Below are positions 1 to 64,000 of a stretch of DNA of 64,000 bases, one piece after another; positions within the stretch are counted from its first letter, which is position 1; the number at the start of each line of letters is the position of its first letter. The position numbers and the translations under genes are program-made. The notes under the pieces are model-generated. The model worked only from the letters and a program-made list of their open reading frames with translations. It was not told the origin of the DNA and did no database searches. This DNA is from Anaerostipes hominis (ex Lee et al. 2021). GTDB lineage: Bacteria > Bacillota > Clostridia > Lachnospirales > Lachnospiraceae. The stretch lies in NCBI RefSeq assembly GCF_002270485.1, contig NZ_NQOG01000001.1:62001-126000 (forward strand). The letters are read 5' to 3'.

Positions 1-154
1 CTCCGCACAGATCTGCAATCCTTGCCACATTGAGCCCTTTTCCTCCTGCGGTGTTCCTGCATTCCTCCACCCTGGAGACGGCGCCGGGACACACAGCTCC
101 TTTTATTTTGTATGCTTTATCCACTGATACATTCAGTGTCACTGTTAAAATCAT
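1..154 (-). CDS. PfkB-family sugar-phosphate kinase, LacC/FruK-like (3' end outside window)
   Basis: Only the first 51 codons are present; the gene runs off the left edge. The start MILTVTLNVSVDKAY and the later block GGKGLNVAR are hallmarks of the 1-phosphofructokinase/tagatose-6-phosphate kinase branch of the PfkB family, where the GGKG block contributes to sugar-phosphate binding. The family norm is about 310 residues. The ATG lies 3 bases after the stop of the galactitol-1-phosphate dehydrogenase gene, so it is the last visible gene of that operon. Context favours tagatose-6-phosphate kinase: it would make tagatose-1,6-bisphosphate for the aldolase encoded two genes upstream. A 1-phosphofructokinase role cannot be excluded from this fragment. 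Confidence 0.85.
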   Translation of the reverse strand, partial: MILTVTLNVSVDKAYKIKGAVCPGAVSRVEECRNTAGGKGLNVARIADLCG

Positions 155-157
155 AAA

Positions 158-1207
158 TCATCCCTCACTGTCAATCAAAATCTTGCCTTTTACTGTACCT
201 TTTTCTTTGTAAAGTTCAAAAGCATCCGCTATTTCAGATAAAGGCATTTTCTTGAATATCAGTGAATCATCAAATTTCAGCTGCCCGGTCTTAAAATAAT
301 GGGCTGTAAGCTCCCATTCTTTCCCCGGAAACGGGGCGCTGTAGGACATCCAGGACCCGGTCAGAGTAAATTCTTTCCGGTTCATATTTTCCCATTCTTC
401 CACACTAAAGGATAATTCTTTAGTCGGTGTTCCGATAAAGCAGACTCCCGCTTTATTGGCTGCCAATCGGAATGCATATTTCATGGTCGTGGTAACCCCT
501 GCGGTCTCATACACATAGCCGAATCCTTTACCCCCGGTAAGCGCCATAGCCTGCTCCATGAAGTCTTCATCCAGAGTATTGATACCCTCGTCGATGCCCA
601 ATTTCTCTGCAAGCTTAAGTCTCTCGTCACTGATGTCAAAAACCGTAACTTTTTTTGCACCGAAAATCTTTGCCCACTGGGCCGTGAACAGCCCGATGGT
701 ACCGCCGCCCAGGATCGCCACATTTTCTCCTCCCCGGTAGCCGGTCCTTAAAAGTCCATGGAGAGCCACTGTGGCAGGCTCGAAGAAAGCCCCCTGCTCA
801 AAAGATACGGAATCTTCAAATTTTACTGCATTTTTCTCCGGCACTGCCACATACTCGGCAAAACTGCCGAATTCCCTGGACCCGATAAAACTGTAATGCC
901 TGCAAAGGGAATAATTTCCCTTCTGACAGTCCTCACATTTCATGCAGGGCACCAGAGGCACTCCGGCTACCCGGTCTCCGGATTTCAGGGCTTGAACTCC
1001 TTCCCCGGTCTGCTCCACAACACCGGAAAACTCGTGTCCCAGCACATTCGGGAAGAAATGACACGCATCCCCGTTGACTCTCGGCACATCAGAGCCACAG
1101 ATTCCTGTATATTTGACTTTGATCAGCACCTGCCCTTTTTCCGGAACCGGGGTCTTGATTTCCTCGAACCGGATGTCATTTTTTGCATGGACCACTCCTG
1201 CTTTCAT
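158..1207 (-). CDS. gatD: Galactitol-1-phosphate 5-dehydrogenase
   Basis: Zinc-dependent medium-chain dehydrogenase that oxidises galactitol 1-phosphate to tagatose 6-phosphate with NAD. Visible are CGSDVPR and GHEFSG (catalytic zinc region), the four-cysteine structural zinc loop CMKCEDCQKGNYSLC, the Rossmann block GGGTIG, and the family-specific GSWMSYSAPFPG, which resembles E. coli GatD closely. A GTG at 1216 opens the frame, but I prefer ATG at 1207: AGGTGAG sits a few bases upstream, and GatD proteins start MK. It follows the aldolase gene almost directly. The neighbours (PTS, aldolase, kinase) complete the galactitol route. L-iditol or threonine dehydrogenase are the main alternatives and fit the context less well. 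Confidence 0.9.
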   Translation of the reverse strand: MKAGVVHAKNDIRFEEIKTPVPEKGQVLIKVKYTGICGSDVPRVNGDACHFFPNVLGHEFSGVVEQTGEGVQALKSGDRVAGVPLVPCMKCEDCQKGNYSLCRHYSFIGSREFGSFAEYVAVPEKNAVKFEDSVSFEQGAFFEPATVALHGLLRTGYRGGENVAILGGGTIGLFTAQWAKIFGAKKVTVFDISDERLKLAEKLGIDEGINTLDEDFMEQAMALTGGKGFGYVYETAGVTTTMKYAFRLAANKAGVCFIGTPTKELSFSVEEWENMNRKEFTLTGSWMSYSAPFPGKEWELTAHYFKTGQLKFDDSLIFKKMPLSEIADAFELYKEKGTVKGKILIDSEG

Positions 1208-1216
1208 ACCACTCAC

Positions 1217-2065
1217 CTAAGCCTTTCCTTCACTCTTTACGACCTTTATTTTTGATTTGACATATTCCTTTACCATTTCTTTTCCCGCGGCATTATATTT
1301 TTTGGGATCGATCGTATTTGGTTTTTCTTTGAGCACACTGGTAACCCCGCTTGTAAATGCGATCCTTAAATCTGTAGCGTAGTTTACCTTGCAGATCCCC
1401 CGGCTGACACATTCCGTCACCGTCTCGTCCGGCACACCGCTTGTTCCATGGAGCACCAGTGGTACAGAAACCACTTTCCGGATTTCTGACAGGCGCAGAA
1501 GATCCAGCTTCGGTTCCCCTTTATAAACGCCATGGGCTGTGCCGATGGCCACGGCCAGAGAAGTAATTCCCGTTTTGTCTGCGAATTCCAACGCCTCTGA
1601 AGGTTCCGTGTATCCTCCGGCCCCTCCGTCCAAATCGTCTTCCTTTCCGCCGACTTTTCCAAGCTCCGCTTCCACCGGAACTCCGGACGGGGCACATGCA
1701 TCGGCTACGGATTTGGTGAGCCGGATGTTCTCCTCAAAGGATTCATGGGACCCGTCGATCATAATGGATGTATAGCCAGCCCTCAATGCCTGCATGGCCA
1801 GTTCAAAACTGTTTCCGTGATCCAGATGCATGGCGATGGGCACGCTGGCACGCTCTGCCGCCGTCCGTACATTTGCCAGAAAATAATCCAGTCCCGCATA
1901 GTTTACCGTGGACGGCGTAGTCTGCATGATGACCGGGGAATGAAGTTCCTCGGCTGCCTCCATGACCGCCATGACCATTTCCATGTTTTCTACATTAAAA
2001 GCACCCACTGCATACCCGTTTTTCTGGGCATCGAGGAGCATTTGTGTTGTTGTCATTAATGGCAT
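1217..2065 (-). CDS. gatY: Class II tagatose-1,6-bisphosphate aldolase
   Basis: Zinc class II aldolase of the GatY/KbaY/FbaA family, cleaving tagatose-1,6-bisphosphate to dihydroxyacetone phosphate and glyceraldehyde 3-phosphate. The HLDHG block (zinc His and catalytic Asp), the GYTSIMIDGSH strand, EAELGKVGG, the AIGTAHG zinc-His region and VLHGTSG with the phosphate-binding GTSG are all present. Length (282 residues) is normal. The family includes fructose-bisphosphate aldolases that look alike; the galactitol operon decides for tagatose. Enterobacteria use a GatZ partner for full activity; no gatZ gene is seen here. It lies 65 bases after the IIC gene and 9 bases before gatD's preferred start. 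Confidence 0.88.
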   Translation of the reverse strand: MPLMTTTQMLLDAQKNGYAVGAFNVENMEMVMAVMEAAEELHSPVIMQTTPSTVNYAGLDYFLANVRTAAERASVPIAMHLDHGNSFELAMQALRAGYTSIMIDGSHESFEENIRLTKSVADACAPSGVPVEAELGKVGGKEDDLDGGAGGYTEPSEALEFADKTGITSLAVAIGTAHGVYKGEPKLDLLRLSEIRKVVSVPLVLHGTSGVPDETVTECVSRGICKVNYATDLRIAFTSGVTSVLKEKPNTIDPKKYNAAGKEMVKEYVKSKIKVVKSEGKA

Positions 2066-2130
2066 CTTTTTCCTCCTGATATTCTGTTATCAGTCCGGGC
2101 GGGCAAAAGCCCGCCCGGTTTTCTGATGTT

Positions 2131-3486
2131 TTACTTCTCTTCTTTTAATGCGGCCGCTCTGGCCTTGGATGTCCTTACAGTGAATACGAGACAGATTGCG
2201 TAGATCACGGCGATTACAGCTAGCCCTGCAAGGTTTTCCCTCGTAAAGATCTGTGTGAACATATAGGTGATTGGTGACCCGCCCTGGTCGAGTGCGGCAA
2301 TTCTGGATGCTCCGTTTGTCAGGTTAACGGACTTAGCAAGTGCCGTAGTCCACGGAATTGCCTGATTGGCGATCCAGATGGTCACATACATAATCACGGA
2401 GCCTGAGATCAGCGTGCGGAACAGATTTCCCTTATGGACAGCCACAGCGATGGCAATAAAGAACCCGATCGTCGCCAGATCACCAAATGGAAGAATGATG
2501 TTTCCCGGCACGATTACTGCGATCAAGATTGTCAGCGGGATAAAAATCAGCCCTGCGGTTACTACCTGGGAATCCCCTAAAAGGATCGCCGGATCAAGTC
2601 CGATGTAAAATTCTCCGTCCCCGGAACGTTTGGTGAGAATTTCTTTCATTCTCTCTGAGATCGGCATGAGGCCTTCCATGATACATTTTGTGATTTTCGG
2701 CATAAGTACCATGACTGCGGACATCTTGATGCCCAGCTGAAGTGCGGCCTGAAAATTATAGCCTGCCAGCGCACCTACTAAAGTTCCGAGGAGTCCTCCG
2801 ATGACGATAGGTTCTCCGAGCACACCTACTTTTTCCTGTAGTTTATCGGCAGTAATGCTGATCTTGTTCAGTCCTGGTATCTTTTCGATAATGGCGTCGA
2901 TCGTACAGGCAAACGGTGCCAGGTAGGCGGATGTTCCGTGGGGAACTGTAAGGCCTTCCAGTTCAAAATAGTCTTCCATCAGCGGAGCATACAGATCACC
3001 GAATTTGTATGTAAAAATTGCATGGACCACTACGCCTGCAATCCCGATGGCAAAGTTTCCTGTCACTGCATAGGCAATCGCCCCGGTAAATGTCATGTGC
3101 CAGATGTTCCAAATATCAATATTTACGGTTTTGGTAAGCTTGAGTATAAGCATCACCACATTTACAAGAATTGCTACTGGGATCGCAACGGTTGCGATGC
3201 CGGATGCCCATGTAATCGGCGACATTCCCGGCCACCCTACGTCTACCACACTCATGTGGAGCCCAAAAGTCTCTGACATGGCCTTTGCCGCAGGCCCCAG
3301 ATTTGCATTCATCATATCGACGATAAGTCCCAGCCCTACAAATCCAACACCTACCATAAGTCCGGCACGGATGGCCTTTCCTACTTTCACTCCTACAATA
3401 ATACTCAGTATAGCGATGACGAGAGGCAGCATAACGGATGCACCCAAGCCAATGATGTAATTAATCGCGTCTCCAAAAATACCCAT
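2131..3486 (-). CDS. gatC: PTS galactitol transporter, subunit IIC
   Basis: Membrane channel subunit of a galactitol-type phosphotransferase system, 451 residues. The sequence is dominated by hydrophobic segments, starting with LPLVIAILSIIVGVKVG and followed by about ten more, with the conserved GPAAKAMSETFG and GDSQVVTAG stretches typical of the GatC family. It would translocate galactitol and pass it to IIB for phosphorylation. It lies downstream of the IIB and IIA genes in the usual A-B-C order. Specificity within the family (galactitol versus related hexitols or pentitols) is inferred from gatD and gatY downstream. Confidence 0.9.
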   Translation of the reverse strand: MGIFGDAINYIIGLGASVMLPLVIAILSIIVGVKVGKAIRAGLMVGVGFVGLGLIVDMMNANLGPAAKAMSETFGLHMSVVDVGWPGMSPITWASGIATVAIPVAILVNVVMLILKLTKTVNIDIWNIWHMTFTGAIAYAVTGNFAIGIAGVVVHAIFTYKFGDLYAPLMEDYFELEGLTVPHGTSAYLAPFACTIDAIIEKIPGLNKISITADKLQEKVGVLGEPIVIGGLLGTLVGALAGYNFQAALQLGIKMSAVMVLMPKITKCIMEGLMPISERMKEILTKRSGDGEFYIGLDPAILLGDSQVVTAGLIFIPLTILIAVIVPGNIILPFGDLATIGFFIAIAVAVHKGNLFRTLISGSVIMYVTIWIANQAIPWTTALAKSVNLTNGASRIAALDQGGSPITYMFTQIFTRENLAGLAVIAVIYAICLVFTVRTSKARAAALKEEK

Positions 3487-3527
3487 AGTTTTTCTCCTTT
3501 ACCTCCTTGGTGTTTCCCACGTGTCTG

Positions 3528-3803
3528 TTATTTCAGTACTTCCAAAATCTTTTCTTTTGTCTTGTCTGCGCCGATCCCTGAGATAAACGGCATCCCTGTA
3601 ATCAGCGGCACACCGTAATCCCGTTTTACCTTTGAGGTCGTCACGATCAGATCGGCCGGAAGATTGGACTCGATCTCTGAGATTCTCACCTGCGCGATTT
3701 CCACATCAATTCCATTTTCCTTCGCCAGATCCACCACTGCATTTGCCGCTACTGTGGATGTTGCCACTGCTCCTCCGCATGCTACGATAACTTTCTTTTT
3801 CAT
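3528..3803 (-). CDS. gatB: PTS galactitol transporter, subunit IIB
   Basis: Cytoplasmic phosphocarrier of 91 residues. The N-terminal VIVACGGAVATST loop carries the phosphocysteine (Cys9), the standard layout of lactose/galactitol-type IIB proteins. It receives phosphate from IIA and transfers it to the sugar bound by IIC. The start overlaps the end of the IIA gene by four bases (ATGA-type overlap), suggesting translational coupling. Not to be confused with the amidotransferase gene of the same name at 17236. Confidence 0.92.
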   Translation of the reverse strand: MKKKVIVACGGAVATSTVAANAVVDLAKENGIDVEIAQVRISEIESNLPADLIVTTSKVKRDYGVPLITGMPFISGIGADKTKEKILEVLK

Positions 3804-4264
3804 AATGAATTCTCCTTTTCTTTGATGATATTTATAATTTCTTCCGGGTTCTGCGCGCTGCTTAGTTTTTCTACTACATGAAGGTCCTGCAGAATCCCTA
3901 AAATTGCCTGCAATAACTCGAGATGCCCTTTCTCATCCACGGCCAGCATGAAGACGACCCTTACATTTACGGTCTCATCGTCCGTTCCCATCTGTACGAA
4001 GGTGACCGGCTTCTTTGTGGTAGCGATGACGATGCCCTTTTTCAGGACATGGCTCACATCCGTATGGGGAATGGCAACTCCCACCCCTCCCATGTCAACG
4101 CCTGTGGGAAAATCTTTCTCTCTCAGCTTTAATGCCTCTACATAGCTGTCCTTACAGTAGCCCAGAGAGACTAATTTTCCTCCCGCCTGCTCAAAAATGT
4201 CTGCACTGTCTTTGGCATCAATCTGAGGCAGTATCAATTCCTTGTTTAAATGTTCCCAAACCAT
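3800..4264 (-). CDS. gatA: PTS galactitol transporter, subunit IIA (fructose/mannitol fold)
   Basis: IIA domain protein of 154 residues of the fructose-mannitol/Ntr fold. The block GVAIPHTDVSH carries the phosphohistidine (His67), flanked by the usual GGVG and by a C-terminal LGILQDLHVVEKL helix. It takes phosphate from HPr and passes it to IIB encoded by the overlapping next gene. Only four bases separate it from the end of the PRD regulator, so regulator and transporter are one transcription unit. The regulator's own C-terminal domain is of the same fold, which is common for such operons. Confidence 0.92.
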   Translation of the reverse strand: MVWEHLNKELILPQIDAKDSADIFEQAGGKLVSLGYCKDSYVEALKLREKDFPTGVDMGGVGVAIPHTDVSHVLKKGIVIATTKKPVTFVQMGTDDETVNVRVVFMLAVDEKGHLELLQAILGILQDLHVVEKLSSAQNPEEIINIIKEKENSL

Positions 4265-4268
4265 GTTG

Positions 4269-6359
4269 TCACTCCTTTATTCTCTGTTCATAAGTTTTAA
4301 TAATTGCCGCTGTCTCCCGGGGACTTTCGGCATTCCACAGCTCTTCCTTAAATCTTTCATTGGTCAGCATATTAACCAGGTGGAAAAAGGCTTTGATGTG
4401 CTTTTTGTGGTCCACGGTGCTCAGGCAGCAGAAAAATCTCACTTCCTCCCGGTCACCGTCCTCGTCCTCGATGATCACCGGCCTGTTAAGACGGATCATA
4501 TTCATCCCAACTTTCCGGCTGCCCAGCTCAAATCCCTCGTGGGGCAGTGCAAATCCCTTGGAAATAACGATGTAGCTGCCGTTTTCCAGTACATTTTCTA
4601 TCATGGCGTCCACATACCGATTTTCGATATACCCTTTTAAAAGCAGCGGTTCTGCCGATTTTCTGATGGCATCCTTCCAGTCTCTGCACTCGATATTAAG
4701 CTGAATATTCTCTTCTCTCAACAATTCACACAAAAACGGCTCCCGCTCCTCATCAAAGGACTCCTCGAAATACTCATAGATCTTCATGGACACTTCCCTG
4801 AACAGTTCCGGATCTCTGATCACCGGCCGCAGCAAAGCGGAAAGTTCATCTGGATTTCTTTCTTTTTCGGGCAGCTTCTTTTGGCGAACCCTGTTCTTTT
4901 TCTGGAGAAGCTCGATCTTTTTATTAACCCTCAGATAATCTTCGTCAGAAAACATCGGTGTCACAAGCACATACTCTCCCTCATAAGCCTTTAAGGGAAT
5001 CGTGGACACGATCATGTCAATGTCTTCATAATGGCTTTTTCTTAGATCATGGGCAGAGACAACATCGATGATGTGAAAATCAAAGCGGTTTCTCATTTTT
5101 GCCAGAAGGAGCTGCGATGTCCCCACTCCGCCGTTGCAGACAATGACAACTCGGAATTCAATTTCCTTTTTCTTTCTCCGCTCCAGAGCGGCGCTGATGT
5201 GAATCACAATGTAATCGGCCTCGATCGCCTGGATCTTTCTTCCCACAAACCGTTCCAGCATCTCAATGTTGTTCTTAACCGCATGCAGGGCTTCCTGATT
5301 TTGTTCTACGATCTGTCTGAGAAAATCGTCTCTCTGAGTGATATTAAACTCTTTCGTAAAAATGGATTCCAGATGGTTTACAAGATTTTCATAAAACACA
5401 AAATCCCGGTTAAGGTCCACCTGAAGCTCATTGGATATCTGCTCAATGAATTTCCTTGTGACCAGCTGGAGGCCGATGATTCTCTGGTTCCTGCTGTCCT
5501 TTTTTATGTAGCTTAAGCTGTCCAGAATATCGCTTAACAGTTCCTTTTCCCCCTGGCTCTCAGGAAGTTCCCAGTACTGGCACACATACCTCAAAATATC
5601 CTCTGCCATCTCGTACTTGCTCTTCTTTACCTCCAAAGACTCGGTGATCTGATGCCCCTGCTTAACTCTCTGGATCAGTATGGTCAGATACGAGAGCAGA
5701 TAGTTGAAAGATGCGTCGGTTAAAAACCTCCCGTGTGTGTGCTCCTGTTCATTGATGATTTTCTGCAGGTTCTGTTTGTCTTCTTTTTTCAGCCTGTGGC
5801 TGATATTCAGTCCTCTGATAAAGCTCTGGACCACAGAACCTGCGGCCTGAAAAGATCCGTCCTGGTTCAGAAGTTTTAACAGGCATGCCCGCTTATCACT
5901 CTCCTTTCCGTGAAGGGCAAGCCCTTTGTTGGAATGGGATTCCACAGTGAGATGTTCCTTTAAAAGCATCTGCTTGACACTCTCTAAATCATTGATGATT
6001 GTGGCCCTGCTCACATACAAAAGTTCTGCCATGTTTGATAAAGTCGTATAGCCCGAAGCTTCGATCAGGGTCGCCGCGATCAGCGGCTTTCTCTCTTCTT
6101 TGGAAAGCCGGTATGTGTAAAAATCATTCTGATTAAACAGGCCTGCCGCCAGTTCAATGTCATCCTCCACAAGAAGTGTCCCGTTGCTCCCCAGTTTTAC
6201 TGAAGAAAGCTCATGTTGTTCCAAGAAGTCATTGACATCATTGATGTCATTTCTTATAGTGCGCTCCGACACCTGGAATTTCTCTGCCAGTTCACTGATA
6301 CGGAATGTCTTCTCCAAATCTATGAGTCCCAGCAAAATCTCCCTTGATCTCTTGTTCAT
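4269..6359 (-). CDS. PRD-containing PTS-regulated transcriptional activator (MtlR/LicR type) of the galactitol operon
   Basis: A 696-residue regulator. Order of parts: DeoR-like helix-turn-helix (about 5-45, ISELAEKFQVSERTIRNDI), a second HTH near 105-130 (SNMAELLYVSRATIINDLE), two PTS regulation domains (about 185-395), a galactitol-type IIB domain with CNGGVGTSQ (Cys408) and a fructose/mannitol IIA domain with ALPHEGFELG (His607). Such proteins read out the phosphorylation state of the cognate PTS and of HPr and activate their operon accordingly. The RBS is GGAGGG ahead of ATG 6359. It heads the operon, so it probably activates its own transcription as well. The exact inducer is inferred from downstream genes. 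Confidence 0.9.
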   Translation of the reverse strand: MNKRSREILLGLIDLEKTFRISELAEKFQVSERTIRNDINDVNDFLEQHELSSVKLGSNGTLLVEDDIELAAGLFNQNDFYTYRLSKEERKPLIAATLIEASGYTTLSNMAELLYVSRATIINDLESVKQMLLKEHLTVESHSNKGLALHGKESDKRACLLKLLNQDGSFQAAGSVVQSFIRGLNISHRLKKEDKQNLQKIINEQEHTHGRFLTDASFNYLLSYLTILIQRVKQGHQITESLEVKKSKYEMAEDILRYVCQYWELPESQGEKELLSDILDSLSYIKKDSRNQRIIGLQLVTRKFIEQISNELQVDLNRDFVFYENLVNHLESIFTKEFNITQRDDFLRQIVEQNQEALHAVKNNIEMLERFVGRKIQAIEADYIVIHISAALERRKKKEIEFRVVIVCNGGVGTSQLLLAKMRNRFDFHIIDVVSAHDLRKSHYEDIDMIVSTIPLKAYEGEYVLVTPMFSDEDYLRVNKKIELLQKKNRVRQKKLPEKERNPDELSALLRPVIRDPELFREVSMKIYEYFEESFDEEREPFLCELLREENIQLNIECRDWKDAIRKSAEPLLLKGYIENRYVDAMIENVLENGSYIVISKGFALPHEGFELGSRKVGMNMIRLNRPVIIEDEDGDREEVRFFCCLSTVDHKKHIKAFFHLVNMLTNERFKEELWNAESPRETAAIIKTYEQRIKE

Positions 6360-6448
6360 TTTTATCCCTCCGTTGCTGTGTCTTTACTATATCACCGTCC
6401 CCTTTCAAAAAACAGTCAAAAGGATTTCGGACATTTTTGCAAAAAAAT

Positions 6449-6498
6449 AGACAGGTCTAAAACTTTTCCATACGTTTTGAAAAGTTTTAGACCTGTCT
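6449..6498 (-). terminator. Strong intrinsic terminator
   Basis: Perfect 20-base stem (6449-6468 with 6479-6498) and a 10-base loop, followed on the minus strand by a run of seven T. It closes the HAD remnant transcript and insulates the galactitol operon whose first gene starts at 6359. The flanking A-run makes it potentially bidirectional. Confidence 0.92.
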
Positions 6499-6502
6499 TA
6501 TC

Positions 6503-7099
6503 TCACAGAAGCTTTTGCAGCAGCTGGTACAGCTCCTTTTCCGAGCAGACACAGTGATCCGGACGTATTTTGGATACCGGATATGTATGATTCCTCCGGT
6601 TCATCCATATGCAATGAAGCCCGGCGTTTTTTGCTCCCTCTACATCATTCCGGAAGGAATCCCCGACATACCAGACCGAGGCGTCCCGAAGCTTCATCTT
6701 ATCACATGCATACCAAAAAATCTTCTCAGCAGGCTTTGCAGTTCCCACATCTCCGGACACGAAGATTGTATCGTCCAAAAACCACTTTCTGAGGCCCAGC
6801 GTCTCTATTTTCTCCCACTGGTGTCCGGACGGTCCGTTTGTGATCACCCCTATGGGAACCCTATCCCGGCAGAATGTCAGGACCTCTTTCATAACCTCCG
6901 AAACCGCAATCTGTTTTTGATATCCGGCGTATAAATGCTGGAATTGAAGTGCGGATTCATCTGGGATTCTTATATCAAACTCTTTCAGTGCCCTCCGAAT
7001 TCTGTAAATATACATCTCATCCATTGTCATCTTCCCGCTTTGGGAATGTTCAAAAGCCTCATCACTGTACTTTCTGCTCAGCACAAACAGCTGCTCCAT
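6503..7099 (-). pseudogene. HAD-superfamily hydrolase remnant lacking motif I
   Basis: The 198-residue frame has HAD motif II (VITNGPSG), motif III lysine (GTAKPAEKIF) and motif IV (VGDSFRNDVEGAKNAG) of the YjjG-like subfamily. It begins at a point equivalent to roughly residue 40 of the family, and the essential N-terminal DxDxT nucleophile motif is missing. The only ATG (7099) has no Shine-Dalgarno sequence. The same reading frame stays open upstream to about 7280 without a start codon; the last stretch before the ATG (KIGETYEVD) may be true HAD sequence. Upstream DNA instead encodes the start of an unrelated membrane protein in another frame, so a deletion that joined two genes is the simplest reading. 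Without the aspartate a phosphatase would be inactive. Confidence 0.7.
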
Positions 7100-7254
7100 A
7101 TCAACTTCATATGTTTCACCGATCTTGTCAAAACCAATCTCCCCGAAAATACGCCCACTGCCACAAACAAAGCCAATAAAACGGCCGTCAGCTTCTTGTG
7201 TTTTTTTATTTTTCCCGGTATCATAACCATGATATCCTTTAGTTTTTTCTTCAT
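7078..7254 (-). pseudogene. 5' fragment of a membrane-anchored protein gene (possibly an efflux adaptor)
   Basis: A good GGGGAGG ribosome site precedes ATG 7254. The reading starts MKKKLKD, continues with a basic stretch KIKKHKK and one hydrophobic segment LTAVLLALFVAVGVFSG, then after a few residues runs into the DNA of the HAD remnant in the wrong frame and stops after 58 residues. A basic N-terminus plus a single transmembrane helix is how membrane-fusion adaptors and many secreted proteins begin, but nothing diagnostic of a family remains. The overlap with the HAD remnant places the fusion point at about 7130-7160. It could be expressed as a short membrane peptide, though that seems accidental. 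Confidence 0.5.
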
Positions 7255-7378
7255 TAATATTAGCCTCCCCATCCTTCTTTTAGATATTTCCATTTTATAG
7301 GACGAATTGGAAAGGCTTAGGATCAATGTGTGAACAAACTATGGAACTATACCACATAGCAGAAAGGAACCACATTTA

Positions 7379-8299
7379 ATGGATTGGGATGGAAAACGCT
7401 ATTACTCTTTTGATTCTTATTTAAAACAGACCTTTGGCGAAAAAATATATAAAATTTCTTTAAACGGAGGCTTCACATGTCCGAACCGGGACGGCACCCT
7501 TGGAAACAGAGGCTGTATTTTCTGCAGCGAAGGAGGCTCCGGAGATTTTGCGCCCGACGCTGTTCTCCCCATTGATAAACAGATCAAAGAAAGTATCCGC
7601 CTGATTAGCAAAAAGACGGATGCCCATAAATATATTGCCTATTTTCAGGCGTTTACAAACACCTATGCTCCTTATGAAAAACTGCACTCTCTTTTTCATG
7701 AGGCTATCCTGCAGGAAGAAATTGTAGGACTTGCCATCGGCACCCGCCCGGACTGCCTTCCTCAGGACGTGCTTGAACTGCTCGATGAACTGAATCAGAT
7801 AAAGCCAGTCTTCGTGGAACTTGGACTCCAGACCATCCATGAGAAAACTGCACAATTCATCCGGAGAGGCTATCCTCTTTCCTGTTTTCAACAGGCATTA
7901 AAAGCACTGCATGATCTAGGGATCAATGTTGTAGTCCACCTGATTCTCGGACTGCCTGGAGAAACAGAAGAGATGATGCTTCAGTCTGTCCGGTATTTAA
8001 ATCAGCTTCCGATAAACGGGGTCAAACTCTCCCTTCTCCACGTGCTGAAACACACCGATCTCGGCGCTCTGTATGAGAAACATCCATTCCCGGTCTATGA
8101 ACTTGATGACTACGTTGATTTCGTCATCCGCTGTATTGAGGAACTACGAGAAGATATTGTTATCCACCGCCTAACAGGAGACGGTCCCAGAGATCTGCTG
8201 ATTGCTCCCCGCTGGACGCTCAACAAGAGAAAAGTATTGAATGAAATTTCCCGGCGCATGAAGGAGACGGACAGCCGTCAGGGAAAACGTTTCGTCTGA
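7379..8299 (+). CDS. TIGR01212-family radical SAM protein (YhcC-like)
   Basis: 306 residues. The N-terminal part has the spaced cluster motif of this subfamily: CPNRDGTLGNRGCIFC supplies the three cysteines that bind a 4Fe-4S cluster and S-adenosylmethionine. Other family blocks are the aromatic YFQAFTNTYAP, IGTRPDC, ELGLQT and HLILGLPGET. The reaction of bacterial YhcC is not established; the fold resembles Elp3-like and tRNA-modifying radical SAM enzymes. An AGAAAGGAAC ribosome site precedes ATG 7379. It is one of only two plus-strand genes, with a hairpin element just downstream. Confidence 0.88.
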   Translation: MDWDGKRYYSFDSYLKQTFGEKIYKISLNGGFTCPNRDGTLGNRGCIFCSEGGSGDFAPDAVLPIDKQIKESIRLISKKTDAHKYIAYFQAFTNTYAPYEKLHSLFHEAILQEEIVGLAIGTRPDCLPQDVLELLDELNQIKPVFVELGLQTIHEKTAQFIRRGYPLSCFQQALKALHDLGINVVVHLILGLPGETEEMMLQSVRYLNQLPINGVKLSLLHVLKHTDLGALYEKHPFPVYELDDYVDFVIRCIEELREDIVIHRLTGDGPRDLLIAPRWTLNKRKVLNEISRRMKETDSRQGKRFV

Positions 8300-8332
8300 G
8301 AAAATTTAAATCATACCCGCAACACCGTATTT

Positions 8333-8372
8333 TATACCCTTCGGGTGGACGCGCTTCGCGCGATAAGGTATA
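8333..8372. repeat. Nested palindromic element downstream of the radical SAM gene
   Basis: Outer arms TATACC(C)TT at 8333-8341 and AAGGTATA at 8365-8372 enclose an inner perfect hairpin CGCGC-TTC-GCGCG at 8350-8362. There is no T-run directly after it on either strand, so it is not a textbook terminator. It may stabilise or end the plus-strand transcript, or be a genome-specific palindromic repeat; only one copy is seen here. Confidence 0.55.
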
Positions 8373-8375
8373 CGT

Positions 8376-8412
8376 AAAAATACCCTTTCGGAATCACGTC
8401 TCCGAAAGGGTA
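8376..8412 (-). terminator. Intrinsic terminator after the 59-residue membrane protein gene
   Basis: Perfect 11-base stem TACCCTTTCGG at 8381-8391 with 8402-8412, 10-base loop, then five T on the minus strand. It starts five bases after the stop of the small gene at 8417, which supports that gene being real. Confidence 0.85.
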
Positions 8413-8416
8413 TTGA

Positions 8417-8596
8417 TTATTTATGGTGCTTTTTGTCCGGCTCAGGTTTCTTTTGTCTGCCTTCATAAGTGTTGTTGTCACACGTATTGTTATTGCCAAT
8501 CTCCACTCCTTTTTTAATCGGAGCGATCAGAAAACCGATGACTACGCCGAGCCAGAGCCAGAATCCGCCGAAGAAAAATGCTTCTCTTTTTGTCAT
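8417..8596 (-). CDS. Small single-span membrane protein, 59 residues, function unknown
   Basis: A strong ribosome site (GGAGGAATTC) lies 8 bases before ATG 8596. The product starts MTKREAFFFGG, has one hydrophobic segment FWLWLGVVIGFLIAP (residues about 11-26), and ends in a hydrophilic, lysine- and asparagine-rich tail (NNNTCDNNTY, then KPEPDKKHHK). An intrinsic terminator follows directly. A glycine-rich transmembrane start followed by a charged tail recalls small envelope proteins of Firmicutes, but I recognise no family. Divergent organisation relative to the radical SAM gene and its own terminator indicate a monocistronic gene. Confidence 0.75.
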   Translation of the reverse strand: MTKREAFFFGGFWLWLGVVIGFLIAPIKKGVEIGNNNTCDNNTYEGRQKKPEPDKKHHK

Positions 8597-8657
8597 AATG
8601 AATTCCTCCTTTGATTGTCTCCATTATAACATCCGGCCTGAACGAAATCAATGAAGG

Positions 8658-9452
8658 CTAAAGAATCTCCGTGATATCCTCCAATGAATCCACGATCACA
8701 TCCGGCTTCACATCACTTTTCTCTACATCCTCCAGCGTACTCTCTCCCGAAAGCACCAGGATTGAAGTCACAGGGCTTCCGTCCGCCACTGCAATATCCG
8801 TGTACAGCCGATCGCCTACGATAGCGATCTCTTCCGGACGGTACCCTGACTGCTCCACAAAATAATTCAGGGTATGTTTTGAAGGTTTCCCAAAGAATTC
8901 AGGGAAACGTCCCGTGGATGCCTCCACCAGTTTCGCCATGGAACCGCAGTCCGGTATGAAATTTCCGCCTTCCATCGGACAGTTCCAGTCCGGATTAATG
9001 CCATAGTATGTACATCCATTACGCACATAATGACAGGCTTTAGAAATCTTCTCATAAGTAAGTGTCGTATCAAAACCAAGGATGACGATGTCCGGATCTT
9101 CGTCCACCAGCGGCATGTCAAAGGCTTCAAACTCTTTTAGAAGAGAAGGTGTCCCTACCACATAGAGGGTTTCCCCCGGATGGTTCTTTTTTAAGTACTG
9201 GATCATCACATGACTGGAAATCATCATCTGCTCCGGTGTGATGGAAATTCCCATTCCCGAAAGTTTATCTATGTAGGCCTGCTGGCTCTTGGAAGAATTA
9301 TTCGTAAAGAAATAATACTCCCTCCCTGTGTCTTCCACTTTCTTTAAAAAGTCCTGTGTGAATGGAAACAAGTCATTTCCAAGATAGATGGTCCCGTCCA
9401 TGTCGAGGACAAAACATTTAATATCTTTCACTGCCTGAATATTTTGCTTCAT
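8658..9452 (-). CDS. HAD-IIA (NagD-like) sugar/polyol-phosphate phosphatase
   Basis: 264 residues. Motif I is LDMDGTIYLG, motif II TNNSSKS, the C2a cap lies between about 80 and 180, the lysine region is GKPSKH and motif IV is GDRLYTDIAVADG. This is the NagD/AraL/PGP group, which dephosphorylates small phosphates such as sugar phosphates and glycerol phosphate. It lies 12 bases after the dehydrogenase at 9465 and shares its transcript, so it likely removes phosphate from an intermediate or by-product of that enzyme. AraL in Bacillus sits similarly near araM, which supports a detoxifying role. The exact substrate cannot be read from sequence. Confidence 0.87.
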   Translation of the reverse strand: MKQNIQAVKDIKCFVLDMDGTIYLGNDLFPFTQDFLKKVEDTGREYYFFTNNSSKSQQAYIDKLSGMGISITPEQMMISSHVMIQYLKKNHPGETLYVVGTPSLLKEFEAFDMPLVDEDPDIVILGFDTTLTYEKISKACHYVRNGCTYYGINPDWNCPMEGGNFIPDCGSMAKLVEASTGRFPEFFGKPSKHTLNYFVEQSGYRPEEIAIVGDRLYTDIAVADGSPVTSILVLSGESTLEDVEKSDVKPDVIVDSLEDITEIL

Positions 9453-9464
9453 CTGTCATTCTCC

Positions 9465-10649
9465 TTAATCTTCATCATAAAAGCGATGTGTGATCTTCTC
9501 CGCGATCTCCTGCATCTTTCCTTTTTCCACTGCCAGGTCTAAGACGCTGTACCGGTCTCTGACTTTATATCCGTCAAGCAGGCTCTGGTAAAACAGATCT
9601 CTGTCGATTCCGATTTCTTTCGGAGAAACCGGCGCACCTACGGTCTTTAAAAGCCCTTCCGCATATTCTCTGGTCGGTGCCAGCTTCTTCGCCGCCTCCG
9701 GAATTTCGTCTCCCATAATCTCGAAAATTTCCGCAATGATCGGTGTGGCGATGCCGACTTTGATTCCGTGGAGCTCCGGATACTTTTTCCTTGCGATGAA
9801 CTCCATCTCCCAGTAATGGCTCAGCATATGCTCTGCTCCGGATGCCGGACGGGATACGCCGATCAGTCCCATGGCCACTCCGGTAAGCGTCAGCGCCTCG
9901 ATCAGATAGAGAACCGCTTCATCATCCCTGTTTGCAAGTGCCTCTGCACTTCCGGTTACTTTATCAAGGGCTTTCTGAACGAGGGTCACACAAGTCTCAC
10001 AGCAGTATTCCCCGGTCATCTCCCTGGACAAATACCAGTCTGCAAGAGCGGTAAGTTTTCCTATCACATCCCCGAACCCGGCGCGAATCATATGCATTGG
10101 CGCCTGCTTCATGATATCCGTATCCCCGAGGATGCCGTAGGGAAGGGTTGCAATGAAGGAAATCTTCTTTCCTCCCAGGATCAGAGGGGCTCCGTCTGAT
10201 GCATAGCCATCCATAGAAGATGCGGTGCAGACAACGATGTATGGAATCTTTGTCCTGGCTGACATATATTTTACCATATCATTCAAAGTTCCGGAACCTG
10301 CCGCGATCAAAACATCCGTCTCAGGCTCCAGGTTTAAGAACATCGTTCCAACAGCATGCTCAGCCGGGATTAAAATATCTTCCCCTGAATCCAGGACCAC
10401 ACTTTTCACCTGAAATCCTGCATCCTTCAACAGTTTCTCTGCGGTCTCTCCCGCCGCTTTGTATGTATTGTTGTCGCTCAGCATGTAGACTTTCTTTGCA
10501 CCAAGGCCCTTTACCATTTCCGGCAGTTCTTTTATTACTCCCTGACCCATCACCAACTTGTCGATATCCAGAATATGATGCCTTCCGCAGCTGCAGTCAA
10601 AACTTGCTTTTGCCATTTCATTCATAGAATAGTTTAAGATCTCATCCAT
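9465..10649 (-). CDS. sn-Glycerol-1-phosphate dehydrogenase-like enzyme (AraM/EgsA family), copy 2
   Basis: 394 residues of the iron/zinc-containing dehydrogenase superfamily (glycerol dehydrogenase/dehydroquinate synthase fold). Seen: nucleotide loop AAGSGTLND, the substrate block TASSMDGYASDGAP, GFGDVIGKLTALADW (metal Asp), SRPASGAEHMLSHYWEM (metal His) and ELHGIKVG (second metal His). The N-terminus carries CSCGRHH, a Cys/His cluster also present in copy 1. Family members reduce dihydroxyacetone phosphate to sn-glycerol 1-phosphate or the reverse. It starts a two-gene block with the HAD phosphatase and has its own operator-like site upstream. Membership in a glucitol-type PTS locus suggests it may oxidise an imported polyol phosphate instead. 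Confidence 0.85.
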   Translation of the reverse strand: MDEILNYSMNEMAKASFDCSCGRHHILDIDKLVMGQGVIKELPEMVKGLGAKKVYMLSDNNTYKAAGETAEKLLKDAGFQVKSVVLDSGEDILIPAEHAVGTMFLNLEPETDVLIAAGSGTLNDMVKYMSARTKIPYIVVCTASSMDGYASDGAPLILGGKKISFIATLPYGILGDTDIMKQAPMHMIRAGFGDVIGKLTALADWYLSREMTGEYCCETCVTLVQKALDKVTGSAEALANRDDEAVLYLIEALTLTGVAMGLIGVSRPASGAEHMLSHYWEMEFIARKKYPELHGIKVGIATPIIAEIFEIMGDEIPEAAKKLAPTREYAEGLLKTVGAPVSPKEIGIDRDLFYQSLLDGYKVRDRYSVLDLAVEKGKMQEIAEKITHRFYDED

Positions 10650-10763
10650 TTTGCTTCCTCCCGAATCTTAATTTTCAAATAAGATTACCACCTGCAATAT
10701 AAATAATACCACTGGTAATATACCTTCATTTTACTTCCATTCTATGATAAAATCCATACCTTA

Positions 10764-10821
10764 TTTTGAACATTTGTATAAATACTTTTAAAGCCGCTAT
10801 TATACATACATTTGTATAAAT
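10764..10821. promoter_or_regulatory. Operator-like site in front of the copy 2 dehydrogenase
   Basis: TTTTGAACATTTGTATAAATA at 10764-10784 matches the motif found at 12928-12948 and 14967-14985 (consensus TATTGAAATnnTGTATAAATA). A second partial copy, ACATTTGTATAAAT, is repeated at 10808-10821; the same 14 bases start at 10770. The remaining upstream sequence to 10650 holds a short inverted repeat (ATTACCA 10684-10690, TGGTAAT 10713-10719) and the ribosome site of the gene at 10649. Probable binding site of the SorC regulator encoded at 15117. Confidence 0.6.
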
Positions 10822-10823
10822 GC

Positions 10824-11204
10824 TTATATGAATTCGATTGTATTTCCCGGTGCGAAATCTGCGGATGTCAAAGGCTCCTCACCTTTTACCGCCTCCACCA
10901 TAATACATCCCGGGCGCTCTGCTTCCGGACCGCCTTTAAAGCTTACCGTGCAGTGTCCAAGTCCCCTGAGAGTTTCATTTGCTTCAGTACCCACTGCCGT
11001 CACTTCAAATCCTTTTTCATTGATCAGCATCATATCTCCCGGCTCAATATTTGCTCTCAGCTCCTCAATCGTATGCAGCACACAGAGATCCTCAAATGCA
11101 GGGGGCGCATTATCATTAAACAGAATAATAAAATTTGAATCAGGGTCTCCTAAAAATGTCAGCGAGTCTTTCCCCAGCTTCTGAATTCTTGTAAAATATT
11201 TCAT
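10824..11204 (-). CDS. srlB: PTS glucitol/sorbitol-type transporter, subunit IIA
   Basis: 126 residues matching the glucitol IIA family: the hydrophobic start FIILFND, the segment DLCVLHTIEEL with the presumed phosphohistidine His44, and the conserved ITAVG-like block VTAVGTEANETLRGLGHCTVSFKG. It accepts phosphate from HPr and hands it to the IIB domain of SrlE. It lies last in the block srlA-srlE-rpiB-dehydrogenase-srlB, 13 bases after the copy 1 dehydrogenase. In E. coli the IIA gene directly follows srlE; here two enzyme genes are inserted between them. Confidence 0.9.
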   Translation of the reverse strand: MKYFTRIQKLGKDSLTFLGDPDSNFIILFNDNAPPAFEDLCVLHTIEELRANIEPGDMMLINEKGFEVTAVGTEANETLRGLGHCTVSFKGGPEAERPGCIMVEAVKGEEPLTSADFAPGNTIEFI

Positions 11205-11216
11205 TTCATCTCTCCC

Positions 11217-12395
11217 TTACTGATAAATACGATTGGTTATTTTTGCTGCAATTTCTTCAAGTTTTTCCGTTTTCAGGGCCAGTTCCAGAATACTGTACCG
11301 ATTTCTTACCTTGTATCCCTCCAAAATGCTGTTATAAAACAGTTCTCTGTCAATTCCGATATCCGTCGGATACACCGGCGCCCCCACTGTTTTTAAGAGT
11401 CCCTCCACATATTCTCTGGAAGGCGCCAGCTTCATGGCTTCTTTTGGCACCTCATCCTTCATCAGCTCAAATATTTCTGCAATAACAGGCGTTGCAATGC
11501 CTACCTTGATACCGTGCAGTTCCGGGAACTTTCCCTTCGCGATAAAGTCCATCTCCCAGTAATGACTGAGCATATGCTCTGCCCCGGAAGCCGGGCGGGA
11601 TACACCGATCAGTCCCATGGCCACCCCTGTGAGGGTCAACGCTTCGATCAGGTAAAGGACCGCGTCATCGTCCCTCTTTGCCAGGGCTTCTGCGCTGCCT
11701 GTGACTTTGTCCAGTGCTCTCTGCACAAGAGTCACACAGGTCTCACAGCAGTATTCGCCGACTTTTTCTTTTGCCAGATACCAGTCGGCAAGGGCGGTCA
11801 GTTTGCCCAGCACATCGCCGAATCCGGCATGGATCATATGCATTGGCGCCTGCTTCATGATATCTGTGTCTCCGATGACGCCGTAAGGAAGTGTGGCGAC
11901 AAAAGATATTTTCTTTCCCTCCAGGATCAGCGGTGCCCCGTCGGCGACATATCCGTCCATGGAAGGAGCCGTACAGACGATCACATATGGAATCTTTGTT
12001 CTCGCAGACATATATTTTGCCATATCATTGATCGTCCCTGAGCCAACCGCAACGATCACCGCCGTATCCGGTTCCAGGTTCAGAAACATCGTTCCCACGG
12101 CCTGTTCATTGGGAATCAAAATATCATCCCCGGAATCCAGCATCACGTTTTTTACAAGATAATCCTCGCCTTCCAGAATTGAAAGCACCCGGTCTCCTGC
12201 TGCCTTAAATGTGTGATTATCACTGAGCATGTAAACCTTTTTGCCGGAAAACGGCTCCAGTACTTTTGTGAGTTCCTTAAGAACCCCCTGCCCCATGATG
12301 ATATGCCTGATATCCAGTGTATGATGTCTGCCGCAGCTGCAGTCAAAATCTGCGCCTGCCATTTCGTTCATAGAATAATTTAAAACTTCATCCAT
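11217..12395 (-). CDS. sn-Glycerol-1-phosphate dehydrogenase-like enzyme (AraM/EgsA family), copy 1
   Basis: 392 residues, colinear with the copy at 9465 along its entire length; both begin MDE(I/V)LNYSMNEMA and share CSCGRHH, GSGT(L/I)ND, SMDGY, GFGDV(I/L)GKLTALADW, RPASGAEHMLSHYWEM and LHGIKVG. The main difference in the active site region is APSMDGYVADGAP here against ASSMDGYASDGAP in copy 2. Archaeal and Bacillus relatives interconvert sn-glycerol 1-phosphate and dihydroxyacetone phosphate. It stands between rpiB and the IIA gene, within the PTS block itself. I infer a role as a polyol-phosphate dehydrogenase of the imported substrate; the family name alone does not prove this. Confidence 0.85.
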   Translation of the reverse strand: MDEVLNYSMNEMAGADFDCSCGRHHTLDIRHIIMGQGVLKELTKVLEPFSGKKVYMLSDNHTFKAAGDRVLSILEGEDYLVKNVMLDSGDDILIPNEQAVGTMFLNLEPDTAVIVAVGSGTINDMAKYMSARTKIPYVIVCTAPSMDGYVADGAPLILEGKKISFVATLPYGVIGDTDIMKQAPMHMIHAGFGDVLGKLTALADWYLAKEKVGEYCCETCVTLVQRALDKVTGSAEALAKRDDDAVLYLIEALTLTGVAMGLIGVSRPASGAEHMLSHYWEMDFIAKGKFPELHGIKVGIATPVIAEIFELMKDEVPKEAMKLAPSREYVEGLLKTVGAPVYPTDIGIDRELFYNSILEGYKVRNRYSILELALKTEKLEEIAAKITNRIYQ

Positions 12396-12410
12396 ATGCT
12401 CTCCTCCTGT

Positions 12411-12860
12411 CTATTTGCTGAATTGTTTCTCGTAGTAAGTGATCCTCTCGACCTTTTCGGTAGACGGCCCATCTTTAAATTCAAGTCCCATCCAAATATC
12501 CAAAAGATATAAAGCCAGCTGAGGTGCGATCACCCTGGCTCCCATGCACATCACATTTCCGTCATTGCTCAGAATGGAGCGCTCTGTGGAGAACGGATCG
12601 TGGCAGACAGCCGCCCGGATTCCCGGCACCTTATTTGCCGTCATAGCCATGCCGATGCCGGTGCCGCACACGAGAATCCCCCTGTCGCACTCACCGCTGG
12701 TCACTTTTTCACAGGTCTTTACCGCAACATCCGGATACAATGCGGTTTCTCCGGCTTCCACTCCATTGTCCACACAGGTATGACCCGTCTCCTCCAATCT
12801 CTTTTTGATTGCCTCTTTTAACTCATAGGCTGCTTCGTCACATCCAATTGAAATCTTCAT
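12411..12860 (-). CDS. RpiB/LacAB-family sugar-phosphate isomerase
   Basis: 149 residues. Start MKISIGCDEAAYELK (Asp9 region), the catalytic-cysteine block VCGTGIGMAMTANK and the phosphate/anion region AVCHDPFSTERSILSNDGNVMCMGARV are standard for ribose-5-phosphate isomerase B. The same family contains LacA/LacB galactose-6-phosphate isomerase and the tetrulose-4-phosphate isomerases of erythritol pathways. Its place between srlE and a polyol-phosphate-dehydrogenase-like gene suggests it converts a ketose phosphate made by that enzyme into an aldose phosphate. Which one (ribulose-5-P, erythrulose-4-P or other) is open. Confidence 0.88.
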   Translation of the reverse strand: MKISIGCDEAAYELKEAIKKRLEETGHTCVDNGVEAGETALYPDVAVKTCEKVTSGECDRGILVCGTGIGMAMTANKVPGIRAAVCHDPFSTERSILSNDGNVMCMGARVIAPQLALYLLDIWMGLEFKDGPSTEKVERITYYEKQFSK

Positions 12861-12910
12861 ATACTTCTGCCTCCTTTGATTTTATGTCTTCATTTTACCT
12901 TTTTATTTAC

Positions 12911-12951
12911 GCAAAGTCTATATTTAATATTGAAATTATGTATAAATATTT
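12911..12951. promoter_or_regulatory. Operator-like site in front of the isomerase gene
   Basis: TATTGAAATTATGTATAAATA at 12928-12948 is the clearest copy of the locus motif. The resemblance to the site upstream of gutM extends further, to 41 bases (12911-12951 against 14950-14990: GCAwAGTCTATA, TATTGAAAT, TGTATAArTATTT). It lies in the 95-base gap after srlE, and would allow separate expression of the isomerase-dehydrogenase-IIA segment. Confidence 0.6.
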
Positions 12952-12955
12952 TTTT

Positions 12956-13939
12956 CTATGAATGATACAGTCCAAAGCTTGCAGCGAACGCAATGATAAC
13001 TGCCAACGGCCCTGTAATGACACGGGAATACAGGACGGACGGAACACCCAGTTCTATGGTCTCTGACTCACACTCCGCAAGACTCAGCCCTACCGGGATG
13101 AAATCACATCCTACCTGGGCATTGATCGCAAAAAGTGCCGGCAGTGCATATTGGGCCGGTATCTTGCCCATAGCGATCTGTGATCCCAGAAGAGTTCCCA
13201 CGACCTGTGCGATAACGGCTCCGGGGCCGAGCACCGGTGACAAAAACGGCATAGCACAAATAAGAGATATGATCAGCATTCCGGGGAGCGTGGCACACAG
13301 CGGCGAAATTGTCTTGGCAATGACGTTCCCGAGTCCCGTAGCTGTGATGATTCCAAGGATCGTACTGGTAAATGCCATAAACGGAAGGATATTTTTTACT
13401 ACCATTTCAATAGTCTCACGTCCTGCTGCAAAAAACTTTCCGACAACCTGCCCTACTCCGATGCCGAGCCTCGTGATCAGTCCCGGCCGCTCAGCCGTCT
13501 GTTCCTGTTTCATATCCCGGCTGCTGTCTTTTTCTTCTTCCGGCGCTTTTTTCTCGGTGGCAGCTTCACCGTCGGCATAAGACAGACAGCTTTCGTTAAC
13601 AGCAGATACGTATATATCCGGAGTAATATATTTTGCCAGAGGCCCTGACTGTCCCACAGGATTTAAATTAACGGTAAAAATTCCCTTCTGCGGATAAATT
13701 CCGCACCGTAACGTTCCTCCGCAGTCGACGATAGCGACCAGGATTTCTTCATCCGGTACATTATTCTTGTGACCGTCGACTGCTTCCCCGCCGGTCATCT
13801 CCGCCAGCTTTGCGGCCAGCGGATGAATTCCTCCTATCGCTGTCATACAAAGAATCTTATTGCATGTTTCTGTTGCCTGCACTACAAGCGGTCCCCCGTA
13901 TCCTCCGGAACCTGCGACGATTTTTACTGGCTTATTCAT
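12956..13939 (-). CDS. srlE: PTS glucitol/sorbitol-type transporter, subunit IIBC (SrlE-like)
   Basis: 327 residues. The N-terminal soluble IIB portion includes GSGGYGGPLV and the DCGGTLRCGIYP loop, where the phosphocysteine is expected. An acidic/charged linker (ATEKKAPEEEKDSSRD) at about 127-142 joins it to the membrane part (about 160-325) with several hydrophobic segments and the conserved NAQVGCDFIPVGLSLAE. It completes the two-part glucitol permease with SrlA, whose gene overlaps it by eight bases. Substrate in other organisms is glucitol, or a pentitol in some Lactobacillales homologues. Confidence 0.9.
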   Translation of the reverse strand: MNKPVKIVAGSGGYGGPLVVQATETCNKILCMTAIGGIHPLAAKLAEMTGGEAVDGHKNNVPDEEILVAIVDCGGTLRCGIYPQKGIFTVNLNPVGQSGPLAKYITPDIYVSAVNESCLSYADGEAATEKKAPEEEKDSSRDMKQEQTAERPGLITRLGIGVGQVVGKFFAAGRETIEMVVKNILPFMAFTSTILGIITATGLGNVIAKTISPLCATLPGMLIISLICAMPFLSPVLGPGAVIAQVVGTLLGSQIAMGKIPAQYALPALFAINAQVGCDFIPVGLSLAECESETIELGVPSVLYSRVITGPLAVIIAFAASFGLYHS

Positions 13940-14483
13940 GGACAGCTACCTCCTTATTTCCCATCTTCTGATATTTATTGCTGAGCATCAGATAAATTCT
14001 TTCTGTCACCATGCCGCGGATAAAAATAACTACAAGTCCCACGAGAAAATAGCGGACTGCCAGATCACCCAGCGGCAGGCTCAGCTTTTGGATACCTGCT
14101 GCAATCCCCATGTATACGAACAGCTCACCGGCATTGGCATTGGGAAAGAACCCCAGCACTGGGTGGCAGAAGCTGATCGCCGCGTCAAAAAAAGGAACCT
14201 TATACTTCTCTTCTACGAATCTGCCAAAAGTATATGCCATCGGGTTGCCGACACAGATCATTGCGATGACAGGTAGAAATAAATACCGGCACAGCCTGTT
14301 TCCGGTGATCCTCATACAAAATTTTTCTACCCTGTCTTCTCCGATCAGTTTTATAATCGCGTTGACTGCTGTCATCAGACATACTACCGTTGGAATAATC
14401 GTGGTCACCCATCCCAAAAACGTCTGTCCTCCTGTGGAAAACAGCTTCATGAATCCATTCGCCAAATTAGATATAACCTGCAT
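13932..14483 (-). CDS. srlA: PTS glucitol/sorbitol-type transporter, subunit IIC
   Basis: 183 residues, strongly hydrophobic. Family blocks: FSTGGQTFLGWVTTIIPTVV near the start, FLPVIAMICVGNPMAYTFGRF, and the conserved FCHPVLGFFPNANAGELFVYMG. It forms the membrane channel with the C-terminal domain of SrlE. The gene follows gutM by ten bases and overlaps srlE, the standard gutM-srlA-srlE arrangement. Confidence 0.92.
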   Translation of the reverse strand: MQVISNLANGFMKLFSTGGQTFLGWVTTIIPTVVCLMTAVNAIIKLIGEDRVEKFCMRITGNRLCRYLFLPVIAMICVGNPMAYTFGRFVEEKYKVPFFDAAISFCHPVLGFFPNANAGELFVYMGIAAGIQKLSLPLGDLAVRYFLVGLVVIFIRGMVTERIYLMLSNKYQKMGNKEVAVHE

Positions 14484-14493
14484 ATGTTCCTCC

Positions 14494-14892
14494 TTACACT
14501 CTCATTTCCAATGCTTCCAGTGCCTGTATGTATCCTTTATAGAATTTTTGTTTCTTCTTCGTCATACTGCGGAGTTCCGAAAGAACTTCCCGAAAATCCC
14601 TTCCCAGTATCTGCACCTGATAAACCTCAGACACCGGATGGAATCTGGCCAGAAATGAAATCCCGTCCATAGCTTCTCCGCCGGTAATCTTTCCGCCCTC
14701 ATCGCATGCAAGAATGACAATATGGCCTCCGGACAGCAGACGTCCTCTTTTCTGTCCGATACCTACCGCTCCGTCCCGGTTTACTCTCCGCACGGCTTTC
14801 TCATAATCTTTGATCTGAAAAATCCCTCCGGCAGACTGAAGCAGAAACAGTACAAGAAACACTCCAAAAAGAATCAACACATGATTTGACAT
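14494..14892 (-). CDS. gutM: GutM/SrlM-family glucitol operon activator
   Basis: 132 residues with an N-terminal hydrophobic helix VLILFGVFLVLFLLQSAGG, then a soluble part with GIGQKRGRLLSGGHIVILACDEGG, matching the GutM/SrlM family found at the head of glucitol-type PTS operons. GutM is described as an activator of glucitol operons, but the membrane anchor leaves open a role in assembling or sensing the permease. The ribosome site GGAGAG precedes ATG 14892. It is the first gene of the PTS transcript and lies directly after the paired operator at 14950-15024. Confidence 0.82.
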   Translation of the reverse strand: MSNHVLILFGVFLVLFLLQSAGGIFQIKDYEKAVRRVNRDGAVGIGQKRGRLLSGGHIVILACDEGGKITGGEAMDGISFLARFHPVSEVYQVQILGRDFREVLSELRSMTKKKQKFYKGYIQALEALEMRV

Positions 14893-14949
14893 TTTCTCTC
14901 CTTTCTTTGATTTTTTTTTCTGTATATGTATTTTAACCCTTTTATTATT

Positions 14950-15024
14950 GCATAGTCTATAGTTTTTATTGAAATATTGTATAAGTATTTAGAATCACCT
15001 CGACATTTATACATCATTTCAATA
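14950..15024. promoter_or_regulatory. Paired inverted operator at the head of the glucitol-type PTS operon
   Basis: TATTGAAATATTGTATAAG (14967-14985) and TTTATACATCATTTCAATA (15006-15024) are inverted copies of one 19-base motif with only a few mismatches, separated by 20 bases. The left copy belongs to a longer 41-base region shared with 12911-12951. The layout is that of a two-site operator for a multimeric SorC-family repressor/activator, whose gene ends 93 bases away. The core promoter of gutM must lie in or next to it, but no clean -35/-10 pair could be picked. Confidence 0.65.
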
Positions 15025-15035
15025 CACATCAGTAC

Positions 15036-15074
15036 AAAAAAAGACCTTCCGGAATTCAGCAATTCCGGAAGGTC
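15036..15074 (-). terminator. Intrinsic terminator of the SorC regulator transcript
   Basis: Perfect 14-base stem (15043-15056 with 15061-15074), four-base loop, then seven T on the minus strand (15036-15042). It separates the regulator from the PTS operon, so the PTS genes need their own promoter. Confidence 0.92.
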
Positions 15075-15116
15075 CCTTTCTATGTCCTTTATGAACTTAT
15101 GATGATATTATGAAAC

Positions 15117-16091
15117 TCAAACTTCTTTCAGCATCTGTCTTGCACATTCTGAGTCTGTAATCAGAACATTAATATTTTTGGAACGCACGGCTCCGACGAC
15201 AGATTTTGATTTCTCGATTCCCCCTGCAACCCCGATCCTTATTTCAATATTTTTCAGCTGCTCCTGTGATATGCCTGCCACACGTTGATTGAAAGAATCA
15301 AACGGTTTCGTATTTCCCTCGATATTGTAAAAATACAGCGACGCGTCTCCGACTGCCCCCATCTCAACAAAATTCTTTAATTCATTCTCCGTTAAATATC
15401 CTTCTGCAACAAGAGCTGTTCCTCCGGCCTCCGGGATTCCGATCCCCATGACCACGACCCTGAGTTTTGAAAAATATTCATAGATGTAGTTTACCGTATC
15501 CTCCTGAAGGAAAATGTCTTTCACCTCTTTGCTGGAAAAAATACCGGGTGACAGGAACTGGACATAATCACCTCCGAACTTTTCCGCAAATTCCACTGCA
15601 ATCCGGTTGGACTGTACATCCCTCTTTTCCGTCCTTTTCTGGGATATCCCTCCGTACAGGGGCACAAACAAAAGCTTATTGCCTTTGTTATAAAATTTAT
15701 CCACATGGGCAATGTGGGACAGCGTCCTCCCCATCGTGACTCCCACATAGTCATCATTTTTCAGGATATGGCTCAGGTAGTCAAAGGCCGCCTCTGAAAG
15801 CATATCCATCTGCTCCTCTTTTGTGTCAAGCGGCTCGCTCTCCACAATGATGGCCTCTTTCAGACCAAACCTCTGTTCCAGCTTCTGCTCTAATTCCCCG
15901 TAATCGTAGCTGATAGGGTTTATGACCTCGATCTTCACAATTCCCTGTTCCCTCCCGAGAGCCAGCATCCTGGATACAGTGGCCCTGGAAAGTCCCAGGG
16001 TGTTGCAGATCTCCACCTGGGTCTTATTTTTCATATAGTATAAATTGCAGCATTTATATATCAGACGGTCGTCATCGACAATTTTCTTCAT
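15117..16091 (-). CDS. SorC/DeoR-family sugar-phosphate-responsive regulator
   Basis: 324 residues. N-terminal helix-turn-helix at about 23-45 (KTQVEICNTLGLSRATVSRML), followed by the SorC sugar-binding domain with VTMGRTL, LLFVPLYGGIS and the C-terminal VAGGIEKSKSVVGAVRSKNINVLITD. Such regulators bind a phosphorylated sugar and control nearby catabolic operons. The gene lies 13 bases after a HAD phosphatase gene and just upstream of the glucitol-type PTS locus, with a terminator between. Four copies of one operator-like motif in that locus make it the most likely target set. Confidence 0.88.
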   Translation of the reverse strand: MKKIVDDDRLIYKCCNLYYMKNKTQVEICNTLGLSRATVSRMLALGREQGIVKIEVINPISYDYGELEQKLEQRFGLKEAIIVESEPLDTKEEQMDMLSEAAFDYLSHILKNDDYVGVTMGRTLSHIAHVDKFYNKGNKLLFVPLYGGISQKRTEKRDVQSNRIAVEFAEKFGGDYVQFLSPGIFSSKEVKDIFLQEDTVNYIYEYFSKLRVVVMGIGIPEAGGTALVAEGYLTENELKNFVEMGAVGDASLYFYNIEGNTKPFDSFNQRVAGISQEQLKNIEIRIGVAGGIEKSKSVVGAVRSKNINVLITDSECARQMLKEV

Positions 16092-16103
16092 CTGCTTCCA
16101 CCT

Positions 16104-16898
16104 TTATATCAATTCTAATTCGTTCAGCGCATTATAGATTCCGTTTTCTTTTGTCGTCTGGGTGAACATATCCGCAGACTCCTTCACTGCGTCACTGCAC
16201 CGTCCCATGCCGATACCGATCCCGACATTTTTAAGCATCTCTACGTCGTTGTCCGAATCACCGAATGCATAGAGATTCTCTTTAGAAATCCCAAGATCAT
16301 TTGCTACCTGGACAACCGCGTCTCCTTTCGTGACACCTTTGAGCGTAATGTCAAAGAAATTCTCACGGACATGTTTGGCACACTCGAATGTGTCTGCATA
16401 TTCTCTTTTAAAATCTTCAAATACATCAGGCGCTTTATAGTTCATCGTAAGCTTTGATATATGCTGTTTTTCCCAGTACTTCCACGGGGCATACCACTCC
16501 ATCGGAAGACTGAACAGACGGCAGAAATACTTAAAGAATTCCTCGTCGTTATGTAAATAGTATGTCACGTCCTGGGTATCCATCTGGATGATCGTATCTC
16601 TTATAAAATACTTGTCTATGACTTCATGCAGCAGATCTTCCTCAATATAAATATCCCTGAGCACTTCCCCGTCCACTTCCGCATAGCTTCCATTGCAGGT
16701 GACGGCTCCGTCAAAATGCTCGATATCCGCCTCCAGAAATCGTTTGGTCCGCCCTGAACACAGCAGGGCTGCATATCCGTTGTCCTGCAGTCTCTTAATA
16801 GCCTCCAGGGTCTTCGGCATAACTGTCTTGATATGGTCCACTTCATCAACTAATGTTCCGTCATAGTCAAAAAATACCGCTCCTTTATATTTCTTCAT
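16104..16898 (-). CDS. Cof-type HAD-IIB phosphatase
   Basis: 264 residues. Motif I FFDYDGTLVDE, motif II LCSGRTKRF, a type IIB cap between about 85 and 190, the lysine GVTKGDAV and motif IV FGDSDNDVEMLKNVG. These enzymes act on sugar phosphates, nucleotides or PLP with loose specificity. It is the first gene of a transcript with the SorC regulator and therefore probably belongs to the polyol locus, perhaps relieving phosphate-ester build-up. A good promoter lies at 16948-16976. Confidence 0.88.
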   Translation of the reverse strand: MKKYKGAVFFDYDGTLVDEVDHIKTVMPKTLEAIKRLQDNGYAALLCSGRTKRFLEADIEHFDGAVTCNGSYAEVDGEVLRDIYIEEDLLHEVIDKYFIRDTIIQMDTQDVTYYLHNDEEFFKYFCRLFSLPMEWYAPWKYWEKQHISKLTMNYKAPDVFEDFKREYADTFECAKHVRENFFDITLKGVTKGDAVVQVANDLGISKENLYAFGDSDNDVEMLKNVGIGIGMGRCSDAVKESADMFTQTTKENGIYNALNELELI

Positions 16899-16947
16899 AG
16901 TATGGCTCTTCTCCTTATTGATCGTGCTCGTTTACTTAACCAATACT

Positions 16948-16976
16948 ATTGTACTTTCTTTTAATTCCCATTTCAA
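16948..16976 (-). promoter_or_regulatory. Sigma-A-type promoter of the HAD-SorC transcript
   Basis: On the minus strand, -35 TTGAAA (16971-16976), a 17-base spacer and -10 TACAAT (16948-16953). It lies 50 bases upstream of the start at 16898. Confidence 0.75.
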
Positions 16977-16984
16977 GCGGTATC

Positions 16985-17065
16985 CTACATCATAAGCACC
17001 TGCACGATCAAAATCAGGGTAATCCCAAGGGAAAGCAGAAACATCGATCTGTAAAAATCCTTCAT
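16985..17065 (-). CDS. Possible 26-residue single-span membrane peptide
   Basis: Reading from ATG 17065 gives MKDFYRSMFLLSLGITLI, then LIVQVLMM and a stop; apart from the first six residues it is one hydrophobic helix. AAGGAG lies about nine bases before the ATG. The rest of the 337-base space between 16899 and 17235 contains the promoter above, a terminator at 17194-17227 and AT-rich sequence without other evident content. No family recognised; a type I toxin-like or regulatory peptide is possible, as is chance. Confidence 0.42.
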   Translation of the reverse strand: MKDFYRSMFLLSLGITLILIVQVLMM

Positions 17066-17193
17066 GATAACGCTCCTTCTGATTTGTTTTTCCGTTGTAT
17101 TTTATCTTTTGACAATATCATACCGGATTTCTCTTTCAGAATTCCCAACCAATTTGTGAATAATTTCTTAACATTTTGTGTTTTTACACAAAA

Positions 17194-17227
17194 AGAAGCT
17201 TTGGGTGACAATCATACCAAAGCTTCT
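17194..17227 (-). terminator. Intrinsic terminator after gatCAB
   Basis: 11-base stem AGAAGCTTTGG at 17194-17204 pairing with 17217-17227, 12-base loop, with T-rich sequence on both sides (TTTT after the stem on the minus strand, TTTTTT on the plus strand). It begins eight bases after the stop of gatB. Confidence 0.85.
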
Positions 17228-17235
17228 GTTCTTTT

Positions 17236-18675
17236 TTATAAACTTTCTAATATTTCTTTCAGGATCTTATTGACTACTCCGGGATCTGCTTTCCCCTGGG
17301 TCGCCTTCATGGTCTGTCCAACCAGGAATCCCATGGCTTTTTTCTTCCCTGCCTTGTAGTCCTCCACCGATTTCGGATTGCCGCTGACAATCTGCGTGAT
17401 GGTCTCTTTAAGCGCTCCCTCGTCATTCATTGATTTCAATCCGTGTTCTTCTACGTAGGCTTTCGGGTCCACATCTTCTTTGAATATCTTCTCAAAGACT
17501 TCCTTGGCTACCTTACGGTTGATCTCATTCTTCTTCACCATGCCGATCAGAGCCGCGAGATGTTCCGGTGCAAAGGAAATATCTGTAAGATCCATTTCCG
17601 AATCATTGACCAGACGCATCGTCTCTCCCATCAGCCAGTTAGATACTTCTTTCGCCTCGGCTCCGTGATCGATGGTTGCCTCGAAGATATTCGCCAGATG
17701 TTTGCTTCCCGTTATGATATCGATATCATAGTCCGGCAGGCCGTAAGTTTCTTTATAACGTCTCCGTTTTTCGTCCCGCAGTTCCGGCTGTGCATCCCTG
17801 ATCTGCTCTATCCACTCATCGCTGATGATCACCGGCACAAGATCCGGGTCCGGGAAGTAGCGGTAATCCTGTGCGTCCTCTTTGGAGCGCATCGGATAAG
17901 ATTTTTCTTTTGTGTCGTCCCACCGTCTCGTCTCCTGCGTCACCTCTCTGCCCTCTTCCAGCAAAGCGATCTGGCGGTCTGTCTCTCCCTCAATGGCGCG
18001 CCTGATAGCCTTAAAAGAGTTCAGGTTCTTCATCTCTGTCCTTGTTCCGAACTCTTCGGCTCCCGCTTCTCTGACGGAAAGGTTGACATCGGCTCTCATA
18101 GAGCCTTCCTGAAGTTTGCAGTCGGAAGCCCCGAGATACTGGATGATCAGTCTAAGCTTTTCCAGATAAGCCACGACTTCATCTGCGGAGCGCATATCCG
18201 GCTCTGAGACGATCTCGATCAGCGGCACGCCGGACCGGTTGTAATCCACAAGGGAACAGTCTTCCCATTCGTCATGGATCAACTTTCCCGCATCCTCTTC
18301 CATATGGATCTCGTGAATCCCGACGGACTTTGTCCCTCCGTCAGTCTCGATTTCCACATGTCCGTCTCTGCAGATCGGAAGATACAGCTGGGAAATCTGA
18401 TAATTCTGCGGGTTGTCGGGATAGAAATAATTCTTCCTGTCAAACTTGCAGTTCTGTGTAATGCTGCAGTTGGTGGCAAGTCCCACAGCCACGGCATACT
18501 CAACTACCTGTTTATTTAATACCGGAAGGGAACCCGGCATTCCCGTGCACACCGGACAGGTATGTGTATTCGGCGCTCCCCCGAACTCTGTGCTGCATCC
18601 GCAGAAAATCTTCGTGTTAGTTGCCAATTCCACATGGACTTCCAGCCCGATGACAGTCTCATATTGTTTACTCAT
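17236..18675 (-). CDS. gatB: Aspartyl/glutamyl-tRNA amidotransferase subunit B
   Basis: 479 residues, the usual length. Start YETVIGLEVHVELATNTKIFC, the CPVCTGMPGSLPVLN motif with CxxC cysteines, NRSGVPLIEIVSEPD and the C-terminal YqeY-like helical tail (GFLVGQTMKATQGKADP) identify it. It is the kinase/tRNA-binding part of GatCAB, which converts misacylated Asp-tRNA(Asn) and/or Glu-tRNA(Gln) to the amide forms. It overlaps the end of gatA by one base. Since a glutaminyl-tRNA synthetase gene is also present in this window (51869), the Asn branch may be the essential one here. Confidence 0.97.
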   Translation of the reverse strand: MSKQYETVIGLEVHVELATNTKIFCGCSTEFGGAPNTHTCPVCTGMPGSLPVLNKQVVEYAVAVGLATNCSITQNCKFDRKNYFYPDNPQNYQISQLYLPICRDGHVEIETDGGTKSVGIHEIHMEEDAGKLIHDEWEDCSLVDYNRSGVPLIEIVSEPDMRSADEVVAYLEKLRLIIQYLGASDCKLQEGSMRADVNLSVREAGAEEFGTRTEMKNLNSFKAIRRAIEGETDRQIALLEEGREVTQETRRWDDTKEKSYPMRSKEDAQDYRYFPDPDLVPVIISDEWIEQIRDAQPELRDEKRRRYKETYGLPDYDIDIITGSKHLANIFEATIDHGAEAKEVSNWLMGETMRLVNDSEMDLTDISFAPEHLAALIGMVKKNEINRKVAKEVFEKIFKEDVDPKAYVEEHGLKSMNDEGALKETITQIVSGNPKSVEDYKAGKKKAMGFLVGQTMKATQGKADPGVVNKILKEILESL

Positions 18676-20147
18676 TACTGAACACCTCCCTTTACAATCT
18701 CCGGTGCTTCATAAGTTCTCGTCTGTTCAAATGCATAGGCAGCCCGGATCAGTTTCTTTTCCTGGAAACAGTCTCCCAAAAGCTGCAGGCCGATCGGCAG
18801 CCCTTTGCTGTCTTTTCCGCACGGCACACTGATTCCGGGCAGTCCTGCCAGGTTTGCCGAAATCGTATAAATATCTCCGAGGTACATTTTGATCGGGTCG
18901 CTTAAGCTCTCACCAAGCTTCGGTGCAGTGGTCGGCGCCGCCGGCCCGAGGATCAGGTCATAGGAAGCAAATGCCTTGTCAAATTCCTGTTTGATCAGTG
19001 CTTTTGTCCTCAGTGCTTTCAGATAATACGCGTCATAGTAACCGGAACTTAAAACAAACGATCCAAGCATGATCCTTCTCTTGACTTCCGGCCCGAATCC
19101 CCCGGAGCGTGTCTTTTTATACATGTCGTGGAGTCCTTCTGCTCCCTTGGCGCGGTATCCGTATTTAATCCCGTCAAACCGTGACAGGTTTGAGCTGGCT
19201 TCCGCCGACGCAATGACATAATATGCAGGAATCGCATAATCCACAAGTCCCAGATCAAACTCCTCAACAACTGCTCCCTTTTTCTCCAATGTCCGGGCAG
19301 CCGCCATGACAGCTTCTCTGACTTCAGGGTCCAGTCCTTCTCCAAAATAGTCTTTCGGGATTCCGATCTTCATTCCTTTAACATCATCAACCAGGGCGGA
19401 AGTAAAATCATACTCATCCCTCTCAATGGATGTGGAATCTTTCTTGTCATAGGATGCAGAAGCCTCTAAAAGAGCCGCACAGTCTGATACGTCTTTAGCC
19501 ATGGGCCCGATCTGGTCCAGGGAAGAACCGTAAGCAATCAATCCGTATCTTGAAATTGTGCCGTAGGTCGGTTTCATTCCGGTGATCCCGCAGAAAGATG
19601 ACGGCTGGCGAATCGATCCTCCGGTATCTGAGCCGAGTGCCATGAAGCACTCTCCTGCCGCCACTGCTGCCGCCGAGCCGCCGGAAGATCCTCCCGGCAC
19701 ATGTTCCTGATTCCATGGATTTTTTGTCGGTCCGAACGCCGAAGTTTCAGTCGTGCTTCCCATGGCAAACTCATCCATGTTTGTTTTCCCTATGATGACC
19801 ACACCGGCAGCGATAAGATTTTCCACCGCCTGAGCGGCGTAGGTCGGAACAAAATTTTCGAGAATCCTGGAACTGCACGTAGTTTTGTATCCTTTTGTAC
19901 AAATATTATCTTTCACAGCCACTGGAACACCGGCCAGCGGACCAGTCAGCGTGCCGTCATCAATTTTTTTCTGCACCTCTTCTGCTCTCTTTAATGCACT
20001 CTCTTCATCATATGATACATAGGCATGCACCGCCGGCTCTGCTTTCTTAGTCTGTTCCAGCACAGCCTGTACCGCTTCCACTGCGCTGATCTCTTTTGCT
20101 TTTATTTTTCTGCCCAGTTCAAGGGCTGTCAAATCTAAAATTCCCAT
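18675..20147 (-). CDS. gatA: Aspartyl/glutamyl-tRNA amidotransferase subunit A
   Basis: 490 residues of the amidase-signature family. The catalytic lysine is in [10 protein letters not shown], the serine-glycine-rich signature [14 protein letters not shown] and the nucleophile region [16 protein letters not shown] follow. It releases ammonia from glutamine and feeds it through a channel to GatB. It sits between gatC and gatB with minimal gaps, the canonical operon order. Confidence 0.97.
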
Positions 20148-20156
20148 GGCTTCCTC

Positions 20157-20450
20157 CTATTCTACGGTCTTTGGCACCACAAAGGCACCGTCTTTTCTCT
20201 CCGGTGCGTTGGCGAGAATCTCTTCTCTGTCGTCTCCATTTGTGACGATATCTTCTCTGAATACATTGTTTACCGGAAACACATGAGACATAGGTTCAAC
20301 ACCGTCCGTATCCAGTTCATTCAGCTTGTCTACATAGTCCAGCATGCTCTCCATGTCTTTCTTCGCCTGTTCTTTTTCTTCGCCGGACAGCTCAAGCTTT
20401 GCCAGAATACCGACGTATTCGATCGTTTCATCACTGATGTGATTTGCCAT
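20157..20450 (-). CDS. gatC: Aspartyl/glutamyl-tRNA amidotransferase subunit C
   Basis: 97 residues. The start [18 protein letters not shown], the middle helix [20 protein letters not shown] and the end [23 protein letters not shown] are family landmarks. GatC wraps around and stabilises the A-B complex. It is the first gene after the T-box leader; the ribosome site AGGAGG precedes its ATG at 20450. Confidence 0.96.
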
Positions 20451-20530
20451 TCTAATTCCTCCTTAAATGATTGGTTCTCCTTACGCATTTGTGTGTATCC
20501 TCGCGGAGCATTTTTTGATTTCATTAAGAA

Positions 20531-20812
20531 ATAAAAAACCCGCTCCAAAGCAAATATTCTATGCTTCGGGGCGGGAATATCTTCCCACGGTACCACCCGT
20601 ATTGATATCAGGACAAATTGTCTGATCTCTTCTCATTTCTGTACTTAACGCGTACCACGTGACTGCCTAACATGCATCCTGCCTTTCAGCCGCCCGGCTC
20701 CAAAGTGTTCCCGCCGCAAGGTGTCCCTGGAAAGCTTTCAGTCTGTGGGCTTTCCTCCCTGTGAGGTTCCTTTTGCCTTGAGTCTTTTTCATTGCCTTTC
20801 TTCTATGATGTT
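20531..20812 (-). promoter_or_regulatory. T-box riboswitch leader of gatCAB
   Basis: On the minus strand the conserved T-box sequence GGGTGGTACCG (20588-20598) is followed by a terminator hairpin ending in six T. Upstream, stem I elements are visible: an AGGGAGG GA-bulge, ACTGAAAGC apical loop, and the 3' arm CACCTTG. Uncharged tRNA would pair with the leader and prevent termination. The specifier triplet is uncertain; AAC (Asn) at 20707-20709, after GGG, is a candidate and fits an Asn-tRNA role for GatCAB. The region explains the 382-base gap before gatC. Confidence 0.88.
20533..20575 (-). terminator. Regulated terminator of the T-box leader
   Basis: The arm CCCGCCCCGAAGCA (minus strand, 20562-20575) pairs with TGCTTTGGAGCGGG (20539-20552) with a G-U wobble and one mismatch, then comes a run of six T (20533-20538). 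The T-box sequence lies 12 bases before it, so antiterminator and terminator are mutually exclusive. Confidence 0.85.
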
Positions 20813-20814
20813 TA

Positions 20815-20843
20815 ATCATAACACAGTTATTTTTATGAATCAA
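20815..20843 (-). promoter_or_regulatory. Promoter of the T-box-gatCAB transcript
   Basis: -35 TTGATT (20838-20843), 17-base spacer, -10 TATGAT (20815-20820) on the minus strand. It overlaps the last codons of the upstream gene at 20833 and puts transcription start close to 20808, just at the base of the T-box stem I. Confidence 0.8.
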
Positions 20844-21873
20844 GCCCCATTGATGAATCATAAACATGCATATTTTCAGGTCTGACACGTTTGCTCGGTA
20901 CAAGTTTAACATCTAAGTATTCTTCTGATAAAACTTCTATTTTTGTACCTTCTGTGAGTTCTAAATTCACATATTTATTCGGATTTTCCCCTTGTGAATC
21001 TTCTGAGAGCCAAATACTATTTGTCCCATATTCATCATCCTTATCTTGTTCAAAAGTAAATTCAAAGCTGCCATTGCCTTCGACCGCAACTACATCATAC
21101 GTCCCGGCCGGAAATTCTTTTCCTGCTGTAAGTACGCTGAAAACTTTCACTTCTTCACTCAGAGTATTTTCTCCGGGTTTCTCCATTTTCTTTAGATTAG
21201 CATCCGATGTTTTGCAGTATATACTCCCTTTTCCTGAAACTTCTACTAAAGAACCCTGATAAAGACGGATATTCTTTACTTCGGTGTACCGATTAGCTTC
21301 CAATACTTCCTTGTCTGTAAACTGCTCATTAATATTGACATACTGTGCATCATTGTTTGCTGAAAAAGTTAAATCATCCCCTTCTCCAGTCATTGTGTAA
21401 TTTCCTTCCGGAAGATCCAATCCTACGATATATCTGCCGGAAGAAAGTCTCACAGAAAAACTTTTTCCGGTCTTCTCTAAAGCATAGTCCGCGTTTTCAT
21501 ATGTAAAATCCGGCATAGTTTTTGTCCACTTTTTCTTTCCGTCTTCACTCATATAAATCTGAGCATTTTTAATCAGGGTTCCGATATCAACCTCACCTAC
21601 TGCATCCAAAAACACAACAAAAATAACCACAAGACTCAGTACTAGCCTGATAAATTTTCCTACTCTGCCTTTTTCCTCTGTCCGGAACTGCCTGTACACC
21701 CTCTTATGCTGTTTTGTCATAGAACTCTTTGGCTCTATATTTGGCCTTGTCCCGTAGTCCGAGCAGTTTCCCGTCCTTTGCCCTCTCTCCAGCCTTTTAA
21801 AATCATAGCCGCACATAGGACAAACGCCATTCCTTAATTTTTCATTGCAGATCGTACATTTGTCATATTTCAT
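20833..21873 (-). CDS. Zinc-ribbon, membrane-anchored protein of unknown function
   Basis: About 346 residues. Parts: an N-terminal zinc ribbon (CTIC...CPMCGYDF), a polar basic linker, one transmembrane helix (FIRLVLSLVVIFVVFLDAVG, about 75-95), and an extracytoplasmic region with two related units of about 85 residues, beginning SFSVRLSSGRYIVGLDLPEGNY and KVFSVLTAGKEFPAGTYDV; each contains a G-x-Y strand and ends in a LVEV/KIEV strand. The first ATG (21879) is too close to GGAGGGA; ATG 21873 has proper spacing. Zinc-ribbon plus single-span plus beta domain is frequent in Firmicute surface proteins, but no function is known to me. It lies between a small membrane protein gene and the T-box. 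Confidence 0.75.
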   Translation of the reverse strand: MKYDKCTICNEKLRNGVCPMCGYDFKRLERGQRTGNCSDYGTRPNIEPKSSMTKQHKRVYRQFRTEEKGRVGKFIRLVLSLVVIFVVFLDAVGEVDIGTLIKNAQIYMSEDGKKKWTKTMPDFTYENADYALEKTGKSFSVRLSSGRYIVGLDLPEGNYTMTGEGDDLTFSANNDAQYVNINEQFTDKEVLEANRYTEVKNIRLYQGSLVEVSGKGSIYCKTSDANLKKMEKPGENTLSEEVKVFSVLTAGKEFPAGTYDVVAVEGNGSFEFTFEQDKDDEYGTNSIWLSEDSQGENPNKYVNLELTEGTKIEVLSEEYLDVKLVPSKRVRPENMHVYDSSMGLDS

Positions 21874-21905
21874 ATTCATTCCCTCCGGCCTATAAAAATA
21901 TCCCG

Positions 21906-22184
21906 CTATCTAGCCCGGTTCTTAAACTTTTTCTTCCTTTTTTCGATGCGTTCTTTATCTTTCTGCTCGATCTCCGGGGCAATGGTCTTCGTAAACCATA
22001 ATAGTGCCAGCGCCGGTGCAAGGATCCAAAGTGATCTCTGATCATTTCCCAAAAAAGAAAGCGTCATGATTCCCTTGGCCTGAAACATCATTACAAACAT
22101 ATAAACAAAGACTAAAAGAAGTGCAAATGACTCTGTTTTCGTATAGATTTTACCTGTGCCGGGTCCTACCAGAAACCGTTCCAA
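21906..22184 (-). CDS. Small two-span membrane protein of unknown function
   Basis: 92 residues from a TTG at 22184, in a gap otherwise empty between thiN and the zinc-ribbon gene. Two hydrophobic segments are visible (SFALLLVFVYMFVMMFQA and WILAPALALLWFTKTI), then a very basic tail (KERIEKRKKKFKNRAR). No ATG fits better and the Shine-Dalgarno sequence is weak, so the start is uncertain. It follows thiN by 22 bases and probably is its last co-transcribed neighbour. I do not recognise a family. Confidence 0.65.
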   Translation of the reverse strand: MERFLVGPGTGKIYTKTESFALLLVFVYMFVMMFQAKGIMTLSFLGNDQRSLWILAPALALLWFTKTIAPEIEQKDKERIEKRKKKFKNRAR

Positions 22185-22206
22185 AAGCAGCGCCGCCCCG
22201 CACCCT

Positions 22207-22848
22207 CTAGTCTTTGCTTTCTATCACGAGCAAAGTCCCGGTTTTCATCTCAATCTTTCCCGTTTCCTCTGCCAGTTCATTGCTGATCCCCCATGTCTCA
22301 TGGAATACAAGCGTATCGTCATTCAGCGGGTAATAGAATCCGTGAAGCGTCACTCCTGTCACCGTGCCCACCGGAATGAGGGAGATATAGTTCCCAAACT
22401 GTTCTTTTTTATTTATGCTGAGAGGACGGTCCACTGCCCGGATGCGGTTATGTGAATCCACTATATATGCCTCCACTCCATGTTTTAGTGCATATACAAG
22501 CTGTCCCATATTCCCGAGCACATGGTCTAATCTGGTGCCCGTGCTCCCAAGAATCGTCACCTTTGCAGCCCCCATGCGGACTGCCTGTTCCACAGCGATC
22601 CCCGTGTCCGTATCGTCTTTTTCTCTGGGAAGAATCATAATATCTTCTTGTTTAAATCGTTTTACCGTTTCTTCCGGACAGCTGTCAAAATCACCCAATA
22701 TGAAATCCGGGCGGATTTTGATCTGTTCTGCGTATAAAAGTCCTTTGTCCGCAGCAATAATTTTATCAAATTTCTGCGTTTGAATATAAGAACGGGCGAA
22801 GACCCTGTCCAATTCTCCGCCTGTTAAAATTAAGATATGCATTACCAT
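22207..22848 (-). CDS. thiN: Thiamine diphosphokinase
   Basis: 213 residues. ILTGGELD, AADKGLLYAEQ, GDFDSCPEE, the DDTDTG magnesium-binding motif and GSTGTRLDHVLGN are the catalytic-domain signatures; a small beta-rich thiamine-binding C-terminus follows. It makes thiamine diphosphate from thiamine and ATP. The start overlaps the end of rsgA by seven bases; ATG 22842 is an equally good start. The location after prkC-rsgA is standard for Clostridia. Confidence 0.95.
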   Translation of the reverse strand: MVMHILILTGGELDRVFARSYIQTQKFDKIIAADKGLLYAEQIKIRPDFILGDFDSCPEETVKRFKQEDIMILPREKDDTDTGIAVEQAVRMGAAKVTILGSTGTRLDHVLGNMGQLVYALKHGVEAYIVDSHNRIRAVDRPLSINKKEQFGNYISLIPVGTVTGVTLHGFYYPLNDDTLVFHETWGISNELAEETGKIEMKTGTLLVIESKD

Positions 22849-23717
22849 TTTCTCTTTTCTTTTAATTCATTGTAGATGAGTACATAGTTGTCATAGCGAG
22901 TCTCGCTGATCCTTCCATCCGCCAGTGCCTGTTTGACACCGCAGCCAGGTTCATGAGTATGGCTGCAACCCTGGAACCGGCATTGTCCCTCATAGGGTTC
23001 AAATTCTTTAAAATAATATTTAATCTCGTCTTCCTCGAACATATCCACAAACAGAGAACTGAAGCCCGGCGTGTCCATGACGAAAGTGTCTTCTCCCACC
23101 CGGATCAGCTCCGAATGTCTGGTCGTATGCTTTCCTCTCTGAATCTTTTCACTTACCGCTCCGGTTTCCATGTTCGCATCCGGATACAAAAGATTCATCA
23201 TAGAAGATTTCCCTACACCGGAAGGGCCTGCAAGCACGGTTGTCTTGTGCTCTACGGCCTCCCTGATCTCCGAAAGTCCCGTCTCGTCGGAGACACTGGT
23301 AAAGATCACCCGGTGGCCGCAGTCTTTATATACGTCCATGAGAACAGACAATTCCTTTTCTCTGGCCAGATCCGTCTTATTAAAACAGACCACCGCAGGG
23401 ACTCTCTGCTTCTCCATCATAAGCAAAAACCGGTCCAGCAGATTATAATTTGGTTTTGGATTCTTGGCTGCAAAAATAACCAGCGCCTGATCGATGTTTG
23501 AGACAGCCGGGCGGATTAATTCGTTCATCCTTGGAAGTATCTCTGTCAGATTTCCCAGCTTTTTTTCTTCATCCAGGACTTCGATCTCTGCCATGTCTCC
23601 CACGAGCGGCTTCATTTTCCGGTTTCTGAAGATGCCTTTTGCTTTGCACTCATATAAACTGCTGCCCGTGTCAACATAATAAAACCCTGCGATTCCTTTG
23701 ATAATTCTTCCCTGCAT
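22842..23717 (-). CDS. rsgA: Ribosome small-subunit-dependent GTPase A
   Basis: 291 residues. Circularly permuted GTPase: OB-fold start (GRIIKGIAGFYYVD), G4 motif FNKTDL before the P-loop GPSGVGKSSMMN, G3 DTPGFSS, and the C-terminal zinc motif CRFQGCSHTHEPGC. RsgA checks 30S maturation. It follows the kinase gene prkC by nine bases, as in Bacillus; the rpe gene often found next to it is absent. Confidence 0.97.
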   Translation of the reverse strand: MQGRIIKGIAGFYYVDTGSSLYECKAKGIFRNRKMKPLVGDMAEIEVLDEEKKLGNLTEILPRMNELIRPAVSNIDQALVIFAAKNPKPNYNLLDRFLLMMEKQRVPAVVCFNKTDLAREKELSVLMDVYKDCGHRVIFTSVSDETGLSEIREAVEHKTTVLAGPSGVGKSSMMNLLYPDANMETGAVSEKIQRGKHTTRHSELIRVGEDTFVMDTPGFSSLFVDMFEEDEIKYYFKEFEPYEGQCRFQGCSHTHEPGCGVKQALADGRISETRYDNYVLIYNELKEKRKW

Positions 23718-23726
23718 GAACTGATC

Positions 23727-25514
23727 TTACTCCTCTGTATTATCTATGGTGTATTCTGTTGTCGGCTGCTTTCCCAGGCTTACGACCACGCCGATTCCTG
23801 TCCCTTTTGTAACTTTTTTCCCGGCTTTCGGTGACTGACTGATAATACATCCCTCCGGCACCCTGCTGTCGTACTTCTGGGAAGAAATGATCAGCTTTAG
23901 TCCTTCTCTGCTTAACTCTTCTCTCGCATCATCTGCGGTCTTAAATACGATTTCCGGCACTGTGACCTTGTTCTCACCTTTGCTGACCGTGATCGTCACC
24001 TTGGAGCCTCTGGAAATTTTATTCCCCGCTCCCGGAGACTGAGAAATCACATCACCTTCCTTGACACTGGAACTGAATTTGGTGGACACAGAAACTTTGA
24101 ATCCCTGGTCTGAAAGGATCTTCGTGGCAGACTTCTGGCTGTACCCGCGGATATCCGGCACCTCAATTTTGCTCTCGCCGGTACTGACAGTCAATACAAT
24201 GGTCGTTCCCTTTTCCACTTCCTGGTCTGACTCCAGACTCTGGCGGATGATATATCCCGCCTCATAAGAAGATGAAGCCTCTGTTTTGCGCTCCACTTTC
24301 AGATCTTCATCGATGGATGCCAACGCCGCATCGTAAGTCATTCCCACATAGTTTTCAACCGGTACCTTCTCAAGCTTTTCCGTGGTGCTTTCTTCCGTAG
24401 TCGTAAGTTTCTCTGTGCCGGCATTATCCCCTGAGCGGAACAGCCCTGAACTGTTAATGACCAGTACAATGATGGATATGAGAATAATGGCTCCCACCAC
24501 AGCGGCCAGGACGACAACCAGCTTTTCAATCTTGGAATTCATGCCCCGCGGCTCTTCCTCATCGTCGTCATCCACAAATCCGGATTCCTCTTCCGGTTCT
24601 TCTTCCGTCTCCTCCGGTTTTACAAACTCTTTTGTGTGAAGCATCTGAGTCGGCGAATCGTCCACAAAGGGCGCCATGCCTACATAGCTTCCTTTCGTGT
24701 CTTCGAAAACCAACTTTAAATCCTCTATCAGTTCGTTCACAGACTGATACCGGTCTTCCGGTTTTTTCATGGTACATTTGAGAATGATCTTTTCCAGGCT
24801 TTCCGGAATATCTCCGATCAGTTCTCCCGGTGGCGTAATTTCATTCTGGAGATGCATCAGAGCAATGGTAACCCCATTTTCGTGGTCAAAAGGGACCTGG
24901 CCTGTGACCATCTCATACATTGTAATCCCCAGAGAATAAATATCACTCTTCTCATCGCAGTACTTTCCTTTGGCCTGTTCCGGAGAAATGTAATGGACCG
25001 ATCCTATGGCCGTGGATGTGACCGTATTGGAATTGGCCGCCTTTGCTATTCCAAAATCCGTGACTTTTACCTGACCGGAATCTGAGACCAGAATATTCTG
25101 GGGCTTAATATCCCTGTGGATCGTGTGATGCCCATGGGCATGCCCGATCGCTGAAGCTATCTGAAGAGACAATTCTACGGTCTCTTTTGCGGAAAGATGC
25201 CCCTTTTTCATAATATATTCCTTCAGGGTAATGCCTTCTGCCAATTCCATGACAATGTAATTGACACTGTCTTCCTGGCCTACATCATATACGTTCACAA
25301 TATTGGGGTGGGCCAGTCTTGCGACCGCCTCTGCTTCCACCTGAAACTTTTTTAAAAACTTCTCATTATCTACATATTCATTTTTCAACACTTTGATAGC
25401 AACGTTCCGGTTCAGTTTATGGCACTTTGCCATGTATACGTCAGCCATCCCGCCAGTACCAATCTTTTTCAGGATTTCGTAGCGTCCTCCTAAAATGGTT
25501 CCTGTTTCTAACAT
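23727..25514 (-). CDS. prkC: PASTA-domain serine/threonine protein kinase
   Basis: 595 residues. Hanks-type kinase domain at about 10-270: P-loop GTGGMADVY, IKVLK lysine, HRDIKPQN catalytic loop, DFGIAK and the activation-loop GSVHYISPEQA. An acidic linker (EEEPEEESGFVDDDDEEE) precedes one transmembrane helix (about 335-358), then three PASTA repeats (about 395-455, 457-523, 524-590) outside the cell, which bind muropeptides or lipid II. It overlaps prpC by seven bases. PrkC controls cell-wall metabolism, and spore germination in spore formers. Confidence 0.96.
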   Translation of the reverse strand: MLETGTILGGRYEILKKIGTGGMADVYMAKCHKLNRNVAIKVLKNEYVDNEKFLKKFQVEAEAVARLAHPNIVNVYDVGQEDSVNYIVMELAEGITLKEYIMKKGHLSAKETVELSLQIASAIGHAHGHHTIHRDIKPQNILVSDSGQVKVTDFGIAKAANSNTVTSTAIGSVHYISPEQAKGKYCDEKSDIYSLGITMYEMVTGQVPFDHENGVTIALMHLQNEITPPGELIGDIPESLEKIILKCTMKKPEDRYQSVNELIEDLKLVFEDTKGSYVGMAPFVDDSPTQMLHTKEFVKPEETEEEPEEESGFVDDDDEEEPRGMNSKIEKLVVVLAAVVGAIILISIIVLVINSSGLFRSGDNAGTEKLTTTEESTTEKLEKVPVENYVGMTYDAALASIDEDLKVERKTEASSSYEAGYIIRQSLESDQEVEKGTTIVLTVSTGESKIEVPDIRGYSQKSATKILSDQGFKVSVSTKFSSSVKEGDVISQSPGAGNKISRGSKVTITVSKGENKVTVPEIVFKTADDAREELSREGLKLIISSQKYDSRVPEGCIISQSPKAGKKVTKGTGIGVVVSLGKQPTTEYTIDNTEE

Positions 25515-26245
25515 GTGATCTCACCTCGCTCCCCCAGCGCAACGATCACCAGGGATATATTGTCCTTGCCGCCATATTCGTTAGCCCTGTTCACCAACTG
25601 GCCTGCCTTATTTTCCAATTGACTGTGATCCAACAGGAGTTCTTTGATTTCATCATCCGCAATCATGCTCGTCAATCCGTCACTGCACAAAAGTAAATAT
25701 CCGTCTTTCTTCGGCAGCTCAAAAAAATCGGGAACAGATTCAATACCTGCGCCGATCGCTCTCGTGATCAGATTTCTTTTTGGATGCTGCCTCATATGTC
25801 TGCGCTCAATCTCTCCGGCCTTCACCAATTCTTCTACAAAAGAATGGTCTGTGGTCACCTGGACAAGATCCTGATCTGCAAAATACAGACGGCTGTCTCC
25901 AATGTTCATCACAAAAATACTCTCTTCTGTCACAGTGGCCGCTACCATAGTTGTTCCCATGCCCGCGTATTCTTCTTCCTCGCACTTCAGCAATATCTCA
26001 CTGCTCACTTTCTGCAGTGCTTCCTTCATGATCTCAATAGGATCTGAATTCTCAATCTCTCGTATAAATTCCACAAAACGACTGACCGCAAAAGAGGACG
26101 CAAAACCTCCTGCCCTGTGGCCTCCCATGCCGTCCGCAACGATATATAAATTATCTAATTGTCCTACGGGTTCATCAGAGTAAAAGATGGTGTCCTGATT
26201 TTCAGACCGTACCTTTCCTCTGTGAGAAGTTCCAACGGATTGCAT
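25508..26245 (-). CDS. prpC: PP2C-family serine/threonine phosphatase
   Basis: 245 residues of the Stp/PrpC group: the metal-binding blocks SENQDTIFYSD, VADGMGGHRAG, NIGDSRLY, and the late LLLCSDGLT and GGKDNISLVIV. It removes phosphates placed by the PASTA kinase encoded by the overlapping next gene. It lies one base after rlmN in the standard translation-related cluster. Confidence 0.96.
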   Translation of the reverse strand: MQSVGTSHRGKVRSENQDTIFYSDEPVGQLDNLYIVADGMGGHRAGGFASSFAVSRFVEFIREIENSDPIEIMKEALQKVSSEILLKCEEEEYAGMGTTMVAATVTEESIFVMNIGDSRLYFADQDLVQVTTDHSFVEELVKAGEIERRHMRQHPKRNLITRAIGAGIESVPDFFELPKKDGYLLLCSDGLTSMIADDEIKELLLDHSQLENKAGQLVNRANEYGGKDNISLVIVALGERGEITC

Positions 26246-26246
26246 C

Positions 26247-27311
26247 TTAGTTCTCCTTTTTTGTGCGAATTTCCTGTTTTTCCACAGAATCCAGCTTCTT
26301 TCTTCTTAATTGTCCACAGGCAGCATTGATATCTCTGCCCATTTCTCTTCTTATGGTAACATTTACACGATTTTTTTCAAGTATGTTTTTGAAGTCGTTC
26401 ACAAACTCCGGCATAGACTGCCGGAAGTCTCTCTCCTTGATAGGATTGACTGGGATCAGATTGACATGGCATGGAAATCCGCCTAAAAAGCGGCAAAGTT
26501 CCCTGGCATTCCGGGAGCTGTCATTCACTCCTGCCACAAGACTGAATTCAAACGTGATCCTCCGTCCCGTCCGGTCAAAGTAATATTTACAGGCAGAGAG
26601 CAGTTCTTCCATAGAATACTGATTTGCCACCGGCATCAGGGATTTCCTCATTTCGTCATTGGAGGCATGAAGTGAGATCGCAAGCGTCATCTGAAGCTTT
26701 TCATCCGCCAATTCCCGTATCCTCGGCACCAGTCCGCAGGTAGACACCGTCAGGTTCCTCTGACTTAAATTCAGTCCTTTCTCGTCGGTCAAAAGTCTGA
26801 TAAATTTTAAAAGATTCTCATAGTTATCCAAAGGTTCCCCGGTTCCCATAACGACCACATGGGACACCCGTTCCCCGGTATCTTTTTGGATATAATAAAT
26901 CTGTCCAAGCATTTCTGAAGGGAGCAGGCTGCGGTCCAGTCCCCCGAGGGTAGACGCACAAAATCTGCATCCCATCCTGCACCCGGCCTGTGACGAAATG
27001 CACACCGAATTGCCGTGCTTGTATTTCATCAGGACACTTTCTATAATATTCCCATCATTCAGCTGAAATAAATACTTTCTTGTACCGTCAATCTTGGATA
27101 CATAGGTTTCCACTTCTTTCAGTTCCGCTACTTCATATTCCTTTTGAAGTTTTTCTTTCAGATTTTTCGGCAGATTGTTCATCTCATCAAGAGAGGATGC
27201 CAGCCTCTTATGGAACCACTCAAATATTTGTTTTGCACGGAACTTTTTTTCTCCCAGTTCTTCCACCGCAAATTCCAGTTCTTCCAGTGTCATTGATTTA
27301 AGATCTCTCAT
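26247..27311 (-). CDS. rlmN: Dual-specificity RNA methyltransferase RlmN
   Basis: 354 residues of the radical SAM family. The CxxxCxxC motif is GCRMGCRFC, with SSQAG before it; VVMGTGEPLDNY and the C-terminal cysteine region FRQSMPEFVNDF...AACGQL follow. It methylates C2 of A2503 in 23S rRNA and A37 of some tRNAs. The gene overlaps the end of rsmB by four bases. Confidence 0.96.
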   Translation of the reverse strand: MRDLKSMTLEELEFAVEELGEKKFRAKQIFEWFHKRLASSLDEMNNLPKNLKEKLQKEYEVAELKEVETYVSKIDGTRKYLFQLNDGNIIESVLMKYKHGNSVCISSQAGCRMGCRFCASTLGGLDRSLLPSEMLGQIYYIQKDTGERVSHVVVMGTGEPLDNYENLLKFIRLLTDEKGLNLSQRNLTVSTCGLVPRIRELADEKLQMTLAISLHASNDEMRKSLMPVANQYSMEELLSACKYYFDRTGRRITFEFSLVAGVNDSSRNARELCRFLGGFPCHVNLIPVNPIKERDFRQSMPEFVNDFKNILEKNRVNVTIRREMGRDINAACGQLRRKKLDSVEKQEIRTKKEN

Positions 27312-28654
27312 TTTGTTCTCCTAAGTTTTCCGATAAAGAATCCGTCGCACGGATGAATTCCCGGCAGCAGCTGGATATACCCCTCTCCGGCCGTCTTAAT
27401 GTCAAGGGTTTTGGGGAGAAAAGGCGTCAGGTCTACCGGCTCAAATCCGTTCTGTCCCGCAATCCACCTGAAATTTTCTTCATTTTCTTTCGGGTTGATC
27501 GTACATGTAGAAAAAAGCAGGCTTCCTCCCGGCTTCACATAGGATAGGGCTGTTTTTAATATTTCTCTCTGCAGTTTCACAATGTCTTCCAAAACGGATT
27601 CTTCCAGATTGTACTTAATGTCCTGCTTTTTTCCCATAATCCCAAGTCCGGAACACGGGACATCACACAGTACAGCGTCCATAGACTCTGCCAGACGTTC
27701 ATCCGGAATTCTGGCATCCCAGATCTGAGTACGGATATTTTCAAATCCCACACGTTCGATGTTTTCTTTCAGCAGTTCTTCTTTGTAATCCGTCAGATCC
27801 CGGGCCAGAACCTGCCCCGTTCCGTGGAGTTTGTCTGCCGCATACAGTGCTTTGCCTCCCGGAGCGCTGCAAATATCAAGGATCTTCTGTCCCTCTTTTG
27901 GATCTGCGACCTTTCCGGCCAGCATGGAACTTTCATCCTGCACGATAAAACGGCCTTCTCTGAATGCCGAAATACGCTTTAGAAAATCATAGTTAGAAAT
28001 ACGAATTGCCTCCGGAAGCAGTCTTCCGTCTTCCACCTCCACACCATCTTTTTTCAGGGAAGTGATCAGTTCTTCTCTGGAGCCGTTGCTTTCCATCCAT
28101 GAAACCGTTGTCTTTTTTGGCTCCAGGAAAGAACTCACGATCGTTTCTGTTTCTTCCTCTGTATAAGAACGCAGAAAATGACGGATGATCCATTCCGGCA
28201 TGGAACAGGCAACGGACAGATACTTTACAAAATCCTTATCCCTGTCTGGAAACGGGATATCTTGTTTCTGTCTGGAAATTGTTCTCAAAACACCGTTTAC
28301 AAAGCCGGATAATTTTGAAAAGCCCCGCTTTTTGGCCAGCTTCACACATTCATTGCATGCCGCGGAGTCAGGGATGTGATCCATGAACAGAATCTGGCAG
28401 GCACCCATGCGGAGCAGTGAACGCACCAGCGGCTTCATTTTCCTTACCTTCGTCTTGGAATACAGATCAATCACATAATCAATGGTCAGGCGGCGCTCCA
28501 GAGTTCCCTGGCATAGCCTTGTAAAAAAAGCCCGGTCCTTCTTTTCACTGAACTGATACTTTTCCAGTGTCTCTCCGATGGCAATATGGGACAGTTCCTC
28601 TTTTCTGTCTATTTTCATCAGAACATCTAAAGCCGATTCTCTTGGATTCTGCAT
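27308..28654 (-). CDS. rsmB: 16S rRNA (cytosine-967-C5)-methyltransferase
   Basis: 448 residues: an N-terminal NusB-like helical domain (about 1-140) and a Rossmann methyltransferase domain with DICSAPGGKA, CDVPCSGLG (PC motif) and FSTCTINPKENE, whose cysteine is the catalytic nucleophile. It lies between fmt and rlmN, spacing one base and minus four bases. Confidence 0.95.
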   Translation of the reverse strand: MQNPRESALDVLMKIDRKEELSHIAIGETLEKYQFSEKKDRAFFTRLCQGTLERRLTIDYVIDLYSKTKVRKMKPLVRSLLRMGACQILFMDHIPDSAACNECVKLAKKRGFSKLSGFVNGVLRTISRQKQDIPFPDRDKDFVKYLSVACSMPEWIIRHFLRSYTEEETETIVSSFLEPKKTTVSWMESNGSREELITSLKKDGVEVEDGRLLPEAIRISNYDFLKRISAFREGRFIVQDESSMLAGKVADPKEGQKILDICSAPGGKALYAADKLHGTGQVLARDLTDYKEELLKENIERVGFENIRTQIWDARIPDERLAESMDAVLCDVPCSGLGIMGKKQDIKYNLEESVLEDIVKLQREILKTALSYVKPGGSLLFSTCTINPKENEENFRWIAGQNGFEPVDLTPFLPKTLDIKTAGEGYIQLLPGIHPCDGFFIGKLRRTK

Positions 28655-28655
28655 A

Positions 28656-29585
28656 TTATTCTCCTAATACCGTTCCGGCATCTACCTTGGAGCCTGCCAA
28701 GAATGCCTGGACTGACATCCGCTTTTTCCCGGAAAGCTGGATTTCATTGAGTGCTAATGCTTCCTGACCGCAGGCCACAATCATCTGTTTTTTAGTCACT
28801 TCAATAATGGTTCCGGGTCTCTCTCCTCCGTCATAGGAAACGACGTCCGCATCCCATATTTTCAGTGTTTTCCCTCCAAGCTCCGTATAAGCACTCGGCC
28901 ATGGGTTCAGTCCGCGCACCCACTGTTCAATCTCAGCGGCATTTTTCGTGAACTCTATCTTCCCCATCTCTTTGCTCAGCATCGGGGCATAGGAACTCTC
29001 ATTGTCATTTTGTTTGATCCTTACCGCCGTCCCATCTTTTAATTTCTCTAATGTCTCCAGCAATAAGTCTGCGCCCAGCGCCATTAGCTTGTCATGAAGG
29101 GTTCCGGATGTTTCTTTCTTATCCAGCGGAATGACTGCTTTATCTATCATATCCCCCGTATCTAAACCCTTTTCCATATACATGGTCGTAATTCCCGTTT
29201 CCCTTTCACCGTTTAAGACGGCCCACTGGATCGGTCCCGCTCCGCGGTATTTCGGAAGAAGTGACCCATGGACATTGATACATCCGTATTTGGGGATATT
29301 CAGTATCCGCTCCGGCAAAATCTGTCCGTATGCGACAACTACGATGACATCCGGAGCCAGATGTTCAAGGTCTTCTATAAATTTCTCATCTCTGGCTTTT
29401 GCCGGCTGAAGGACAGGGATTCCATGTTTCAATGCAGCCTCTTTCACCGGCGGAAAAGAAAGTTTCTTTCCCCTTCCCTTCTGCTTATCGGGCTGCGTAA
29501 CTGCCGCAGCCACATGATGAAATTGTATCAGCTTCTCCAGCGTAGGCACCGCAAATTCCGGCGTTCCCATAAATACTACGTTCAT
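28656..29585 (-). CDS. fmt: Methionyl-tRNA formyltransferase
   Basis: 309 residues. The start MNVVFMGTPEFAVPTL is the family norm; an upstream in-frame ATG (29615) would add a useless charged extension, while ATG 29585 has GGAGGATACG before it. Catalytic region: NVHGSLLPKYRGAGPIQWA with the Asn-His pair, then GITTMYMEKGLDTGDM. It formylates initiator Met-tRNA. The product pairs with the deformylase encoded 10 bases upstream. Confidence 0.96.
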   Translation of the reverse strand: MNVVFMGTPEFAVPTLEKLIQFHHVAAAVTQPDKQKGRGKKLSFPPVKEAALKHGIPVLQPAKARDEKFIEDLEHLAPDVIVVVAYGQILPERILNIPKYGCINVHGSLLPKYRGAGPIQWAVLNGERETGITTMYMEKGLDTGDMIDKAVIPLDKKETSGTLHDKLMALGADLLLETLEKLKDGTAVRIKQNDNESSYAPMLSKEMGKIEFTKNAAEIEQWVRGLNPWPSAYTELGGKTLKIWDADVVSYDGGERPGTIIEVTKKQMIVACGQEALALNEIQLSGKKRMSVQAFLAGSKVDAGTVLGE

Positions 29586-29595
29586 CGTATCCTCC

Positions 29596-30066
29596 TTACT
29601 CTTCCTCTTCCACATCTCTCACCGGTTCTTCCGCCACATCCGGATAAAGGATTCCGTCCAAATGGTCAAGTTCATGGCAGATCGCCCTCGCAAGAAGTCC
29701 TTCTCCTTCCACTCTGATCGGGTTCATATCCCGGTCCAGCGCTTCACATACCACATGGTTCGGACGCTTTACGACTGCAACCTTCCCCGGAAGGCTCAGA
29801 CATCCCTCGTCTCCGATCTGTTCGCCGTCTTTTTCCACGATCTTAGGATTGATCAGGACCAGCGGCTGGCCTTCATATGTGTCGATGACCACCAGCCGTT
29901 TCAGGATTCCCACCTGAGGAGCGGCCAGTCCCACGCCGTATGCTTCATACATTGTCTCAAACATGTCATCGATCAGCAGCATGATTCTGGATGTCATTTC
30001 TTTAATCTCTTTTGATGGTTTTCTGAGGACTTCATCCCCCATTTTTCTGATGTTTCTGATTGCCAT
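29596..30066 (-). CDS. def: Peptide deformylase
   Basis: 156 residues. The three signature motifs are GVGLAAPQVG, EGCLSLPG (metal Cys) and HELDHLDG (two metal His and catalytic Glu). It removes the formyl group from nascent chains. It sits between priA and fmt with short gaps, as in most Clostridia. Confidence 0.97.
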   Translation of the reverse strand: MAIRNIRKMGDEVLRKPSKEIKEMTSRIMLLIDDMFETMYEAYGVGLAAPQVGILKRLVVIDTYEGQPLVLINPKIVEKDGEQIGDEGCLSLPGKVAVVKRPNHVVCEALDRDMNPIRVEGEGLLARAICHELDHLDGILYPDVAEEPVRDVEEEE

Positions 30067-30095
30067 GAATACTTCTCCTTCTCAAATATTCTTTG

Positions 30096-32321
30096 TTAAT
30101 AACTGCTCATAGGATTAAAATCGAATGTGATATGAATGTCTTTGGGCAATTCCTGCCGGTCGATCCACAGTTCCAGCCGGTCTTTCACCTTCATAAGTTC
30201 CTTGTAATCTTTCTTTTTTACGTACAGCACCTGCCGGTAAATATCATTGACTTTTGCCAGAGAGGCCTCGCCGGGTCCGATGACGCGGATGCCCGAATTC
30301 TGAATCACCCTGGCCATGCGCTGTGCCGTCTTTTTGCATTCCTCTTCCGAAGGCCCGGCAAGAAGGACTGTAAGCATCTGCCAAACCGGAGGATAGCAAA
30401 GCATCGTCCGGTAGGATATCTCCTGGCGGTAAAACTCTTCATAGTCCTGGGCTGCCGCTGTGACAATACAGTAATGTTCCGGCGAATAGGTCTGTATGAC
30501 AACCTCTCCGGCTTTATCGCCTCTCCCTGCCCGGCCGGCCGCCTGAGTCAAAAGCTGGAATGTCCGTTCTGCTGCACGGAAATCACTGGCATGCAGAGAT
30601 AAATCCGCTGCCAGGATTCCGACGAGAGTAACGTTTGCAAAATCGTGTCCTTTGACAATCATCTGCGTGCCCACAAGAATATCGGCCCGGCCTTCCGAAA
30701 AAGTCTTTAGAATCTCTTCATGGCTGTGCTTTCTTTTTGTGGTATCCATATCCATCCGGAGCACTCTTGCTTCCGGAAATTCTTTCCTTATAGCGGCCTC
30801 TGCCTTTTGAGTGCCGAGTCCGAACGTTCCGATAAATGGACTGCCGCACTCAGGACAGACATCCTGCATCGCTTCTTCATATCCGCAGTAATGGCAGCGG
30901 AGTTTCCCGTCCCTGTGATACGTAAGCGATACATCGCAGTGGGGACACTGCATCACAGTGCCGCAGCTTCTGCATGAGACAAACCCGGCATATCCTCTCC
31001 GATTCAAAAAAAGCATGATCTGCTCTTTTTTCCGAAGCCGGTCTCCGATCAGTTCATAGAGCCTTCTGCTGAACATACTGCGGTTCCCCTGCTTTAATTC
31101 TTCCCTTAAATCTTCTATATACACATCGGGCAGGATCGCTTCTTTTGCCCGGTCTTTCAGCGTCCAGAGCCTGTATTCCCCGTCAAGTGCCTTCTGATAG
31201 CTCTCAAGAGACGGCGTTGCGGACCCTAAAATCACCGCCGCGCCCTCCATGTCCGCTTTTTCCAGAGCCACTTCTCTTGCGTGGTATTTGGGCGTCTGCT
31301 CACTTTTATAACTGCCCTCATGTTCTTCGTCAATGATGATCAGCCCAAGATTTGGAAACGGCACAAACAGTGCAGATCTGGGACCGATGATAATATCGGC
31401 ATCCCCATTCTTTGCCCGGAGCCACTGATCGTATTTTTCTCCTTTGGAGAGTCTGGAATTAAGGATGGACACCCTGTCTCCGAACCGCTTCGTAAAACGG
31501 CAGACCGTCTGGTACGTAAGAGCGATCTCCGGGATCAGCACGATAGCCTGTTTCCCTTTTCTGACAACTTCCTCGATTGCCGCCAGATAGACTTCTGTCT
31601 TCCCGCTTCCGGTAATCCCGTGGAGAAGATACGTTCTCCTCTCCCCTGCTGCGTAATCTGCTTTGAATTCCTGTATCAGCTTCTCCTGACTCTCATTCAG
31701 GGGCAGGGCATCTTCCGCCTCCATCCCGCTGGGGCCGGGATTCCGGTAAAACTTTTCTGTTTCGACGCGGATTATACCGTCTTGTTCCATACCTGCAACC
31801 GTTGTCCTCGGAATCTTCAGGCATTTCGTCACACGCTCCCAGGAAACCGTCTGCTCATCCATAAGAGCAGCCAGCAGCCTGGCTTTTGCAGCGTAATGCC
31901 TGCCTAAATATTCATCCAGCAGACCGGGAGCCTGATCTTTTGGCAGTAAGAGCCTGACAGACTTTTTTTCTTTTTGTTTCATTTTATCCTGCACGGGAAG
32001 CACGGTCTTCAGTGCCTGGATCATGGTAGACCCATAGTTTTCCCGAATCCAGTAGGCGAGCTTGATCATCCTGGATTCTGCGTCCACACCGTCTTTTTCT
32101 ATGGACAAAATTTCCTTTATTTTCTTAGGATCGTAATCTGCCCTATCCGAAAGCCTGACAACATATCCCTTCTGTTCCCGGTTTCCTGCTCCAAACGGCA
32201 CCCGAACGGACTGCCCGACCCGGATCTGATCACATAAGGAAAAAGGCACTCGATATTGAAATACCCGATCCAGTGCCTCATGCGAAATATTGATGATAAT
32301 ATCTGCGTACAATGTTTCCAT
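30096..32321 (-). CDS. priA: Primosomal replication protein N' (helicase PriA)
   Basis: 741 residues. N-terminal DNA-fork-binding domain, Walker A GITGSGKTEVY, DEAH-type box IIIDEEHEG, zinc-binding cysteine cluster (CRSCGTVMQCPHC ... CHYCGYEE ... CPECGS) inside the helicase core, and motif VI QAAGRAGRG. It restarts stalled replication forks. It begins three bases after glmM ends and precedes def. Confidence 0.96.
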   Translation of the reverse strand: METLYADIIINISHEALDRVFQYRVPFSLCDQIRVGQSVRVPFGAGNREQKGYVVRLSDRADYDPKKIKEILSIEKDGVDAESRMIKLAYWIRENYGSTMIQALKTVLPVQDKMKQKEKKSVRLLLPKDQAPGLLDEYLGRHYAAKARLLAALMDEQTVSWERVTKCLKIPRTTVAGMEQDGIIRVETEKFYRNPGPSGMEAEDALPLNESQEKLIQEFKADYAAGERRTYLLHGITGSGKTEVYLAAIEEVVRKGKQAIVLIPEIALTYQTVCRFTKRFGDRVSILNSRLSKGEKYDQWLRAKNGDADIIIGPRSALFVPFPNLGLIIIDEEHEGSYKSEQTPKYHAREVALEKADMEGAAVILGSATPSLESYQKALDGEYRLWTLKDRAKEAILPDVYIEDLREELKQGNRSMFSRRLYELIGDRLRKKEQIMLFLNRRGYAGFVSCRSCGTVMQCPHCDVSLTYHRDGKLRCHYCGYEEAMQDVCPECGSPFIGTFGLGTQKAEAAIRKEFPEARVLRMDMDTTKRKHSHEEILKTFSEGRADILVGTQMIVKGHDFANVTLVGILAADLSLHASDFRAAERTFQLLTQAAGRAGRGDKAGEVVIQTYSPEHYCIVTAAAQDYEEFYRQEISYRTMLCYPPVWQMLTVLLAGPSEEECKKTAQRMARVIQNSGIRVIGPGEASLAKVNDIYRQVLYVKKKDYKELMKVKDRLELWIDRQELPKDIHITFDFNPMSSY

Positions 32322-32324
32322 AAA

Positions 32325-33674
32325 TCAGTCGATGACGTGTCCCTTTTGGCGCAGGACTTTAACTACACGGTCCACATGTTCCCTGCAGATCTCGTGAGTT
32401 TTGGCTTCCACCATGACACGCACCAAAGGTTCCGTTCCGCTCTCCCTTACAAGAATCCTTCCGTCATTTCCGAGTTCCTTCTCCACAGCTTCCACTGCTG
32501 TAATCACGTCTGCGTCTTCTCTGGCGTCTTTTTTATCCCGGACTTTGACGTTCTCAAGAATCTGTGGATATATATCCACATCCTTTACCAGCTGTCCAAG
32601 TGACTGTTTCTGTTCCAGCATGGCCTCCATGATCTTTAAAGAAGTCAGAATCCCGTCTCCGGTAGTCGCAAACTTGCTGAAAATAATATGCCCTGACTGT
32701 TCACCGCCCAGGCCGTGTCCGTTTCTGGACATATTTTCGTACACATATTTATCTCCCACCGCTGTTTTTTCATAGTCGATACCGGCCCGGTCAAATGCCT
32801 TGTAAAGGCCGAGATTGGACATGACCGTTGTAACGACCGTGTTGTTATTGAGAGCACCGTGCTCTTTCATATATTTTCCGCATACATACAGGATCAGATC
32901 GCCGTTTACTTCTGCCCCGTTCTCATCCACGGCAATACAGCGGTCCGCATCGCCGTCGTATGCGAATCCCACATCCAGATGGTTCTCTTTTACAAATCCC
33001 TTGAGGATCTCTATATGAGTGGAACCGCAGTTGGTGTTGATATTTGTACCGTCCGGTTCATTGTTGATCACATAGACCTCCGCGCCCAGTGTCTCAAATA
33101 CATTCTTTGCAATGCTTGAGGAGCTTCCGTTGGAACAGTCCAGTCCGACCTTTACATTTTTAAATGACCGTGTGGCCAGGGAGATGAGATATCCTATGTA
33201 TCGGTTTCTTCCTGATGCGTAATCTTTCGCCCTTCCGATGTCGCTTTTCGTAGCAAAAGGAAGTTCCCCGACCTTGCCGTCAATGTATGCCTCGATCTGT
33301 TCTTCGACTTCCGCATCCATCTTATGTCCCTTGGCGTTGATCAGCTTGATCCCATTGTCATAGTAAGGATTATGGCTGGCAGAGATCATAATGCCGCAGT
33401 CAAACTGTTCCGTGCGGACCACGTAAGATACACTCGGAGTCGTGGTCACATAGAGCATATAGGCGTTGGCTCCGGAAGCCGTGAGTCCGGCTACGAGCGC
33501 GTGTTCGAACATATAGCTGCTTCTTCTTGTGTCCTTTCCGATAACTACCTTCGGACGTTTCTTTTCCTTGCCCAGGTGCCATCCCAAAAATCTTCCTACT
33601 TTATATGCATGCTCCACCGTAAGATCGATGTTTGCCTCTCCGCGGAAGCCGTCAGTGCCAAAATATTTTCCCAT
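32325..33674 (-). CDS. glmM: Phosphoglucosamine mutase
   Basis: 449 residues from ATG 33674, chosen because AGAGGT lies just upstream and the protein then begins MGKYFGTDGFRGEAN, the family start; an ATG six codons earlier is in frame but less likely. The active serine is Ser100 in ISASHNP, the metal loop is YDGDADRC, and the sugar and phosphate loops are GEQSGH and RESGTEPLVRVM. It makes glucosamine 1-phosphate for UDP-GlcNAc. Confidence 0.96.
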   Translation of the reverse strand: MGKYFGTDGFRGEANIDLTVEHAYKVGRFLGWHLGKEKKRPKVVIGKDTRRSSYMFEHALVAGLTASGANAYMLYVTTTPSVSYVVRTEQFDCGIMISASHNPYYDNGIKLINAKGHKMDAEVEEQIEAYIDGKVGELPFATKSDIGRAKDYASGRNRYIGYLISLATRSFKNVKVGLDCSNGSSSSIAKNVFETLGAEVYVINNEPDGTNINTNCGSTHIEILKGFVKENHLDVGFAYDGDADRCIAVDENGAEVNGDLILYVCGKYMKEHGALNNNTVVTTVMSNLGLYKAFDRAGIDYEKTAVGDKYVYENMSRNGHGLGGEQSGHIIFSKFATTGDGILTSLKIMEAMLEQKQSLGQLVKDVDIYPQILENVKVRDKKDAREDADVITAVEAVEKELGNDGRILVRESGTEPLVRVMVEAKTHEICREHVDRVVKVLRQKGHVID

Positions 33675-33719
33675 GATTGACCTCTTTCTCATACTTTATT
33701 TTAAAATAACCTAGAATGT

Positions 33720-33747
33720 ATTATAACATAAAGTCTCACCGTTGAAA
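33720..33747 (-). promoter_or_regulatory. Promoter of glmM and the genes behind it
   Basis: Minus-strand -10 TATAAT (33720-33725), 16-base spacer and a weak -35 TTTCAA (33742-33747). It follows the terminator at 33758-33800 on the other side, so glmM-priA-def-fmt and further genes could start here. Confidence 0.65.
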
Positions 33748-33749
33748 AA

Positions 33750-33800
33750 CAAAAAATCCCCGCCGGAGACAATGCTTTGACAGCACTGTCTCCGGCGGGG
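33750..33800 (-). terminator. Intrinsic terminator of the Fur-fold regulator
   Basis: Perfect 13-base GC-rich stem (33758-33770 with 33788-33800) with extra pairing (TGCT/AGCA) in the loop, then a run of six T on the minus strand. It ends eight bases after the regulator's stop codon. Confidence 0.93.
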
Positions 33801-33808
33801 ACACACTT

Positions 33809-34228
33809 TTAACTGCTTTTCCGGCTGACTTTTACAACGACGGAAATATCTTCATTCTTGATCTCGCCAAGGGCCCTGAGCATTTTTTTCAGGGCAGGAT
33901 ACCATATATCCTTGGGGAGTTCTTTTATCTCTTCTTTTGTGAGCAGACTCGTCTGATCCTTCTCCGTCCCGAATAATCCCTCATAACAGATCTCATACTG
34001 TTTTCCCCGGTCGATGACTCCTAACTCTTCCAGTGTATTCATCATCCGGTAGACAGTCGCTCTGCCTATGGCAGGATCTATCTTAGTCGCCTCATAAAAG
34101 ATTTCTTTGCAGCAGGAACAATTATTTTTTAAGATCACATCCAGGATCACTTTTCTCTGGCTCGTGATCCTGAGTCCCTGCTCCCGAAGCTGCTCTATGA
34201 TTCTTTCCCGGCTAAGTTCTGTGGTCAT
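33809..34228 (-). CDS. Fur-superfamily winged-helix regulator, divergent
   Basis: 139 residues from ATG 34228, which has GGGAGG at the right distance; an open reading frame continues upstream to 34345 but runs through the promoter. The DNA-binding half is clear: LREQGLRITSQRKVILDVIL and GRATVYRMMNTLEELGVI (recognition helix), with NCSCCKEI between. The C-terminal half is not that of Fur/PerR/Zur: the usual His-rich metal motif (HHHH) and the paired CxxC zinc sites are absent, replaced by a lysine/leucine-rich tail (LPKDIWYPALKKMLRALG). The only clustered cysteines are CSCC. It is monocistronic with its own promoter, palindromes and terminator. Signal unknown. Confidence 0.78.
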   Translation of the reverse strand: MTTELSRERIIEQLREQGLRITSQRKVILDVILKNNCSCCKEIFYEATKIDPAIGRATVYRMMNTLEELGVIDRGKQYEICYEGLFGTEKDQTSLLTKEEIKELPKDIWYPALKKMLRALGEIKNEDISVVVKVSRKSS

Positions 34229-34274
34229 ACTGCCTCCCATTCGCATCTGCCTCTCTGCCGTACCTCTGCAAATT

Positions 34275-34345
34275 TGATAACCAATATCATTTATAGGTTT
34301 ATCATACGCAACTTCTCTTAAATTGTCAAGTTTTATTGATATCAA
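34275..34345 (-). promoter_or_regulatory. Promoter with GATA/TATC palindromes of the Fur-fold regulator
   Basis: -35 TTGACA (34324-34329), 17-base spacer, -10 TATGAT (34301-34306). Palindromes overlap it: TGATAACCAATATCA at 34275-34289 (five-base arms), a TGATAA...TTTATCA pair spanning 34275-34304 that includes the -10, and TTGATATCAA at 34336-34345 just upstream of the -35. These resemble the AT-rich GATAAT-type boxes of Fur proteins and suggest autoregulation. Confidence 0.7.
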
Positions 34346-35550
34346 TTTTCAAAATATGACTTATAATTCACATAGTATTTCCCCTTTGGAAATAAGTGAT
34401 GATAAAGATCTACAAAATAATCATCTGTCATACTCGCAATGTAATCGGTCACAATCCGGTTCGGCTCCTCTTCTGTATAGGGCCTGGACGTCTCATAATA
34501 GGACCTGGCCTCCTCCACGAATTCTATATGGTGTTTGAAGATCACCGAGTCTTCATCCCCCCTGATCAAATCCGCATATAGCTTTTCATAGACTTCCCGG
34601 AACATCGGAGCCACATTTTCAGAATAAATACAGTCCAATTTTTTGTTGAAATAAATCTGTTCATAGTTTTCTTTCTTGGCGATCTTCATGGCATCATAAT
34701 ACTTTGAATCCAGCATAATATAGTCTTTTCGGTAACTGTTTTCAACTATATTTACAATCATGTTATTGATGATCTCCGCATTCTCTACTCCGATCTCCCC
34801 CTGAGTAAAAATATCACTGCTCTCAATAAGCTTTGCTTTCTTCGCGTCCTGCCGGTCCTTGCCCAGATAGGCAACCATATCGCATATCCTGACCACACAT
34901 CCTTCCAGAGTCGACGGTATCAGAGTCTTGATATAGTCTTTGTTTTGACTGCTGTTTTCCATCTTCTCATAAAACTCTTCAAAAGTATCCATCCGGCAGG
35001 GGCGGTACTCCTGCTGTTCAAATTCTCCATTGTGACAGAGGATTCCATCCAATGTCTGCAGCGAAAGGTTGCGTTCAAACATCCCGTCAAGCACCCGCAC
35101 GCTTTGAATATTGTGCTGGAAACAGCATCCTGTCTTCTCATGATAAAGCTCATCCAAATACCGCTCTCCCGCATGTCCGAACGGCGTGTGTCCGATGTCG
35201 TGTCCGAGAGCTATCGCCTCGATCAGGTCACAGTTTAAGCCGAGGAGCTTACCGATATTCCTTGCAATCCTTGAGACAAGCTGCACATGCAAAGATCTTC
35301 TGGATATATCGTCATTCAGAAAAAACGAAAATACCTGGGTCTTATCTGTATACCGGTTATAGTACGGAGAGTGGATGATCTTTTCCACATCCCGGACAAA
35401 AGCCGGTCTCCAGAGGCTGGCTTTATCCCTCTCCCGGTTTTTCCGGATCACCTGTTCATCCGTACATGCACAGGGGTTTTTCCAGCCCTCCTCCCGGTCC
35501 CTGATGATCTCCCTCTGCAGTTCTTTTGAAAGTTCATGATAATAAAGCAT
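34342..35550 (-). CDS. HD-domain dGTP triphosphohydrolase-like protein
   Basis: 402 residues. HD motif order: RRSLHVQLVSRIARNIG (first His), LGHDIGHTPFGHAGE (HD pair), then CHNGEF and ICDMVAYLGKDRQDA with the distant Asp. The SPYYNRYTDKTQVF block upstream of the first His is typical of the dGTPase branch, where it reads SRAFRRLxxKTQV. Such enzymes split dNTPs into deoxynucleoside and triphosphate and regulate nucleotide pools. Its stop overlaps the upstream edge of the next gene's promoter. Specificity for dGTP is not provable from sequence. Confidence 0.88.
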   Translation of the reverse strand: MLYYHELSKELQREIIRDREEGWKNPCACTDEQVIRKNRERDKASLWRPAFVRDVEKIIHSPYYNRYTDKTQVFSFFLNDDISRRSLHVQLVSRIARNIGKLLGLNCDLIEAIALGHDIGHTPFGHAGERYLDELYHEKTGCCFQHNIQSVRVLDGMFERNLSLQTLDGILCHNGEFEQQEYRPCRMDTFEEFYEKMENSSQNKDYIKTLIPSTLEGCVVRICDMVAYLGKDRQDAKKAKLIESSDIFTQGEIGVENAEIINNMIVNIVENSYRKDYIMLDSKYYDAMKIAKKENYEQIYFNKKLDCIYSENVAPMFREVYEKLYADLIRGDEDSVIFKHHIEFVEEARSYYETSRPYTEEEPNRIVTDYIASMTDDYFVDLYHHLFPKGKYYVNYKSYFEN

Positions 35551-35603
35551 TTTTTCTTCCTCCCTAAATCCCGAATCAAGCCCACTGACTCAATTTATAA
35601 AAC

Positions 35604-35634
35604 AGAAAAAGCCTACAATTATGATTGCAGACTT
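35604..35634 (-). terminator. Intrinsic terminator overlapping the end of psd
   Basis: 11-base stem with G-U pairs (35609-35619 with 35624-35634), four-base loop, then TTTTT on the minus strand. The psd stop codon (35619-35621) lies inside the hairpin. It ends the phospholipid operon. Confidence 0.8.
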
Positions 35635-36500
35635 CGGTTTTGTGCCACGCCTAAACGCTGGCCCTGTTTTAGTTTTGTCTCACATCCGTCTTTCGTTCTT
35701 TCCAATAAACATTCATCAATGTCTACCTTATCGCCTCTGAAAAGCAGAACGATGGTGGAGCCTCCAAACTCAAAATATCCCTTTTCCATACCGCGGCGCA
35801 TGATGCCTTCTTCGTGATGGTTTACGATCCGTCCTACCATCAGAGCCCCCACTTCCATCTGGACTGCATCGCCGAAATGCTCCGTCTTCATCATGGTAAA
35901 TTCCCTGGCATTTTCTTTATAGACAGACACATAGTCATTGGCTGTCGGATTCACGGTGTGATATGCCCCTTTTATGAAATAATTCCTGCTCTTTATGCCG
36001 TTGTCAAAATAGCAGTACCTGTGGTAATCATCGACTGTAAGGCGTAGAATGACTGCGTAGCCGTTTTTGAAATGGTCAGCGATCTTTCTGCTCCTCAGCA
36101 ATGACTCCACGGTATAGACCGTATCTTTCACACAAAATGACGTGTCTTCTGTTATGCGGTATGCGCTTGCTTTACAGTCGCACGGACTGAACAGGATGTG
36201 TTGATCTTCAGGAAGCGGCCGCTTTCCCGGCTTGATCCTTCTTGTAAAAAAATCATTATAAGACGTATAGATCCTGTCCTCATACTCTCTCATATCGATC
36301 TTATTTTTTCTGACAAACCGCTCGATCATACACTTTGAGCAGCCTGTACTCAGAAAAAGCCCTCCCAGTCTGGATACCCAGGGCTTTGTGAGAATCTTTA
36401 ATTTTATACGGCCGATATAAGTTCCGTAAAGAAGCTTCAGGAATTTATCCTGAAAAGTCTCTTCCTCGTAACAGCGGCCTTTTTGGTCCACATATTTCAT
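35619..36500 (-). CDS. psd: Phosphatidylserine decarboxylase proenzyme
   Basis: 293 residues. DFFTRRIKPGKRPL, SPCDCKA, LTVDDYHRYC (catalytic Asp-His) and the self-cleavage site FGGSTIVLLF, where the serine becomes the pyruvoyl group. The cleavage motif is GGST as in the clostridial group rather than the proteobacterial LGST. It converts phosphatidylserine to phosphatidylethanolamine. It lies 12 bases after pssA, the enzyme providing its substrate. Confidence 0.94.
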   Translation of the reverse strand: MKYVDQKGRCYEEETFQDKFLKLLYGTYIGRIKLKILTKPWVSRLGGLFLSTGCSKCMIERFVRKNKIDMREYEDRIYTSYNDFFTRRIKPGKRPLPEDQHILFSPCDCKASAYRITEDTSFCVKDTVYTVESLLRSRKIADHFKNGYAVILRLTVDDYHRYCYFDNGIKSRNYFIKGAYHTVNPTANDYVSVYKENAREFTMMKTEHFGDAVQMEVGALMVGRIVNHHEEGIMRRGMEKGYFEFGGSTIVLLFRGDKVDIDECLLERTKDGCETKLKQGQRLGVAQNRSLQS

Positions 36501-36512
36501 TACCTGTCTCCT

Positions 36513-37124
36513 TTAAAGAAAATATATTCTGACGGCTATCAGGATGCCAATAATCACAAATGCGAACATGCACTTCTTTCCCGGCTTAAACACACTGAAA
36601 TCAATCACAAACAGCAGAGAAATGATCAGTACTGCCAGCAGATATATGTAAGGAAACTGTGCTGTAAAAAACCTCTTCAACTGATATACGATAGGCAGGA
36701 TTAATGCTACCGATGTGACCGGAAGTCCCCGGTAATGTTTTCTTCTCTCGCTTGTCTCTGCCTGTCTCTGTTCTTCGGTAACATTAAAAAATGCCAGCCG
36801 GATCACCGCTCCTAAAATATACATCATATATATGATTTTTGCATACCAGGCGTCCATCCCCATGGAATAACCTATGACGACAGGAAACGCTCCAAAACAG
36901 ATCAAATCACAGAGGGAATCAATCTCAATTCCAAATTTCTTTGCGTCATCGGAGCGTTTGATCATTTTTGCGACGGTTCCGTCATACATATCTGTAAATC
37001 CGGAGATCATCAGACAAATCATTGCTATTTTAAAGTTTCCGTTAAATGCCGCTGACATACCGAACACAGCACTGACGACGCCTGCATATGTCAGTATCAC
37101 TGATACATTATAAAATCCTATCAT
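36513..37124 (-). CDS. pssA: CDP-diacylglycerol-serine O-phosphatidyltransferase
   Basis: 203 residues with several transmembrane helices. The CDP-alcohol phosphotransferase motif is TDMYDGTVAKM...KFGIEIDSLCD: Asp and Gly residues are in place, though the usual Ala-Arg pair reads Ala-Lys. The KKFGIEIDSLCDLICFG part is characteristic of PssA among the family. It makes phosphatidylserine for Psd. It is flanked by psd and a flippase-like gene with gaps of about ten bases. Confidence 0.9.
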   Translation of the reverse strand: MIGFYNVSVILTYAGVVSAVFGMSAAFNGNFKIAMICLMISGFTDMYDGTVAKMIKRSDDAKKFGIEIDSLCDLICFGAFPVVIGYSMGMDAWYAKIIYMMYILGAVIRLAFFNVTEEQRQAETSERRKHYRGLPVTSVALILPIVYQLKRFFTAQFPYIYLLAVLIISLLFVIDFSVFKPGKKCMFAFVIIGILIAVRIYFL

Positions 37125-37134
37125 AACTAAACCT

Positions 37135-38157
37135 CTATTCCTTACGCTTTATTGTCACATGAGCCACAAAAGTCAAGAATGCGCTGATCAGCACCAGAGC
37201 ATAATAACTGATTCCCCGGCTCAGCAGCATTGCCGGATACAGCAAACTGCTCCTGAATATCTTTTGGAAAATACTTAAAAACAAGCCTTCACTGATTCCC
37301 ATTCCCCCCGGAAGCGGAAGCATATCCACCGAGATAGATATGACACACTGAAGTGCTACAATATCAACAAATCCAAGTGCAGAGAGTCCCAATGCCTTAT
37401 AGACAAGATATGTGATAGAAAAATGCAGAATTCTCTGTACTAATGTCACCAAAAACATCTCAAAAATCATCAGTTTATATTCTTTAATGACCGCAGCTGT
37501 CTTATGGTAGTCCTGCATCCAGTCCTCGATTTTGCGGATTCGCTCTTCTTTCTTTTTAAGGATATGAATCCTTTCCAGCATCCGTATCATTGCCAGAAGC
37601 ACCCTGGACGCAAGCGTTGGTTCAAATACCAGCATCAGCATCAGTGCGACGCAGAAAACATTCAGTCCGATCCCGAGATAAAAGAAAAATGCTACCTGAT
37701 ATATATAGTCTGTAATCAGGCTGTGCCGGAAAACAAAGATCGCTGCTCCCAGGAATACCAATACAAACTTATATAAAATTGTAACAATCATCAAAACAAC
37801 GGTTCCCACCGAAACGTCGATCTTATCCCGGTTCATATAGTAAAGCTGAGCCGGCTGTCCTCCGGTGGCCGACGGCGTAATGCAGCTGAAAAAAAATCCT
37901 ACAAACGAATAAAGAATGCAGTGCCTTTTCGGCACGCGGTACCGGAGCACACGCAACATTCTGTATATGATAAAAGCTTCGCAGCATACAAACACGATGA
38001 TCAGACCTAAGCCTGATATATAGTAAACAGGACTGACGCTTCTCATGACCTTTAAAAGTTCCGGCAGCTCTTTTCCACGAAAAATTGCATAAAATGTAAG
38101 CCCAAACAGTGCAAAAAAGAAGATGCCGTTGCCAATCCAGCGCTTCTTAATCTCCAT
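37135..38157 (-). CDS. Lysylphosphatidylglycerol synthase/flippase-like membrane protein (UPF0104)
   Basis: 340 residues, about eight hydrophobic segments. Blocks CITPSATGGQPAQLYYMNRD and LPLPGGMGISEGLFLSIF match the transmembrane flippase-like domain of MprF and YbhN-type proteins; the catalytic aminoacyltransferase domain of MprF is not present. A lipid-translocating role is plausible, given the pssA-psd genes behind it. It overlaps the PAP2 gene by 11 bases. Confidence 0.86.
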   Translation of the reverse strand: MEIKKRWIGNGIFFFALFGLTFYAIFRGKELPELLKVMRSVSPVYYISGLGLIIVFVCCEAFIIYRMLRVLRYRVPKRHCILYSFVGFFFSCITPSATGGQPAQLYYMNRDKIDVSVGTVVLMIVTILYKFVLVFLGAAIFVFRHSLITDYIYQVAFFFYLGIGLNVFCVALMLMLVFEPTLASRVLLAMIRMLERIHILKKKEERIRKIEDWMQDYHKTAAVIKEYKLMIFEMFLVTLVQRILHFSITYLVYKALGLSALGFVDIVALQCVISISVDMLPLPGGMGISEGLFLSIFQKIFRSSLLYPAMLLSRGISYYALVLISAFLTFVAHVTIKRKE

Positions 38158-38863
38158 AACCTACCTCTTTGTCGATTGCCCTCTCCAAATGTACTCCCCG
38201 GTTGATCTTTGTAAACATGCTCTGCAGCTTCAGATACCAGTCCGTCTTCTGTCCGACCAGATACATAGCCTCTGCCAGCAGTACCCCTGCAATAAGATCG
38301 ATGATGTAATGCTGCTTCGTAACCTGCGTGGAAATACATACCAGAACTGCAAAAACACAGGAAAAACACTGGTACCAAACAGGAACTTTTTTCTGTCCTC
38401 GTATGCCTACAAAACAAAACCAGCTGACCAGACAATGAATGGATGGAAACAAATTTGCCGACGGATCAATCGTATAAACCAGATTCAGCATCTGATCCCA
38501 GATCCCGGTTCCGGTTATTTCGGGCCTTGCCAGAGTTGTCGGAACCATTACAAAGAAGATTCCGCAAATGATTCTTGAAAGAAAATCACCTACTAAGAAC
38601 CGGTATAAATGCTCCTTCCCAATCCTTCCTATCATGATATAATTCACAGCCCAAAACAGATAGCAGATCAGATAGATACTCGTAAATCCCGGTATCAGAG
38701 GAACTGCACGGTCAAATGCCGTGGTAAAATCATAATGCTTTAAATCCCTGCACAGAATCTGTGTACCCGTATAAATCAGTGAATTAAAAGTGAAAGAACA
38801 GATCAGGGGGAGTACTGCATATTTGGGAATTATGTTCCATAAATACCCATCCAATTTTTTCAT
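38147..38863 (-). CDS. PAP2-family membrane phosphatase/phosphotransferase
   Basis: 238 residues with about six hydrophobic segments. The PAP2 motifs SIHCLVSW (with the His) and TKQHYIIDLIAG (catalytic His and Asp) are present, with DPSANLFPSIH typical of the inositol-phosphoceramide-synthase-like branch. It may dephosphorylate phosphatidate or polyprenyl phosphates, or transfer a head group. It heads the four-gene phospholipid operon and has its own promoter. Substrate unknown. Confidence 0.85.
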   Translation of the reverse strand: MKKLDGYLWNIIPKYAVLPLICSFTFNSLIYTGTQILCRDLKHYDFTTAFDRAVPLIPGFTSIYLICYLFWAVNYIMIGRIGKEHLYRFLVGDFLSRIICGIFFVMVPTTLARPEITGTGIWDQMLNLVYTIDPSANLFPSIHCLVSWFCFVGIRGQKKVPVWYQCFSCVFAVLVCISTQVTKQHYIIDLIAGVLLAEAMYLVGQKTDWYLKLQSMFTKINRGVHLERAIDKEVGYGD

Positions 38864-38888
38864 GTTTCACTCCTTTACAAACAAAAAC

Positions 38889-38909
38889 CATGTCATAATA
38901 CATGACATG
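38889..38909. promoter_or_regulatory. Inverted repeat at the transcription start of the phospholipid operon
   Basis: CATGTCAT (38889-38896) and ATGACATG (38902-38909) form a perfect 8-base inverted repeat with five bases between, starting a few bases downstream of the predicted transcription start. A T-rich stretch (GTTTTTGTTTG) follows on the minus strand, so it could act as an operator or as a small attenuator. Confidence 0.55.
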
Positions 38910-38920
38910 ATTCTTGTCTT

Positions 38921-38949
38921 ATTATAGCTTTCCATCATCAAAATGTAAA
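38921..38949 (-). promoter_or_regulatory. Promoter of the PAP2-flippase-pssA-psd operon
   Basis: -35 TTTACA (38944-38949), 17-base spacer, -10 TATAAT (38921-38926) on the minus strand, 58 bases before the ATG at 38863. Confidence 0.8.
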
Positions 38950-38984
38950 GCCAAGCACATTTATTTAATACATTTGTAAGAAAA

Positions 38985-41900
38985 TCAGGAGCTCTGCTTT
39001 TTCTTCTTTCTGTTAAATACCAGGTAGATACAAGGGATAAAGATTAATGTAAGCAAAGTTCCATAAATCAGTCCCCCGATCGTTACGATAGCCATCGGCT
39101 GTACCATCTCTGCCCCGGACCCAAGACCCAGTGCCATGGTAGTAAGACCGAGAATTGTCGTGATCGCCGTCATCAAAATCGGCCGGATTCTCATGGAACC
39201 GGCAGTTATGACAGCATCCATAAGCTCGTAACCTTTATATCTAAGCTGATTGATGGTATCCACCAGAACGATACCATTATTTACGATGATACCGGACAGC
39301 ATTACGAAACCGATCATGGCAATGATACTCAGATCCTTGCCCGCCACAAACAGTCCGATCAGTCCTCCTGTAAATGCCAGAGGGATTGTAAACAGGATAA
39401 TGAAAGGAGACTTGAGTGACTGGAACTGTGCCACCATGATCAGATACATAAATGCGATTGCCAGGATCAGCATCAATCCTACCTGCCCCGCCGTATCATT
39501 TATGGATTCCATCTCGCCAGCCATCTTATAGCTGTATCCTGCAGGCGCCTTGTATCCCTTCAGCGCTTTGCTCACATTCTGACTGACGATACCGATATTG
39601 TACCCGTCTTCAAGCTCTGCGGTTACATTCAGTATTCTCTCCTGAGCTGATCTTGAGATCGTGGAGAGACTGTCGGTATCACTGAAGCTGGCCACTTTGG
39701 AAAGTGCCACTTCCTTGCTCTCTCCTTTCTTTGTTCCTGTGAGCTTCATTTTCTTTAGCTGTGCTCTTGTGATATTGTCCTTGGTATCATTGGACACTTT
39801 TACATCCCACTGTCTCTCATTCTGGCTGATCGTTGTCGCTGTGGAGCCCTCCTGAATCTTGGAATTGAGCTGCTGATAAACGGTCGCCACCGTGAGGCCG
39901 TATTTTGCGGCTTTTGCTTTATCAACTGTGACATGAATATCCGGAGTCGTCTCCTCCTGGCCGTCACTGACATTCTTTGTGCCTTTGACAGATTCCACCC
40001 TTTTTGCAATATCACTGGCTGTTTTACGGAGCGTTTTCATATCATTTCCTTTGACTTCAATGGCGATCCCGCTTCCCCCGAGGGCGCTCATATCCATGTT
40101 GGACTCCTGTACCTGGATCTCACAGTTGAATTTCTTTGTCTTTTTTATGATCTCTTTTTTTATCTCTTTATTCGTCTGCTTTTTTTCTTCTTTCAGCATG
40201 ATATACATGCTGGCTGTGTCCTGACTTGCCTTGCTTCCCGATGAAATGCCTCCCATGCCTGATGAACTGCTTACCATGGCTCCGACACCATCTACATCAG
40301 GAATCTCACGAATTTTTTTCATGACCGTATCAGACATAGCCGCCGTATCACTCAGGCCTGATCCCTTCGGCATCTCAATGGTAAGGCTCATCTGTGAACT
40401 ATCCATAGACGGCATCAGGGAAGTTCCAATCTTTGTTGCCCCAATCACTGCTCCTACAAACACTGCGAGTGTCAGTACGATGGCGATCCATTTCCTTCTG
40501 AGCACCTTATCCATGACTCCGCGGTACAGAGACTGAAGTCCGTCAAACAGCTTGTTGTCCTTTTCCGTCACTTTGTGAAGCACTCCGGCGGACATCATCG
40601 GCACAAAAGTCACAGCAACGATCAGACTGGCAATCAGTGAATATCCGATCGTCAGTGCCATATCGGAAAACAGCTTCTTAGTAAGTCCTGATGTAAACAC
40701 AATCGGCAGGAAGACGGAGATTGTTGTCAGCGTTGAAGCGGTAATTGCTCCGGCTACCCCTTTTGCTCCCTCGATCGCCGCCTCTTTGACCGGCACCCCT
40801 TCTTTTCTCAGCCGGTAAATATTCTCTATAACAACAATCGAGTTATCCACCAGCATACCGACTCCGAGCGCAAGGCCGGAAAGCGAAATAACATTTAAGG
40901 TGATACCGCTGAAGTACATCATGACCACGGCAAACACTACACTGATCGGGATTGAGCAGGCAATAACGGCAGTCGGTTTGATATCCTTTAGGAACACAAG
41001 CAGGATCAGCACTGCCAGAACTGCCCCCATTCCAAGGTTCTGCAAAACAGATCCAACAACCATATCTATGTAAATCCCCTGATCCATCAGATTTGTGTAA
41101 TGCAGCCCGGGGTTCTCTTTTTTGAGCGTTTCCAACTTCTCAGAAACCCGCTTTGATACGTCTGCAGTAGAATAGTTGTTTTGTTTCTGAATGCTCAGCA
41201 CTACCGCATCATTTCCGTTTACTCTGCAGTAGTTGTCCTTCTTATTGTTGACAACGGCAACATCTGCAACATCGCTCAGACGGATGGGCGCAAAGTTATC
41301 AATGCCCAGATCCATCAGCTCCATGTCTTCCAGATCTTCCTGACTGGTGACTTTATCCCCGACTCTGACCAGATATTGTGTGTTGTCTTCTGAAATATAT
41401 CCCGCAGGCATTTCAAAATTCTGTGCGATCAGCATGGCTTTCACATTGTCCACAGTCAGTTTATCTTTTATGTCAGCCGCCGCTTTTGCCTGCTTTTTGC
41501 TGGCATCCAGCTGCTGCTGGCCCATAGCGATCTGAGATTCGCCCTGTGCGATGCCGATCTCCCCTGATGTCATCTGGCTGTTGGCATTGGCGGTCTGCGC
41601 GGTCACTGTCGTCAGATTGGCGTCAATCTGTTTTTTGCCCTCCTGGATCTGCTTTAAGGCTTTCTGTAAAACTCCAATATTTTTATCCAGGGTCTTTATG
41701 GTACTGTCTGCTGTTTTCAGCTGCTTTTTAATCTCTGTGATCTGAGCCTGGAGCTGCGCCTTCTGCGCGGGATCAGTCACAGTTTTGAGCTGTGCCTCCA
41801 GTTGTTTGAGTCCTTCTTCCCCTGCCTGCTTTACAAGTTCCAAAGCTTTTTTCTGATTTTGAAGATTTGTCAGCGCACTTGTGACCTCTACTTCCTTCTG

Positions 41901-42662
41901 GACAAGGCTTAATTTCCCACTGTTTAAAGCCGTCTGTGCTTTCGCAAGGGTATCGTTGAGCTCTGTTCTCTTGGAATTCAGCTGTGCCTTGCTTCCGTCA
42001 AGCTTTGCTTTCGCCCGGTCCAGTTCATCCTGCGCCTCATCAAACTGGCCGTCCAAAGCCTTTTGAATCTTTTTATTCAATGATTTGATCTTGTCCTCGT
42101 TGATGATGACATTGATATTCTCTTCAAGCATTCCGGTCTCACCGACAGAGGCAACACCTTCCACGGCCTCCACACCCGGAGAAACTTTGTCTTTGATCAG
42201 CTTTGAGATCTCGGACATATCTTTGTTGTCCGAATCAATCGCAGTCACAAGCACCGGCATCATATCCGGATTCAATTTCATGATCGTAGGGTTGCCTACT
42301 TTATCAGGCCAGTATCCTTTAATCATATCCAGCTTTTCCCGCATGTCAAGAGCTGCCGAATCCATGTTGGCATCGCCTTCAAACTCCATGTAGACAACGG
42401 ACATATTCTCACTGGACGAAGATGCCACCTGTTTGATGTTGGATATGGTGGCCATGGCCTGCTCCACCGGTTTTGTCACCGTAGTCTCCACTTCTTCAGG
42501 AGAAGCCCCCTGATACGTGGTCATGACAAGAGCGTATGGAAGTTCCATACTCGGAAGCAAGTCCGTAGTCATTTTGGAAAAAGAGACAATGCCCAGAATG
42601 ATTACCAGGATGACTCCCACAATGACCGTATATGGCTTGCGCACACTAAATTTTGAAAACAT
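38985..42662 (-). CDS. RND-family efflux transporter permease with coiled-coil insertion
   Basis: 1225 residues, larger than the usual 1020-1050. N-terminal helix VIVGVILVIILGIVSF, porter domain starting ELPYALVMTTYQGASPEEVE, the six-helix block with LGVGMLVDNSIVVIENIYRLR, and the second half with the matching GIIVNNGIVLVDTIN. Residues about 192-402 form a long heptad-rich coiled coil (many KAQLQAQITEIKKQL-like heptads) inserted in the first porter loop. No membrane-fusion adaptor or outer-membrane factor gene is adjacent. In a Gram-positive cell it may pump lipids, peptides or drugs; the insertion may replace the adaptor. The last residues are basic (NRKKKKQSS). Confidence 0.92.
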   Translation of the reverse strand: MFSKFSVRKPYTVIVGVILVIILGIVSFSKMTTDLLPSMELPYALVMTTYQGASPEEVETTVTKPVEQAMATISNIKQVASSSSENMSVVYMEFEGDANMDSAALDMREKLDMIKGYWPDKVGNPTIMKLNPDMMPVLVTAIDSDNKDMSEISKLIKDKVSPGVEAVEGVASVGETGMLEENINVIINEDKIKSLNKKIQKALDGQFDEAQDELDRAKAKLDGSKAQLNSKRTELNDTLAKAQTALNSGKLSLVQKEVEVTSALTNLQNQKKALELVKQAGEEGLKQLEAQLKTVTDPAQKAQLQAQITEIKKQLKTADSTIKTLDKNIGVLQKALKQIQEGKKQIDANLTTVTAQTANANSQMTSGEIGIAQGESQIAMGQQQLDASKKQAKAAADIKDKLTVDNVKAMLIAQNFEMPAGYISEDNTQYLVRVGDKVTSQEDLEDMELMDLGIDNFAPIRLSDVADVAVVNNKKDNYCRVNGNDAVVLSIQKQNNYSTADVSKRVSEKLETLKKENPGLHYTNLMDQGIYIDMVVGSVLQNLGMGAVLAVLILLVFLKDIKPTAVIACSIPISVVFAVVMMYFSGITLNVISLSGLALGVGMLVDNSIVVIENIYRLRKEGVPVKEAAIEGAKGVAGAITASTLTTISVFLPIVFTSGLTKKLFSDMALTIGYSLIASLIVAVTFVPMMSAGVLHKVTEKDNKLFDGLQSLYRGVMDKVLRRKWIAIVLTLAVFVGAVIGATKIGTSLMPSMDSSQMSLTIEMPKGSGLSDTAAMSDTVMKKIREIPDVDGVGAMVSSSSGMGGISSGSKASQDTASMYIMLKEEKKQTNKEIKKEIIKKTKKFNCEIQVQESNMDMSALGGSGIAIEVKGNDMKTLRKTASDIAKRVESVKGTKNVSDGQEETTPDIHVTVDKAKAAKYGLTVATVYQQLNSKIQEGSTATTISQNERQWDVKVSNDTKDNITRAQLKKMKLTGTKKGESKEVALSKVASFSDTDSLSTISRSAQERILNVTAELEDGYNIGIVSQNVSKALKGYKAPAGYSYKMAGEMESINDTAGQVGLMLILAIAFMYLIMVAQFQSLKSPFIILFTIPLAFTGGLIGLFVAGKDLSIIAMIGFVMLSGIIVNNGIVLVDTINQLRYKGYELMDAVITAGSMRIRPILMTAITTILGLTTMALGLGSGAEMVQPMAIVTIGGLIYGTLLTLIFIPCIYLVFNRKKKKQSS

Positions 42663-42683
42663 GATTTTTCCCCTTTTGAGTTT

Positions 42684-42724
42684 TTGTATTATAAGAATAA
42701 TACAATGTTAGCATGATCGCTCAA
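42684..42724 (-). promoter_or_regulatory. Promoter and palindromic operator of the RND pump
   Basis: TTGTATTAT-AAGA-ATAATACAA (42684-42705) is a perfect nine-base inverted repeat. It covers the -10 TATTAT (42697-42702), which lies 16 bases from -35 TTGAGC (42719-42724) on the minus strand. The layout is that of a repressor site blocking the promoter. No regulator gene is adjacent. Confidence 0.65.
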
Positions 42725-42798
42725 AGGATTCAAGTTTTTTTGAATATTATTTTATATTCCCACGTAAAATAAAAAGAAAAAAGGAGATAAACTATAAT

Positions 42799-43440
42799 AT
42801 GAATGAAACATACCCATTTTCCCTCGAACCTCTTCCATACGATTATGATGCCCTGGAGCCGGTGATTGATGCTGAAACTCTCAGATTTCATCACGATAAA
42901 CATCTTGCCACCTATGTAGAAAAATTGAATGCGGCAATCAAACCCCACCAAGAACTGCATAACATGACGCTGGAACAGTTGCTTACAGAACCTGATAAAA
43001 TTCCGGAAGAAGCAAAAACTCCTATTAAGAACAACGGCGGAGGAGTTTACAACCATCAAGTATATTTTAATGCTATGGAAAAGGATGAATTTACAACTCC
43101 CGAAGGGGAAATTAGAAAAGCCATAGAGAGGGATTTCGGATCTCTTGATGCCTTTATGAAAGAAATGACGGAAGCCGCACTTTCACAGTTTGGTTCCGGT
43201 TACGGATGGCTTGTAAATAACAATGGAAAACTAAAAGTGATTAATCTTCCGAATCAGGATGTACCGCTCAGTGATACTCTTTATCCTCTTCTTCCTGTTG
43301 ATGTCTGGGAACATGCTTATTATCTCCAGTATCAAAATCGGCGTCCGGACTATGTAAATAACTGGTTCTCGCTTATTAACTGGGACTATGTAAATGAGCG
43401 GCTGGAAGACAGCAAAAAATGGTTTCAGGAACATAAATAG
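42799..43440 (+). CDS. sodA: Superoxide dismutase, Mn or cambialistic type
   Basis: 213 residues. The metal ligands are His31 (RFHHDKH), His86 (YNHQVYF), Asp168 and His172 (DVWEHAYY). The Gly-rich GGGVYNH and the glutamine in NLPNQD follow the manganese pattern rather than the iron one, so Mn or either metal is likely. It detoxifies superoxide in the cytoplasm. It is divergent from the RND pump, preceded by GGAG about 12 bases from the ATG, and followed by a clear terminator. Confidence 0.95.
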   Translation: MNETYPFSLEPLPYDYDALEPVIDAETLRFHHDKHLATYVEKLNAAIKPHQELHNMTLEQLLTEPDKIPEEAKTPIKNNGGGVYNHQVYFNAMEKDEFTTPEGEIRKAIERDFGSLDAFMKEMTEAALSQFGSGYGWLVNNNGKLKVINLPNQDVPLSDTLYPLLPVDVWEHAYYLQYQNRRPDYVNNWFSLINWDYVNERLEDSKKWFQEHK

Positions 43441-43455
43441 CCTAAACCATTCAGC

Positions 43456-43500
43456 AAAAAAAGGAACAATCCCTTGATATCGCAGGATTGTTCCTTTTTT
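43456..43500 (+). terminator. Intrinsic terminator of sodA
   Basis: Ten-base stem GGAACAATCC (43463-43472) with 43485-43494, extended by A-run/T-run pairing, then six T. It begins 16 bases after the sodA stop. Confidence 0.9.
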
Positions 43501-43661
43501 ATTTCATAGGAAAGGCCTACGTCCCTTCCTATGAAATAAAAACGCTCCGTGGGTTGTGCACAGATGCGTAAGGAAATCATTTGCCTTCGGCAAATTGCAT
43601 CTGGCACGCAAAGTTGTCAAGCCCCTCAAAAAGTGAGGATTGGGAAGATGATGTGGTCTTG
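43501..43661 (+). repeat. Dispersed palindromic repeat, long copy
   Basis: Starts with a perfect 12-base hairpin (43501-43512 with 43526-43537), then AAAAACGCTCCGTGGGT, an internal nested hairpin module (CAGATGC/GCATCTG enclosing ATTTGCC-TTC-GGCAAAT), and ends with GTGAGGATTGGGAAGATGA and CTTGCCCACTTTGT. The first and last parts recur, inverted, at 51734-51829. It fills the space between sodA and guaB and has no coding capacity. Confidence 0.75.
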
Positions 43662-43680
43662 CCCACTTTGTCCTTTATCC

Positions 43681-45165
<1,485 letters not shown>

Positions 45166-45182
45166 CTAATTTATAGTTTTAT

Positions 45183-45211
45183 ACTATAACAAATTCTAAA
45201 TTCTTTGTCAA
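45183..45211 (-). promoter_or_regulatory. Promoter of guaB
   Basis: Near-perfect sigma-A promoter on the minus strand: -35 TTGACA (45206-45211), 17-base spacer, -10 TATAGT (45183-45188), 48 bases before the ATG at 45135. No purine riboswitch was seen in the short leader. Confidence 0.88.
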
Positions 45212-45215
45212 CAAG

Positions 45216-45249
45216 CAAAGGATTATTGCCCTCAAACAATAATCCTTTG
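45216..45249 (-). terminator. Hairpin after the orphan IIA-like gene, probable terminator
   Basis: Perfect 13-base stem CAAAGGATTATTG (45216-45228) with 45237-45249 and an 8-base loop. The following sequence on the minus strand (CTTGTTGAC) is poor in T, so termination may be weak; it lies directly before the -35 of guaB. Confidence 0.6.
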
Positions 45250-45258
45250 TACAATCGT

Positions 45259-45627
45259 CTAGTCTTCTTCAATTGTGATCTTTGATCCGACTTTTAACTT
45301 AGGCATTGGATTGGCCTCAACACAGATGCTTCCCGGAAGCCCTGCCTCAGCTGCCCCGCTGAATACTACTGTCAGATGTCCAAGAGTCTCTAAATTAGAC
45401 TGGGCAATTTCTCCCACAGCGGTGATCTTAAACTCTGTATCGTCAATCACCAGTGTGTTTCCTTTGCTGATTGTCCCGTCTACTTGATTGACATCGATAA
45501 AATGGCAGAAATCTTTCAGTGTATCCGGAACATTCTCACCGAACAGCACAAACATCCCTTCATCATAAAAGGCATCAACCTGGTCTCCCAATTCATAGAC
45601 AGACGTTTGAAAAATTGTTTTGCTCAT
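45259..45627 (-). CDS. Orphan glucitol IIA-like protein without the canonical histidine
   Basis: 122 residues clearly related to glucitol-type PTS IIA (compare 10824): both have the start with a hydrophobic strand and D-x-A-F, LKDFC, ITAVG and LGHLTVVFSG. In the transport protein the segment after the shared cysteine reads CVLH (His44); here it reads CHFID, giving Ile at the position of that His, although His42 is near. No IIB or IIC gene is adjacent. It lies 15 bases after nfnB and likely is co-transcribed with nfnA-nfnB. A non-transport role, possibly sensing or binding, is inferred. Confidence 0.8.
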   Translation of the reverse strand: MSKTIFQTSVYELGDQVDAFYDEGMFVLFGENVPDTLKDFCHFIDVNQVDGTISKGNTLVIDDTEFKITAVGEIAQSNLETLGHLTVVFSGAAEAGLPGSICVEANPMPKLKVGSKITIEED

Positions 45628-45642
45628 ATCCTGTCCTCCCGA

Positions 45643-47031
45643 TTATCCTCTTAACTTTTTGTCAATGGCTGCCGCCGCTTTCTTTCCAGCACCCATGGCC
45701 AAAATGACAGTTGCCGCACCCGTGACAGTGTCTCCTCCTGCATAGACTCCGTCTTTGCTTGACTCCATCGTCTCTTCGTCAACAATGATACCGCCCCATT
45801 TCTGAACATCCAATCCTGGTGTTGTATGACGGATCAATGGGTTCGGACTCTGTCCAATCGCGATGACAACAGTATCTACATCAATATCGTAGTTAGATCC
45901 TTCAATCGGAACCGGAGATCTTCTTCCTGAGGCATCGGGTTCTCCTAATTCCTGTTTTACGATCTCCATCTTCTCTACCCATCCGTCCTCGTCTGCCTTA
46001 ATGGCTACCGGATTATTTAAAAACTTAAATATAATTCCTTCTTCTTTTGCATGATGAAGTTCTTCCAGACGGGCAGGTGCTTCCTCTTCACTTCGTCTGT
46101 AAACAATATATACCTCATCTGCTCCGAGACGCTTAGCTGTTCTGGCAGCATCCATTGCCACGTTTCCTGCTCCCACGACTGCAACTTTCTTTCCGATCTT
46201 TACCGGAGTCGGGTACTCTGGGAATTCATAGCCCTTCATCAGATTTACACGGGTTAAAAATTCATTGGCAGAATAAACTCCAAGGTAGTTTTCCCCAGGA
46301 ATATTTAAAAATCTTGGAAGGCCTGCTCCGCTGCCCACAAAGACAGCTTCATATCCGTCTTCCATCAGTTCATCGATGGTAACAGATCTTCCGACGATAA
46401 CGTTGGTCTCGATCTTCACGCCAAGATTCTCAACGGATTCTATTTCTTTCGCCACTAAGTCTTTTGGAAGACGGAATTCCGGAATTCCGTAGCTCAGTAC
46501 TCCGCCTGGCTTGTGCAGTGCTTCAAATACTGTCACTTCATATCCTTTTTTGATCAGTTCCCCGGCACAGGTAATACCTGCTGGTCCGCATCCTACGACT
46601 GCGACTTTCTTTCCATTCTTTTCGATGTTGACTTCAGCCGGTTTTGCATTTGCCATGTGGTAGTCTGCAACAAACCGCTCCATACGCCCGATTCCAACAG
46701 GTTCACCCTTGATCCCACGGACACATTTTCCTTCACACTGATTTTCCTGAGGACATACGCGGCCGCAGATGGCAGGCAGGGCATTCTCACTTGTGATTAC
46801 TTCATAAGCGCCTTCAAAGTCGCCTGCGGCTACTTTTTCGATAAATTCCGGAATCGGTACGTTGACCGGACATCCATTGACACACGGTTTATTCTTGCAG
46901 TTTAAGCAGCGGGTTGCTTCTTCCATAGCCATTTCTTTCGTATATCCCAAAGCAACTTCTTTAAAGTTCTTATTCCGAACATTCGGATCCTGTTCCGGCA
47001 TTGCTACTTTATTTGGACTCATATTTGCCAT
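45643..47031 (-). CDS. nfnB: NfnB-like/glutamate synthase small-subunit-like flavoprotein
   Basis: 462 residues. N-terminal iron-sulfur region CLNCKNKPCVNGCPV and CGRVCPQENQCEGKC, then two nucleotide-binding folds: FAD (AVVGCGPAGITCAGEL) and NADP (AVVGAGNVAMDAARTA), then CVYAGGDTVTGAATV. The pairing with the next gene, a PyrK-like subunit (start 47855), is that of NfnAB, the electron-bifurcating NADH-dependent ferredoxin:NADP oxidoreductase of Clostridia. The protein family is also annotated as homotetrameric glutamate synthase GltA; no large glutamate synthase subunit gene is nearby. Confidence 0.88.
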   Translation of the reverse strand: MANMSPNKVAMPEQDPNVRNKNFKEVALGYTKEMAMEEATRCLNCKNKPCVNGCPVNVPIPEFIEKVAAGDFEGAYEVITSENALPAICGRVCPQENQCEGKCVRGIKGEPVGIGRMERFVADYHMANAKPAEVNIEKNGKKVAVVGCGPAGITCAGELIKKGYEVTVFEALHKPGGVLSYGIPEFRLPKDLVAKEIESVENLGVKIETNVIVGRSVTIDELMEDGYEAVFVGSGAGLPRFLNIPGENYLGVYSANEFLTRVNLMKGYEFPEYPTPVKIGKKVAVVGAGNVAMDAARTAKRLGADEVYIVYRRSEEEAPARLEELHHAKEEGIIFKFLNNPVAIKADEDGWVEKMEIVKQELGEPDASGRRSPVPIEGSNYDIDVDTVVIAIGQSPNPLIRHTTPGLDVQKWGGIIVDEETMESSKDGVYAGGDTVTGAATVILAMGAGKKAAAAIDKKLRG

Positions 47032-47033
47032 GA

Positions 47034-47855
47034 CTATTTACCCCTCCCAATCTTACACTCGTGTTCTTCTTCTCTGAACATTGTCTGACGTTTCATGCAC
47101 TCATCAAAATCCACCTGGAATCCGTCAAAATCCGGTCCGTCCACACAGGCAAACTTCGTCTCTCCGCCTACTGTGACACGGCATCCGCCGCACATACCGG
47201 TTCCGTCAATCATGATTGGATTCAGGGATACCATGGTCGGAATATCATGCTGTTTTGTAATTTTTACAACGTTTTTCATCATGATCAACGGTCCGATCGC
47301 GATGACTTCGTCGTACTTCACGCCTTTTGCAATCTGATCTTCCAGAACATTCGTAACGAATCCTTTTGTTCCAAGGCTTCCGTCATCTGTGGCAATAAAT
47401 ACATTTTCACAGAACTCTTCAAATTTTTCCTTTAAGATAACAAATTCTGCACTCTTGCCTCCGATAATAACATCAACAGGGACTCCCATTTCGGCAAGTT
47501 TGCGAAGCTGAGGATAAAGAGGTGCTGCACCGACTCCTCCTGCCACACCTAAAACTCTCTCTCGTTTATGTAAGATGGACGGCTGTCCAAGAGGACCTAC
47601 AAAATCGGCTACATAGTCTCCCTCTTTCTTCTTGCTTAATAATTCTGTGGAATATCCGACAACCTGATAAATGATCGTGACTGTTTCCTTTTCTCTGTCA
47701 TAGTCTGCGATAGTCAAAGGAACTCTCTCACCTTTTTCATCAACACGGATAATAATGAACTGACCTGGTTCACACTTCCTTGCAACGAATGGTGCGTGAA
47801 TTTCCATCAATTCAACCAAGTTATTAAGTGTCTCTTTTTTTACTATTTTATACAC
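47034..47855 (-). CDS. nfnA: NfnA-like ferredoxin-NADP reductase subunit (PyrK family)
   Basis: 273 residues from a GTG at 47855 (start VYKIVKKETLNN). AGAGGTG sits six bases ahead, and the family begins M/VYKI; an ATG seven codons upstream (47876) is the alternative. FAD region RVPLTIADYD, NAD-binding GVAGGVGAAPLYPQ, and the 2Fe-2S cysteines GTGMCGGCRVTVGGETKFACVDGP. It forms the NADH/FAD/2Fe-2S half of NfnAB, bifurcating electrons between NADPH, NAD and ferredoxin. It has a promoter at 47894-47921 and is followed by nfnB after two bases. Confidence 0.88.
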   Translation of the reverse strand: MYKIVKKETLNNLVELMEIHAPFVARKCEPGQFIIIRVDEKGERVPLTIADYDREKETVTIIYQVVGYSTELLSKKKEGDYVADFVGPLGQPSILHKRERVLGVAGGVGAAPLYPQLRKLAEMGVPVDVIIGGKSAEFVILKEKFEEFCENVFIATDDGSLGTKGFVTNVLEDQIAKGVKYDEVIAIGPLIMMKNVVKITKQHDIPTMVSLNPIMIDGTGMCGGCRVTVGGETKFACVDGPDFDGFQVDFDECMKRQTMFREEEHECKIGRGK

Positions 47856-47893
47856 CAAATACACCTCTTTCTGCATCTTTTAATATCTTTTTT

Positions 47894-47921
47894 ATTATAT
47901 CGTGAAACTGTACAATAGCAA
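47894..47921 (-). promoter_or_regulatory. Promoter of nfnA-nfnB
   Basis: -10 TATAAT (47894-47899), 16-base spacer, -35 TTGCTA (47916-47921) on the minus strand. Confidence 0.7.
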
Positions 47922-47984
47922 AGCATTTTTTTGAAATTCTTAAAATACTCTTAACAAATGAAAAAACCTGCCTTGTTTCTGCAC

Positions 47985-48018
47985 AGAAAAAAGGAGAAAG
48001 AACCGGCTCCTTCTCCTT
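47985..48018 (-). terminator. Intrinsic terminator of the coiled-coil gene
   Basis: Arms AAGGAGAA (47991-47998) and TTCTCCTT (48011-48018) with a 12-base loop, then six T on the minus strand. The hairpin overlaps the gene's stop codon (48017-48019). Confidence 0.82.
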
Positions 48019-48862
48019 AAAATATTTTGTTTAATTTTACACTGTGATTTGTGACTGTCTTTTTTAACAGATCGACATCGGTCTCCAAAACATCCTGTCT
48101 TCTTATAACCATCTTGTATCTGGATGAATCTTCACGGTTTTCAAAGAGTACATTTAATTTGGTGCAGATTTCATTCTCCAGGATCATATGAATATCGGAA
48201 AATCCAGCTTCCATTTTCGTTTTAAGATCAGATACCTCTCCTTCCGTTCGCTCCAAACGGGATTCTATGGAATTTGTCTTCTCTGATATAAAATCTATTT
48301 TTTCTGACATAAGATTTGACTTTTCTGTGAGAATATCAGTGCGCTGTAAGAGAAGGCTGTTTTGTTCACCTAGGAATTTTGTCGTCTGATCCAGCTGATC
48401 TGTTTTTTCTTCCAAAGCAGAGGTTCTTTCATTTAATTCCTGAATACTGCTTTCCATTCTGTCTGTTTTTTCGTCCAGTCTCTGGATATCCTGGCTCAGT
48501 CCGTCTGTCTTCTCATCCAGCCTCTGGATATCCTGGCTCAGTCCGTCTGTTTTTTCGTCCAGTCTCTGGATATCCTGGCTCAGTCCGTCTGTCTTCTCAT
48601 CCAGCCTCTGGATATCCTGGCTCAGTCCGTCTGTTTTTTCGTCCAGCCTCTGGATATCCTGGCTCAGTCCATCTGTTTTCTCATCCAGTCTCTGAATGTC
48701 CTGAACGATCATATCTGTTTTTTCTTCCAGATTCTCTGTTTTTACCGTCAGCAGATCCACTTTTCTCTCAACACGTCCCATTCGTCCGTCAAAGGCTGTC
48801 ATACTGGAATTCACCTGCTGCATCAGATTATACATGTCTTTTATCATTTGTTCTTCCGGCAA
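48017..48862 (-). CDS. Repetitive coiled-coil protein
   Basis: 281 residues, soluble, no signal peptide or membrane helix. A TTG start at 48862 is preceded by AAGGAGG at eight bases. Residues about 55-138 are six tandem 14-residue units, DIQRLDEKTDGLSQ; outside them, degenerate forms continue (LEEKTDMIVQ, LNERTSALEEKTDQLDQ, ILTEKSNLMSEKIDFISEK). Each unit is two heptads, so a long parallel coiled coil is expected. The C-terminal 60 residues lose the pattern. Similar proteins are annotated only as hypothetical or SMC-like. The gene is monocistronic with its own promoter and terminator. Confidence 0.82.
   Translation of the reverse strand: MPEEQMIKDMYNLMQQVNSSMTAFDGRMGRVERKVDLLTVKTENLEEKTDMIVQDIQRLDEKTDGLSQDIQRLDEKTDGLSQDIQRLDEKTDGLSQDIQRLDEKTDGLSQDIQRLDEKTDGLSQDIQRLDEKTDRMESSIQELNERTSALEEKTDQLDQTTKFLGEQNSLLLQRTDILTEKSNLMSEKIDFISEKTNSIESRLERTEGEVSDLKTKMEAGFSDIHMILENEICTKLNVLFENREDSSRYKMVIRRQDVLETDVDLLKKTVTNHSVKLNKIF
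48461..48712 (-). repeat. Tandem repeat of six 42-base units with an 84-base higher-order period
   Basis: Units start at 48461, 48503, 48545, 48587, 48629 and 48671. Units 1 and 3 are identical, units 2 and 4 are identical, and the two types differ at several synonymous positions; unit 5 is a hybrid and unit 6 has diverged. So an 84-base pair has been duplicated as a block, recently. Confidence 0.92.
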
Positions 48863-48902
48863 TTTTTTCGCCTCCTTCTTACATATTTTAGGAATTGTAA
48901 AT

Positions 48903-48931
48903 ATTATACTTCTTTCTTTACTCTTTGTCTA
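48903..48931 (-). promoter_or_regulatory. Promoter of the coiled-coil gene
   Basis: -35 TAGACA (48926-48931), 17-base spacer, -10 TATAAT (48903-48908) on the minus strand, 41 bases before the TTG start. Confidence 0.82.
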
Positions 48932-48963
48932 CCCTTTTGTACTGAAATGCATTTTTTATATCA

Positions 48964-48999
48964 TGAAAAAAAGAAGGCTGACGAGTTTATCAGCCTTCT
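48964..48999 (-). terminator. Intrinsic terminator of groESL
   Basis: Ten-base stem AGAAGGCTGA (48972-48981) with 48990-48999, eight-base loop, and seven T on the minus strand. It lies 47 bases after the groEL stop. Confidence 0.9.
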
Positions 49000-49046
49000 C
49001 TTTGTTTCTGTATCTCTTTTACAATCAAACACCTTATGAAATCCGA

Positions 49047-50696
<1,650 letters not shown>

Positions 50697-50969
50697 CTAT
50701 TCTACAACTGCTAAAATATCGTTCTGTTTTACGATAATGTATTCATCATCTCCACATTTTACTTCAGTTCCCGCATATTTGGAATATATGACTTTCTGTC
50801 CCTTTTCTACTTCCATTTTTACTTCATCCGTTCCAGGTCCGACTGCGACAACTTCGGCTTCCTGCGGTTTTTCCTGAGATGCTGTTGTCAACACGATTCC
50901 GGATTTTGTTGTAGTCTCAGCTTCCAGCTGTTTCAGTACTACTCTGTCTCCTAATGGTTTTAAATTCAT
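50697..50969 (-). CDS. groES: Co-chaperonin GroES
   Basis: 90 residues. LKPLGDRVVLKQLE at the start, the mobile loop TTTKSGIVLTTASQEKP, and the end KCGDDEYIIVKQNDILAV are standard. It is the lid of the GroEL chamber. The RBS is AGGAGG before the ATG at 50969. Confidence 0.98.
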   Translation of the reverse strand: MNLKPLGDRVVLKQLEAETTTKSGIVLTTASQEKPQEAEVVAVGPGTDEVKMEVEKGQKVIYSKYAGTEVKCGDDEYIIVKQNDILAVVE

Positions 50970-51025
50970 ATCATTACCTCCTAAAATTCAGATGAAATTC
51001 TTTTGTCTTATTTACCTGATTATTG

Positions 51026-51052
51026 TTAGCACTCACTCTCATCGAGTGCTAA
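51026..51052. promoter_or_regulatory. CIRCE operator (HrcA binding site)
   Basis: Perfect consensus: TTAGCACTC (51026-51034), nine-base spacer, GAGTGCTAA (51044-51052). It lies between the promoter and groES, so HrcA repression of groESL is expected. hrcA itself is outside the window. Confidence 0.98.
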
Positions 51053-51063
51053 TTACAAAATAT

Positions 51064-51091
51064 AGTATAACACCCCTTCAAAAAAATGCAA
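51064..51091 (-). promoter_or_regulatory. Promoter of groESL
   Basis: -35 TTGCAT (51086-51091), 16-base spacer, -10 TATACT (51064-51069) on the minus strand, immediately before CIRCE. Confidence 0.82.
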
Positions 51092-51111
51092 GGGCTTTTT
51101 TGAAAATTTTT

Positions 51112-51702
51112 TCACTTTTCCCCTTCCGGCCGATAGATATCTCCTAACTCCTTCCGGGCCTTTTTTGTGCACTCTCTCACGAAATCTGTCTTTGCCCTTG
51201 TATAGGCATCCCTGTCATGCTCATATTTTTTCTGAAGGCCGATCTTTAATTTCCCATATTCTTCTGCCGCTTCTCTGTGCCGTTCCAAATAATCCCGGAA
51301 ATAAAGTTCATCCCAGTCTCCCGGATACCTTACATGGAGATGATAGACCCTCTTGGCAAATCCCTGTAAAGTATAACCTTTCATAAACATCATATGCGGA
51401 GGAGGATTCCCTGGTTTTTTCACATAGATATATCCTTTCTTCTCCAATCCCCGGATAAGCTGCTTCAGTTCGCAGTGTTCTTCAATCTCCAACAGGATAT
51501 CAATAGTAGGCTTGGCCAAAAGTCCTTTCACAGCCGTGCTGCCGATATGGCTGATCCTCACCACCTGGTCCCGCCCGATCAAATGAAGCAACAGCTTCTT
51601 CTCATTTTCATACATCTGCTTCCACTCTTCCTTATGGCCGCACAAAACGATGGGGAAAAGTTCCCACAGTTCTTCATTGGACATTTCCGTAAGGTTTTTC
51701 AT
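51112..51702 (-). CDS. GrpB-family nucleotidyltransferase-fold protein
   Basis: 196 residues from ATG 51702, preceded by AAGGAG; an in-frame TTG at 51726 is less likely. Family blocks: ISHIGSTAVKGLLAKPTIDILLEIE (the GS and D-x-D positions of the fold), GFAKRVYHLHVRYPGDW and FRDYLERHREAAEEYGKLK. The UPF0157/GrpB family has a nucleotidyltransferase fold; its members' substrates are largely unknown, some are dephospho-CoA-kinase fused. The end lies close to the groES promoter. No operon partner. Confidence 0.88.
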   Translation of the reverse strand: MKNLTEMSNEELWELFPIVLCGHKEEWKQMYENEKKLLLHLIGRDQVVRISHIGSTAVKGLLAKPTIDILLEIEEHCELKQLIRGLEKKGYIYVKKPGNPPPHMMFMKGYTLQGFAKRVYHLHVRYPGDWDELYFRDYLERHREAAEEYGKLKIGLQKKYEHDRDAYTRAKTDFVRECTKKARKELGDIYRPEGEK

Positions 51703-51733
51703 CTTCTTCTCCTTCATTGTTCCCAAAATTAAA

Positions 51734-51829
51734 ACAAAGTAGTCAAGCCCGCCTCATCTCCCCAACCCTCACCCGCGGAGCGTTTTTCATTTCTTGGGAA
51801 AGTTTGCAGAGCTTTCCTAAGAAATGAAA
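51734..51829 (-). repeat. Dispersed palindromic repeat, short copy
   Basis: Read on the minus strand: hairpin ATTTCTTAGGAAAG...CTTTCCCAAGAAAT (51812-51825 with 51789-51802, one G-U pair), then GAAAAACGCTCCGCGGGT, GTGAGGGTTGGGGAGATGA, and CTTGACTACTTTGT. These blocks are the same as in the copy at 43501-43661 in the same order; the internal hairpin module of that copy (about 70 bases) is absent. Confidence 0.75.
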
Positions 51830-51859
51830 AGATAAGCCGTTGCAAAACAGCTTATCTTT
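51824..51859 (-). terminator. Intrinsic terminator of glnS
   Basis: Ten-base stem AAAGATAAGC (51828-51837) with 51850-51859, 12-base loop, then TTTTCATTTCTT on the minus strand. The dispersed repeat begins at once behind it, its first hairpin arm sharing the T-rich tail. Confidence 0.82.
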
Positions 51860-51868
51860 CTTCTGCTC

Positions 51869-53527
51869 CTATTTAGGCTGATAAGAACTCTTCATAGAAA
51901 CTATACGGTTAAATACCATGTGGTCCTCTGAAGTATCTTTTGTATCCAGACAAAAATACCCCTGTCTGACAAACTGGAAGCTGTCTCCCGGAGCTGCCTC
52001 CTCAAGAGACGGCTCTACATAACAGTCCTTTAATATTTTCAGAGAATTTGGATTTAAATTGACAGATCCATCCTCGTTATACACGCCTTTTTCCTCGTCT
52101 ACAATATTTTCATATAAACGGACTTCGGCCTTTTTGGCAAAAGGAGCAGCAACCCAATGGATGGTCCCCTTAACTTTTCGTCCGTCGGGGCTGTTGCCTC
52201 CTCTGGATGCAGGGTCATAGGTACAGTGTACCTCTGTGACATTTCCGTCCTCATCGGCCACATAGTCTGTGCAGGTCACAAAATATCCGTTCATCAGCCG
52301 CACTTCATTTCCGGGATACAGGCGGAAATACTTCTTAGGCCGCTCAATCTTAAAATCATCCCGCTCTATATACAACTCTCTGCAAAACGGCACCTTTCTC
52401 GTACCCATCTCTTCATTTTCCTGATTATTTTTTACTTCCATATATTCTACCTGATCTTCCGGGTAGTTTGTAATAACCAGCTTAATCGGATCCAGAACAG
52501 CTGATACCCTTGGCTTTTTCAGTTTCAGGTCATCTCTGATGCAGTACTCAAGCATGGCATAATCAACGGAGCTGTGACTCTTGGCCACACCAACCAGTTC
52601 CATAAACCTGCGGATGGATTCCGGCGTATATCCCCGGCGTCTCAATGCGGATAATGTAACAAGCCTGGGATCATCCCATCCATCCACGATTCCGTCATCT
52701 ACTAACTTCTTAATATAACGCTTTCCCGTCACTACATTGGTCAGATAAAGTTTTGCAAACTCGATCTGCTTCGGCGGATGTAAGAATTCACACTCTTTTA
52801 CCACCCAGTCATATAACGGCCTGTGATCCTCAAACTCCAGTGTACAGATGGAATGAGTCACGCCTTCAAAGGCGTCCTCCAGCGGATGTGCAAAATCATA
52901 CATCGGATAAATGCACCAATCGTCACCTGTATTGTGATGCTCCATTCTGGCAATACGATAAAGGATCGGGTCTCTCATGTTCATATTACCGGAAGTCATA
53001 TCAATCTTAGCCCTAAGCACCTTGCTGCCGTCTTCAAACTCTCCGTTTTTCATTGCACGGAATAATTCAAGATTCTCTTCCGGCATCCGGTCTCTGTACG
53101 GACTGTTTTTTCCCGGTTCCGTCAAAGTTCCCCTGTATTCCCGGATCTCCTCCGGTGTCAGATCGCACACATAGGCCTTCCCTTTTTTGATCAGGAACTC
53201 TGCACATTCATACATACGGTCAAAATAATCGGATGCAAAATAAATCGTCTGGTCATAATCTGCTCCGAGCCACTCCACATCCTCTTTGATCGAATCCACA
53301 TACTCGGTTTTCTCCTTCGTCGGATTCGTATCGTCAAACCGGAAATGAAAATCTCCGCCGTACTCTTTGGCCAGTCCATAGTTTAAAAGGATTGATTTGG
53401 CATGTCCGATATGCAGATAGCCGTTTGGCTCCGGCGGGAACCTGGTAACAATTTTTTCGTATTTCCCTTCTTTCAGATCTTCTTCAATGATCTGTTCTAT
53501 AAAATTTTTTGAGATCGCCTCTTCCAT
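51869..53527 (-). CDS. glnS: Glutaminyl-tRNA synthetase
   Basis: 552 residues. HIGH motif [57 protein letters not shown] and two C-terminal anticodon-binding beta barrels. The KMSKS-equivalent loop, MSKRK in E. coli, reads TGKRY here. It charges tRNA(Gln) directly, so the GatCAB of this organism need not serve Gln. It has its own promoter overlapping the end of radA, and a terminator. Confidence 0.95.
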
Positions 53528-53566
53528 CGTGTCTCCATTCCTCCATACTTTTCGTTATTCTTTAAT

Positions 53567-53595
53567 AATATAAGACATATTTTAAATACAATCAA
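53567..53595 (-). promoter_or_regulatory. Promoter of glnS
   Basis: -35 TTGATT (53590-53595), 17-base spacer, -10 TATATT (53567-53572) on the minus strand; the -35 lies inside the last codons of radA. Confidence 0.78.
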
Positions 53596-54937
53596 GGGCT
53601 TCTCTTACATTTGCGACGCCCAAAAGCCGCATGTTTGTCCTGATTTTTAAGCTGTCAACATTTGCCTTGGGAAGGATGCAGGTTTTAAATCCAAGCTTTT
53701 CCGCCTCTTTGATCCTCTGGTCTCCCTGGGATACTCTCCGGATTTCGCCTACCAGCCCAACTTCCCCAAAGATGATCGTATCTTCCGGCAGAGGCATGTT
53801 TTTATAGCTGGATGCAATGGCCAGAATAATTCCAAGGTCAATAGCCGGTTCTCCCAGCCTCATGCCTCCGGCCAGGTTCACATAGGCATCACAGCCGCCC
53901 AGCTGGAGACCGACCCGTTTTTCCAAAACTGCCATGAGAAGATTGACTCTATTGTAGTCAATTCCCACCGCTGTTCTCCTCGGCATCTGAAAGCTCGTGG
54001 GAGAGATCAGTGCCTGGATCTCGATGAGAATCGGCCTGGTTCCCTCCAGGGAACATACTACCACAGAACCGGAGGCGTCCACAGGGCGTCCGTTCAGCAT
54101 CATCTTGGACGGATTCTCCACCTCTGCCAGGCCATCTGCGCACATCTCGAACACTCCGATCTCATTTGTGGAGCCGAAGCGGTTCTTCACTCCCCTCAGA
54201 ATCCGGTATGCCGCCTCTCTCTCCCCTTCAAAATAAAGGACCGTATCCACCATATGCTCCAGTGTCCTGGGCCCTGCCACGACACCTTCCTTTGTCACAT
54301 GTCCAACAATGAAGACTGCGATATTTTCTTCTTTTGCGATCCTCATCATCTGAGCCGTCACTTCCCGGACCTGAGATACACTTCCCGCCGCGGCGGTCAG
54401 CTCTTCACTGAACATCGTCTGGATGGAGTCTATAACGACAAACTCCGGGTGGACTTTGCGGATTCCCTCGAGGATCTCCTCCAGGATCGTCTCACAAAAC
54501 AGCAGAAGTTCATCCTCAAATGCCCCGATCCTCTCTGCCCGCATCTTGATCTGATGTGCGGACTCTTCCCCGGAAACATATAAAACTTTCCGCCTTGCAT
54601 TTACTAAATTCCTGCATACCTGGAGCAGCAGGGTGGACTTTCCGATGCCCGGGTCCCCGCCAACTAAAGACAGAGAGCCGGTCACAATTCCTCCTCCGAG
54701 GACTCTGTCCAGCTCACCTATGCCTGTCGGAATACGCTCCTCACTCTTTATAGAAATTTCTGACATATTCATAGGAGAGGCAGAAGCCCGCCTGGGCTTT
54801 GCCCCTCCCTTTTTTGTCACTGATTGTTTTTCTTCTACAAAGGTATTCCACGATTTGCAGGCCGGACACTGTCCCAGCCACTTGGATGATTCATGTCCGC
54901 AATCACTGCAGAAAAAGACGGTTTTTGCCTTTGCCAT
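53582..54937 (-). CDS. radA: DNA repair protein RadA/Sms
   Basis: 451 residues. N-terminal zinc finger (CSDCGHESSKWLGQCPAC), RecA-like core with GGDPGIGKSTLL and VIDSIQTM, the RadA-specific VKNRFGSTNEIG, and a Lon-protease-like C-terminal domain. It helps branch migration in recombination and repair. As in the Bacillus ctsR operon it lies after clpC, here with one small gene in between. Confidence 0.96.
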   Translation of the reverse strand: MAKAKTVFFCSDCGHESSKWLGQCPACKSWNTFVEEKQSVTKKGGAKPRRASASPMNMSEISIKSEERIPTGIGELDRVLGGGIVTGSLSLVGGDPGIGKSTLLLQVCRNLVNARRKVLYVSGEESAHQIKMRAERIGAFEDELLLFCETILEEILEGIRKVHPEFVVIDSIQTMFSEELTAAAGSVSQVREVTAQMMRIAKEENIAVFIVGHVTKEGVVAGPRTLEHMVDTVLYFEGEREAAYRILRGVKNRFGSTNEIGVFEMCADGLAEVENPSKMMLNGRPVDASGSVVVCSLEGTRPILIEIQALISPTSFQMPRRTAVGIDYNRVNLLMAVLEKRVGLQLGGCDAYVNLAGGMRLGEPAIDLGIILAIASSYKNMPLPEDTIIFGEVGLVGEIRRVSQGDQRIKEAEKLGFKTCILPKANVDSLKIRTNMRLLGVANVREALDCI

Positions 54938-54952
54938 ATCAGTTCCTGCTCC

Positions 54953-55366
54953 TTACTGTTTCTTCACGCGGACCATGGCTGTCATGCCCGGATTCAGTTC
55001 CACACTCAGAATAAGTTTGCCTCCGAGATTGGCCTTCATGTTTCCAACATTTGTATTGTCTATATATACGCGGTACTCCTGTTCAGGCTCCACCTCGAGT
55101 GTTACCTGAACATCTTCTGATGCCTCGATCTCAAATGCCACTCCGTCTGTTGTTGCAGCAAAATTGTGGACTGCGGAGCCCGGTACAGATTCAAAGATCA
55201 GCTGTCCGTTTTTGTCCAGCTTCGTCATTGTCTTGAAGGTCTTAACTTTGTACATATCCCCTTCAAACTCGATCTTGTCCTTTTTGGCTTTCGTATCTAA
55301 TGTGTAATCTCCGAAGCTTAATGTCCCATTTTCTTCGCTGCGAAACAACTCTGTTACCACTGACAT
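54953..55366 (-). CDS. Small conserved protein, often labelled endosialidase, function unknown
   Basis: 137 residues, soluble and beta-rich: LSFGDYTLDTKAKKDK, FESVPGSAVHNFAATTDGVAFEIEAS and VYIDNTNVGNMKANLGGKL. I recognise it as a lachnospiral protein that public annotation calls endosialidase, but no sialidase motif (Asp box, RIP) is present, so that name is not supported. An AGGAGG ribosome site precedes ATG 55366. It stands between clpC and radA, in the same direction, with an AT-rich gap of 56 bases. Confidence 0.75.
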   Translation of the reverse strand: MSVVTELFRSEENGTLSFGDYTLDTKAKKDKIEFEGDMYKVKTFKTMTKLDKNGQLIFESVPGSAVHNFAATTDGVAFEIEASEDVQVTLEVEPEQEYRVYIDNTNVGNMKANLGGKLILSVELNPGMTAMVRVKKQ

Positions 55367-55422
55367 GTTCTTATCCTCCTATTAAATCTGCATTTGTTAT
55401 TTTATTATATAATATTTCCTAC

Positions 55423-57885
55423 TTATTTACTAGCATCCTTTATCGAAAAAGTAAGGTTTTTGTCTTTTGCTCCAATCGTAAGCGCTGCTCCGTCCCGAAG
55501 CTCACCGCTTAAGATCTTATCTGCCAGAACGTCCTCGATCTCGCTCTGAATCACACGGCGCAGCGGTCTTGCACCGTACGTCTCACTGTACCCTTTGTCT
55601 GCCAGCAGTGAGACGGCATTCGGCGTGATCTTCACCGAGATCCGATGGTTTTTCATCAGCTGTTCCTTCACATTGTTCAAAAACAGTTTTGCAATCTCCC
55701 GGAGCTCATCTTTCGTCAGCATGGTAAATACGATCGTCCCGTCTATCCTGTTCAGGAATTCGGGCTTGAAAATCTGCCGCACCTCCTCCATCACACCCTG
55801 GGTCATCTTCTCGTGATTCTTTTCCTTATCGGAAGTCCTCACAAACCCAAGCTGTTTCGGAGAAATGATCCTGGACGCGCCCGCGTTGGAAGTCATAATA
55901 AGCACTGTGTTTTTGAAATCGACCTTTCTTCCGTTAGAGTCCGTGATGTGTCCGTCATCCAGCACCTGGAGCAGGATATTAAATACATCCGGATGCGCTT
56001 TTTCTATCTCATCCAGCAGGATAACGGAGTATGGATGCCTTCTGACCTGCTCGCTCAGCTGCCCGCCTTCTCCGAACCCGACATATCCGGGAGGCGATCC
56101 GATGATCTTTGATACGCTGTGCTTTTCCATGTATTCGGACATGTCTACGCGGATCAGGTCCTCTTCCCTTCCGAACATGGCTTTTGCAAGACTCTTGGAA
56201 AGCTCCGTTTTCCCCACACCGGTAGGTCCTAAAAACAAAAAGGAACCGATGGGGCGCTTTGGATCTTTCAGTCCGACCCTGCTGCGCTTTATGGCTCTGG
56301 ACACAGCCTCCACTGCCTTATCCTGTCCTATCACCTGTTTGTGAAGAGTTTTTTCCAGATTTCTAAGTCTCTCCATCTCTCCCTGTTTCAGCTGGCTCAC
56401 TGGAATCTTGGTCCAGAGGGAAATGATCTCCTCCACATCTTCCATCTCAATGGAAGGTATTTTCTTTTGCTGGTTTTCCATCCTGCGGTACTTCTTTTCA
56501 AGACTTTTGCCGAGCTCCTCTTTTTTGATCTTCAGTTCTCTGGCTTTTTCAATCTGCCCGCTGCTGATGTAAGCTTCCATTTCTTTTACAATCTGCTTTT
56601 GCTGCTCCTGTTCCTCTTTCATATCCGCCGGCACTTTCAAAGACTTCATCCGCTTTTTGGCACAGGCCTCATCCAGGACGTCGATCGCTTTGTCAGGCAG
56701 AAACCGGTCATTGACATACCGGCAGGAAAGATCCACCGCATAGGAAGTCACCTCTTCCGGAATCAGAACTCTGTGGTGAGATTCAAACTTATATTTGAGC
56801 CCTTCAAGGATCTTGACTGCTTCTTTTGCCGAAGGCTCCTCCACCAAAATAGACTGAAACCTTCGCACAAGTGCTGCATCCTTCTCAAAGTACTTGGTAT
56901 ATTCTTCACTGGTCGTGGCCCCGATCAGCTGAAAGTCTCCCCGGGCAAGGGAGGGCTTCAGTATGTTGGATGCGTCCATGGCTCCCTCAGAGCCTCCTGC
57001 CCCGATCATCGTGTGGATCTCATCAATAAAGAGGATCACCGAAGGATCTTCCGTCACCTCAGAAATAATCTGTTTCATCCTCTCCTCAAACTCCCCACGG
57101 TACTTGGTCCCTGCGATCACTCTCGTCAAATCGAGGGAGAGCAGTCTCTTATCCTTCAGGTTGAGCGGCACGTTCCCCTGCACGACCCTCGCAGCCAGTC
57201 CCTCCACGATAGCGGTCTTTCCCACACCCGGATCTCCGATCAGACAAGGATTATTTTTGGACCTCCTGCACAATACCTGCATCAACCGCTCCATCTCTTC
57301 TTCTCTTCCGATCATTGGATCCAGTTCATCGTCTTTTGCCTTCTGGGTCAGATCCGTGCTGAACTTTTCTAAAATACTTTCTCCGGCTCCGTCTTCCGCA
57401 AAATAATCATCCGGCGAACTGTTGGAAAATTCATTCTTGGCAGATTTATAATCGATTCCCATGGTTACCAATATATCAATAAATATGGCGTCCACCGGAA
57501 TTTTCTGCTGTACCAGTAACTGGACCGCCTCATTTTCGCCGTCCTTCAAAACCGCCAGCAGCACATGCTCTGTGCCGAGCACATCACTTCCGTACTTGAC
57601 TGCCATCTGGGCGGCAAGGCTTAAAATCTCCTCTGCTCTGGGGGTAAAAGTGTTTACCTTTGTACGCCTCTTTTTTTCTGCGGTACGCGCCTTAAAAGCT
57701 TCTGAAAAGATCTCCTCAGACACCCCGTGCATCTTCAGTATCTCACAGGCCAGGGACCCCTTCATTTTAAACAGTCCCAGCAGAAGAGACAAAGTTTCTA
57801 TATGTTCCGCTCCAAGCCTTGCGGATATCTTCCCCGCCTCCTCCAATGCATGGCTTAAATATCTGGTAAGTGGTAATTTTCTCAT
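55423..57885 (-). CDS. clpC: ATP-dependent Clp protease ATP-binding subunit ClpC
   Basis: 820 residues. N-terminal repeat domain (about 1-145; ARLGAEHIETLSLLLGL, LGTEHVLLAVLKD), first AAA+ module with GDPGVGKTAIVEG and FIDEIHTMIGAGG, a coiled-coil middle region near 410-480, second AAA+ module with GPTGVGKTELSK, DEIEKAHPDVFNILLQ and NRIDGTIVF. The C-terminus is basic and short. It unfolds substrates for ClpP. The partner adaptor genes mcsA/mcsB are absent; a GntR regulator is 10 bases upstream instead. Confidence 0.95.
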   Translation of the reverse strand: MRKLPLTRYLSHALEEAGKISARLGAEHIETLSLLLGLFKMKGSLACEILKMHGVSEEIFSEAFKARTAEKKRRTKVNTFTPRAEEILSLAAQMAVKYGSDVLGTEHVLLAVLKDGENEAVQLLVQQKIPVDAIFIDILVTMGIDYKSAKNEFSNSSPDDYFAEDGAGESILEKFSTDLTQKAKDDELDPMIGREEEMERLMQVLCRRSKNNPCLIGDPGVGKTAIVEGLAARVVQGNVPLNLKDKRLLSLDLTRVIAGTKYRGEFEERMKQIISEVTEDPSVILFIDEIHTMIGAGGSEGAMDASNILKPSLARGDFQLIGATTSEEYTKYFEKDAALVRRFQSILVEEPSAKEAVKILEGLKYKFESHHRVLIPEEVTSYAVDLSCRYVNDRFLPDKAIDVLDEACAKKRMKSLKVPADMKEEQEQQKQIVKEMEAYISSGQIEKARELKIKKEELGKSLEKKYRRMENQQKKIPSIEMEDVEEIISLWTKIPVSQLKQGEMERLRNLEKTLHKQVIGQDKAVEAVSRAIKRSRVGLKDPKRPIGSFLFLGPTGVGKTELSKSLAKAMFGREEDLIRVDMSEYMEKHSVSKIIGSPPGYVGFGEGGQLSEQVRRHPYSVILLDEIEKAHPDVFNILLQVLDDGHITDSNGRKVDFKNTVLIMTSNAGASRIISPKQLGFVRTSDKEKNHEKMTQGVMEEVRQIFKPEFLNRIDGTIVFTMLTKDELREIAKLFLNNVKEQLMKNHRISVKITPNAVSLLADKGYSETYGARPLRRVIQSEIEDVLADKILSGELRDGAALTIGAKDKNLTFSIKDASK

Positions 57886-57894
57886 TCTGTCCTC

Positions 57895-58278
57895 CTAATT
57901 TCTGTCAAGCTGCCCATATACGTGGTCGATCAGCTGATATAATTCTTCTCGCGTCACACCCTTGCAGATGGCCTGAGCCACCAAAATCTGAAGGCTGTTT
58001 TCCAATTCCTCCAACTGTTTTGCCTTTTCATTGGCATCCACGCTTACGACTGCGCCTTTCCTCCGGTCCAGCTTCAAATAGCCTTCTTCTCTTAATATAG
58101 CATATGCTTTATTTACCGTATGCATGTTTACACCTAAGATTTGTGCCAGCTGGCGCACCGACGGCAGGGACTCGCCATCCTGGATGTCGGAACACGCAAT
58201 CCCGACGATGATCTGGTTTCTCAATTGAATATAAATGGCCTGATCGCTGTTAAAATCTACTTCAAGCAGCATTTTCAT
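57895..58278 (-). CDS. GntR-family (YtrA-type) transcriptional regulator
   Basis: 127 residues: short winged-helix domain (YIQLRNQIIVGIA, PSVRQLAQILGVNMHTVNKAYAILREEGYL) and a small helical tail typical of the YtrA subfamily, with no ligand-binding domain. The product would bind DNA as a dimer. It lies ten bases before clpC and probably shares its transcript, so clpC may be under this regulator rather than CtsR. An inverted repeat covers its own promoter. Confidence 0.88.
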   Translation of the reverse strand: MKMLLEVDFNSDQAIYIQLRNQIIVGIACSDIQDGESLPSVRQLAQILGVNMHTVNKAYAILREEGYLKLDRRKGAVVSVDANEKAKQLEELENSLQILVAQAICKGVTREELYQLIDHVYGQLDRN

Positions 58279-58312
58279 CCCTTCCTTCTTTCATATCTTT
58301 TGTTATACTTAG

Positions 58313-58339
58313 ACTATAATAAATAGCACGGAATGTCAA
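58313..58339 (-). promoter_or_regulatory. Promoter with small inverted repeat ahead of the GntR gene
   Basis: -35 TTGACA (58334-58339) and -10 TATAGT (58313-58318) with a 15-base spacer, or TAGTCT with 17. CTAT-AATAA-ATAG (58314-58326) lies between them and is a possible autoregulatory site. Confidence 0.6.
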
Positions 58340-58342
58340 TGT

Positions 58343-58389
58343 AAAAAAATAGAGAAGCAGGACAAAGAATCTCTACTCTGTCCTGCTTC
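58343..58389 (-). terminator. Intrinsic terminator of the purine operon
   Basis: Perfect 11-base stem GAAGCAGGACA (58354-58364) with 58379-58389, 14-base loop, then seven T on the minus strand. It begins 15 bases after the purD stop. Confidence 0.92.
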
Positions 58390-58403
58390 CCAGACATAAA
58401 TCA

Positions 58404-59675
58404 TTACGCCTCGTCGATGGCCTTTCCTATGTCATTTCTCTTGTATTTATTTTCAAAATCGATCCATTCCGTAGCCTTATATGCATTGCTGCGGGCACCT
58501 TTCAGGTCATCACCCTTTGCCACAACACCAAGAACCCGGCCGCCGTTGGTCACGATCTTGTCTCCGTCAAACTTTGTCCCTGCATGGAACACATAGTATC
58601 CATCCTGGCCTTTAAACTTATCGAGTCCCCTGATCTCAAAACCTTTCTCATACTTTTCCGGATATCCGTCAGATGCAAGCACCACACAGACTGCAGCATT
58701 CTCTTCAAATTCCAGAGTAACATCGGAAAGTTTTCCATCAATACAGGCTTCCATCACTTCAATCATGTCATTTTTCATCCGGGGCAGGACCACCTGCGCC
58801 TCCGGATCTCCGAATCTGGCGTTATATTCCAGTACCTTCGGTCCGTCTTCTGTAAGCATCAGCCCTGTGAACAAAATTCCTGTGAACGGACGTCCTTCAG
58901 AAGCCATGGCATCCATCGTCGGCTGGTATATATACTTTTCACAGAATTCTTCCACTTCTTTTGTGTAGAATGGACTCGGAGAAAAGGTCCCCATACCTCC
59001 GGTATTGAGTCCTTGGTCTCCGTCTTTGGCACGCTTGTGATCCTGTGCGGAAGTCATGCATCGGATTGTCTTTCCGTCGCAGAAAGCCAGTACGGAAACT
59101 TCCCTGCCGGTCATAAACTCTTCGATGACAATCTCATTGCCGGCATCCCCGAACTGTTTGTCTAACATTAAAGTCTTAACGCCTGCCTTTGCTTCCTCCA
59201 GAGTTTCACAGATCAAAACTCCCTTTCCCAGTGCCAGCCCGTCTGCTTTGAGCACGATTGGCATTTTGACCGTTTCAAGATAAGTCATCGCCTGTTCAGG
59301 ATCTGTAAAATTCTCATAAGACGCCGTCGGAATCTTGTATTTTTTCATCAAGTCTTTAGAAAATGCCTTGGAGCCTTCAATGATCGCCGCATTTTTGCGC
59401 GGTCCGAACACTCTGAGTCCTTCAGCCTCAAAAGCGTCTACAACACCTCCCACCAGCGGATCATCCATTCCAATGATGGTCAGGCCGATCTCTTTTTCCT
59501 TTGCAAAAGCCACCAGTTTGTCAAACTCCATGGCTCCAATATCCACACACTCTGCAAATTCTGCGATTCCTGCGTTCCCCGGAGCACAGTAAATCTTATC
59601 TGCGTTCGGACTTTTTGCCGCTGCCCAGGCAATGGCATGTTCCCTTCCTCCGCTGCCAACAATCAGTATATCCAT
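58404..59675 (-). CDS. purD: Phosphoribosylamine-glycine ligase
   Basis: 423 residues of the ATP-grasp superfamily. Start MDILIVGSGGREHAIAW, VLKADGLALGKGV, GFGDPEAQ-like block ARFGDPEAQVVLPR, VFHAGTK and the C-terminal ALGVVAKG-like strand. It makes glycinamide ribonucleotide. Last gene of the purE-purM-purN-purD group; a terminator follows. Confidence 0.97.
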   Translation of the reverse strand: MDILIVGSGGREHAIAWAAAKSPNADKIYCAPGNAGIAEFAECVDIGAMEFDKLVAFAKEKEIGLTIIGMDDPLVGGVVDAFEAEGLRVFGPRKNAAIIEGSKAFSKDLMKKYKIPTASYENFTDPEQAMTYLETVKMPIVLKADGLALGKGVLICETLEEAKAGVKTLMLDKQFGDAGNEIVIEEFMTGREVSVLAFCDGKTIRCMTSAQDHKRAKDGDQGLNTGGMGTFSPSPFYTKEVEEFCEKYIYQPTMDAMASEGRPFTGILFTGLMLTEDGPKVLEYNARFGDPEAQVVLPRMKNDMIEVMEACIDGKLSDVTLEFEENAAVCVVLASDGYPEKYEKGFEIRGLDKFKGQDGYYVFHAGTKFDGDKIVTNGGRVLGVVAKGDDLKGARSNAYKATEWIDFENKYKRNDIGKAIDEA

Positions 59676-59691
59676 CCTTCTATCCTTTCTT

Positions 59692-60318
59692 TTATTTCTC
59701 GATCTTTACGTGTCCTTCTGAAACTGAAACTTTACCTTTGGCGATCAGATTAATCACTTCAGGAAGAATCACCCACTCTGCCTGTTCCATGATCCGTCTC
59801 TGAAGAGTTTCGGGTGTATCATCTTCCCTGACCTCCACAGCTTTCTGCATAATGATCGGACCGGTATCCGTTCCCTCATCCACAAAATGAACAGTAGCAC
59901 CTGAAATCCTGACTCCTCTTTTCAGAGCCTGTTCATGGACTTTTAGTCCATAGCAGCCCTTCCCGCAGAAAGACGGGATCAGGGACGGATGAATATTGAT
60001 CATCCGATTTTCAAACTCATGAATGATCTTATCAGGTATTACTACAAGGCATCCTGCCAGCACTACCAGATCAATCTCCCTGCCGGCCAATTCCTGATAA
60101 AGTGCCTCATTAAACAATTCTCTGCTCTCAAAATCCTTCGGCGACAGTCCCACCGCTTCGATTCCATGATTTGCGGCGCGCTCCAATGCATAGGCATTTT
60201 TATTGTTGCTGATCACCACATCGATCCTTGCGTTGGAAATACGCCCTTCTTCTATAGCATCGATGACAGCCTGCAGATTCGTGCCGCCTCCGGATACTAA
60301 TACCGCAACCTTTAACAT
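59692..60318 (-). CDS. purN: Phosphoribosylglycinamide formyltransferase
   Basis: 208 residues. [45 protein letters not shown] (catalytic Asn-His) and [14 protein letters not shown]. It uses 10-formyltetrahydrofolate to formylate GAR. It overlaps purM by seven bases. Confidence 0.97.
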
Positions 60319-61337
60319 ACCGTCACACCTTTTTCGCCGGCTTTGATCTCACCTACTACAAATGCTGTTTCCCCGGCACGTTCCAGGGCTTCCAGCGTAT
60401 CGTTCACACTCTTTTCATCCACGGCCACCATCATGCCGATTCCCATATTGTATGTATTATACATCATCTTTTCGTCGATATCCCCGGTTTTTGCAAGCAG
60501 CTTAAAGATAGCAGGCACTTCATATGCATCCTTGTGAACGACCGCATGTGCCCCCTCCGGAAGCATTCTCGGAATATTTTCATAAAAACCACCTCCGGTA
60601 ATATGGCTGCAGCCTTTGATCTCCACATCCGCTTCTTTAATCGCCTTCAAGGCTTTCACATAAATCTTCGTAGGCGCCAGGAGCGCTTCTCCAAGAGTCG
60701 TTCCCAATTCTTCATAAAAAGTTTCCAGAGATTCTTTTGACATATCGAATACCTTGCGCACCAGAGAATATCCGTTGCTGTGGATTCCTGAAGATGCGAT
60801 GCCGATCAGCACGTCTCCTTCTTTGATCTCTTTTCCCGTAATCAGGTCCTTTTCGTCTACGATTCCCACGGCAAAGCCGGCTAAGTCATATTCGTCCTCC
60901 GGATAAAATCCCGGCATTTCGGCAGTTTCTCCGCCGATCAGAGCCGCATCAGACTGCTTGCATCCTTCTGCCACTCCGCTTACGATGGTGGCGATCTTTT
61001 CAGGAAAGTTTTTTCCGCATGCAATATAGTCCAAAAAGTACAAAGGCTCTCCACCCGCACATGCGATATCATTGACGCACATCGCCACACAGTCAATACC
61101 GATAGTATCATGCTTATCCATAATAAAAGCAAGCTTTAACTTTGTCCCAACTCCGTCGGTACCGGATACAAGAGTCGGATTTTCCATATCTTTAAACTTC
61201 TTTAATGAAAAAGCCCCGGAAAACCCTCCGATGTTTGTCAAAACTTCCTCTCTCATTGTGGCCTGCACGTGCTTTTTCATGAGTTCTACGGACTGGTAAC
61301 CTGCTTCAATATCTACTCCTGCCTTTTTGTAATCCAT
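60312..61337 (-). CDS. purM: Phosphoribosylformylglycinamidine cyclo-ligase
   Basis: 341 residues from ATG 61337, preceded by AGGAGG; longer in-frame openings upstream are unlikely. [20 protein letters not shown] start, [37 protein letters not shown] and [14 protein letters not shown] are all family blocks. It closes the imidazole ring. The 61-base stretch to the amidase gene upstream is the largest gap in the group. Confidence 0.97.
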
Positions 61338-61398
61338 GTTTTTCCTCCTAAAAATGTATCTTTTTCTATTTAGACCCCGCCCACAGGGAGAGTCTCCT

Positions 61399-62124
61399 TT
61401 ATTCTCCGAAATAACAGTCAATGCCGTCTGCAATTCCTTTCGCCATCTTTTTCTGAAAAGAACTCTTCTGCATCTTTTTGTCTTCTTTTTTATTCGTCAT
61501 AAATCCCATTTCGATTAGTGTCACCGGAACTTTACTCCAGTTTGTGCCCGTCAGATCATTCCTCCCTGAAAGGCCTCTGTTCTTGATACCGGTAGTCTTG
61601 CAATATTTTTTCAGCACATCCCTGGACAGCTTTTTGCTGGGCTTGCTCAACTTCTTTACATAAGGATTCTTCTTTGTCGGAAATAAGGCCGAAGCACCGC
61701 GTACCCTCTTTCCCCCGGCATCTGCATGGAGACGGATACAGACATCGGCGCCGCTTTTATTCACCAGCAGCGCTCTTTTCTTATTACTGATGTTGACGTT
61801 CTGCTTTTTTCTTACCATGTAGACTTTATAGCCTCTTTTTTTAAGTTCCCATTTCAGTTTCTTGGCTACACTGAGCGTAAGCTTTGATTCCGGAACCTTT
61901 GTCGCCACTCCCTGTGTACCCGATGCCACTTTTGCTTTCTTCTTTCGGGAACCCGGTCCGATGGGCTCTTTCCTGGTGTCACCCTTTTTCTGATGTCCAG
62001 CGTCGATCGCCACCATAATCCGGCGATCCCCCGCCAAAGTATTCCGGTTTTGTATTGAAACTCCTGTAAGTCCAGCGCAAACAGCCGTACATAACAGTAC
62101 GGCTGCAAGTCTTTTCTTATTCAT
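61399..62124 (-). CDS. N-acetylmuramoyl-L-alanine amidase (Amidase_3)
   Basis: 241 residues. The start ATG 62124 overlaps the stop of purE, giving [21 protein letters not shown], a signal peptide or membrane anchor. Catalytic domain: [11 protein letters not shown] (zinc His), [37 protein letters not shown] (zinc His) and [15 protein letters not shown] (catalytic Glu). The Glu that usually ligates zinc in the first third is in VPESKL. It cuts the bond between muramic acid and peptide in the cell wall. Its location inside the purine group, between purE and purM, is unusual. Confidence 0.9.
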
Positions 62125-62620
62125 AGTTCTTATATCCAACCTGGTTAAGCTTATCGGCCTTCTTTACGACAGATTCTTTCATGGTTGTCCTATAGTCTTT
62201 TAGTTTTTGAAGAAGACCGGCATCAGACGAAGCCAAAATCTGCGCTGCAAGGATTCCGGCATTTTGTCCTCCGTTGATGGCAACCGATGCAACCGGCACT
62301 CCGGACGGCATCTGAACAATAGAGTAAAGAGAATCCACTCCCCCAAGATCTGAGGTTTTCATCGGTATTCCGATCACCGGCATCGGGAACAGTGCTGCAC
62401 ACATACCCGGAAGATGGGCCGCTTTTCCTGCACCTGCGATGATCACTTTGACTCCGCGCTCCTCGGCTCCTTTTGCCCATTCAAAGAAAATATCCGGTTC
62501 CCTGTGAGCAGAAATGATGGTCATCTCAAAATCAATCCCCATCTCCTCTAAAAAATCTGCCGCCTTGCTCATGACAGGCATATCGGAATCGCTTCCCATA
62601 ACAATCGCTACTCTTGCCAT
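62117..62620 (-). CDS. purE: N5-carboxyaminoimidazole ribonucleotide mutase
   Basis: 167 residues. VAIVMGSDSDMPVM, ISAHREPD, AGAGKAAHLPGM and GVPVASVAINGGQNAGILAAQILA are the active-site and core blocks of class I PurE. It carries out the mutase step of AIR carboxylation. purK is not seen next to it. The ATG at 62620 follows GGAGAC. It is the first gene of the group and has its own promoter. Confidence 0.97.
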   Translation of the reverse strand: MARVAIVMGSDSDMPVMSKAADFLEEMGIDFEMTIISAHREPDIFFEWAKGAEERGVKVIIAGAGKAAHLPGMCAALFPMPVIGIPMKTSDLGGVDSLYSIVQMPSGVPVASVAINGGQNAGILAAQILASSDAGLLQKLKDYRTTMKESVVKKADKLNQVGYKNYE

Positions 62621-62660
62621 AATTCTGTCTCCTTTGTCATAATTCGATTTGTTTTCTTCT

Positions 62661-62689
62661 ATTCTACCTACTGGATCCGGTCACGTCAA
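62661..62689 (-). promoter_or_regulatory. Promoter of the purine operon
   Basis: -35 TTGACG (62684-62689), 17-base spacer, -10 TAGAAT (62661-62666) on the minus strand, 41 bases before purE and overlapping the end of the aminopeptidase gene. No purine riboswitch or PurR box fits in the short leader. Confidence 0.75.
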
Positions 62690-64000
62690 TGGTTCGTTCA
62701 GGATTTCTGTGCCCGGGAGGACAAATTTTCCTCCCTGTATCAGGGCTGTTTCCCCGCCTCCCAGTCTGATCACACAGATGGAATCCAGTTCCTCATAGGG
62801 AATGGTAATGTCCGTATGACAGTTAAAATATTCTCCTTTTTCAGAAAGACAGTTGCTCTTTGCCACGATCTCTTTTCCGTCCGGATTGTGCAGCTCAGTT
62901 GCTTCGCTGTGACTGTAACAGGTATCTCCCACTGCAAAATGTGGGCCCATTTTCTCAACGATCAGGATTGGAAGCTGATATAAAATTCCAAACTTCTGTG
63001 CCATGGCATAGGCCGTAGTATTGGTTCCAACAGCAAACTCTCCCATGGGAAGAGTCTCTCTGTTATAGAGAAGATTCTGCTTTATAAATGCCTTATTTTC
63101 TTCTTCTGACTCGAAATTGCGGCAGGAATACTCTGTGATCATACCGTCTTTGAAAACCAGTCTCAGATCAATAAACTTCAGATCTCTTAAATAGACCTCA
63201 CTTACATGGAGCACTCCGTTAGTCCCGTTTAATTTCGGGGAAGTAAACACCTCACCTACCGGAATGTTTACATCTGCCAGACAATTTTCAAAGTTTGTCT
63301 CCTTCTCAGGATCTTCCAGCTCGCGCAGGGCCACATACAGGTCTGTTTCGTTATCTTCTGCCCCCTTTATGTGGACTTCCACACCCTGGTCCAGGGCATC
63401 GATCAGATGCTGCTGGATCTTCTTATATTTTTCTTTGTCCAGCGTATTGACCTTAGCCACCTCCTCGAAAATTTCTTCGAAATTTTTCCCGATTTCCGGA
63501 AGCGGATATGCAATGATCGTAAAACTCCGCTCCTCCGGCTTCATATACTCGTTGGCTATCTTGCTGGACTCATTTTGGTACTCTACAGAAAGCTTTTCCT
63601 GTTTCTCGGAAAGGCGCAGTCCGGTCTCTTTATTCTCCGGTGTAAACGGCAGCTCACCGAACGTCTCCATACATGCGGGACCGGCAAATAAAGCAGCTTC
63701 CTCCTTCAACTTTTCATATGCGTTCCGGTAACTTTCCAGCTTGTGACTCATAAAAGCTTTGTTAAAAAAAAGTGCCTGGTCAAATCTGTGGTCATACTCA
63801 AACTGCGGATTCGGGCTCGTGGAAATGTATCCCACCTTCGACATCCCCCTTGTGATCACGCCTGCAGTTCCCCGGTATAAAATTGGAGTAAGCCCGATCT
63901 CCTGAAACTGCAGCGCAGCCTCCCTGATGATCGGTTCAAATCCCAGGTGATAACGAATATTCACAGTTGCCTTTCTTGTCATGTCAATGTTGTTGATAAT
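62681..64000 (-). CDS. M29-family aminopeptidase-like protein (5' end outside window)
   Basis: The reading frame is open to the right edge, and the first ATG (63982) lies in mid-protein sequence (NNIDMTRKATVNIRYHLGFEP), so the true start is beyond 64000. The visible 439 residues end with the metal-binding part typical of AmpS/PepS: GEVFTSPKLNGTNG, GEFAVGTN, EKMGPHFAVGDTCYSHSE (two His and Glu). M29 enzymes are two-metal exopeptidases acting on small peptides. The N-terminal segments visible (FFNKAFMSHKLESYRNAYEKLKEEAA) are longer than in the well-studied thermophilic forms. Confidence 0.82.
   Translation of the reverse strand: MINNIDMTRKATVNIRYHLGFEPIIREAALQFQEIGLTPILYRGTAGVITRGMSKVGYISTSPNPQFEYDHRFDQALFFNKAFMSHKLESYRNAYEKLKEEAALFAGPACMETFGELPFTPENKETGLRLSEKQEKLSVEYQNESSKIANEYMKPEERSFTIIAYPLPEIGKNFEEIFEEVAKVNTLDKEKYKKIQQHLIDALDQGVEVHIKGAEDNETDLYVALRELEDPEKETNFENCLADVNIPVGEVFTSPKLNGTNGVLHVSEVYLRDLKFIDLRLVFKDGMITEYSCRNFESEEENKAFIKQNLLYNRETLPMGEFAVGTNTTAYAMAQKFGILYQLPILIVEKMGPHFAVGDTCYSHSEATELHNPDGKEIVAKSNCLSEKGEYFNCHTDITIPYEELDSICVIRLGGGETALIQGGKFVLPGTEILNEPLT

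Follow-up and report, generated by a model that had tools for sequence, protein, structure and literature searches.

A ten-gene glucitol-type PTS block in Anaerostipes: a candidate module for tetritol catabolism

A block of ten genes in the window (the whole 64,000-nt stretch of Anaerostipes DNA that was analyzed) may serve the catabolism of a four-carbon polyol (tetritol) supplied by a PTS, with D-erythrose 4-phosphate as the end product. Judged from sequence, we give this reading an even chance. It is favored because of the active-site class of the isomerase, the conserved linkage of the genes, the operator-like sites at three promoters, and the lack of a PcrB match in the genome.

Gene content and proposed route

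The block (positions 8658-16898) is entirely on the minus strand, with open frames throughout, according to an ORF and profile reading of the window (Table 1). It combines a glucitol-type PTS (gutM, srlA, srlE, and srlB) with an RpiB-family isomerase, two AraM-like dehydrogenases (DH1 and DH2), HAD-IIA and HAD-IIB phosphatases, and a SorC-type regulator, the HAD-IIB gene lying immediately upstream of the regulator gene. Matches above the curated Pfam cut-offs were found for EII-GUT, EIIBC-GUT (N and C), PTSIIA_gutA, GutM, LacAB_rpiB, Fe-ADH_2 (in both dehydrogenases), Sugar-bind, Hydrolase_6, and Hydrolase_3. The PTS IIC, IIB(C), and IIA subunits thus all pass in Pfam; srlA and srlE also pass NCBIfam equivalogs, while srlB scores below the NCBIfam model cut-offs (87.5 versus 189.55). 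No short-chain sorbitol-6-phosphate dehydrogenase (srlD) was found among the ten proteins with NCBIfam and Pfam profiles. Hence, an earlier note on this DNA is borne out in the gene content that it listed and, for these ten proteins, in its claim that the usual short-chain enzyme is absent. The block is not an assembly artefact, because the same ten genes recur in identical order in L050 and L051, two single-contig genomes of this genus, with proteins 89-99% identical.

Table 1. Genes and operator-like sites of the block
Feature	Position	Strand	Basis or remark
HAD-IIB (Cof-type) phosphatase	16104-16898	-	Hydrolase_3 and TIGR00099, both above cut-off
SorC/DeoR-type sugar-binding regulator	15117-16091	-	Pfam Sugar-bind, 203.2 bits
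Operator-like site upstream of gutM, opposite orientation	15006-15022	+	pattern match, 2 mismatches
Operator-like site upstream of gutM	14969-14985	-	pattern match, 2 mismatches
gutM, glucitol-operon activator-like protein	14494-14892	-	Pfam GutM, 73.8 bits
srlA, PTS IIC	13932-14483	-	NF049923, 226.8 bits (cut-off 150)
srlE, PTS IIB(C)	12956-13939	-	NF049924, 461.3 bits (cut-off 400)
Operator-like site upstream of rpiB	12930-12946	-	1 mismatch; same in L050 and L051
RpiB-family isomerase, Ser-type; candidate D-erythrulose-4-phosphate isomerase	12411-12860	-	residues R94, S98, S133, K136, E9
DH1, AraM-like (Fe-ADH_2); candidate polyol-phosphate dehydrogenase	11217-12395	-	profile matches, tree
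srlB, PTS IIA	10824-11204	-	Pfam PTSIIA_gutA, 100.2 bits
Operator-like site upstream of DH2, TTTATACAAATGTTCAA	10766-10782	-	pattern match; same in L050
Palindromic box ACCAGTGGTATTA in DH2 promoter	10704-10720	.	resembles box upstream of mannose-type PTS genes in relatives
DH2, AraM-like dehydrogenase, sister paralogue of DH1	9465-10649	-	tree
HAD-IIA phosphatase	8658-9452	-	TIGR01460, 134 bits (cut-off 100.15)

How might these proteins work together? We infer the substrate, the direction, the carbon oxidized, the SorC ligand, and the roles of both phosphatases. SrlAEB, with GutM, would import and phosphorylate a tetritol (erythritol or a threitol). DH1, and perhaps also DH2, is proposed as the dehydrogenase of the imported polyol phosphate, and would convert tetritol 4-phosphate to D-erythrulose 4-phosphate, from which the Ser-type RpiB would make D-erythrose 4-phosphate for the non-oxidative pentose phosphate pathway. 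The SorC-type regulator would sense a phosphorylated intermediate and use one operator for the gutM, rpiB, and DH2 promoters, and HAD-IIA would dephosphorylate overflow or side products such as 4-phosphoerythronate or surplus tetritol phosphate. The core of this scheme, in which an AraM-like enzyme oxidizes a polyol phosphate from the PTS and RpiB turns the product into an aldose phosphate, was put forward in the earlier note and appears sound in light of the active-site class, the gene neighborhoods, and the shared operator-like site. Of the two end products named there, erythrose 4-phosphate is favored, with ribose 5-phosphate a lesser possibility.

Active-site class of the isomerase

In alignment, the window isomerase has Ser98 at the position of the ring-opening His99 of E. 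coli RpiB and Glu9 for His10; with Ser133 and Lys136 in addition, it has neither the histidine that opens the ring nor the His/Arg phosphate site found in true RpiB. Its Arg94, Ser98, Ser133, and Lys136 correspond to Arg105, Ser109, Ser145, and Lys148 of Coccidioides immitis RpiB (3qd5/3sdw), which has the same R-S-S-K set, with Ser replacing the ring-opening His. That protein is fungal, and its authors suspected shorter-chain substrates (PMC3212906, in excerpt). R-S-S-K is found in 47 of 54 aligned rows, including every complete Ser-type copy of the dehydrogenase loci in the alignment, and the other seven rows are five L/M-H-H-R, Q-H-F-R in A. vitis, and one rhizobial R-S-S-N. Ser-type rows (n = 57) make up one side of a tree branch (99/94) that is present in 100% of 200 bootstrap trees. 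Loss of the usual residues alone does not exclude ribose 5-phosphate, because the active site of M. tuberculosis RpiB differs in its residues and works by a variant mechanism (excerpt of PMC3212906). The Ser-type enzyme may do another job, since a His-type copy coexists with it, both within two dehydrogenase operons (L089 and L113) and elsewhere in the window genome (L052).

Curated models count against the tetritol reading: the window isomerase passes the ribose-5-phosphate isomerase B model TIGR01120 (143.6 versus 138.65 bits) and falls far under the cut-off for D-erythrulose-4-phosphate isomerase (134.6 versus 240 bits). On the latter model, eight further Ser-type copies score 132-186 and the rhizobial R-S-S-N copy alone passes (256.8 versus 240). 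Passing the ribose-5-phosphate model speaks for a pentitol pathway, in which the PTS would import ribitol, arabitol, or xylitol, the dehydrogenase would yield a pentulose 5-phosphate, and RpiB would make or use ribose 5-phosphate. So does a ribulokinase gene between the dehydrogenase and the Ser-type RpiB at two loci (L088 and L125), which is also a point against tetritols. Two paralogous dehydrogenases of the genome likewise speak for pentitols, as their neighbors are a galactitol-like PTS gene and an AraD/FucA-like gene (names assigned by eye). Some operons with the dehydrogenase and Ser-type RpiB also hold an FGGY kinase, transketolase, and transaldolase, and the latter two suit pentoses equally. 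The residues missing from every complete Ser-type copy of the aligned dehydrogenase loci and the separate His-type RpiB of two operons leave a pentitol pathway unlikely, though it is the most probable of the alternatives.

Dehydrogenases, gene neighborhoods, and control

DH1 and DH2 are 76% identical and sisters in the tree (97/96). Their best family model and best PDB match are glycerol-1-phosphate dehydrogenases, as would be expected if they were true enzymes of this type, with the RpiB neighborhood reflecting glycerol phosphate/DHAP balance. However, both reach about half of the cut-off of the glycerol-1-phosphate dehydrogenase model NF002022 (208.8 and 210.8 versus 413 bits), and their clade (70 rows, 100/99) stands apart from 9h4x and an arabinose-operon AraM-like protein. 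In addition, a genome search gave no match to PcrB, and the four strongest Fe-ADH_2 matches of the genome adjoin sugar-metabolism genes. A glycerol-1-phosphate role is thus the least probable of the alternatives. The characterized bacterial AraM is described, in the excerpt of PMC13400652, as a glycerol-1-phosphate enzyme for archaeal-type (ether) lipids.

This enzyme acts on glycerol 1-phosphate/DHAP, in which the carbon oxidized adjoins the phosphate carbon; direct formation of D-erythrulose 4-phosphate would need oxidation one carbon further, which tells against the tetritol reading. LerI-type isomerases would accept the other oxidation product, yet they were found in none of the seven genomes of the genus searched, and this is likewise counted against; they occur in 12 of 40 genomes at an identity of at least 45%, a threshold set here. 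All seven genus members gave only a canonical-like TIM (35-37% identical), with two divergent TIM-like genes, which may yet be of the LerI/EryH type, in other clusters of the window genome. This result weakens a Brucella-like route via L-erythrulose 1-phosphate, which by our own reasoning would suit the chemistry and stereochemistry of a glycerol-1-phosphate dehydrogenase.

Neighborhoods were counted at 75 named dehydrogenase loci, with partners defined as lying within 6 kb on the same strand. RpiB is a partner at 36 loci, and it is of Ser-type at 35 of these, the remaining one (L096) being cut by a contig end. The 39 loci with no such RpiB count against the tetritol reading, as do the five Eubacteriaceae loci with Gut-PTS and dehydrogenase, none of which has RpiB in the operon; four of these five genomes have a Ser-type RpiB adjoining a LerI-type TIM elsewhere, which would fit the Brucella-like route. 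SorC-type relatives are near the dehydrogenase at 34 of the 75 loci, and HAD-IIB is kept near SorC and the dehydrogenase in L046, L047, L050, and L051.

The commonest partner counted is a HAD-IIA relative (43/75), which would suit a redox sink running in reverse, from erythrose 4-phosphate through erythrulose 4-phosphate to erythritol 4-phosphate (by the dehydrogenase), which HAD-IIA would dephosphorylate; a roughly similar route has been suggested for lactic acid bacteria that form erythritol. The dehydrogenase and the phosphatase acting on erythritol 4-phosphate in those bacteria were still to be identified according to the excerpt of a 2025 paper (PMC12542623). On the other side, the PTS or FGGY kinase of many such operons indicates uptake with phosphorylation, and catabolic operons typically have SorC-type control. 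A redox sink is very improbable.

One operator-like sequence is common to the gutM, rpiB, and DH2 promoters. The pattern was derived from these very sites, which biases its chance figure in its favor. Allowing at most two mismatches, it is found at 17 of 42 loci with SorC and dehydrogenase (the window and two near relatives counted in) and is absent from 25, another point against the tetritol reading. The palindromic box in the DH2 promoter resembles one upstream of manIIB in L045. At six loci of the same genus (L041, L042, L044, L045, L048, and L049), a dehydrogenase follows the MDR-type gene, or its remnant, of a mannose-type PTS operon, with HAD-IIA close in five, and the window genome's mannose-type PTS copy (L164) retains its GntR gene without dehydrogenase or HAD-IIA. 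DH1 and RpiB might thus serve the Gut-PTS polyol, and DH2 and HAD-IIA the substrate of a mannose-type PTS operon elsewhere, under double control here. The pairing of DH2 with DH1 in the tree, apart from the mannose-PTS dehydrogenases, makes such a division rather improbable. For the same reason, DH2 was rejected as an orthologue of the mannose-PTS dehydrogenase, at which its HAD-IIA neighbor and promoter box had hinted.

Relation to described systems and implications

The E. coli glucitol operon (srlAEBD-gutM-srlR-gutQ) shares the PTS subunits and GutM with the window block, which differs in having a SorC-type regulator, AraM-like enzymes, and the isomerase, and no SrlD or GutQ. In the arabinose operon of Bacillus subtilis, AraL-AraM similarly place a HAD-IIA-type phosphatase and an AraM-family dehydrogenase within one sugar operon. 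AraM is described as making glycerol 1-phosphate for an ether lipid (excerpt of PMC13400652), whereas the window dehydrogenases are in a different clade from 9h4x and are partnered by RpiB, and their genome gave no PcrB match. The Brucella erythritol pathway, EryA-EryB-EryC-EryH-EryI (PMC5992420 and PMC12542623, in excerpt), also ends with an RpiB-family isomerase (EryI) that yields D-erythrose 4-phosphate. By comparison, the window operon has a PTS instead of a kinase, an AraM-like enzyme in place of EryB, and no EryC-type epimerase or EryH-like gene among its ten. The tetritol enzymes EltD-LerK-LerI-DerI, with EltD from Mycolicibacterium (excerpt of PMC10733421), reach D-erythrose 4-phosphate at the DerI step; there the free polyol is oxidized and the product then phosphorylated, whereas PTS phosphorylation would come first in the window route, and no LerI-type gene was found in the seven genus members searched. 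A full-text literature search, judged by titles and abstract starts and with subscription literature mostly outside it, gave no published description of this gene set among the matches listed, in agreement with the earlier note's remark on novelty.

What are the implications of these findings? Somewhat short of an even chance, the AraM branch could be the sought tetritol-phosphate (erythritol 4-phosphate) dehydrogenase. Together with a Ser-type RpiB and either a PTS or an FGGY kinase, it would let many gut Clostridia convert erythritol or threitol to D-erythrose 4-phosphate by a short route that needs neither a racemase nor LerI, and Rubrobacter plasmids would carry a related set. The HAD-IIA enzyme, its frequent partner, would be a tetritol-phosphate or 4-phosphoerythronate phosphatase. 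A well-supported AraM clade resembles a family of dehydrogenases for sugar-alcohol phosphates, as opposed to the glycerol-1-phosphate role described in the excerpt of PMC13400652. If so, first, members of this clade would be misnamed as sn-glycerol-1-phosphate dehydrogenases. Second, conclusions on bacterial G1P lipids that rest on the presence of this clade would be affected. Third, there would be candidate genes for the lactic acid bacterial dehydrogenase and phosphatase (PMC12542623, in excerpt). Fourth, tetritol use in gut butyrate producers would gain a genetic basis. The host of the block is a gut bacterium, erythritol is widely used as a sweetener, and there is interest in finding enzymes for a step of this kind.

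Growth data on relatives come from excerpts of published papers. Anaerofustis butyriciformans gave positive Biolog reactions with i-erythritol, adonitol, and D-arabitol, a result that does not separate C4 from C5 polyols (PMC12029686), and in PMC4732544 erythritol figures as an analyte and as the product of another species. Sorbitol supports growth of A. caccae, for which the tested polyols included meso-erythritol (PMC8375055).

The gene block and its apparent novelty

The earlier note's gene set is borne out: ten minus-strand genes occupy the block, all of them open frames with family matches. In order of transcription they are a HAD-IIB gene and a SorC-type regulator gene; gutM-srlA-srlE; rpiB, the AraM-like dehydrogenase gene DH1 and srlB; and a second AraM-like dehydrogenase gene, DH2, with HAD-IIA. 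By sequence reading, a hairpin and a T run lie between the regulator gene and gutM-srlA-srlE. Because gaps of 224, 95 and 174 bases lie upstream of gutM, rpiB and DH2, respectively, three predicted promoters follow the regulator unit, one in front of each of these genes. The gene order of the block is identical in two single-contig genomes of Anaerostipes. Outside the block, the window lacks a ~3.5 kb ABC-transporter-like region and a HAD gene start found in L050, a locus with the same ten genes; a short ORF left there resembles the start of an L050 frame. L051, another such locus, also lacks the ABC-transporter-like region, yet its HAD gene is full-length.

Is the block a variant of a known system? 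Every part has a known family, and the combination of a PTS, an AraM-like dehydrogenase and a Ser-type RpiB (residues R-S-S-K, with Ser in place of the ring-opening His of the usual His-type) appears to be new. No operon with this combination and without a kinase, the epimerase/racemase EryC or the TIM-type isomerase LerI was found among the literature matches listed, judged by titles and abstract starts; within that scope, the claim that no described pathway has this exact set holds. By the features tested, the block falls outside the Brucella-type system. It would work in the way that the final segment of the tetritol routes of Brucella and Mycolicibacterium does.

Coordinates of the features discussed
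Feature	Sequence	Positions
Block under study, minus strand	window	8658-16898
DH2, minus strand	window	9465-10649
DH1, minus strand	window	11217-12395
rpiB, Ser-type	window	12411-12860
Site lacking the ABC-transporter-like region	window	6503-7326
Short ORF	window	7078-7326
Stretch compared with the window, holding the ABC-transporter-like region and HAD gene start	L050	541-4908
Frame whose start the short ORF resembles	L050	3177-4904
Further AraM-like gene set, own genome	L039	8810-13026
Further AraM-like gene set, own genome	L040	4466-9377
Second Ser-type rpiB, own genome	L142 (contig C27)	10125-10574
Gut-type PTS set, own genome	L149 (contig C44)	3-5408
Gut-type PTS set, own genome	L150 (contig C40)	2016-5248
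Aldolase/TIM-like pair	L191	7257-9371
Rubrobacter plasmid cluster	L222	836-21022
Rubrobacter plasmid cluster	L223	3317-17715
Rhizobium/Agrobacterium plasmid set	L224	4219-10642
Rhizobium/Agrobacterium plasmid set	L226	4095-10510

The dehydrogenases and their neighbors

DH1 and DH2 are identical at 297 of 394 alignment columns and are sisters among the window's close relatives (97/96). Their top-scoring solved structure is a glycerol-1-phosphate dehydrogenase (9h4x). Near their N-terminus, an invariant CSCG..H motif, kept in 16/16 aligned close homologues, precedes the catalytic domain and lies outside the region aligned to 9h4x; it resembles a metal-binding or redox motif. In a 93-row tree with several flagged long branches, one clade of 70 rows (100/99), itself holding some of those branches (L121, L123, L125), includes 38 of the 39 rows linked to a Ser-type RpiB and all five gut-PTS and all five mannose-PTS rows. 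Outside it fall 9h4x, an AraM-like protein from Priestia whose gene sits next to araBA, and two additional AraM-like genes of the window genome. These two genes have as neighbors a PTS gene that looks galactitol-like and a gene that looks AraD/FucA-like, both named by eye, and one set also has a HAD-IIA gene 77% identical to the window's. In B. subtilis, glycerol 1-phosphate is used by PcrB. PcrB had no match in the window genome, and a control search found it in 7 of 14 named genomes (5 over the cut-off).

Neighborhoods were scanned at 79 named loci, from the best 80 of 215 relatives; a DH-family frame was recovered at 75, and L095, L101, L108 and L137, where longer opposite-strand frames apparently displaced it, were dropped. 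The 75 loci are mutually related, so that counts of neighbors within 6 kb on the same strand are non-independent: HAD-IIA 43, RpiB 36, SorC 34, FGGY kinase 22, GntR 14, transketolase N-part 9, transaldolase-like 6, srlE 5 and mannose-type PTS 5 (GntR, MDR, PPE, class II aldolase, ABC, Tkt and mannose-PTS names were given by eye or recall and transferred by BLAST clustering). A Ser-type RpiB copy is present at 35 of the 36 loci, and at the remaining one (L096) the gene is cut. Near a DH on either strand there are 39 RpiB genes: 35 Ser-type (34 by script, L125 assigned from the alignment), two His-type second copies (L089, L113), the cut gene and a divergent paralogue (L121). In L123, RpiB lies 3.3 kb from DH in a separate operon.

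Common orders are SorC-DH-HADIIA-RpiB-FGGY and SorC-DH-HADIIA-RpiB-Tal-TktN-TktC(-FGGY). Four of the six FGGY kinases scanned pass no equivalog model, while the L088 kinase is over the cut-off of two ribulokinase models and the L125 kinase over that of one; the single Tal scanned is over the cut-off of a fructose-6-phosphate aldolase model. Eubacterium callanderi, E. barkeri, E. aggregans and two MAGs have SorC-DH-HADIIA-gutM-srlA-srlE. In the five Eubacteriaceae genomes with a Gut-PTS/DH operon, the operon is without RpiB and a Ser-type RpiB lies elsewhere, adjoining a TIM-type gene in 4/5; all 11 genomes of the set examined for it have a readable Ser-type copy. Two Rubrobacter plasmids combine HAD-IIA, AraM-like, Ser-type RpiB and FGGY kinase genes with dihydroxyacetone kinase and GlpD-like genes. 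These clusters hold several FGGY kinases, and R. indicoceani has two AraM-like genes. On Rhizobium and Agrobacterium plasmids, HAD-IIB and GlpD-like dehydrogenase genes come immediately after a distant AraM-like gene, with genes for an FGGY kinase and an ABC transporter close by; this may be a set for polyol-phosphate stereo-inversion.

The isomerase and a possible tetritol route

In an alignment to solved RpiB structures, the window RpiB is like the Coccidioides immitis enzyme at the catalytic places, with the same four residues (R94, S98, S133, K136) and Glu replacing His10, and unlike those of Clostridium thermocellum and E. coli; the E. coli chain used, 2vvr, has Asn at position 99, being an H99N mutant. 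R-S-S-K occurs in 47 of 54 aligned rows, a count in which some loci appear in duplicate (L043/L074, L045/L068) or as near-copies and which leaves out the window's own gene (L053), the genome's His-type copy with a frame fused to another protein (L052), the contig-end cut gene (L096) and the divergent paralogue (L121_7). The other seven are five L/M-H-H-R, the Q-H-F-R of A. vitis and a rhizobial R-S-S-N protein. The gene of this last protein comes immediately after a TIM-type gene in a cluster that also holds OiaX, and the protein is over the cut-off of the curated D-erythrulose-4-phosphate isomerase (DerI) model. In a 71-row tree, the 57 Ser-type rows form one side of a branch (99/94) present in 100% of 200 bootstrap trees.

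What does the Ser-type enzyme act on? In the Coccidioides enzyme, it is reported, Ser109 replaces the ring-opening His, phosphate is bound by Ser109, Ser145 and Lys148 with Arg105 near, and shorter-chain substrates were suspected (PMC3212906). The same paper describes M. tuberculosis RpiB as differing in its active-site residues and using a modified mechanism; an unusual active site by itself therefore leaves room for ribose 5-phosphate. Mutation of the ring-opening His is described as lowering kcat 26-fold in E. coli RpiB and 10-fold in that of T. cruzi, and as abolishing activity in Leishmania RpiB (PMC4783025). By our reasoning, no furanose ring can close in a four-carbon 4-phosphate, so that an enzyme for such a substrate would not need this residue. 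Counting against a DerI reading, the window RpiB is over the ribose-5-phosphate isomerase cut-off and under the DerI cut-off. Subtracting the score for TIGR01120 (the RpiB model) from that for DerI gives +14 to +145 bits in the eight other Ser-type rows scored and −72 and −91 in two His-type rows; with −9 for the window RpiB and −14 for a second Ser-type copy in the genome, the window type is intermediate by whole-protein score. Upstream of that second copy, whose identity to the window RpiB is 90%, lie a PTS that looks fructose-like by eye, a gene resembling class II aldolases and a HAD gene; the contig ends just beyond the copy.

In the proposed route, SrlAEB would take up an external tetritol as tetritol 4-phosphate, DH would oxidize this to D-erythrulose 4-phosphate, and RpiB would convert the product to D-erythrose 4-phosphate for transketolase/transaldolase. 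The carbinol of sn-glycerol 1-phosphate has the D configuration; therefore, we reason, a relative of glycerol-1-phosphate dehydrogenase would suit D-erythritol or D-threitol 4-phosphate. By the same reasoning, a glycerol-3-phosphate dehydrogenase relative such as EryB would suit the L form, which then needs the EryC racemase. In a route without LerI, DH would have to oxidize C2, a position more distant from the phosphate, by one carbon, than that oxidized in glycerol 1-phosphate. A fold relative, 3-dehydroquinate synthase, also oxidizes a carbon not neighboring its phosphate carbon. Were C3 oxidized instead, LerI activity would be needed in Anaerostipes; sequence searches found no LerI-type gene there, and in principle the activity might come from the canonical TIM or from either of two divergent TIM-like genes. 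Elsewhere in the genome, two more Gut-type PTS sets each adjoin a gene for a 439-aa oxidoreductase-like protein, of which the L149 copy has no NCBIfam match. L149 also has two genes whose products resemble a class II aldolase and, more distantly, TIM; L191 has a similar pair.

In yeast and mammals, HAD-IIA enzymes repair 4-phosphoerythronate. AraL of B. subtilis is described as having low sugar-phosphate specificity and a proposed detoxifying role (PMC3207120). According to PMC12542623, the enzymes that oxidize and dephosphorylate or form erythritol 4-phosphate in lactic acid bacteria, a dehydrogenase and a phosphatase, are unidentified; the 70-row clade and its HAD-IIA partner are candidates for these roles.

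Operator-like sites

The operator-like pattern TTTAWACAWWTKTTCWA has five matches in 64 kb at up to two mismatches (0.44 expected, a chance figure that is not independent because the pattern was derived from the three promoters and then scanned), four of them in the block's promoter gaps. A narrower pattern, TTTAWACAWATKTTCWA, has five matches in the whole genome at one mismatch, two of them in the block, versus three for the reversed control. Outside the window, SorC, RpiB, DH or PTS genes are preceded by sites with 0-1 mismatch in L050, L051, L063 (the same locus as L046), L064, L068 (L045), L074 (L043), L089 and L118, and 17 of 42 SorC+DH loci, counting the window, L050 and L051, have sites at up to two mismatches. 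The DH2 promoter also contains a box, ACCAGTGGTATTA, like one upstream of manIIB in L045. The mannose-PTS operon of the window genome keeps GntR (61% identical to that of L045) without DH or HAD-IIA.
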